A stretch of 25,224 nucleotides of DNA from a virus: positions 1 to 25,224 of the IMG/VR virus record IMGVR_UViG_3300010150_000144; one strand, written 5' to 3'. The position numbers and the translations under genes were made by a program. Below the pieces are notes generated by a model. That model ran no database searches. It was given only the letters and a program-made list of their open reading frames with translations, and had not been told where the DNA came from. Positions 1 to 25,224 of this stretch are shown piece by piece. Numbering within the stretch: position 1 is the stretch's first letter; each line of letters begins with the position of its first letter.

Positions 1-420
1 GAACTTCCAATAAGGATCATAATCATCAACCTTAACCTTTGCAATTCTAGACTCATCTGTTTTAAGAGATTGATATAGATTCATTTTCTTTAATGCATCT
101 AGTATAACATGATCACGAACATTCTTTAAATCTTGTTGATGTGTAAATTCAACCATGCTCTTCATTACCTTTCTGATGTTATCACTTGGTGTTTTACCTG
201 GTACCAGAGCAAATTTATTTTCAAACTCATCTTCCTCAAGCAGCAGGCAGTGTATTAACTTACCTTCTACAAGATGCTTATCTGTTTTAATCTCTCTATC
301 TTGGAGAATATAGTCCTTATAAAATAAGGATGGGGAAAACATTAATTTGTTTAGAGAAGAGTAACTAAAGTTAAAACTATCCTTAGCGTAAAATTCTTCT
401 TCTTTTTGTTTATCAATCAT
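1..420 (-). CDS. RecE-like PD-(D/E)XK exonuclease, N-terminal part (cut by window edge)
   Basis: The ATG at 420 opens a frame that stays open for 140 codons to the left edge, so the 3' end is outside the window. The N-terminus reads FSYSSLNKLMFSPSLFYKDY, and residues 52-70 read EGKLIHCLLLEEDEFENKF. This pairing of 'S..L..L..SP..F' with 'GK..H.LLLE...F...F' is the typical start of the RecE-type/DUF3799 PD-(D/E)XK exonucleases that resect DNA ends for phage recombination. The catalytic D/ExK residues should lie in the missing part, so activity cannot be judged. The start overlaps the stop of the upstream zinc-binding gene by ATGA, which indicates coupled translation and supports this start. A likely partner is the Sak4-like ATPase and putative SSB at 8365-9730. 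Family recognition is good; substrate is inferred. Confidence 0.72.
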   Translation of the reverse strand, partial: MIDKQKEEEFYAKDSFNFSYSSLNKLMFSPSLFYKDYILQDREIKTDKHLVEGKLIHCLLLEEDEFENKFALVPGKTPSDNIRKVMKSMVEFTHQQDLKNVRDHVILDALKKMNLYQSLKTDESRIAKVKVDDYDPYWKF

Positions 421-674
421 CTCATCATTGCGTTAAAGCAGCTTCTGCTGCATACATCATTCATATTATTTACTGGTGCTCCACATTCAGAGCATTCCCA
501 CCCACCTTCAGGCATTTCAGGTTCTTCATCTTCTGGTTCAAAATCATCATGTTGAATAGATTTTAAACGAAGTTCTCCTTTCCACTCACATTCTGTACAA
601 TTTTTATATGTCTGTCCATGATCAAACCAATATATCTTATTACAACTGTTGCATTTGTATTCATACTTACTCAT
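417..674 (-). CDS. Small protein with two zinc-ribbon-like CxxC clusters
   Basis: An 85-residue protein. The N-terminal half has CNSC (residues 8-11) and CTEC (26-29), a plausible treble-clef or ribbon zinc site. The C-terminal half has CSEC (61-64) and two further cysteines in CSRSC (75-79), so a second site is possible. An acidic, proline-containing linker joins them (DFEPEDEEPEMPEGG). The ATG at 674 overlaps the last codons of the 59-residue gene upstream by 8 bp, and the stop overlaps the start of the RecE-like gene by 4 bp, so it sits in a translationally coupled row. Function is unknown; zinc-ribbon proteins beside phage recombination genes often bind nucleic acid or proteins, but nothing here proves it. 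Confidence 0.8.
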   Translation of the reverse strand: MSKYEYKCNSCNKIYWFDHGQTYKNCTECEWKGELRLKSIQHDDFEPEDEEPEMPEGGWECSECGAPVNNMNDVCSRSCFNAMMR

Positions 675-846
675 CTCTTTTTGATTTTAATTTTTCAATA
701 TATAATATAGCATCCATTAACTCCTCCTGCAGATGATTTAAAAAGTCATCCGTGTTGTTGTCTTGCAATGTTGTACCATATTTTTTTATTCCTACTTCAG
801 ATCTTGATTTAAACTTATCTGTTACTTTCTTTACTATTGGATCCAT
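667..846 (-). CDS. 59-residue helical protein, possibly MazG-related
   Basis: The ATG at 846 opens 59 codons ending in TAA at 667-669. The protein has the text EVGIKKYGTTLQ (residues 17-28) followed by HLQEELMDAILYIEKL (38-53). The 'KYG.TL ... HLQEELMDA..Y' wording recurs in small proteins of many tailed phages, and the EE..D helix recalls the metal-binding helix of all-alpha NTP pyrophosphohydrolases (MazG-like). The protein is too short to be a complete MazG domain, so an enzymatic role is doubtful. It overlaps the upstream gene by 32 bp and the downstream one by 8 bp. That it is a real gene is well supported; function is a guess. Confidence 0.7.
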   Translation of the reverse strand: MDPIVKKVTDKFKSRSEVGIKKYGTTLQDNNTDDFLNHLQEELMDAILYIEKLKSKRDE

Positions 847-1114
847 CTTTAATTGTTTCTATAAATTCTTTAAATGCTTCTCCCATATCAACAACTTGTT
901 GTGCAAAATCATTGTTATCTACTTTAGGATTGTCATTTATTGTTTTGTACACTTTATCACCAAGCTTTTCTACTTCAGTAATAAACTCATTACCGGCTTT
1001 TTTAATCTGCCTTTTATATAAAGAAGGATGATCATACTTAACATCCTCCATAAAATCCATAAGTATAGGTAGTATGCCTAATAAACATGCTACCTTTTGA
1101 TTGTTTGTTGCCAT
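815..1114 (-). CDS. Hypothetical protein, mostly helical
   Basis: A 99-residue protein beginning MATNNQKVACLLGILPILMD. Residues 8-19 are hydrophobic but short and contain no clear signal cleavage site; the rest is charged and helical (KKAGNEFITEVEKLGDKVYK, then FAQQVVDMGEAFKEFIETIK). I do not recognise the family. The start at 1114 is followed by an open frame to 815, and the end overlaps the next gene. No conserved catalytic motif is visible. Confidence 0.6.
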   Translation of the reverse strand: MATNNQKVACLLGILPILMDFMEDVKYDHPSLYKRQIKKAGNEFITEVEKLGDKVYKTINDNPKVDNNDFAQQVVDMGEAFKEFIETIKDGSNSKESNR

Positions 1115-1142
1115 ATTAAGATTTTTTAACTTGTTTCATAAT

Positions 1143-1976
1143 TTAAAATATATATCTAATTGTATCACTATTAAAATAACCGGTGTATAAAAACACCCAA
1201 TGGTCTAACCATCCTTTTTTATATACAAGAGGATAACGCATCACTCCTGATTTACTTTTAACTTCACATGAATCTTTCATCAACTTCTTAGCCTCATCAG
1301 AAGCTTTAGCCATTTGGTTAGGATGATTAGTCAATGCAATTACCTCGCACTTATTCTCACCAGCTATAGACTTTACCATTCTAAATAGTTCATCATAAGC
1401 TTCTTCCCAACCTTTACTAAATACAACAGGACTATAATTAATATGAACTTCCCATCCTAGATCCTTAAGTCTATTAATTTCATTAATTCTATCAATAGTC
1501 TTTTGCATCTTAGGTTCTAGTACATCAGCAAACCTTTGAGGCATGAGACTAACTCTTACTCTAGGTTTTTTGTTGAACTTTTTAACGTCAAGATTCAACA
1601 AACTAGGATACTTGGTAGCCATAGTTGTATTCAATCTGGGATGATCGTCATACCTTTTAAGATAATCTATAAGCGGCTCAGGCAAATGTTTTTGCATTAG
1701 AACTAAATCAGTATTACATGCAATATCTACCATGGTATACTTAGGATCTTGTTGATCAGGAACTTTACTAAATCCTTTCTCCCACTCTACAACAGAGTTA
1801 AAGATTTGATCTACATTCTCATTAACAAACACTCTATGACCATTGTACCGTGACATATAACAATAGGTATCTACACAACCACCAAAACATCCATAGATTA
1901 GATTTGGTGCTATGCAATTTGCGCTATTGTTATTGTCTTTAGTAACCAAAGTCTTAGTCTTTTGAACTTTAATCAT
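1143..1976 (-). CDS. Radical SAM protein resembling spore photoproduct lyase
   Basis: A 277-residue protein. Residues 28-41 read YGCFGGCVDTYCYM, giving cysteines at 30, 34 and 39. A GC...C...CY cluster near the N-terminus is where spore photoproduct lyase and related radical SAM proteins bind the [4Fe-4S] cluster, but the usual spacing is CX3CX2C and here it is CX3CX4C. Residues from about 137 (RVRVSLMPQRFADVLEPKMQ, then DRINEINRLKDLGWEVHINY and SPVV) match the second half of that family, where a barrel strand RVS.., a helix 'RI..i..L...G' and 'h.sPVv' follow one another. A role in repair or modification of DNA is plausible from the family; the actual substrate is unknown. The gene starts inside the end of the 52-residue zinc-finger gene (8-bp overlap). 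Confidence 0.68.
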   Translation of the reverse strand: MIKVQKTKTLVTKDNNNSANCIAPNLIYGCFGGCVDTYCYMSRYNGHRVFVNENVDQIFNSVVEWEKGFSKVPDQQDPKYTMVDIACNTDLVLMQKHLPEPLIDYLKRYDDHPRLNTTMATKYPSLLNLDVKKFNKKPRVRVSLMPQRFADVLEPKMQKTIDRINEINRLKDLGWEVHINYSPVVFSKGWEEAYDELFRMVKSIAGENKCEVIALTNHPNQMAKASDEAKKLMKDSCEVKSKSGVMRYPLVYKKGWLDHWVFLYTGYFNSDTIRYIF

Positions 1977-2127
1977 CTTGTGCTTCTTTATATATTTCCA
2001 CTACACATTTTATTCTTGTAGGGATTACAACATTATGATTACATCTTACACAACACTTGCCCTTAGCAACTGGTTCTGCATTATGAGAGTAACCTATTAT
2101 TTCTTTTTTACATATTATACATTCCAT
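1969..2127 (-). CDS. 52-residue zinc-finger protein
   Basis: The protein begins MECIICKKEIIGYSHNAEPV and continues with KGKCCVRCNHNVVIPTR. CIIC (3-6) and CVRC form a two-knuckle zinc site, with the second knuckle followed by N..VV.P.R, a form seen in many short phage zinc-finger proteins. An upstream in-frame TTG at 2181 would add 18 residues, but that extension runs through the terminator hairpin at 2149-2170, so the ATG at 2127 is preferred. Likely the first gene of the unit running to the left edge. Confidence 0.72.
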   Translation of the reverse strand: MECIICKKEIIGYSHNAEPVAKGKCCVRCNHNVVIPTRIKCVVEIYKEAQDD

Positions 2128-2139
2128 ATTAAAATATTT

Positions 2140-2170
2140 AAAAAGGGGTGGGTGTGCTTTCACACACCCA
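2140..2170 (-). terminator. Intrinsic terminator after the 388-residue gene
   Basis: An 8-bp perfect stem (2149-2156 with 2163-2170, TGGGTGTG/CACACCCA) encloses a 6-nt loop. Read on the minus strand it is followed by CCCC and a run of five T. It lies 24 bp past the stop at 2194 and before the ATG at 2127, so it should end or attenuate the transcript carrying the MoxR/VWA block. Confidence 0.8.
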
Positions 2171-2193
2171 ATAACAATCAATTATGGCTACCC

Positions 2194-3360
2194 CTAAAAT
2201 GGTAAATCTAACATACCTTCTAATTGAAGTTCAGGCTTTTTAAGCAACTCCTTGTAGTTATCTTTAAGCCTTATATCACTTATTTTAAAATCAAAAGGAG
2301 ATGCTTCACCAGGAAACTGCCTGTTAATTATATTATCAAATATATCCTTAGCAACCTGCTTAAATATAAACTCATCAAGACAATCATCCTCAGCAATCTT
2401 CTTTATAAACCTTGAGTACTTATACGATCTATCGTTACTTCCATACCCATGATACTTTGATGTTGCTTTTCTTAGAGCCTTTACGCTAATATGATTCCAA
2501 TTAGATCCCATTTTTAAATGGTCAAGATAGAATTCAAATATATATGCAATAGAACCCATAGACTTAGTAAGATTGGATGCTGCCATTATTTCTAATGCAA
2601 CTGAAGTGTCATCAAGATCATCAGACTTAACCATTCCAATTAGATTTTCAAACTGAACAGCATCAATTACAATAGAATCCTCATTACATATTTCTAATAT
2701 ATCAGAATCAAGTACTAAGTTGTTAGAGCTAAAAATATCCTCAATAAGATCTTTGTCTTTAATTGCAATAAAATCATGATCTTTTAAAGTAGACAAAGAG
2801 CGGCAGCTTTTTGCATACTCAATCTTTCTTATAGCCTTATACATGATAGGGAAAGGAGTATTATACATATATGGAACATTTATACTTACCCATTTATCTT
2901 CATTAATATCATCAGCTATTTCCAACATCACAGACCAAGCTGAATCTGTAAAATAACCTCTTAATGGATTTAAATACTTCATTAAAGTGGCCTTATCATT
3001 AAATCCGTTTATTGAAGAATAAAACATATCTCCTAAACGTCTTATAGTATCAGGGCTTACTACTTTGAAATCTGCAGCAGCTTTACTTCTTGTTACTGAT
3101 ACATTATACTTCTCCTTTAAAAGATCAACCTTATTTCTTGGTAATGATAGATTTGGATACCTATAAAAAGTTTTATCCTTTATAGTAGAACCTTTTACTT
3201 TTATAACCTTATTTTTTAAATCACCATAATCTTGATGATAATTTGACGTATTAGGTATAGCAAGTATATCACTTACTTTTTTTGTTATAATATTCCGTGT
3301 TGTCACCATACTATTTATTCCTGCATTTATTTCTACAGTTGTCACCTTAAAAAATTTCAT
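2194..3360 (-). CDS. Unknown 388-residue protein with a possible BRCT-like segment
   Basis: I do not recognise the family over its whole length. Residues about 62-107 (KTFYRYPNLSLPRNKVDLLK, then EKYNVSVTRSKAAADFKVV and SPDTI) line up by eye with a segment of the next gene upstream: 'K.F.......R.K..LKE....VT....AD.....D'. The layout strand, helix with R/K, 'VT', 'AD..V' recalls a BRCT domain. The rest is charged and mixed, with no transmembrane segment or nucleotide-binding loop. The ATG at 3360 overlaps the previous stop by ATGA, so the two are coupled and probably stoichiometric. It is the last gene before a terminator, downstream of the MoxR and VWA genes. Confidence 0.65.
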   Translation of the reverse strand: MKFFKVTTVEINAGINSMVTTRNIITKKVSDILAIPNTSNYHQDYGDLKNKVIKVKGSTIKDKTFYRYPNLSLPRNKVDLLKEKYNVSVTRSKAAADFKVVSPDTIRRLGDMFYSSINGFNDKATLMKYLNPLRGYFTDSAWSVMLEIADDINEDKWVSINVPYMYNTPFPIMYKAIRKIEYAKSCRSLSTLKDHDFIAIKDKDLIEDIFSSNNLVLDSDILEICNEDSIVIDAVQFENLIGMVKSDDLDDTSVALEIMAASNLTKSMGSIAYIFEFYLDHLKMGSNWNHISVKALRKATSKYHGYGSNDRSYKYSRFIKKIAEDDCLDEFIFKQVAKDIFDNIINRQFPGEASPFDFKISDIRLKDNYKELLKKPELQLEGMLDLPF

Positions 3361-4331
3361 TTACTTAGTTTTAAATATTTTCTATATTCTTTTTTTACAT
3401 TTACTTTAAACACATATAACTCCCTATTGTGTATATTGATTTCCGCTCTGCATATTTTTTCAAGAAATCTAAAAGATTCACTTGTAAGCTCATCCCTTCT
3501 TTCAAGATCTAGTATTTTTTGTTCTGCACTCATGCAATAATTTTTATACATTTTACTTGCATCTACATAATACTTAAGATCTTTATTTCTCCCTACATTC
3601 ATTTGGCTATATATATTCTGTGAAAGCTTCCAAAACAGATGAGGGTTTGTATCATAATCAACCGTAACTATTAACTGATTAGCCATTTCTCTATCATCAT
3701 TGTTGTACGATAAATACAAATCTTCAATTTGTTTTATTATATCTAAGGTTAGGACCGTCCTGTTGCTAGAACAGTGTAATGCTCCATCAGCACTAATAGT
3801 ACTAACCTCACCTGACTCTATAAGAAATGCTAAGTTTACAGCCATTCCGGTTATAAACCTTTCATCATAGAGACTTTCCTCGTTAGGTAAATTCCAACTA
3901 GTGTAATCACAACTATCTTCCTGATATATATAGCATTCACCATTATCTTTATAAGAAGAAAAGTTGTCTAAACGAGCCATACAAAGAGTTGATTTAACCT
4001 TCTCATTGTTGCTTAATGTAGAGTAAAAATCATTATGCGTTATGATTACATCTGCTAATTCATAATCATTTGTAACAGTAATCTTATGTTCTTTTAAAGC
4101 ACTCTTAAGTCTATCCTGTGTAATAGGACAACCGGGTAGTATAAAAGCCTTTTTAAAACCACTTAGCTTCTTTACTTTAGGCTCCATAAGTATTTCTTTT
4201 ATTTTATTATATGTTGTAACATCATCTGTTACTAATACAGACCCATTGGGGAGATTGTAAGTCTCCCCTTCTAAGTCAAAATGTTTAATTGCTTCTGGAT
4301 TATAATCCTGATATACCGATTTACTTGCCAT
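3357..4331 (-). CDS. Unknown 324-residue protein with a BRCT-like segment
   Basis: Residues about 57-103 read GFKKAFILPGCPITQDRLKS, then ALKEHKITVTNDYELADVII and THNDF. A small strand with PG, a helix carrying R.K..L, 'ITVT', then 'ADVIITH' is the order of elements in BRCT domains (phosphoprotein and DNA-end binding). The remainder contains a NLPNGSVLVTDD stretch near residue 27 and a long helical C-terminus with no recognised motif. The gene begins one base after the stop of the MoxR-like ATPase gene and overlaps the next gene by 4 bp, so it belongs to that cassette. The BRCT call is from visual pattern only; a Rossmann-like domain of another kind is an alternative. Confidence 0.65.
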   Translation of the reverse strand: MASKSVYQDYNPEAIKHFDLEGETYNLPNGSVLVTDDVTTYNKIKEILMEPKVKKLSGFKKAFILPGCPITQDRLKSALKEHKITVTNDYELADVIITHNDFYSTLSNNEKVKSTLCMARLDNFSSYKDNGECYIYQEDSCDYTSWNLPNEESLYDERFITGMAVNLAFLIESGEVSTISADGALHCSSNRTVLTLDIIKQIEDLYLSYNNDDREMANQLIVTVDYDTNPHLFWKLSQNIYSQMNVGRNKDLKYYVDASKMYKNYCMSAEQKILDLERRDELTSESFRFLEKICRAEINIHNRELYVFKVNVKKEYRKYLKLSK

Positions 4332-4332
4332 A

Positions 4333-5562
4333 CTATGCCATTGTCATTTTAATTATTTCAGGCTTCATCATTAGTTTATTAAACTTAGCCTTATTACCAT
4401 TGAATATAGTTCTTACAACTAGATACTTAAGATCATTAGTAAAGTAATCCTTTGTACAAAGGGTCTCCAATCTGTCTGTGATCTTTTGGCTAATTGTGTT
4501 GTCCTTTGAATATACTACAGCAAAGTTAGAAAGTCTTGTTGCAAGTATTGATGCAATATCAGCACGATAGCTATCATCTTTACCAATACAACCTTGTAGA
4601 TCTTTTAGTACTGTATCATCCTTTGTTAGTAGATCTTTTGGAGTAACCAATTTATCTAGCTTATTATTAATAAAAGTTGTAAACATAGATGCAAACTCAT
4701 CACCCACTGAACCTTCACCAATCATTTGAATCATTGGTAGGTTATCTTCAAAGCTATCAAAGCTTGATATTGCATTAAAGAAAGTAGTAATTGATCTTGC
4801 ATTTGTTTCTTGACTTACAAGTTCTGGGTGTAATAATAAGAAGTTAATACAACGGCCATCAATACCCGCAGTCTCAGCCCAACGAGCCCATACATCAACA
4901 TCAAACTTTAGGTTAGCTGTAATGTAACGAGTCTTTTGTGCAGAGTCAATAGAGTTTACCATATAGTCTCCATTGTCAGGGTTTGCAGTTAGAATGATGT
5001 GCCAATCCTGTGGTAAAGACCAAGAGATATAAGTCTGACGGTCAACCAACTCCATAACAGCTTGAATGAATCTAACATCAGCACGATTCCAGTCATCAAG
5101 TAAAAGGATACCACCTTTCTTTTTGTCTGATATCCACTCAGGTGCACAGTAAGACATTCTATTCTTACCTGTTACTTTCCAACCTTGTCTAAGATATTCC
5201 TCAACTGCTAACTCATCAACCCACTGACCAACTTTCTTCTTAACTGCTGGAGCAGCTGCTGTTGCATAGTTTAAGTCTGAAGTTTTCTGCTTAACTTCTT
5301 TTTCTTTATATAATTGGAATTGTCTTACAGGGAAGCCAACCAAGTCACCTAGCTCCTCAATCTGAGCAAGATTTAATTTTACAAAATCAAGATCCATATC
5401 ATTAGCAATATCTTTTACTGTTGAAGTTTTACCAATACCTGACTCACCCAATACCTCAACAGATACAGGTAGTTTGCCAGACTCTTGAAGGAATCTATTG
5501 TTACTTACAATGTGGTTCATAAAACCTTTTAAATCATCAATGTTTAAATTTACTTCTGCCAT
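4333..5562 (-). CDS. MoxR-type AAA+ ATPase
   Basis: A 409-residue protein with Walker A GESGIGKT (39-46), Walker B ILLLDDWNRAD (152-162), a sensor-1 like TANPDNGDY (192-200) and an arginine in AQKTRY (208-213). These match the MoxR/dynein-related AAA+ group (AAA_5), which acts as a ring-shaped chaperone and is usually encoded beside a VWA protein. The gene for a metallopeptidase-VWA protein lies 5 bp upstream, exactly that arrangement. The Walker B carries DD rather than DE. Residues 83-125 form a charged and alanine-rich insert before QW/EEYL. Known MoxR-VWA pairs remodel or mature other proteins or insert metal; what this one acts on is not visible. Confidence 0.88.
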   Translation of the reverse strand: MAEVNLNIDDLKGFMNHIVSNNRFLQESGKLPVSVEVLGESGIGKTSTVKDIANDMDLDFVKLNLAQIEELGDLVGFPVRQFQLYKEKEVKQKTSDLNYATAAAPAVKKKVGQWVDELAVEEYLRQGWKVTGKNRMSYCAPEWISDKKKGGILLLDDWNRADVRFIQAVMELVDRQTYISWSLPQDWHIILTANPDNGDYMVNSIDSAQKTRYITANLKFDVDVWARWAETAGIDGRCINFLLLHPELVSQETNARSITTFFNAISSFDSFEDNLPMIQMIGEGSVGDEFASMFTTFINNKLDKLVTPKDLLTKDDTVLKDLQGCIGKDDSYRADIASILATRLSNFAVVYSKDNTISQKITDRLETLCTKDYFTNDLKYLVVRTIFNGNKAKFNKLMMKPEIIKMTMA

Positions 5563-5567
5563 TTTTT

Positions 5568-6719
5568 TTAGTTTAATTGTATTTTTAATCCAGGGAGATC
5601 CTCATTTACTCTAGATACACTGCTATGAACCCAAAGAGTATTCTTTGGACAGTCATCTGGCGAACAAGCTTCCCCATCTGTTAGATATATTAGCGCTGTA
5701 TAACGCCCATGTTTATTATAATGATCTACTACAGGTTGAAATGATGTACCACCTCTACCTTTAACTTCAAAATCCTTTGAAGGATTAAAGTCTTCTATAC
5801 TATTTATTCTAGTATCACATTGGACAACAGTAATTTTATGTCCTGTTTTATGCATATGATTTAACTCATTGACAAACTCTTTGAGTTCCTCATTATTTAC
5901 TGAACCTGATGTATCTATTCCAACACATATATGATTCTTAAACTTAATCTTAAGTCCGGGATTAGCAGCATATCTTTTATTATACTTTCTCCTTAACTTC
6001 TTTGTATACACTACTGATGAATTACCAGCAAATCTTCTAAGATAACTACGCCAATCAAACTTAGCAGGCTCAATATGACGAAGTCTTCTAATAAGATCAG
6101 CTAGTTCTCCCGGAACATTACCACTCTTCTTTTCAACCGCATCAGCAGTTTCTCTAACTTGATGTTCTATTTGCTTTTCAATAAGCTTCTTTTCAGCATC
6201 AGGCAAATCTTCAAAATCATCCCATGTAGTATGCTCATAAGGAGAACCTTTCATATTATCAAGTAAAGAATCAAGACTTGGGCATTGTCCGGTGCCTTTC
6301 TTTTTACTTAATTCATTATAGTAGTAATCAGTACCAGCTCTTCCCTTTAAGCTAAGTTCAGGAAAGCTATCCATAGTTATACCACCTTCAGGTAGATACT
6401 CTATATTAATATACTGATTGATCTCCAAGTCAGCGGCTATATTAAATAACTCTTTATCCGGGTACTTATCACGACTTAAAAGATGACCAAAGGATATATG
6501 CAATAACTCATGCTTTAACAAACCAATCCTATGTTTATCTGGTAAATCACTAAAAAACTCAGGATTAACAGTTAACTGTGCGTTTAATCCTTGTTTACTT
6601 ACACCTGCTGTAGGTATATCTTTACTGAAGGTTTTATTCAAACCCACTAGAAATAAACCATAAAATGGTTCAGAGAACAGCAATTTCTTACTGACTCTTG
6701 ATAACAAATCTGCAATCAT
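5568..6719 (-). CDS. DUF2201-type protein: zinc metallopeptidase-like domain plus VWA domain
   Basis: A 383-residue protein of two parts. The first has HELLHISFGH (70-79) followed by NIAADLEINQYI (93-104), the HExxH and downstream aspartate typical of the DUF2201 N-terminal metallopeptidase-like domain. The second, from about 260, has DTSGS (269-273), GRGGTSF (321-327) and LTDGE (346-350), a complete MIDAS metal site of a von Willebrand factor A domain. It is the natural partner of the MoxR-like ATPase 5 bp downstream: in this family the VWA domain serves as substrate adaptor for the AAA+ ring. The presumed catalytic residues appear intact. The start ATG shares one base with the preceding stop. 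Confidence 0.88.
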   Translation of the reverse strand: MIADLLSRVSKKLLFSEPFYGLFLVGLNKTFSKDIPTAGVSKQGLNAQLTVNPEFFSDLPDKHRIGLLKHELLHISFGHLLSRDKYPDKELFNIAADLEINQYINIEYLPEGGITMDSFPELSLKGRAGTDYYYNELSKKKGTGQCPSLDSLLDNMKGSPYEHTTWDDFEDLPDAEKKLIEKQIEHQVRETADAVEKKSGNVPGELADLIRRLRHIEPAKFDWRSYLRRFAGNSSVVYTKKLRRKYNKRYAANPGLKIKFKNHICVGIDTSGSVNNEELKEFVNELNHMHKTGHKITVVQCDTRINSIEDFNPSKDFEVKGRGGTSFQPVVDHYNKHGRYTALIYLTDGEACSPDDCPKNTLWVHSSVSRVNEDLPGLKIQLN

Positions 6720-6961
6720 TATTTATGTATTTGGTTATTAATGTATGTAACTATCTCTTGAAGATCTTCAGATATATTTGATGGGACATCTGAATCATAG
6801 AAGCAAACCTTCTCATGGTATCTTCTTGGTGCTATCTTGTATATTAAATACAAAACCTCTTTAGATAGACATAGATTTTCTATATTGGAAAAGGCAACAT
6901 TAAAGTCTTCTTCTTCTCCACAAAGCATTTGATGTATGGACTTAAATTCATCTAAGGACAT
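6719..6961 (-). CDS. Hypothetical 80-residue protein
   Basis: Not recognised. An acidic N-terminal half (CGEEEDFNVAFSNIENLCLS) is followed by LYLIYKIAPRRYHEKVCFYD and a helical end. It is tightly packed between the RusA gene (no gap) and the VWA gene (1-bp overlap), so it is probably translated with them. No motif suggests a function. Confidence 0.6.
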   Translation of the reverse strand: MSLDEFKSIHQMLCGEEEDFNVAFSNIENLCLSKEVLYLIYKIAPRRYHEKVCFYDSDVPSNISEDLQEIVTYINNQIHK

Positions 6962-7330
6962 TTATCTTTTTAAGATTTCAATTATTACTCCAGGTTTTTC
7001 CTTGTCATATTGATAGGGTTTGAAAACAGGAATTATATGTTCCATGTTATCATCCTCAATCCAACCATTCTTAACCATGTCATCCTGTACAGTTTGTGCA
7101 GGATTTATATAATCAAATTTATGTTTTGTTCCGCGTATAAATGTGAAGGCTACTTTCACAGGTAGTTTATGCTTCTTTGCCTTTTTTCTAAACTCAGATG
7201 CATATTTCTTATAGTAGGATGTAGTGTCCTTTCTATATTTCATAACTGTTTTACTAGCTATGAAGTACTTGCCTGTCCAACGTCTTCCATTTTTACTTGA
7301 AGGCACATTGCCTGGTATAAACCATTTCAT
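6962..7330 (-). CDS. RusA-family Holliday junction resolvase
   Basis: A 122-residue protein, the usual RusA length. It starts with a strand and IPGNVPSSKNGRRW (5-18), like the 'i.g.p.skn..r' opening of RusA. Residues 72-95 contain FDYINPAQTVQDDMV and KNGWIEDDN, matching the 'D..N..K...D.l...G.i.DD' metal-binding pattern; D73, D83/D84 and D93/D94 are the candidate catalytic acids. It would cut four-way junctions left by recombination and replication before packaging. It begins one base after the stop of the primase-side gene and leads into the VWA/MoxR genes. Confidence 0.85.
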   Translation of the reverse strand: MKWFIPGNVPSSKNGRRWTGKYFIASKTVMKYRKDTTSYYKKYASEFRKKAKKHKLPVKVAFTFIRGTKHKFDYINPAQTVQDDMVKNGWIEDDNMEHIIPVFKPYQYDKEKPGVIIEILKR

Positions 7331-7331
7331 A

Positions 7332-8297
7332 TTATTTATGTATAGTCTTTTTTAACAGAGGTGAGAGAATAGAATGGACATAGTGAACACCATGATTCTT
7401 AACAGAGTCTGATATGTCTTTGTCTTTGTCTAAACATAAGCCGTCTAAACCATATATTGATTTATACTTTTCTATTGCCTTCTCTCCCGCCTCATCATTA
7501 TCAAAGAGGGTTATTATTTTTTTGTACTTAACTTTTAAGTTTTCAATTATGTGTGGTTTTATTAATGTATTCTCACTGTCTGGAGCTATTACTTCTAGAT
7601 TATATCCAAATGACTTTAGGCACATTGCATCTTTTAATGATGAGCATACAACTAAATAAGGTTGATCATATTTTAATTGGTCAAGACCTTGGGTGTATGA
7701 GTCTACCTTATGGAACTTATGCTTCTTTTTATAGGGTTGGTATATCTTATACACATCGCCACTTTTTGCATAATATCCATATATATACTTGGCTTCTATC
7801 TTGATGGACTCATTGCCTTTAGTCATATTATAAAACTCAATGGGTCTTACATTATACTCATTAAGTATACTGCTACCTATATTATACTGTAACCAATAAC
7901 TTGCATCATCTTGATTCCACTCACGATTAGATATAAATCCTATTTGCCATTTACTTTCAACCTTAAACGAGACCTTTGCAGATCCATTTACTTTTGTATA
8001 AGTATTGTAGTCATTTATAATCTTCTCTACAGCAGCTCCGTATGATATATTAAATATATCACATACCAATGTTACCTTATCACCACCTTTTCCTGTAGAA
8101 AAATCTTTATACATATAGCACATCTTGGACTTATCTACATAGAGACAAAAGCTTGGAGTTCTTTCTGAAGGATTCCATACGGACTTTATTTTAATATCTT
8201 GTCCTGTAAGCTCTTCATTAAGTTTCAGATAGTATCTGAATACCCAGTAACTAGGTATATCTTTCTCACTTGTAACTAGATTTTTTGTATTGAGCAT
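7332..8297 (-). CDS. DnaG/T7-type primase with Toprim domain
   Basis: A 321-residue protein. Residues 46-73 (RTPSFCLYVDKSKMCY, then YKDFSTGKGGD) match the CHC2 zinc-domain region 'PSf.......w.kdf..g.GGD' but lack the four zinc ligands. A Toprim domain follows, with ITLFDNDEAG (262-271) supplying the DxD motif and KDISDS (293-298) the end. The segment YLVVCSSLKDAMCL (214-227) is where Toprim enzymes carry the conserved Glu ('vEG..Da..l'); here Ser-Ser stands in its place. It should make RNA primers for the DnaB-type helicase encoded further upstream. A terminator lies just before its ATG, so it may need its own promoter or read-through. Confidence 0.82.
   Translation of the reverse strand: MLNTKNLVTSEKDIPSYWVFRYYLKLNEELTGQDIKIKSVWNPSERTPSFCLYVDKSKMCYMYKDFSTGKGGDKVTLVCDIFNISYGAAVEKIINDYNTYTKVNGSAKVSFKVESKWQIGFISNREWNQDDASYWLQYNIGSSILNEYNVRPIEFYNMTKGNESIKIEAKYIYGYYAKSGDVYKIYQPYKKKHKFHKVDSYTQGLDQLKYDQPYLVVCSSLKDAMCLKSFGYNLEVIAPDSENTLIKPHIIENLKVKYKKIITLFDNDEAGEKAIEKYKSIYGLDGLCLDKDKDISDSVKNHGVHYVHSILSPLLKKTIHK
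7376..7388. repeat. Copy of a dispersed motif GGACATAGTGAAC
   Basis: One of three copies (the others at 15628-15640 and 25214-25224). This one lies inside the end of the primase gene, where it codes HYVH on the minus strand. Thirteen bases match the 15628 copy exactly. Confidence 0.55.
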
Positions 8298-8310
8298 ATG
8301 GTTAGTTTAT

Positions 8311-8350
8311 AAAAAAGATGAGGCAGGGTAAGCTTTGTACCACCCTGCCT
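8311..8350 (-). terminator. Intrinsic terminator after the putative SSB gene
   Basis: A 9-bp perfect stem (8321-8329 with 8342-8350, AGGCAGGGT/ACCCTGCCT) with a 12-nt loop. On the minus strand it is followed by CATC and six T. It lies 15 bp past the stop at 8365 and ends before the primase ATG at 8297. Confidence 0.85.
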
Positions 8351-8364
8351 TACATCCTTACATC

Positions 8365-9033
8365 TTACAGATCAAAGTCTGATCCCGCATTTGATGCAGG
8401 CTCAAAACTTTGTGTTGTTGGAGAAGATTTCTTTTGCACCTCTCTTACATGGTCAGCTTTAGAAAACTTATACAGCCTTGAGTCTTCTTTGCCAATTGCC
8501 TCCAAAGGAATACCATCCTTTGACATACGTGGTAAGTAAAGATCATTGTTTACATAACCTTCCTTATTCTCCCACTCTCTTGAACCAACGCATGCATTGA
8601 TGAATGTATCACCAGACAATACTTGATTAACTGAATTCATAAACTCAGCAATTGTATCAGCCTCAATCATATCAAGATCATCACGCTTACCTAAGACTTC
8701 AGCTAAGTAAATCATAGACTTCATTACTTCACTCTCAAGTTTAACTTCTCTACCACTTGGTAAAGTAGCATCTTTATATGGGTATGGGCTCATTCTTACA
8801 CGGCCAACTTGACCCTTATATCTTGGACCATCTTTATCATTAGGATCAATTAAGAATCCATCAAACTCACCCTTAACAGGCTCAGATTCTACATGCAATA
8901 CAATGTTGTATGCATCCTTATCATAAGGAGTTTGGTCAAATGTGATCTTGTTAATCTTAATCACTTGATTGCCTGGGCTAATCACAGGTCTTGCTTTGCC
9001 GCTACCGGCACTCATGTCTTTTGTACTTAACAT
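8365..9033 (-). CDS. Putative single-stranded DNA-binding protein
   Basis: A 222-residue protein from the ATG at 9033; an in-frame TTG at 9042 would add three residues but the ATG is better. The N-terminal half is beta-rich (VIKINKITFDQ, YNIVLHVESEPV, YKGQVGRVRM), as in an OB fold. The last 40 residues are low-complexity and Ser/Thr/Pro-rich and end in GSDFDL, an acidic-hydrophobic tip like those by which SSB proteins recruit partners. It is directly downstream of the Sak4-like ATPase, a family commonly encoded with its own SSB. The abundance and terminator placement fit a highly expressed DNA-binding protein. The fold itself is inferred, not shown. Confidence 0.6.
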   Translation of the reverse strand: MLSTKDMSAGSGKARPVISPGNQVIKINKITFDQTPYDKDAYNIVLHVESEPVKGEFDGFLIDPNDKDGPRYKGQVGRVRMSPYPYKDATLPSGREVKLESEVMKSMIYLAEVLGKRDDLDMIEADTIAEFMNSVNQVLSGDTFINACVGSREWENKEGYVNNDLYLPRMSKDGIPLEAIGKEDSRLYKFSKADHVREVQKKSSPTTQSFEPASNAGSDFDL

Positions 9034-9046
9034 ACTTCTCAATTAA

Positions 9047-9730
9047 TTATTGTTCATACTCGATAATACAGTCTTTGACAAACTGTAGATCATTTTCTAT
9101 AAAGGTTTCTGTAAACATATCCATAGGAGACTTGGCTGTAGTCTCACCATTAGTTTGTGTTTCAAAACCATACTGCATTGTACCATCCTCTTCTCTTACA
9201 ACTTTACCAAAGAGAACGATTGAGAAAAGCCCCTCTAAAGTTAATGCATTATCTATCATTTTACCAACAGTTTTTGCCTTAACTTTATTGCGACCATTTA
9301 TGTCTGTTGTAGTCTCTGAATGAGTAAGAAAGAAACAATACAAATCATCTCTCAAATCCTTGGGCATTTTTGCAACCTGAGCTAGGTTAGAAGCGATTGA
9401 GGTGAATTTATCATAGCCTTTCTCATTTGCCTTATCAAAGTATTCAAATGCAGACATATATTGCCAATCATCAATAACTAGATTAGTGATGTGTGGCATC
9501 TTATCATTGACATGTTGTATAGCCTTCATAATCCCTACAGCTGATGACGCATTAGTCATATTACCTTTAGGATTATCTTTGCTTATCAATGTATAATTCT
9601 TTTTCCAACCTTTAAAAGGTAAAGGTTTGTTTGCTATATTAATCCAAAAAGTTGTCTTTGGATCTAAGTTTCTACCAGACGTTGATTTACCGGAGCCTGA
9701 GTCCGCGATTACTAAAACACTTTGTGCCAT
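9047..9730 (-). CDS. Sak4-like RecA-core ATPase (phage recombinase)
   Basis: A 227-residue single-domain P-loop protein: Walker A ADSGSGKST (9-17) and Walker B NLVIDDWQYM (83-92), followed by FFLTHSETT near residue 135, where RecA-like proteins have the sensor strand ending in H or Q. The short length, the P-loop at the very N-terminus and the neighbourhood with a putative SSB and RecE-like nuclease match Sak4-type phage recombinases, relatives of Rad51/RadB that anneal or exchange strands with SSB. Alternative: a general AAA_24 ATPase of unknown role, which is the same broad family. Confidence 0.78.
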   Translation of the reverse strand: MAQSVLVIADSGSGKSTSGRNLDPKTTFWINIANKPLPFKGWKKNYTLISKDNPKGNMTNASSAVGIMKAIQHVNDKMPHITNLVIDDWQYMSAFEYFDKANEKGYDKFTSIASNLAQVAKMPKDLRDDLYCFFLTHSETTTDINGRNKVKAKTVGKMIDNALTLEGLFSIVLFGKVVREEDGTMQYGFETQTNGETTAKSPMDMFTETFIENDLQFVKDCIIEYEQ

Positions 9731-9732
9731 AC

Positions 9733-10218
9733 TTATTTATTTATTGATTTTGCTATTGATTCTAATGCTGTTGCTATTCTCTGCAGCACTTTAGTTATAT
9801 CATTTGTATCATCAGGATCAGGAAGAAAGAAAGGATTCTCCTTCTCCGTTTCTTTTGATGATTTTGTATTAAGATCTTTGACTATTGTTAACTCACTTAC
9901 AGGTATAAGATGTCTTTCAAAACCTGAGTTGCTTGTAACTAACTCATATTCTTCCTTCCAATGAGGATTATTTTTATGAAAATATAAAGTTCTTAGTGGG
10001 TCCTCAGAATCATATTCTATACTGACAAACTCTGTATAGATATCACCATTCTTCTGTAACTCACTTGGAAAGAAACTAATATATAGTTCATCCTTTCCAC
10101 TTGGCCTATAAGCCATCTTAGGTATATACACTGCATTTACATCTCCAATTGTTTGGAAATAATCTTCATGCTGCTCTCTTAACTTTGCAATCTTTGCTTT
10201 TCTTTCTGTTGGTGTCAT
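9733..10218 (-). CDS. Hypothetical 161-residue protein
   Basis: Not recognised. Residues 20-110 look beta-rich (GDVNAVYIPKMAYRPSGKDE, then LYISFFPSEL and ELVTSNSGFERHLIPVSEL). A charged, Ser/Lys/Glu linker follows, then PFFLPDPDDTND and a short amphipathic helix (KVLQRIATALESIAKSIN) at the C-terminus. The helix could mediate oligomerisation or a protein contact. It sits between the helicase gene (6 bp) and the Sak4-like gene (2 bp), so a role in replication or recombination is inferred from position only. Confidence 0.6.
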   Translation of the reverse strand: MTPTERKAKIAKLREQHEDYFQTIGDVNAVYIPKMAYRPSGKDELYISFFPSELQKNGDIYTEFVSIEYDSEDPLRTLYFHKNNPHWKEEYELVTSNSGFERHLIPVSELTIVKDLNTKSSKETEKENPFFLPDPDDTNDITKVLQRIATALESIAKSINK

Positions 10219-10224
10219 ATTAAT

Positions 10225-11181
10225 TTATCTTCTTTCTTGTTGCGGTGGTGTAGGCATTTCTGCAATCTGCATTCTTTCAAACTCAGCTTTAAAGAAACTC
10301 ATCCTTGCATCACCATTTCTTGCTTTAAGGAAATGTAATACCAATGTTCTATCATCTTGTATTACATATCTATCTGGACCATAAAATCTAATCTTCTGTT
10401 TAGCAGGTCTATTAATTCCAAGTAATGTATCTGCATGTTGTAACATTGCATCTGAACCAAATATATCTGACTCAAGAATATAGTTACCATACTTACCATC
10501 TATAGCTCTATCCGGGTTATCTATGTTTCTATTAAGCTGAGACAGCGCAATAAACATACAAGGATAATCTCTCTTACATTGTGTAAAGAACTCACCCAAC
10601 TCAAATAACATATCCAATGAACTGTTTTGATAGGGTGCTCTTTTTACAAGCATTGTATGATCAAGAGTTATGATAGTCTTCTGACCTTTATGGTGATCCA
10701 TATACATATCAATCTGCTCACGCATTTGATTAACAGTCATTGGTGTTGATATTATATCAACAGGATACTTAACTCTTTCTTTAGCATACTCATAGCAATC
10801 ATTAATTATATTAGTTGCTATTGTACTACCTGCAGAACATAACTCTTTGTAAGTCTTACCAGTGATAGAACTAAACTCACGCATTGCAGATGTTCTGCCA
10901 ACCATTTCATACTGAAACTCTAATACTCTATGATTGTCATTAGGATTTAATTCAAAAGATTCTCTTATGATTTGATCCTTAATTAAGGTCTTACCTGAGC
11001 CCGGTCTACCACCCATTACAGTTAAAGTATTCCACTCTAATCCATCAGTAGTAGCATCATTAAACTTAGGCCACGGTGTATATATAGACTTCTCCTCACC
11101 GGATTGTCTTGCACTCATATACTTTAGTGCTTCTTTGAAGGCAGAAAACTGACCGCCCCATCCAGGTGTTGGTTTACTCAT
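10225..11181 (-). CDS. DnaB-type replicative helicase (motor domain)
   Basis: A 318-residue protein with Walker A GGRPGSGKT (57-65), Walker B TIITLDHTML (169-178) and the hexameric-helicase motif IALSQLNRN (211-219). These mark the RecA-like C-terminal domain of DnaB/gp4-type helicases, which unwind the fork 5' to 3'. The protein starts close to the motor domain and has no room for the N-terminal DnaB domain that normally binds primase and forms the trimer collar; the primase is encoded separately at 7332-8297. The start overlaps the upstream gene by 8 bp. Confidence 0.88.
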   Translation of the reverse strand: MSKPTPGWGGQFSAFKEALKYMSARQSGEEKSIYTPWPKFNDATTDGLEWNTLTVMGGRPGSGKTLIKDQIIRESFELNPNDNHRVLEFQYEMVGRTSAMREFSSITGKTYKELCSAGSTIATNIINDCYEYAKERVKYPVDIISTPMTVNQMREQIDMYMDHHKGQKTIITLDHTMLVKRAPYQNSSLDMLFELGEFFTQCKRDYPCMFIALSQLNRNIDNPDRAIDGKYGNYILESDIFGSDAMLQHADTLLGINRPAKQKIRFYGPDRYVIQDDRTLVLHFLKARNGDARMSFFKAEFERMQIAEMPTPPQQERR

Positions 11182-11407
11182 TTAAATTCATTAAATATTG
11201 TGTTACTTCATAATAAAACTTCTTTGCTGTTTCTTGTGCTAATCTTCTTGCTGTTACAGATGCGGCATGTATAGACTGTTTTGTATCCATAACTGCTGAA
11301 CCAATTAACTTAGGGTCATTACCTTTCATTTCTATGATTAGTTTTTCAGCATACTCAATGATTAGATCCTGATCAACTTTGTCCTCATTATACTCTTCAT
11401 GTATCAT
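11174..11407 (-). CDS. Hypothetical 77-residue protein upstream of the helicase
   Basis: Not recognised. It is entirely helical in appearance with an acidic N-terminus and an alanine-rich middle (IHAASVTARRLAQETAKKFY). It overlaps the organiser-like gene by 4 bp and the helicase gene by 8 bp. A helicase accessory or loader role is possible from position, but no motif supports it. Confidence 0.6.
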   Translation of the reverse strand: MIHEEYNEDKVDQDLIIEYAEKLIIEMKGNDPKLIGSAVMDTKQSIHAASVTARRLAQETAKKFYYEVTQYLMNLNE

Positions 11408-11982
11408 ACTACTTTCTCTTGGAAGTGATCATCCTCAGTGCTTATACCATCACGAATCATATCACAATAGTCAGCAAGCTTTGAGGTTTTCACTTTATGT
11501 TTATCTTGTTTTGATATGAAATACTGACTATTCTGCATATAAAGGTAATTGTTTTTTTGATACTCATTTACATACATTGTAGTAGCAGTTATGACCTCAT
11601 CCCATGTATAATCATACTCAGCAAAGAACCATCTGAAGTTTTCACCCAGTACCTTAACATTATTTCTAGATGGTACACCTGATGGTAACTTACCTTTTGG
11701 AAATATACTTCTATACTTTTCAATGTTATCAGCAGCAGATGCTCCAAGTAATTGTTTATCTGTTAGCTTCTTATGTACCTTGAAGTAATTATCTAATGTT
11801 ACAATAATTTTTCTCCCTTCTGGAGTTACCTTTTTATATCTTATATATCCTAATTCATAAAGCTTGTCTTTATCTTCTTTATTAGATGTAGACGGTGTTA
11901 TGCCTTCATGATAACCAAACAATAACATGCATTGATTAGGTGTTATACTATACTTTTGTATTTTTTGGAATAATTCCCACAT
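11404..11982 (-). CDS. Possible replisome organiser or helicase-loading protein
   Basis: A 192-residue protein. The first 75 residues suggest a winged helix: ITPNQCMLLFGYHEG, then KDKLYELGYIRYKKVTPEGR with the helix-turn-wing pattern 'L...GYI.......G...V.LT'. The second half (WFFAEYDYTWDEVITATTMY, then a YMQNSQYFISK stretch) resembles the C-terminal region of phage replisome organisers, in which a helical domain contacts the helicase. It lies between a DnaA-domain-IV-like gene and the helicase, where such proteins are expected. This is a pattern and context argument; no exact family is identified. Confidence 0.55.
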   Translation of the reverse strand: MWELFQKIQKYSITPNQCMLLFGYHEGITPSTSNKEDKDKLYELGYIRYKKVTPEGRKIIVTLDNYFKVHKKLTDKQLLGASAADNIEKYRSIFPKGKLPSGVPSRNNVKVLGENFRWFFAEYDYTWDEVITATTMYVNEYQKNNYLYMQNSQYFISKQDKHKVKTSKLADYCDMIRDGISTEDDHFQEKVV

Positions 11983-12397
11983 ACTCTGTCATTCTTTTTG
12001 AGATCTTTACATATGTATCCATGAATGCATAATCTCCTATTATTAATCTGTTCTTTGCCGTGTTATACTGATGCATTATACTGCAATGTTTTCTGTTTAT
12101 AAACTGACCTATTCTGTCAAATGTATATCCGGCATTTCTTGCAAAGAATGTAAAGATTGTACAGTATGTTACAAAGTCAGGCTGTCTTGTCTTTAATGTT
12201 TTAGATCTCCAATATGGAATAAATTCAGGATGATCATTCTCCATTATTTTCATTACACATTCCTCAATGGTCTCCAAGTTTACAGTCTTGTCTTTAGCGT
12301 CTGATATTACATACGCTTTTATACCATACTTATCATGCATATCTTGCTTAAAGGTATGCACGTCAGAATGAAATGCATCCAAAGATGTTTTACTCAT
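11948..12397 (-). CDS. Protein with a DnaA domain IV-like DNA-binding region
   Basis: A 149-residue protein. Residues 71-110 contain RQPDFVTYCTIFTFFARNAG and RIGQFINRKHCSIMHQ (95-110). This follows DnaA domain IV, where 'R......AM.LaR.....s...IG..FG.RdHsTV.HA' contacts the DnaA box. There is no AAA+ domain, so it would bind origin DNA without ATP-driven melting, or act as a repressor. It is the second gene of the row that begins with UDG and leads to the organiser-like and helicase genes; its end overlaps the next gene by 35 bp. The origin it might bind is not obvious. Confidence 0.75.
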   Translation of the reverse strand: MSKTSLDAFHSDVHTFKQDMHDKYGIKAYVISDAKDKTVNLETIEECVMKIMENDHPEFIPYWRSKTLKTRQPDFVTYCTIFTFFARNAGYTFDRIGQFINRKHCSIMHQYNTAKNRLIIGDYAFMDTYVKISKRMTEYVGIIPKNTKV

Positions 12398-12442
12398 AAG
12401 TTGTTGATTTATAGTTAATAAAGATACAAAAATTATATACCG

Positions 12443-13156
12443 TTACCAATTAATTTTGTCATTAAATTCTAGTGAATCATTGATTTTTTTAAAGATGTCC
12501 TTAGAGTCCCACTTACCACCTTTATATGCAGCACTTGCAGGATGAGCAACCTTATATATGTTTTGCTTATCTAAGCGTAGCTCCCATTCTTCAGCCTTCT
12601 TACCAAGTAATACAACAGGTATATCTTTAAACTCACGGTTTATAGATTGAAGTATATGATGTGTGAATGGCTTCCATAAATCATAATGACTACCTATCTT
12701 ATTAATCTGTACAGTAAATGCTGTATTAAGCATAAGAATTCCTTGGTTACTCCATCTCTTTAAATCTAATGGATCATATAATAAATCATTAGTTCTAAAG
12801 TGTGTGTATTGTCTTTCTAATTCACTGAATATATATCTTAAAGATGGTTGAGGCTTATCATTATTAGAACAACTAAATGCTATACCATCCGCAACATTTA
12901 TTTGAGGATAAGGATCCTGACCTACAAATATTACTTTTAGTTTATCATATGGGCATTCTTCAAATGCTCTAAATAAATACTTAAGCTTTGGTGTAAATCT
13001 ACGCCCATCTTCAGCTTCAGTTTTAAGTTTGTATATTAATTTATGAAAGCCTTCTGACTTTATCATTGGTGAAAATACATCACCCCAGCCTGTATCAACT
13101 AGTTTAACAAGCATTTTTTCTTGTATATCAGTTATGTTAATATCTATTTTATTCAT
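12443..13156 (-). CDS. ung: Family 1 uracil-DNA glycosylase
   Basis: A 237-residue protein with the normal length and motif order of UNG: VIFVGQDPYPQ (75-85) supplying the catalytic Asp (D81), GIAFSC (91-96), LMLNTAFTV (141-149) including the uracil-reading Asn, and VAHPASAAY (203-211) with the catalytic His. The usual GQDPYH is GQDPYP here, and the loop after HP is ASAAY rather than SPLS. It removes uracil from DNA and starts base excision repair. It is the first minus-strand gene after the lone plus-strand gene, whose ATG lies only 21 bp away on the other strand. Confidence 0.93.
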   Translation of the reverse strand: MNKIDINITDIQEKMLVKLVDTGWGDVFSPMIKSEGFHKLIYKLKTEAEDGRRFTPKLKYLFRAFEECPYDKLKVIFVGQDPYPQINVADGIAFSCSNNDKPQPSLRYIFSELERQYTHFRTNDLLYDPLDLKRWSNQGILMLNTAFTVQINKIGSHYDLWKPFTHHILQSINREFKDIPVVLLGKKAEEWELRLDKQNIYKVAHPASAAYKGGKWDSKDIFKKINDSLEFNDKINW

Positions 13157-13177
13157 ATCTTTATTAAAATTTTAATT

Positions 13178-13597
13178 ATGTCAGAGAGAGTAAAGTTACA
13201 GAATAGCTATGACCCTACTAAAGAGTTAACCGTAAAGTTAAGCGCATCATATATAGCAGGAATTGAATCCGTGTTCATGGACTATGTGACTAAGATGGAA
13301 AATCCCGGTAACATTAAACCAATGATAGAGAAGTTTGAAAAGTATATAGAAGATCCAGAAGGTACTCTTAAGAATAATCCATTTACACAACCAGAACTTC
13401 ACTTCTATACATTGTACTCACTAATTGAATTGTTTAAAGCAGCTGCGTATGCCCAAGGGGCTAACGTAGAAGTTAATGCTACAGTTGCTCAAGATGATAT
13501 AAGCGCACTACTCAAAGCCTCTCTTGAAGGAGACTCTGATGAAATGCGTAAAATAAATGATAAAATTAATAAAGATATTGAATCACAATTATCTTAA
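13178..13597 (+). CDS. Lone plus-strand gene, unknown 139-residue protein
   Basis: The protein starts MSERVKLQNSYDPTKELTVK from the ATG at 13178; an earlier in-frame ATG at 13121 would put 19 residues inside the UDG gene, so the later start is preferred. It is mainly helical, with PELHFYTLYSLIELFKAAAY in the middle and an acidic, lysine-rich C-terminus (DEMRKINDKINKDIESQLS). No motif or membrane segment is recognised. It is the only gene against the direction of the window: it diverges from UDG with a 21-bp gap and converges on the next gene with a 9-bp overlap of the 3' ends. It must have its own promoter, probably within the UDG gene start; no convincing TAnnTTTG box is seen (TATCTTTA at 13155-13162 is one base off). 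Confidence 0.82.
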   Translation: MSERVKLQNSYDPTKELTVKLSASYIAGIESVFMDYVTKMENPGNIKPMIEKFEKYIEDPEGTLKNNPFTQPELHFYTLYSLIELFKAAAYAQGANVEVNATVAQDDISALLKASLEGDSDEMRKINDKINKDIESQLS

Positions 13598-13972
13598 TTG
13601 TATTCCATTAAAATCTCCTATTTCTATAGCTGCTTGTATTGCTAAGTTTAAATCTGCATGATCACATTCAGCAAATGATTTACAATACTCTACATTATTC
13701 TTGGTAAAACAAAGGCCAGCTTTACGTTTTACCTGAAGTTTTATCTCTTCAAATGTATAACCTATATCATTAGCAAGTTCTCTAATCATTGCATGAAGTC
13801 TTGCTAACTGAGCATTACTACCTTTCTTGGTAGTAGCACCAATAAATACCTCAAGTCTAGCTCCATCCGGTAAATTGGATAAAAAGTTATCTAGTCTTGT
13901 TTTATTAGCCTTAAGAGGGAAGTCAAGCTTCCCATCTTTTACTAAGGCCTTTATAAAGATTTGATCTTTCAT
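13589..13972 (-). CDS. Possible NinB-like recombination protein
   Basis: A 127-residue protein. Residues 49-87 read KKGSNAQLARLHAMIRELAN, then DIGYTFEEIKLQVKRKAGL. The 'Q...LHA.ir.lA...g.....e.K..vK...GL' layout resembles NinB/Orf-type proteins that load recombinases on SSB-coated DNA. The N-terminal part is a short beta region (FIKALVKDGKLDFPLKANKT). The match is by general pattern and could be another phage family of the same size. It converges on the plus-strand gene, with a 9-bp overlap at the stops. Confidence 0.5.
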   Translation of the reverse strand: MKDQIFIKALVKDGKLDFPLKANKTRLDNFLSNLPDGARLEVFIGATTKKGSNAQLARLHAMIRELANDIGYTFEEIKLQVKRKAGLCFTKNNVEYCKSFAECDHADLNLAIQAAIEIGDFNGIQLR

Positions 13973-14187
13973 TTAAATCTTAATGCTTTATTAACACGTA
14001 CAAAGTCATAACCACACTCAACACATACTACCTCATTGTTTTCTTCAGATATTAAATTATCTGTAAAACAATTTGGACATAACTCTTCTCTCTCTTGAAG
14101 CTCTAGTTGTCTAGCTCTCATTTTAAGATACTCATTGGGCTCACCTTCCCAACCTGCATTCATCATGTCAATGTGTAAGTCGCTCAT
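13969..14187 (-). CDS. Zinc-ribbon protein
   Basis: A 72-residue protein starting MSDLHIDMMNAGWEGEPNEY. Two knuckles, CPNC (about 37-40) and CVEC (about 55-58), separated by a 14-residue loop, form a classic zinc ribbon. An in-frame ATG at 14208 would extend it by seven residues, but the ATG at 14187 is one base after the TAG of the 46-residue gene and is preferred. The helical N-terminus with many Glu/Arg may be an oligomerisation or docking part. Probably a nucleic-acid or protein-binding accessory factor. Confidence 0.78.
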   Translation of the reverse strand: MSDLHIDMMNAGWEGEPNEYLKMRARQLELQEREELCPNCFTDNLISEENNEVVCVECGYDFVRVNKALRFK

Positions 14188-14188
14188 T

Positions 14189-14329
14189 CTACCCATTGTT
14201 AGGTACATGTTTAGTTTGTGAAATAATACGCGGCTGACCTTTACGGTTTTTACCGTTACCTTCAGTGTGTATTATAACCTGCTTCATTTTTCCATTCTTT
14301 GATACTGATACTGTTTTTTCTTTACTCAT
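14189..14329 (-). CDS. 46-residue basic peptide
   Basis: The ATG at 14329 opens 46 codons ending with TAG at 14189-14191. The product begins MSKEKTVSVSKNGKMKQV and continues with GNGKNRKGQPRII. It is strongly basic with a Gly/Asn/Lys/Arg-rich middle, which suggests nucleic-acid binding or a disordered peptide. It overlaps the end of the lipoprotein gene by 8 bp and leads into the zinc-ribbon gene with a 1-bp gap, so it fills a space that would otherwise be an odd gap in a gapless row. Confidence 0.72.
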   Translation of the reverse strand: MSKEKTVSVSKNGKMKQVIIHTEGNGKNRKGQPRIISQTKHVPNNG

Positions 14330-14573
14330 CTTCTTTGTTTTTTAAAGGTATTGCCACCATAGCACTACCACGATTATTAAAAAATATTACAAACTTATAT
14401 CCATCCATTTCAAAAGTTTCTAAAAATCTAGGATCACCTGGAGTCTTATAATATTTAACATCAATCATCTCAGCTTTATCCCATTCTTGCTCTGCAAGCT
14501 CGGCTCTTGTTAGTTCTTGTCCTGGTTTACCACACCCTACTAATAAGAGTGCTACTAATAATATTTTATTCAT
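14322..14573 (-). CDS. Small phage lipoprotein
   Basis: An 83-residue protein whose N-terminus, MNKILLVALLLVGCGKPGQE, is a complete lipoprotein signal: Lys, a hydrophobic core and the lipobox LVGC with Cys-14. After cleavage it would be lipid-anchored. The mature part (about 70 residues) is charged, with KFVIFFNNRGSAMVAIPLK suggesting two or three strands at the C-terminus. Early-region phage lipoproteins often block superinfection, but spanin-type lysis lipoproteins also exist. It lies in a row with a membrane protein and a secreted protein; overlap with neighbours is 4-8 bp. Confidence 0.8.
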   Translation of the reverse strand: MNKILLVALLLVGCGKPGQELTRAELAEQEWDKAEMIDVKYYKTPGDPRFLETFEMDGYKFVIFFNNRGSAMVAIPLKNKEDE

Positions 14574-14797
14574 CCCTGATAAGATTTGCTTTTGCTATAT
14601 TTATTTTTTTCTACATTACTTAAAAGTAATTCTTGTTCATCTTTGCTTAAATCATCAAATTCAATATCCATGAAGTTTTTTATTACTTGAATTTTTTTTC
14701 TCCAAATATATATACCTAAGTCCATTGATTCAATAACAGCAGTTTGTTTACCTATACTATTTTCTCTTAATAGTTTAATAATTTGCTCTTCAATCAT
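14570..14797 (-). CDS. Hypothetical 75-residue protein
   Basis: Not recognised. A soluble, helical protein with an acidic middle (FMDIEFDDLSKDEQELLLSN) and a lysine-rich end. It overlaps the lipoprotein gene by 4 bp and begins 4 bp after the two-pass membrane protein gene, so it belongs to the same translation row. Confidence 0.6.
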   Translation of the reverse strand: MIEEQIIKLLRENSIGKQTAVIESMDLGIYIWRKKIQVIKNFMDIEFDDLSKDEQELLLSNVEKNKYSKSKSYQG

Positions 14798-14801
14798 AAG
14801 T

Positions 14802-15008
14802 TTAAATTAAATTATAAAATACTACACCCCATAATAGGATGCTGAAAACCATCATTAAATTAGTTTTTAATATATCTGCTTTTGTAAAATCTTTATAAGT
14901 GTTTTTAGGCGCAAGCTTGCACACCATCCATGTCATTAATCTTCCTAAAAAGTAAACACTTGTAGCAAGTGCCCACATAAAAATTGTTGTTAATAATCCT
15001 TCATTCAT
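14802..15008 (-). CDS. Two-pass membrane protein
   Basis: A 68-residue protein with two hydrophobic segments, TTIFMWALATSVYFLGRLM (about 7-25) and NLMMVFSILLWGVVFYNLI (50-68), joined by a basic loop (KLAPKNTYKDFTK). The basic loop predicts a cytoplasmic hairpin with both ends outward. The length would fit a small exclusion protein or holin-like protein; the sequence does not decide. It overlaps the secreted protein gene upstream by 4 bp. Confidence 0.72.
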   Translation of the reverse strand: MNEGLLTTIFMWALATSVYFLGRLMTWMVCKLAPKNTYKDFTKADILKTNLMMVFSILLWGVVFYNLI

Positions 15009-15493
15009 CTTTTTTGTTTTGGTTTAACATTCTTTATAGTGAAAGAAACTATATACTTAGAGTCATAGTAATCATTTTCATAATTCATAAGTATTGTATA
15101 CTCTCCTGGACTTGATATAATACTATGTAAAGCTGTGTAGTTATCTTTTCCAAAGTATATCTCTCCTTTTCTAGAAACAAATGCTTCTACTTCTTCTACA
15201 CCATTTGCAGTCTTAACCTTTAACAACTGAAACGTCGCTTCTACAAACCTCTCATGGCTGGTTCTATTATAAGGATATATAATGACTGTATAAGCTTCTC
15301 CTACATCATGTTTGAATACAAATCCGCAATCCTCATTTATAGCTACGGAATTACTAAATAAGCCTACTGCTTGAAATACTTCAAATGTATTTCCTGTAGG
15401 ATCACCAAACTCATCCTTATATTCATATGTTTCCCATTGTGCATAGGATAATGTTGATAATAATAGTGTTAACCCTAATAATAAATTTTTCAT
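15005..15493 (-). CDS. Exported protein with type I signal peptide
   Basis: A 162-residue protein. MKNLLLGLTLLLSTLSYAQ is a textbook Sec signal with predicted cleavage after SYA. The mature part begins QWETYEYKDEFGDPTGNTFE, wording that resembles secreted or periplasmic proteins of flavobacteria, and continues as a beta-rich protein (YTVIIYPYNRTSHERFVEAT and EYTILMNYENDYYDSKYIV). A phage gene in an early region that sends a protein into the periplasm points to envelope modification or exclusion, but no enzymatic motif is seen. It could have been acquired from a host gene. Confidence 0.75.
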   Translation of the reverse strand: MKNLLLGLTLLLSTLSYAQWETYEYKDEFGDPTGNTFEVFQAVGLFSNSVAINEDCGFVFKHDVGEAYTVIIYPYNRTSHERFVEATFQLLKVKTANGVEEVEAFVSRKGEIYFGKDNYTALHSIISSPGEYTILMNYENDYYDSKYIVSFTIKNVKPKQKR

Positions 15494-15511
15494 ACTTTTT
15501 CTTTAATGTAA

Positions 15512-15601
15512 TTACTTGTTTTGTTTTGCTATAAGGTATGCTATATACCGGTCTCTATCAAAGTTGTCCCAGAATTTAATCCAGTCTGCTATATTTGTCA
15601 T
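15512..15601 (-). CDS. 29-residue peptide, tentative
   Basis: An ATG at 15601 opens a 29-codon frame: MTNIADWIKFWDNFDRDRYI followed by AYLIAKQNK. The tryptophan- and aspartate-rich amphipathic composition looks protein-like, and the frame fills the space before the exported-protein gene. It is short enough to be chance. Confidence 0.45.
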   Translation of the reverse strand: MTNIADWIKFWDNFDRDRYIAYLIAKQNK

Positions 15602-15627
15602 ATTGATATTGTTAAGAAGAGAAGAGA

Positions 15628-15640
15628 GGACATAGTGAAC
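15628..15640. repeat. Intergenic copy of GGACATAGTGAAC
   Basis: Located in the 47-bp gap between the 80-residue gene and the 29-residue frame, in a purine-rich plus-strand stretch. On the minus strand an ATG inside it opens an 11-codon frame that ends ATGA with the next start; this may be accidental. Confidence 0.55.
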
Positions 15641-15648
15641 AGAAGAGA

Positions 15649-15891
15649 TTATTCTGCGTAAGCATGCTCGTATGCAGATGTTGAAATCTGAACAACGTCA
15701 GCAAATCTTTTAGCATTGTAACCCTTCCATGGTAAACCCATTCTAGTTCTACCCTCATTATTAATTTGTGCTATAATGAAAACCTTTTGGTCAAAGTTGT
15801 TTATGAACTCTGACTCTACGGTATATTCTTTACCCTTTACAATCTCAGCACCTGGTGGTAACTTCTTGTCATCTATGCATACTACTCTCAT
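15649..15891 (-). CDS. Small beta-rich protein (SH3-like)
   Basis: An 80-residue protein. MRVVCIDDKKLPPGAEIVKG, then KEYTV and VFIIAQINNEGRTRMGLPW, form the regular strand-loop pattern of small SH3-like phage and Bacteroidota proteins ('v.cid....p.....G..Ytv......g....l.e'). Function is unknown. It overlaps the ClpS-like gene by 4 bp. Confidence 0.62.
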   Translation of the reverse strand: MRVVCIDDKKLPPGAEIVKGKEYTVESEFINNFDQKVFIIAQINNEGRTRMGLPWKGYNAKRFADVVQISTSAYEHAYAE

Positions 15892-16160
15892 TGTATTTCT
15901 ACTGTTAGTTTATTTTCTGATAAAGCTGTCTGTATTATTTCTAGATCTTCATAAGCACCTGACTTTATTTTACACTTACCTTTACTATTTGCAACCTGAG
16001 CACATTGCTCCGCTTGTATTATTGTGTGATCACATATAGTCATTAGATTATGTATAACCCAATCAAACGTGTTATCATTATCATTATATAGAACTAAGCT
16101 TCTTGTGTTTAGTTCTCTTATTAATTCATCAATGTCTTGTTGTTCATTTGTTTCACTCAT
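15888..16160 (-). CDS. clpS: ClpS-like N-degron adaptor
   Basis: A 90-residue protein that follows ClpS from end to end after a 20-residue acidic tail: LVLYNDNDNTFDWVIHNLM (22-40), QAEQCAQVANSKGKCKIKSG (49-68) and a C-terminal helix and strand (EDLEIIQTALSENKLTVEI). ClpS carries proteins with N-terminal Phe, Leu, Trp or Tyr to ClpAP/ClpCP. By eye the E. coli pocket residues Asn34 and Asp35 correspond to N26 and D27, but Asp36 and His66, which help hold the substrate amino group, correspond to Asn28 and Asn58. Binding may therefore be altered. The gene is coupled by 4 bp to the SF2 helicase gene. The wording is closest, from memory, to ClpS of Bacteroidota. Confidence 0.85.
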   Translation of the reverse strand: MSETNEQQDIDELIRELNTRSLVLYNDNDNTFDWVIHNLMTICDHTIIQAEQCAQVANSKGKCKIKSGAYEDLEIIQTALSENKLTVEIQ

Positions 16161-17287
16161 ACTTTATGATTTACAATTTTAGATGCATCAAATGTTTTCA
16201 ATGCATTATCTATCCACTTCTCATCTACTGTATTAGCATAGCAAAGTATATGACATGTTGCAACCTTATGAGGAGATAGTCTTAGTAGTCTACCTATTCT
16301 TTGTGCAGTCTTACGTTCATTACCATATGCGTGCATGATGATACCCTGTTCTAAGTTAGGTATAGACACACCCTCACTTAGCTGAAGTACGCAGGATAGG
16401 CTATCAATTCTACCATCACTAAATAGTTCAAGGTTATAATCAGATTGACTATTGCCACTGTGATAGCTATGTGAACATATTCTATCCGCTTGAGCTTGTG
16501 TGTTTGCAAACACTATAGTCTTTCTTGTAGCATTCTTTAGTAAAGACTTTACATATACCTCTTTAGTATTATACTCCATCAATGCTCTCATCCTCATTAT
16601 AGCAGCGAACTGTTGTTGTTTTGCAGTAACAGCTGTGTTATATCTTTGATTGCAGTAAGTATAATCCTTTTGCTCTGATGTAAACCAATAACCTCCTTTC
16701 TTATTCTTCTTCTTAAGGGAAGGTACTCCTGATAAGTTAAGCTTATGTATAACAATCTTATAGTCATTAAGTATCTTATTATCAGTGGCTTGGTCAACAG
16801 TAAAGTTGTATACTATAGGGCAATACTTCTGAACCATATTATATTTCTCTGACCCTTTATTAACAGGTGGTGTACCGGTTAAGCCAAGTACCACATTGCT
16901 ATACTTACTAAGAAACTCCTCATGTGAGTATAATAAGTTATGACACTCATCCAAGTATACTATATTATAACTACTAGGGTCAAGTTTATTTATGGATCTA
17001 TAGTTAACAAACTGCATTTGCTGTTTGACAAGATCTAAATCTATTTCATAATTCTCATCAGAGAGCTCTTTAAATTGATCTACCATTTTATCTATCTCAG
17101 TATTCCATGAATCTATTATAGAATTCTTTGGAACTACAACTAGATATTTAAACATTGGATGATAGTTCTTTATAAGGTGTTGTAATGCTATTCTAGTCTT
17201 ACCAACGCCCATAGATATACCTAGACCACAACGTTTGTGTTTCATTGTTATATCTAATGCTTCTTTCTGTATTGTTTCTCTACTCAT
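16157..17287 (-). CDS. SF2 DNA helicase (UvsW-like)
   Basis: A 376-residue protein with the full set of SF2 motifs: Walker A GVGKT (27-31), IVYLDECHN (109-117), GLTGTP (135-140), TIVFANTQAQADRI (257-270), a motif V-like LQLSEGVSIPN (301-311) and QRIGRLLR (329-336). The length and the DECH box match the short RecG/UvsW-like helicases of phages that migrate junctions and control recombination-dependent replication. It lacks extra domains at the ends. It begins 8 bp inside the HNH gene and ends with a 4-bp overlap with the ClpS-like gene. Confidence 0.88.
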   Translation of the reverse strand: MSRETIQKEALDITMKHKRCGLGISMGVGKTRIALQHLIKNYHPMFKYLVVVPKNSIIDSWNTEIDKMVDQFKELSDENYEIDLDLVKQQMQFVNYRSINKLDPSSYNIVYLDECHNLLYSHEEFLSKYSNVVLGLTGTPPVNKGSEKYNMVQKYCPIVYNFTVDQATDNKILNDYKIVIHKLNLSGVPSLKKKNKKGGYWFTSEQKDYTYCNQRYNTAVTAKQQQFAAIMRMRALMEYNTKEVYVKSLLKNATRKTIVFANTQAQADRICSHSYHSGNSQSDYNLELFSDGRIDSLSCVLQLSEGVSIPNLEQGIIMHAYGNERKTAQRIGRLLRLSPHKVATCHILCYANTVDEKWIDNALKTFDASKIVNHKV

Positions 17288-17546
17288 TTCTTGATATTGT
17301 AAATCCTAATTCTTTTGCTTCTTCTGGATGTGTCTCAATATACATATGACACTTTCTGCACACGGGCAGCCATGTACTTGTATCTAATAGATACTTTCCA
17401 CGGCCTTTCATGTGATGCACATCCGTTGTCTTTAGAGTACAACAATGTAGTTTAGCATGGCAGATCTCCTTATCAGCTAAGAAGTCTCTTCTTATCTTGC
17501 TATACTCTAAGTTTAAACGTGCTTGTTTATCTGAAACTTTTTTCAT
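17280..17546 (-). CDS. HNH-type zinc endonuclease-like protein
   Basis: An 88-residue protein with CHAKLHCC (29-36), DVHHMKGRG (42-50), then WLPVCRKCHMYIETHP (59-74). This is the ββα-Me pattern: cysteines that hold the fold, the catalytic HH of strand 1, an N/V..L strand, and CxxCH...H of the helix. Short stand-alone HNH proteins of this type beside phage helicases cut or nick DNA, or act as packaging or recombination nucleases. The usual central Asn is not obvious. It overlaps both neighbours (4 and 8 bp). Confidence 0.78.
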   Translation of the reverse strand: MKKVSDKQARLNLEYSKIRRDFLADKEICHAKLHCCTLKTTDVHHMKGRGKYLLDTSTWLPVCRKCHMYIETHPEEAKELGFTISRNE

Positions 17547-18061
17547 TTTAACTCTAAAAAGTTTTTAGGTAGCAAACCTACTGACATAAACTTTAGTATT
17601 ACATCCTCATAGTATATGCCCATTTTCTTAAGTGATAACTTATTATCATACTCAGGAAGATAATCCGTAACAGGAACATCAAGAACTGCTTGTAAGAATG
17701 CAGTCTTATCAAACCATTTTACAAGGTATGCATTAACTCTCTTGTTTGAAATAGTTTGCTTCCATTCATTGAGTACCTGCTGACCTCTCTTCCATACCTT
17801 TATAATACGTCTCTTCTTATCCCAGTGCATCTTATTTACTTCCTCCTTGCTGTACATATTAAGACCATGTAAAACACGCTTAAAAGCAAAATGCTGTGCT
17901 GGATTTAATTTTGTGTAGTCTAATCTCTGATATAGATCATGTTCTACTACTGTTTGATACTCATCCAATATACCTAAGTATGTATAACGGCTTTCTCTTT
18001 TCTTTAATAATTCAATATTCTTTTGTGTGGTTAAGATTTCTCTTTGGCTTTGTGATAACAT
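17543..18061 (-). CDS. Hypothetical 172-residue helical basic protein
   Basis: Not recognised. It is rich in Lys/Arg and helices: REILTTQKNIELLKKRESRY near the start, HWDKKRRIIKVWKRGQQVLN in the middle and LVKWFDKTAFLQAVLDVP after it. The predicted long basic helices could bind nucleic acid. It starts just after a terminator and is the first gene of the transcript that includes the HNH, SF2 helicase and ClpS-like genes. Confidence 0.62.
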   Translation of the reverse strand: MLSQSQREILTTQKNIELLKKRESRYTYLGILDEYQTVVEHDLYQRLDYTKLNPAQHFAFKRVLHGLNMYSKEEVNKMHWDKKRRIIKVWKRGQQVLNEWKQTISNKRVNAYLVKWFDKTAFLQAVLDVPVTDYLPEYDNKLSLKKMGIYYEDVILKFMSVGLLPKNFLELK

Positions 18062-18073
18062 ATTTGTTGATTT

Positions 18074-18100
18074 AAAAAGGGTGGCTGTTATACCACCCTT
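18074..18100 (-). terminator. Intrinsic terminator after the acidic-tailed protein
   Basis: An 8-bp perfect stem (18077-18084 with 18093-18100, AAGGGTGG/CCACCCTT) with an 8-nt loop; on the minus strand the T-run TTTTTAAA follows. It lies 26 bp past the stop at 18126 and ends about 13 bp before the next ATG. Confidence 0.85.
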
Positions 18101-18125
18101 AAATTATAAAATAAAGTTTAAACTA

Positions 18126-18734
18126 TTATAGTTCAAACGTTTCCTCTTCTTCTTCAAACTCATCCTCAAACTCGTCTTCAAACTCATTGTCTGTATCCTC
18201 ATCTGTTTCATTAGATACTTCTTCTGTTGTATCTTCTTCCTCATCTTCTTCTGTCACTCCTGGAGCAGATGAAAAGTCTGGTTCAAATGAATCCGAGTTA
18301 GCAAGTTCTTCAGGTGTTGCTGACTTAGCTGCTCTAATAAGATCACCATTAGCATGTGGAATAAAATTATCCTCATCCTGTCCTGATGGATCCCAATAAG
18401 TCTCACGATAAATTGGCTCACCATCTGCAGTACAGCAAATAATACCGCCATCTCCTGCACGCTTTAATCCTCTCTCAGGATCAATTGTAGATAGTGGTTC
18501 TGTTGTTTCAAATACAACTATTCTACCAGGAAGTTTAGAATTCTTCTTATACTTCTGTGCTTTGAGGTCATCAATGTTACCTCTTAATAGGGCTGTTCTT
18601 GTTTTATTGTTAAGCCAGCCGCGCTTAACTTCACTTGATTCTTGCTTTAATACAATGTATCCTATCTCAGGATTTCTTGATTGTCTGATTATGTTTCCGT
18701 TAGAATCAGGGGTAATTGTTACTGTGTTAGACAT
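18126..18734 (-). CDS. Protein with very acidic C-terminal tail, possibly DNA-binding
   Basis: A 202-residue protein. The N-terminal part is beta-rich (IGYIVLKQESSEVKRGWLNN, then RIVVFETTEPLS). The final 50 residues are almost all Asp and Glu, with repeated EFEDEF and a last FEL. Tails like this appear on single-strand binding and DNA-mimic proteins, where they block the DNA-binding face or recruit partners. I do not recognise the N-terminal family, so SSB-like activity is only a possibility. The gene stands apart, with 44 bp before it and a terminator behind it, as if strongly and separately expressed. Confidence 0.65.
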   Translation of the reverse strand: MSNTVTITPDSNGNIIRQSRNPEIGYIVLKQESSEVKRGWLNNKTRTALLRGNIDDLKAQKYKKNSKLPGRIVVFETTEPLSTIDPERGLKRAGDGGIICCTADGEPIYRETYWDPSGQDEDNFIPHANGDLIRAAKSATPEELANSDSFEPDFSSAPGVTEEDEEEDTTEEVSNETDEDTDNEFEDEFEDEFEEEEETFEL

Positions 18735-18778
18735 AGTAAGTTAGTTTTAAAAATTAATAAAAAAAATTGCTGTGTTGA

Positions 18779-19039
18779 CTATACGTCATCTGGATGGAAG
18801 TATGTGTCTTCCAATTTGTCTTGATCATCTTCATCAAAGAGATCAGTATATTCCTTTTCTATATCTTCTTTAGCAGCTCTTGCTGAAGCTTTTGAAAACT
18901 GATTGTAAAAAGGATCTGTGTATTCTTTTGTATAAGGTGTACTAATTCCATTTAGTTCAAGCACATCATAGTCTTCTAGTTCAAGGTAGGCTTCTACCGA
19001 ACACTCTATGATTCTTCCGCATGGTAACTGTACAATCAT
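18779..19039 (-). CDS. Hypothetical 86-residue acidic protein under a palindrome
   Basis: The protein begins MIVQLPCGRIIECSVEAYLE and ends with a long acidic stretch (EKEYTDLFDEDDQDKLEDTY). The opening 'IQLPCGR.IE.SVE.YL.L' recalls a family of small phage proteins I have no function for. The ATG at 19039 follows directly after a 17-bp palindrome that overlaps a candidate promoter box, so expression is probably tightly controlled. Confidence 0.65.
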   Translation of the reverse strand: MIVQLPCGRIIECSVEAYLELEDYDVLELNGISTPYTKEYTDPFYNQFSKASARAAKEDIEKEYTDLFDEDDQDKLEDTYFHPDDV

Positions 19040-19040
19040 C

Positions 19041-19063
19041 TGATTAGATTCTAATCAAATTTA
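19041..19063 (-). promoter_or_regulatory. Candidate promoter -7 box overlapped by a perfect palindrome
   Basis: On the minus strand TAAATTTG (19056-19063) fits the Bacteroidota -7 consensus TAnnTTTG. The 17-bp perfect palindrome at 19041-19057 (TGATTAGA, one base, TCTAATCA) shares its first two bases with the box and runs to one base before the ATG at 19039. A TTG lies only 15 bp upstream of the box, shorter than normal for the -33 element, so promoter strength is uncertain. The position suits an operator, but no protein is known to bind it. Confidence 0.55.
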
Positions 19064-19155
19064 TATAATAATCAGTTACAATGGTATAAAACTATTATGT
19101 TTGTTACACTTTTTTATGTGATTTACTGCAGTACTATAGCTAACTCTCTACTTTA

Positions 19156-19374
19156 TCATCTCTTATTTGTAATTGTTTTAGTATAGTTTTCTTTTATATA
19201 CTGCATTGCAGCGTGGTCACTTGTAGTCACACTCTCCGGGACTTCATCTGTTGTGAACTTATACTTGTTGTTCATGTCATCCCAAAAGTCAGAAGACTTT
19301 TTTCTTAGAAAGTAATTGACTCCTACATGTGTTATGTATTCTTTATCTAATAATTCAGGACTAATGCGCGCCAT
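19156..19374 (-). CDS. Hypothetical 72-residue protein
   Basis: Not recognised. It begins MARISPELLDKEYITHVGVN and has a lysine- and threonine-rich helical end. It overlaps the preceding gene by 14 bp. The 116 bp after it (19040-19155) contain no convincing open frame, only the palindrome and promoter region. Confidence 0.58.
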   Translation of the reverse strand: MARISPELLDKEYITHVGVNYFLRKKSSDFWDDMNNKYKFTTDEVPESVTTSDHAAMQYIKENYTKTITNKR

Positions 19375-19855
19375 AGTATGGTATTGATTTAAGAGTTGTT
19401 GTTTTTATTTCTAAGTTATCTATTAAAATAGGTTCATCTGCGAACACCACCTCTCTACTCTCAACATTCTTATCTGGATTTGTAATAGTAAGCATGTCTA
19501 TATACATGACCCTATGATATGGGCGGTTAATTTTACCGTTCTCATTGGCATTCTTTTTAGATATACGTCCAAACAAGTAACCATTTTTCTCTAAGCCATA
19601 CTCTTTTAACTGACTTACTTTAGCCCTGACAGATCTATCTGGATATACTTCATGAGGAAACTTTATAATGTCGCCTATACTTCTAGGTTTAATTGCAACA
19701 TCTGATAGTGCTAGATCTAATATGTACTTAGTCTCATCCTGTAATCCATATGACATTAGCACTGATACTATAGCTTCTGCATTTATGTTAGGTCTTATTA
19801 GTTTATCTTTGAGTAGTATAGAACCACAACTTTTTGATAATAGTATTGTATCCAT
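19361..19855 (-). CDS. Hypothetical 164-residue protein, possible winged helix
   Basis: The protein starts MDTILLSKSCGSILLKDKLI from the ATG at 19855; an earlier in-frame start at 19921 would run through the hairpin at 19886-19904 and is rejected. Residues 75-100 (RSVRAKVSQLKEYGLEKNGY, then LFGRISKK) have the 'R.kVs.L...Gl...' helix and turn of a winged helix, so DNA binding is possible. The last third (VMYIDMLTITNPDKNVESRE) is beta-rich. The family is not recognised. Confidence 0.58.
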   Translation of the reverse strand: MDTILLSKSCGSILLKDKLIRPNINAEAIVSVLMSYGLQDETKYILDLALSDVAIKPRSIGDIIKFPHEVYPDRSVRAKVSQLKEYGLEKNGYLFGRISKKNANENGKINRPYHRVMYIDMLTITNPDKNVESREVVFADEPILIDNLEIKTTTLKSIPYYGAH

Positions 19856-19885
19856 TGTATATGTTTTAATAATTAGTTTGCAATA

Positions 19886-19904
19886 GGGGTGCTTGGCACA
19901 CCCC
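19886..19904 (-). terminator. Weak terminator-like hairpin
   Basis: A 6-bp stem (GGGGTG at 19886-19891 with CACCCC at 19899-19904). On the minus strand only TATTGC follows, so there is no real T-run. It lies between the stop at 19925 and the ATG at 19855; it may be an attenuator or a processing site rather than a full terminator. Confidence 0.5.
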
Positions 19905-19924
19905 ATACTGCGGGTTATCACTCA

Positions 19925-20542
19925 TCAACCAATACTCTTTAGTTTAAATGTATCATTACAACTTAATACATCAGCAAGACCAGAAGGCTTAATTAAACAC
20001 TGAAGCTCATATCTATGATGATCCAATAGTTTTTCTTTAGAAATGGATGCTTCATGTATAAATTCTTCTTGGTTTTCCTTTATGAGTTCACTTATTATTT
20101 TATGATTTATTCTAGCTTGTTTAATAACATTAATGTTTGTTCTGTTGCTTGAATAGAATTCATAGCAGTCTAAATAATCTGTTGTAGAAGAAACATAACT
20201 CCAACCAAAATCACTGATGTAAAATTGTATTGTAATGTTACGATCATGTTCATCCTTATAGCTATACTTAAATGAGTATGACATTGATTGATTACTCGTA
20301 ATATTATTTACTGCAATAATATCACACATCATCTTGTCAATCCATCCTATGCTATACCTATTTGTTTGAACTGATATGCTATTTAAATCTTTACTCAGGT
20401 CACGGTGACATGCTATAGTATTGTTCCAATAGTGATTAAGGGATGATAACTTCTTACCCTTTATCTCATCACAATTAGTTACGACTATACTAGAAGCATG
20501 TCCCCTGAATAACCTGTCTTTATCTATGCTACTTACTAACAT
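19925..20542 (-). CDS. Hypothetical 205-residue protein
   Basis: Not recognised. A soluble protein with mixed helices and strands; it contains several Ser/Asn/Tyr-rich stretches (SISVQTNRYSIGWIDKMMCD, then QSMSYSFKYSYKDEHDRN) and a helical C-terminus. The ATG at 20542 overlaps the end of the 54-residue gene by 14 bp. Confidence 0.58.
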   Translation of the reverse strand: MLVSSIDKDRLFRGHASSIVVTNCDEIKGKKLSSLNHYWNNTIACHRDLSKDLNSISVQTNRYSIGWIDKMMCDIIAVNNITSNQSMSYSFKYSYKDEHDRNITIQFYISDFGWSYVSSTTDYLDCYEFYSSNRTNINVIKQARINHKIISELIKENQEEFIHEASISKEKLLDHHRYELQCLIKPSGLADVLSCNDTFKLKSIG

Positions 20543-20693
20543 TTATATCTTGATACTCAGCTTGTCCGTATGCATCACAGCTTACGTGTCCTGTACCACA
20601 GCTTACAAATGTTGCAGCAATAGTTATTAATCCCATTATTGCTAATGCAACAATAGCTTCTCTTCCTTGAATTGTTTTTTCTAAAGTGCTCAT
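20529..20693 (-). CDS. 54-residue membrane or lipoprotein peptide
   Basis: The ATG at 20693 opens 54 codons. A hydrophobic stretch, AIVALAIMGLITIAATFV (13-30), is followed by SCGTGHVSCDAYGQ. FVSC could serve as a lipobox, although the charged first 12 residues (EKTIQGRE) would be long for a signal peptide; a simple membrane anchor with a short exterior tail carrying two cysteines is the alternative. It fills the space between two other small genes. Confidence 0.68.
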   Translation of the reverse strand: MSTLEKTIQGREAIVALAIMGLITIAATFVSCGTGHVSCDAYGQAEYQDINVSK

Positions 20694-20699
20694 GTTTAA

Positions 20700-20960
20700 T
20701 TAATTAAAAGATTTAACGTATGCAAGAAAGCTAATGCTTTCCATATTTCTAATATATACTAGCTCTGCATCTAAAGCTAGCTCCAGCAAGTTGGGCGACT
20801 GATTTAACGCATCCTTTATCTCATCTTCTGTTAGATAGTATACGTTATCAGGCATTGTAAATGTTTCACCATAATGGTTTATGATTGTGTCTCCTGACTT
20901 AATATAAACCTCTTTGTTAAATCTAACAAAGCTTTCTGTTTCTAATAATTGTATGTTCAT
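20700..20960 (-). CDS. Hypothetical 86-residue protein
   Basis: Not recognised. Residues 13-45 look like a beta sandwich (VRFNKEVYIKSGDTIINHYG, then EVYIK-type strands) and the C-terminal half is helical and leucine-rich (DALNQSPNLLELALDAEL). It starts 1 bp after the stop of the two-pass membrane protein gene. Confidence 0.58.
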   Translation of the reverse strand: MNIQLLETESFVRFNKEVYIKSGDTIINHYGETFTMPDNVYYLTEDEIKDALNQSPNLLELALDAELVYIRNMESISFLAYVKSFN

Positions 20961-20961
20961 G

Positions 20962-21222
20962 TTATTTGGTTTGGTAATAGTTAGACTGTATTCTTTTTAA
21001 TTCCTTTATCTGATTTTTAGTTGTGCGAAGTAATTCCATTATTACATGTAAGCAATAATAAAATACTACAGTTGATATCAATGATATCCATGATACCAAT
21101 AGTATATCAGGTCTACTGTTAAATGCTCCGTATACTAATAGGATAATAGATAGTATTAGCATTGCCATCAATGCAACTATCGTTACATAGAATGGTCTCT
21201 TTAATCTCTTCATCTCTCTCAT
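20962..21222 (-). CDS. Two-pass membrane protein
   Basis: An 86-residue protein with basic start MREMKRLKRP, hydrophobic segments FYVTIVALMAMLILSIILLV (about 11-30) and ILLVSWISLISTVVFYYCLH (40-59), and a basic C-terminal helix (TTKNQIKELKRIQ). Both ends are predicted to be cytoplasmic. It overlaps the 50-residue gene by 4 bp. Function unknown. Confidence 0.7.
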   Translation of the reverse strand: MREMKRLKRPFYVTIVALMAMLILSIILLVYGAFNSRPDILLVSWISLISTVVFYYCLHVIMELLRTTKNQIKELKRIQSNYYQTK

Positions 21223-21371
21223 GGCTTAATATTTATTATAGGTAAAAACATTAAGCTCCAAAAGCTTCCGAGTATTAACCCTGTGTCAGAAACAACAGAG
21301 TTACTGCATAATAATGCTGTGAAGACAGTGAACATAGCCACTACCCACACATAAAGTAAAAGGTTTTTCAT
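21219..21371 (-). CDS. 50-residue two-pass membrane peptide
   Basis: The ATG at 21371 opens 50 codons that end ATGA with the next start. MKNLLLYVWVVAMFTVFTAL and LILGSFWSLMFLPIINI are both hydrophobic, joined by a short polar loop with Ser/Asp. The 4-bp overlap with the next gene and the membrane character support it as a real gene. Confidence 0.7.
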   Translation of the reverse strand: MKNLLLYVWVVAMFTVFTALLCSNSVVSDTGLILGSFWSLMFLPIINIKP

Positions 21372-21400
21372 TTGATTTTTTTTAATGAGTGAATTAAATA

Positions 21401-21421
21401 ATGTTTGTTAGGCACAAACAT
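21401..21421 (-). terminator. AT-rich hairpin after the 71-residue gene
   Basis: An 8-bp perfect stem (ATGTTTGT at 21401-21408 with ACAAACAT at 21414-21421) with a 5-nt loop. On the minus strand TATTTAATT follows instead of a solid T-run. It lies 10 bp beyond the stop at 21431; terminator function is uncertain. Confidence 0.5.
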
Positions 21422-21430
21422 CAAAGCCTT

Positions 21431-21646
21431 TTAGTACTCATATGAGTCATCAATTGCATCATCGATTTCATTATCAAGAAACTTAGCTAAAATACTATCT
21501 CTAGTTTTTATGGTAGCCTTACCTGTTTTGATCAATGATTCATAGTAAGATATAATCTCACCGACACTATACCCTGGAACAATTTTTCCATCTAGAAGGT
21601 TAGTGAATTTCTTTCTAGTCTTTTCTAATGCTTGTTCTTTAGTCAA
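21431..21646 (-). CDS. Hypothetical 71-residue protein, TTG start
   Basis: Not recognised. The protein begins with the lysine-rich helix (M)TKEQALEKTRKKFTNLL and ends with an acidic helix (DNEIDDAIDDSYEY). There is no ATG in frame, neither inside nor in the short open stretch upstream, so the TTG at 21646 is taken as the start. It stands between two hairpins, after the terminator of the TerD-like gene. Confidence 0.55.
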   Translation of the reverse strand: MTKEQALEKTRKKFTNLLDGKIVPGYSVGEIISYYESLIKTGKATIKTRDSILAKFLDNEIDDAIDDSYEY

Positions 21647-21672
21647 AATAAAGTTTTTAAAAGTGAATAATT

Positions 21673-21700
21673 AAAAGAGCAGGACTGTTACATCCTGCTC
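21673..21700 (-). terminator. Intrinsic terminator after the TerD-like gene
   Basis: An 8-bp perfect stem (GAGCAGGA at 21677-21684 with TCCTGCTC at 21693-21700), loop of 8 nt, followed on the minus strand by TTTTAATT. It lies 8 bp past the stop at 21708. Confidence 0.82.
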
Positions 21701-21707
21701 AGTAGTC

Positions 21708-23513
21708 TTATGATAATACCTCAAATAAATTCTTAGCATTATCAACAGTAGTTCCGTTATCATTACGGTCTAACATTGTGAATGTTCTCATGTGATCTAT
21801 TTCACCTCTCATCAAGCTAGAGTTATACCTAGATGGTATACGTTTCTTACTTGTCTCTCTACCTGAGAAGTAAAACTCATCCCCATCTATATATCCCAAT
21901 GTTATCTCACCATTCAATCTCATCTCAGACATAAAGAGAATCTCTCCTTTTTCTTTGGTGTTGATGATTTTATGAGTATGAGAAACGGGATCCTGTGTAT
22001 CTACGTCACCATTCTTTGCAATAAAGAATGTAAACTTAGCATTAGGTTTACATGAATAAGGTGTAACAATAATTCTACCCTTACCTATATGCTTATCAAG
22101 TGATATCATTTCAGTAGCTTCAGGATCAGCAGACGTCATATCACCAGTATGAGTTATACCCTGTGCAACTTGATCAGTATTCCAAGACACTTGGAATCCA
22201 TCACCGTTTATTGATAAGTCTAGATCTTGACCACATTCTTCATCCGTCCAATGTATACCTATCTGTATGTTATTATACTTTCCAAAGTCAATACTTGTAC
22301 CATAAGGTACGCTACCAACACAGTCCTTTAAACTAGTTGGTATAGTAAGATTCAGATTAGTTTTAACACCATTAGGTAGCTTAAAGTAATCCAGTCTATA
22401 ATGAAGTTCATTCGTAAGAATATTTCTTACCTGATTATACAAATGATTCAGATCTATATTATTATACTCTCTTATCTGCTCATCATTTGCCTTAATAAAC
22501 TGCTTACCATTTCTAATATTGTATACATCTATAGTAAAGTTTGTTGTTGCATTTATACGCTTTTTTGCAGCGCGTATGTACTTCTCCAATTGAAATACAG
22601 TTGCACCTCTACCAATTCTATCAACAATATTAAAATATGCAGTATCACCACTCTCCTTATGAGTATCAGCTATAAACTTACGTGTAAGGAATATAGTTTC
22701 AATAGGAGCAACAAATGGTGCGTGATATCTCTTAGATAGTTTAGATAAACGGTTTACATAACTAATCATTCTACCATCAGACTTCTTCATAGCAAGAAAC
22801 AATGGCTTGTATCTATTAAATACTTTAGCCATGTATATCATGTCAAGTTTGTTTAACAAGCCTTTAACCTTTGAGAAGTGAGAATTAACATTAAGTTTAT
22901 ATAAAGCAATAGTATCTTGGTTCTTTATAATAGTTGAGTTACCAGTAACTATATAGTTAATCATACGCATTGCTTCATCATTAGTTCTAGGCGTTTCATT
23001 ATTGTGTAATGCAATTCTTATAGCCATCTCCCTGTTTGCACACATACTTGTATGTAAAGGGAAATCTAACTCATCAACTAATTCCATAGCATCATTCATA
23101 TCATCAGCAGATAGTGCAATGTTACCATAGATAAGTTTCTCTAGCTTATCTCTAAGTTCTTCCTTAGTAATAGCATCAATGAATCTCTCACCACTGTATG
23201 TAATATTACACAAGCCTTGTGATGGCAAATACATTTCTTCTGTATGATTTGTACCATATGTACTAGCATAATGTGCTAGCTGTTCTATGTATAGTACACA
23301 ATTAGGTGTATTACGAACAGCTTCAAAGTCTTTATGAAATGTAACAAACTTAGAAGGTATTGTCATTAAGTACGCTGCTATTCTTCTTGTGTCTGCTTTA
23401 GGAGATAACACTAATTGATAATCTACAAATGCTTTTTTATATAGCCTTCTGTCTACACAATTAGCTGTTGAATCTCCTTGTAATACTTTGTTAAATAATT
23501 TAATCTCTTTCAC
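21708..23513 (-). CDS. Large protein with TerD-like C-terminal domain
   Basis: A 601-residue protein, the largest in the window, starting at a GTG at 23513 (next internal Met is residue 50). Residues from about 395 to 580 resemble TerD: IGIHWTDEECGQDLDLSING (418-437), THTGDMTSADPEATEMISLD (454-473), then a strand pair ending GEITLGYIDGDEFYFSG. The DLDLS and HTGD motifs are the calcium-binding landmarks of TerD. The N-terminal two-thirds are helical (for example CVLYIEQLAHYASTYGTNH, 72-90) and match a helical region I associate with large TerD-like proteins. Ter proteins occur with MoxR ATPases and VWA proteins in stress and defence modules, and such a pair is encoded 15 kb away. It is preceded by a structured leader and followed by a terminator, so it is an independent unit. 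The TerD call is by motif, not by search. Confidence 0.72.
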   Translation of the reverse strand: MKEIKLFNKVLQGDSTANCVDRRLYKKAFVDYQLVLSPKADTRRIAAYLMTIPSKFVTFHKDFEAVRNTPNCVLYIEQLAHYASTYGTNHTEEMYLPSQGLCNITYSGERFIDAITKEELRDKLEKLIYGNIALSADDMNDAMELVDELDFPLHTSMCANREMAIRIALHNNETPRTNDEAMRMINYIVTGNSTIIKNQDTIALYKLNVNSHFSKVKGLLNKLDMIYMAKVFNRYKPLFLAMKKSDGRMISYVNRLSKLSKRYHAPFVAPIETIFLTRKFIADTHKESGDTAYFNIVDRIGRGATVFQLEKYIRAAKKRINATTNFTIDVYNIRNGKQFIKANDEQIREYNNIDLNHLYNQVRNILTNELHYRLDYFKLPNGVKTNLNLTIPTSLKDCVGSVPYGTSIDFGKYNNIQIGIHWTDEECGQDLDLSINGDGFQVSWNTDQVAQGITHTGDMTSADPEATEMISLDKHIGKGRIIVTPYSCKPNAKFTFFIAKNGDVDTQDPVSHTHKIINTKEKGEILFMSEMRLNGEITLGYIDGDEFYFSGRETSKKRIPSRYNSSLMRGEIDHMRTFTMLDRNDNGTTVDNAKNLFEVLS

Positions 23514-23535
23514 GATTGTTAAGTGTTGTGGTTTA

Positions 23536-23641
23536 GGGAGAGCTTATGCCCTCCCCTCACCGGTTAATGAAGGTTACAACAGATGAACCTTGACATGGCG
23601 GTCAGTAATATATGCCTTTGCTTGTCATCAAAAATCTGTTG
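23536..23641 (-). promoter_or_regulatory. Structured leader upstream of the TerD-like gene
   Basis: In the 100 bp before the GTG, the minus-strand RNA could form several stems. An 8-bp pair joins CAACAGAT (antisense of 23634-23641) with ATCTGTTG (antisense of 23577-23584), enclosing a 5-bp pair (TGACA/TGTCA, antisense of 23623-23627 and 23591-23595). A separate 6-bp hairpin, AAGGTT/AACCTT (23570-23575 and 23586-23591), holds the 3' arm of the long stem in its loop, so the two folds compete. Closest to the gene is a hairpin of 8 pairs including one G-U (23536-23543 with 23548-23555). No T-run follows, so attenuation of translation or a regulatory RNA is likelier than termination. The fold is inferred by eye. 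Confidence 0.5.
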
Positions 23642-23663
23642 CTCCTCCTACTTGTTTGAATAA

Positions 23664-23789
23664 TTAATAGGAACTGACTATTGGTTTAAATGAGATGAGG
23701 TGTAATTTCTTTTTGGTTGTTAATAGGAACACCCTTTATCTCTTTTGTTTTAAGACGGGAAGTAGTTGTCTTGTCTAATTAATAGGAAC
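23664..23789. repeat. Three direct copies of TTAATAGGAAC
   Basis: The plus-strand word TTAATAGGAAC occurs at 23664-23674, 23720-23730 and 23779-23789, spaced 56 and 59 bp. The second and third copies are followed by closely similar bases (A/T, C/T, then CCTTT and TCT). The stretch 23514-23849 is the longest without a gene; nothing else but the structured leader was seen in it. Iterons, tandem operators or promoter elements are possible; a CRISPR array is not, as the repeats are too short. Confidence 0.7.
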
Positions 23790-23849
23790 TTCCTTTGTCT
23801 TTGTTGGTAGGGTTTAGGTGATCAATCCCGCGTTATAACTACCATACGC

Positions 23850-24656
23850 TTATTTTTCTATATCTGACCATTCTTTACCTGCACAAGATATAACCTGTTT
23901 ACCAGGAAACATCCTATGAGCACAGTCAATAGCAATATTATCTTTGTATACACCATAGTCACCTGACTGAGCGTAAAGATATACTATATCTCCAATGACT
24001 TTGATCCAGCCACCATTTAAGGTAGACCAACCTCTACCATCATTACTATATCTAAAGGTGTTATACAATTCATCAAGAGCTGAATGAAAGTTATTTAGTA
24101 TCTCATATGGATCAAAGCACATTCTCCATTCATCAGTGTCATCATAATCTTTTTTATTATTTTGAATGATAAACTTGATACCGTGCTCACATTGCCAAGA
24201 AGATAAATCAATCTGTGTGTTATACACTCTTTTAGCAATACCCATTATCCTTTTATTAAAAAGATCGTTTTGCTTATTATACTTCTCTTGTGCCTCATCA
24301 TACACTTCCTTCCAATTAGTAAGACCGAGCTTACCTTTGGAATCAAATAACTGCATAGACCTTTCAAATCTCTGTAGATATATATCTTCGTATCTGTCTG
24401 TACCTAATGCAATAATCTCTTTAGTTACCTGAGCTTTTGCATCTTGAAATGCATCTTCAGCAGCTTGCAATGGTTTAACGATACCAATAAAGGCTTCACG
24501 ATCTTCTTTAGATGGTGTGTTATCACCACCTGCAAAACATTTGAAGTCATCATGAGGTACCATGAACGATGAGTGTTTAGTACTTAATGTTATAGACTCT
24601 CTACCATAATCTTCTACGGTGTATAGTCCATTCTTTGAATGTAAATGTATTTTCAT
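23850..24656 (-). CDS. Hypothetical 268-residue protein
   Basis: Not recognised. The first 40 residues are beta-like (KIHLHSKNGLYTVEDYGRES), residues 48-135 form long charged helices that look like a coiled coil (KPLQAAEDAFQDAKAQVTKE and NWKEVYDEAQEKYNKQND), and the C-terminal third contains a small mixed domain with two cysteine-containing loops (WQCEHGIKF and VISCAGKEW). No membrane segment or nucleotide-binding loop is seen. It follows the 41-residue membrane peptide gene after 12 bp. Confidence 0.62.
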   Translation of the reverse strand: MKIHLHSKNGLYTVEDYGRESITLSTKHSSFMVPHDDFKCFAGGDNTPSKEDREAFIGIVKPLQAAEDAFQDAKAQVTKEIIALGTDRYEDIYLQRFERSMQLFDSKGKLGLTNWKEVYDEAQEKYNKQNDLFNKRIMGIAKRVYNTQIDLSSWQCEHGIKFIIQNNKKDYDDTDEWRMCFDPYEILNNFHSALDELYNTFRYSNDGRGWSTLNGGWIKVIGDIVYLYAQSGDYGVYKDNIAIDCAHRMFPGKQVISCAGKEWSDIEK

Positions 24657-24668
24657 TTTATTTTTGAA

Positions 24669-24794
24669 TTAGCGGTTTTGTATATAAAGAATCCATATAA
24701 GAGAAACAATAGTAATAATAGTTATCTCTACACGTAACTTAGTGTAGTCATCTAGACTACGATACTGTTTGATTAATGCGATTATCTTTTTCAT
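24669..24794 (-). CDS. 41-residue single-pass membrane peptide
   Basis: The ATG at 24794 overlaps the stop of the upstream gene by ATGA and opens 41 codons: a basic N-terminus (MKKIIALIKQYRSLDDYTKL) followed by a hydrophobic helix EITIITIVSLIWILYIQ and a short tail. The basic N-terminal side predicts a cytoplasmic N-terminus. The coupling supports it as a real gene. Confidence 0.68.
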   Translation of the reverse strand: MKKIIALIKQYRSLDDYTKLRVEITIITIVSLIWILYIQNR

Positions 24795-25042
24795 ATGTTC
24801 CTTATGTATTTACTAGTTGATAAATCAAACATAAGACGGTTACCACCTTTCCAGATAGTTACATCCTCATCATCAGCAAATTCCTCCATACCATAGATAA
24901 GAATACCGTAGTCAATTAACTGATAACGGATACCCCATTCTCCAAGAGCAGAGATAACAGAATTAGTAATATCCCCATAAGGAGTCTTAATATCATTTTT
25001 TATACCTCTTGTGTCAATGTGTACTATATTTTGTTTGGTCAT
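24791..25042 (-). CDS. Hypothetical 83-residue protein
   Basis: Not recognised. It begins MTKQNIVHIDTRGIKNDIKT and contains a helix (DITNSVISALGEWGIRYQLI) between strands, a compact alpha-beta fold. It is the first gene after the candidate promoter at the right end. Confidence 0.6.
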   Translation of the reverse strand: MTKQNIVHIDTRGIKNDIKTPYGDITNSVISALGEWGIRYQLIDYGILIYGMEEFADDEDVTIWKGGNRLMFDLSTSKYIRNI

Positions 25043-25106
25043 AGCTATATATATTGAATTGATTGTTAAAGTTTTGAGTGTTTTAATTGGTAATGATTAT
25101 GTATGA

Positions 25107-25130
25107 TGTGGTCTCACTTATTAAACCACA
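25107..25130 (-). other. Hairpin in the 5' leader
   Basis: A 6-bp perfect stem (TGTGGT at 25107-25112 with ACCACA at 25125-25130) with a 12-nt loop, between the right-end candidate promoter and the ATG at 25042. No T-run follows on either strand, so it is not a terminator; it may stabilise the leader or mean nothing. Confidence 0.4.
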
Positions 25131-25166
25131 CGCATAAATAAATAAATTTTTTGTTTTTTAGTAGTA

Positions 25167-25207
25167 ATACAGAGCAAAACTATTAATTCTGCTCTGTATA
25201 GTAGCAA
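25167..25207 (-). promoter_or_regulatory. Candidate promoter inside an inverted repeat
   Basis: On the minus strand TAGTTTTG (25175-25182) fits the Bacteroidota -7 box TAnnTTTG, with a TTG (25205-25207) 22 bp upstream as -33 element, a spacing within the range reported for flavobacteria. A 10-bp perfect inverted repeat (ATACAGAGCA at 25167-25176 and TGCTCTGTAT at 25190-25199) straddles the -7 box, as an operator would. It would start the leftward transcript with a leader of about 130 nt. Alternatively the repeat is a terminator of a gene beyond the edge, but it has no T-run. Confidence 0.55.
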
Positions 25208-25213
25208 TAGAGA

Positions 25214-25224
25214 GACATAGTGAA
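25214..25224. repeat. Copy of GACATAGTGAA at the window edge
   Basis: Eleven bases match the two other copies before the window ends. It lies just upstream of the -33 element of the candidate right-end promoter on the minus strand. Confidence 0.5.

Follow-up and report, generated by a model that had tools for sequence, protein, structure and literature searches.

Phages are already known to encode a MoxR-type AAA+ ATPase together with a VWA protein: homologs of both are found in the group 2.2 jumbo phages and in N4-like phages (gp24/gp25; phrog_1297/phrog_1314). Elsewhere, MoxR-VWA pairs such as RavA-ViaA remodel or assemble specific complexes. The BRCT module is best known from DNA-repair proteins; in bacteria and phages it is, to our knowledge, mostly confined to the NAD-dependent DNA ligase. 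Here we describe a phage MoxR-VWA pair whose partners are predicted to be BRCT-like and HEAT-like.

The locus lies in a 25,224-base stretch from a virus record (the window; Table 1). As in RavA-ViaA and other MoxR-VWA pairs, a gene for a MoxR AAA+ ATPase sits beside a gene for a VWA protein, and the Walker and MIDAS motifs are intact. Unlike RavA-ViaA, the VWA protein carries a metallopeptidase-like domain, and the operon adds two BRCT-like/HEAT-like proteins (A and B) and a small helical protein (C). The MoxR protein of the window has a Walker A motif (GESGIGKT) and the sequence LLLDDWNRAD, and both Walker A and DDxxR are present in 100/100 relatives. The adjacent VWA protein has HELLH and the MIDAS motif DTSGS; among its relatives, HExxH is conserved in 100/100 and DxSxS in 99/100. 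PHROGs (phrog_1314) and many records from N4-like phages name this VWA/metallopeptidase family “HNH endonuclease.” Neither the Pfam match to DUF2201 nor the conserved HExxH and DxSxS supports that label.

Table 1. Features of the window, with the domains of A and B.
Feature	Position	Strand	Evidence and remarks
Window	25,224 bases		virus record
Terminator-like hairpin, directly after gene A	2149..2170	(-)	
Gene A	2194..3360	(-)	388 aa; ORF; AF2 pLDDT 87.5; family of 59
A residues 229-375, helical HEAT/ARM-like domain	2236..2676	(-)	AF2; matches AP-2, importin, CAND1
A residues 57-228, BRCT-like domain with β3 and β4 separated by an insert	2677..3192	(-)	VIA-align structural matches
A residues 59-109, segment common to B	3034..3186	(-)	hhalign N-N P=1.2e-5, 51 ungapped columns
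Gene B	3357..4331	(-)	324 aa; ORF; AF2 pLDDT 90.3; family of 79
B residues 192-320, helical HEAT-like domain	3372..3758	(-)	AF2; importin-beta, neurofibromin matches Z ~5
B residues 55-191, BRCT-like domain	3759..4169	(-)	VIA-align structural matches
B residues 57-107, segment common to A	4011..4163	(-)	hhalign; window 61-100 best conserved
MoxR-type AAA+ ATPase	4333..5562	(-)	409 aa; phrog_1297 E 4e-35; Pfam AAA
VWA protein with N-terminal metallopeptidase-like domain	5568..6719	(-)	383 aa; Pfam DUF2201 4.5e-18, DUF2201_N 3e-16
Gene C, small protein	6719..6961	(-)	80 aa; helical module as in A (and B) C-terminus
RusA-like gene	6962-7330	(-)	by inspection; order kept in relatives
DNA primase	7332-8297	(-)	phrog_12622 E 2.5e-23; order kept in relatives
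Terminator-like hairpin, before primase gene	8321..8350	(-)	

On the minus strand, the order of transcription is primase, RusA-like gene, C, VWA, MoxR, B, and A. Because terminator-like hairpins lie before the primase gene and after A, all seven may be transcribed as a single unit. B starts one base past the stop of MoxR, and A and B overlap by 4 bp (ATGA); the overlap and the position of the pair behind the MoxR gene are just as the earlier note had described them. The neighbors of the operon include genes for primase, RusA, exonuclease, and DNA polymerase. A uracil-DNA glycosylase-like protein (12443-13156; by inspection) is encoded within the same replication block. At 1143-1976, the window encodes a protein with a Pfam match to spore photoproduct lyase (E = 5e-16), and relatives repeatedly carry such a gene close to this operon, one clade having it immediately before VWA. 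The 601-aa protein at 21708-23513 has no significant match in Pfam or PHROGs.

In the relatives, the conserved gene order is primase-RusA-VWA-MoxR-B-A-PDDEXK. Among loci that were collected via A or B, VWA-MoxR-B is nearly invariant, and A comes next in most of them. To avoid circularity, we also scanned for loci using MoxR alone as the seed, which gave 76 loci with enough sequence. B is directly after MoxR in 75/76 of these, and the single exception has a partial B about 240 bp away. VWA is directly before MoxR in 70/75 loci, and A follows B in 42/62. The tandem pair behind MoxR-VWA, which had been noticed in this one sequence, is thus an arrangement that is conserved across many contigs. Given this near-obligate adjacency, B is probably a core component of the MoxR-VWA system in these phages, with A as a diverged duplicate and C as a related small part. 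In a clade that lacks A, a gene that resembles a 5'-3' exonuclease (by eye) takes its place after B (L079:7191-7964). Two other loci have frameshifts in B and VWA (L132:4886-5827 and L164:2301-5828) that break up the genes and are probably assembly errors.

The components of the operon diverge at different rates. The median pairwise identity is 0.84 for MoxR, 0.74 for VWA, 0.49 for B, 0.30 for A, and 0.24 for C, or in other words, a conserved engine has fast-changing partners. The C family (84 members, with the window's own C of 80 aa not among them) aligns with the start of the helical domain of A (hhalign, P=4e-6) and, in B, with the corresponding position (P=1e-3), while controls gave P of at least 0.1. 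The window's C is syntenic with this family and carries the motif DEFKSIHQMLCGEEEDFNVAFSNIENL. Since C matches the helical domains of both A and B, three proteins around MoxR-VWA share one helical module.

The relatives are aquatic crAss-like phages of about 115 kb. The evidence for this comes from a 116.9-kb relative (G002) rather than from the window: G002 encodes a crAss-type capsid (PF23898, E = 2e-32; phrog_11589) and a portal protein that matches crAss-like records, and so resembles Crassvirales in both. In this relative, the MoxR operon lies within the replication block and shares one strand with DnaB, primase, and DNA polymerase, while the capsid, the portal, and most of the large structural genes are on the opposite strand. 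The structural-gene region of the crAss-like relative contains an open frame of 4701 aa (L182:4258-18360). Unlike this phage, nine known crAss-like or related genomes had no match to MoxR, B, or the VWA-peptidase (PF13203), an absence of limited weight. A collection of genomes gave three matches, all to phage contigs inside MAGs, so these do not identify a reliable host. Two different relatives (L177 and L178) were binned in one Campylobacteraceae MAG, and the link to this host is uncertain.

The earlier note had proposed that A and B share a short BRCT-like segment with residues in the same order. We found this order in both proteins (residues 63-104 of A, KTFYRYPNLSLPRNKVDLLKEKYNVSVTRSKAAADFKVVSPD; residues 61-101 of B, KAFILPGCPITQDRLKSALKEHKITVTNDYELADVIITHND), with spacings that hold approximately, to within shifts of one residue. 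Compared as single sequences, A and B are not significantly similar (the best BLASTP match has E = 2.9 and is outside the motif segment). Neither protein has a match in Pfam or PHROGs, and tblastn against phage records gave no real match for either. Relatives of B (34-48% identity) and of A (20-31% identity) are present in many IMG/VR contigs, however, so we compared the two families, using 59 members for A and 79 members for B, all from other contigs. With hhalign, the full-length families align over about 270 collinear columns (P=3e-5), while pairing A or B with each of eight further families from the locus, for 16 controls in all, gave P of 0.037 or worse. The N-terminal segments align over 51 columns without gaps (P=1.2e-5), with a score of 30.3; none of 60 column shuffles scored above 13.3. 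The C-terminal halves also align independently (P=1.9e-4; score of 33.3 versus at most 20.0 for shuffles). All-against-all BLASTP between the families gave 2619 matches at E ≤ 10, as compared to about 500 if the B sequences were reversed or shuffled, and the best match (E = 3e-5) joins residues 57-338 of A with residues 67-335 of B. In each family, conservation over 40 residues peaks in the motif segment (66-105 in A, 61-100 in B).

The mutual similarity that had been suggested is therefore significant, and the segment is real, but the similarity is not limited to it: it extends over most of both proteins, including the HEAT-like part. Since the N-terminal and C-terminal halves are each significant alone, A and B are, by sequence comparison, diverged copies of one ancestral gene and paralogous over most of their length. 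The best explanation for the pair is an ancient tandem duplication, with A as the more diverged copy.

We also examined AlphaFold2 models of both proteins (mean pLDDT of 90.3 for B and 87.5 for A). The model of A has an N-terminal beta region, a BRCT-like domain with a large insertion, and C-terminal HEAT-like helices; the model of B has a BRCT-like domain with a beta insert, followed by C-terminal HEAT-like helices. Although the two proteins were modeled separately, their elements come in the same order, both in the core segment and along the C-terminal helices. Of the complete BRCT series β1-α1-β2-β3-α2-β4-α3, strands β1, β3, and β4 and helices α1 and α3 can be assigned in both models, and β2 is a two-residue bridge. 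Helix α2 is not clear in the model of B, which has a beta-rich insert at this place.

BRCT domains are the top alpha/beta matches for both proteins. The earlier note had suggested models of the segments; here the models were of whole proteins. For residues 57-228 of A, structural matches from VIA-align include the BRCT domains of PARP1 (Z = 7.0, over 78 residues at 2.9 Å), REV1 (6.5), Sir4 (6.0), XRCC1 (5.8), and BRCA1 (5.6), as well as Rad4, MCPH1, and TopBP1, with Z ranging from 4.4 to 7.0 overall. For residues 55-191 of B, the matches are the N-terminal module of SMARCC1 (Z = 7.8, at 5.8 Å), MCPH1 (6.8, over 68 residues at 3.0 Å), BRCA1 (5.8), PARP1 (5.6), Sir4 (5.4), and RFC1 (4.7). Foldseek searches of the PDB with the models of A and B gave no significant E-values. 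Among predicted viral structures, four match B strongly: one belongs to a crAss-like virus, one to an uncultured Caudovirales phage, and two to the single genome of Podoviridae sp. ctz6O13. These model-based matches suggest that a similar pair is also present in distant viral relatives, with little sequence identity left.

The BRCT family in Pfam (PF00533), which had been put forward as a check, matches 10/79 members of the B family weakly (best E = 0.017), and the scores shown (12.6-14.3 bits) do not reach the gathering cut-off of 21.3 bits. In the four B members that we inspected, the match is at residues ~66-121, on the motif segment. BRCT is not among the top Pfam families for members of the A family. 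A profile of the LigA BRCT domain, built from 30 bacterial loci, aligns in register, with marginal significance, to the joint A+B motif (P=0.012) and to B (P=0.037), and gave nothing with A alone. Searches of PDB sequences with profiles for A, B, and the joint motif did not find any BRCT domains. Short, weak, single-helix matches to the Pfam families DED, Ish1, and FliC are not supported by either model, and we consider them to be due to chance. Each of the three checks named in the earlier note was made in some form, and its BRCT-like reading was refuted by none of them.

A serine or threonine followed by glycine at the end of β1 is a feature of phosphate-binding BRCT domains. This S/T-G pair is not conserved in the A or B families: at this place, B has an invariant A-F-(I/V)-L-P and A has Y-R-(Y/F)-P. 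Some basic residues are strongly conserved (R67, R75, K77, and R91 in A; R74 and K76 in B). In other proteins, the phosphate pocket of the BRCT domain is used for phosphopeptides, poly(ADP-ribose), or DNA ends (PMC6334254). Overall, A and B resemble LigA, PARP1, XRCC1, MCPH1, BRCA1, and RFC1 in their predicted fold and in the position of the conserved core segment, and they differ from these BRCT proteins in scoring below the Pfam cut-off, in lacking the conserved S/T-G pair, in having long inserts, and in being fused to a HEAT-like domain.

We did not find a homolog of A or B beside MoxR-VWA in six phage neighborhoods (Moorella, Pollock, AD45-P1, PBS1, MinM2, and VBP47), and neither these neighborhoods nor the literature we examined contained BRCT-like/HEAT-like partners of a phage MoxR-VWA pair. 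A match between gene 215 of PBS1 and the C-terminus of B (P=0.0016) was one of many comparisons, so we did not count it. In the open-access literature, we found no text that connects either MoxR or BRCT proteins of phages to the crAss-like group.

What might A and B do? Paralogy, predicted folds, and a near-obligate gene order were computed; from these we infer docking, a target, and an adaptor role. The MoxR hexamer would carry out ATP-driven remodeling, and the VWA/metallopeptidase protein would be its co-factor, with a MIDAS site that could bind an acidic ligand on partner proteins. B, along with A as its more diverged copy, would dock on MoxR/VWA via the helical domain, and C might join in this docking. 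The BRCT-like domains would then hold the target, which would most likely be a protein or a DNA-protein complex that takes part in replication or recombination of the phage. We propose such a target because the operon lies among the genes for primase, RusA, exonuclease, and DNA polymerase. We are highly confident that A and B are partners of MoxR-VWA. Whether they would be adaptors or clients of the ATPase we treat as equal options. That their target lies in phage replication is a tentative suggestion.

One alternative is that the alpha/beta domain is a generic Rossmann-like fold or another three-layer fold; A and B would still be paralogs and partners of MoxR. Neither protein reaches the Pfam cut-off, so the BRCT fold is assigned on the strength of the predicted models, and the call is not final because all of the structural Z-scores are below 8, a range in which common arrangements can score as well. 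The missing S/T-G pocket and the marginal match to the LigA profile also fit with another fold. On the other hand, BRCT domains match the model of B with Z of 4.7-7.8, as compared to 3.8 or less for other alpha/beta folds, and for residues 57-228 of A, no other fold is among the best 50 matches listed. Also, the matches span many unrelated BRCT families, and the LigA alignment, marginal as it is, is in register. We therefore consider a generic fold to be quite improbable, and we have good confidence in the joint claim that A and B are paralogous and BRCT-like in fold.

Another alternative is that MoxR, the VWA protein with its peptidase domain, and A/B form a chaperone for virion assembly, which would assemble or process structural proteins. 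A role in virion assembly was proposed for the MoxR-vWA-peptidase pairs of jumbo phages (PMC7824862), whose VWA/peptidase family is the same as here, with its fully conserved HExxH, and a similar role in the tails of Acidianus two-tailed virus has been reported. However, the genes belong to a replication run that also includes primase and RusA and is flanked by terminator-like sites; the operon is on the strand opposite most of the structural genes in a relative; and BRCT-like partners are more often tied to DNA metabolism. These points make a virion-assembly role rather unlikely in our judgment. A and B could also be host-takeover or anti-defense proteins, with the MoxR machine loading them onto targets in the host. 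A and C have diverged fast compared with MoxR, which would fit with this, but a strict synteny with the core genes of replication, together with the near-universal presence of B, is atypical of accessory anti-defense genes, and we give this idea very little credence. As a whole, we lean somewhat towards A and B serving the neighboring MoxR-VWA machine as its dedicated adaptors or clients, with a link to replication. The narrower proposal of a MoxR-VWA-peptidase remodeler that has its own duplicated BRCT/HEAT adaptors and acts on replication or repair complexes is more speculative.

If A and B are indeed adaptors or clients of the MoxR-VWA machine, then phage MoxR systems would gain named partners to test. 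The pair would also be a case of a repair-type scaffold domain that was recruited and duplicated in a virus. Under the narrower proposal, a MoxR machine would for the first time have adaptors of the BRCT type, and a repair-style scaffold module would have arisen within crAss-like phages.
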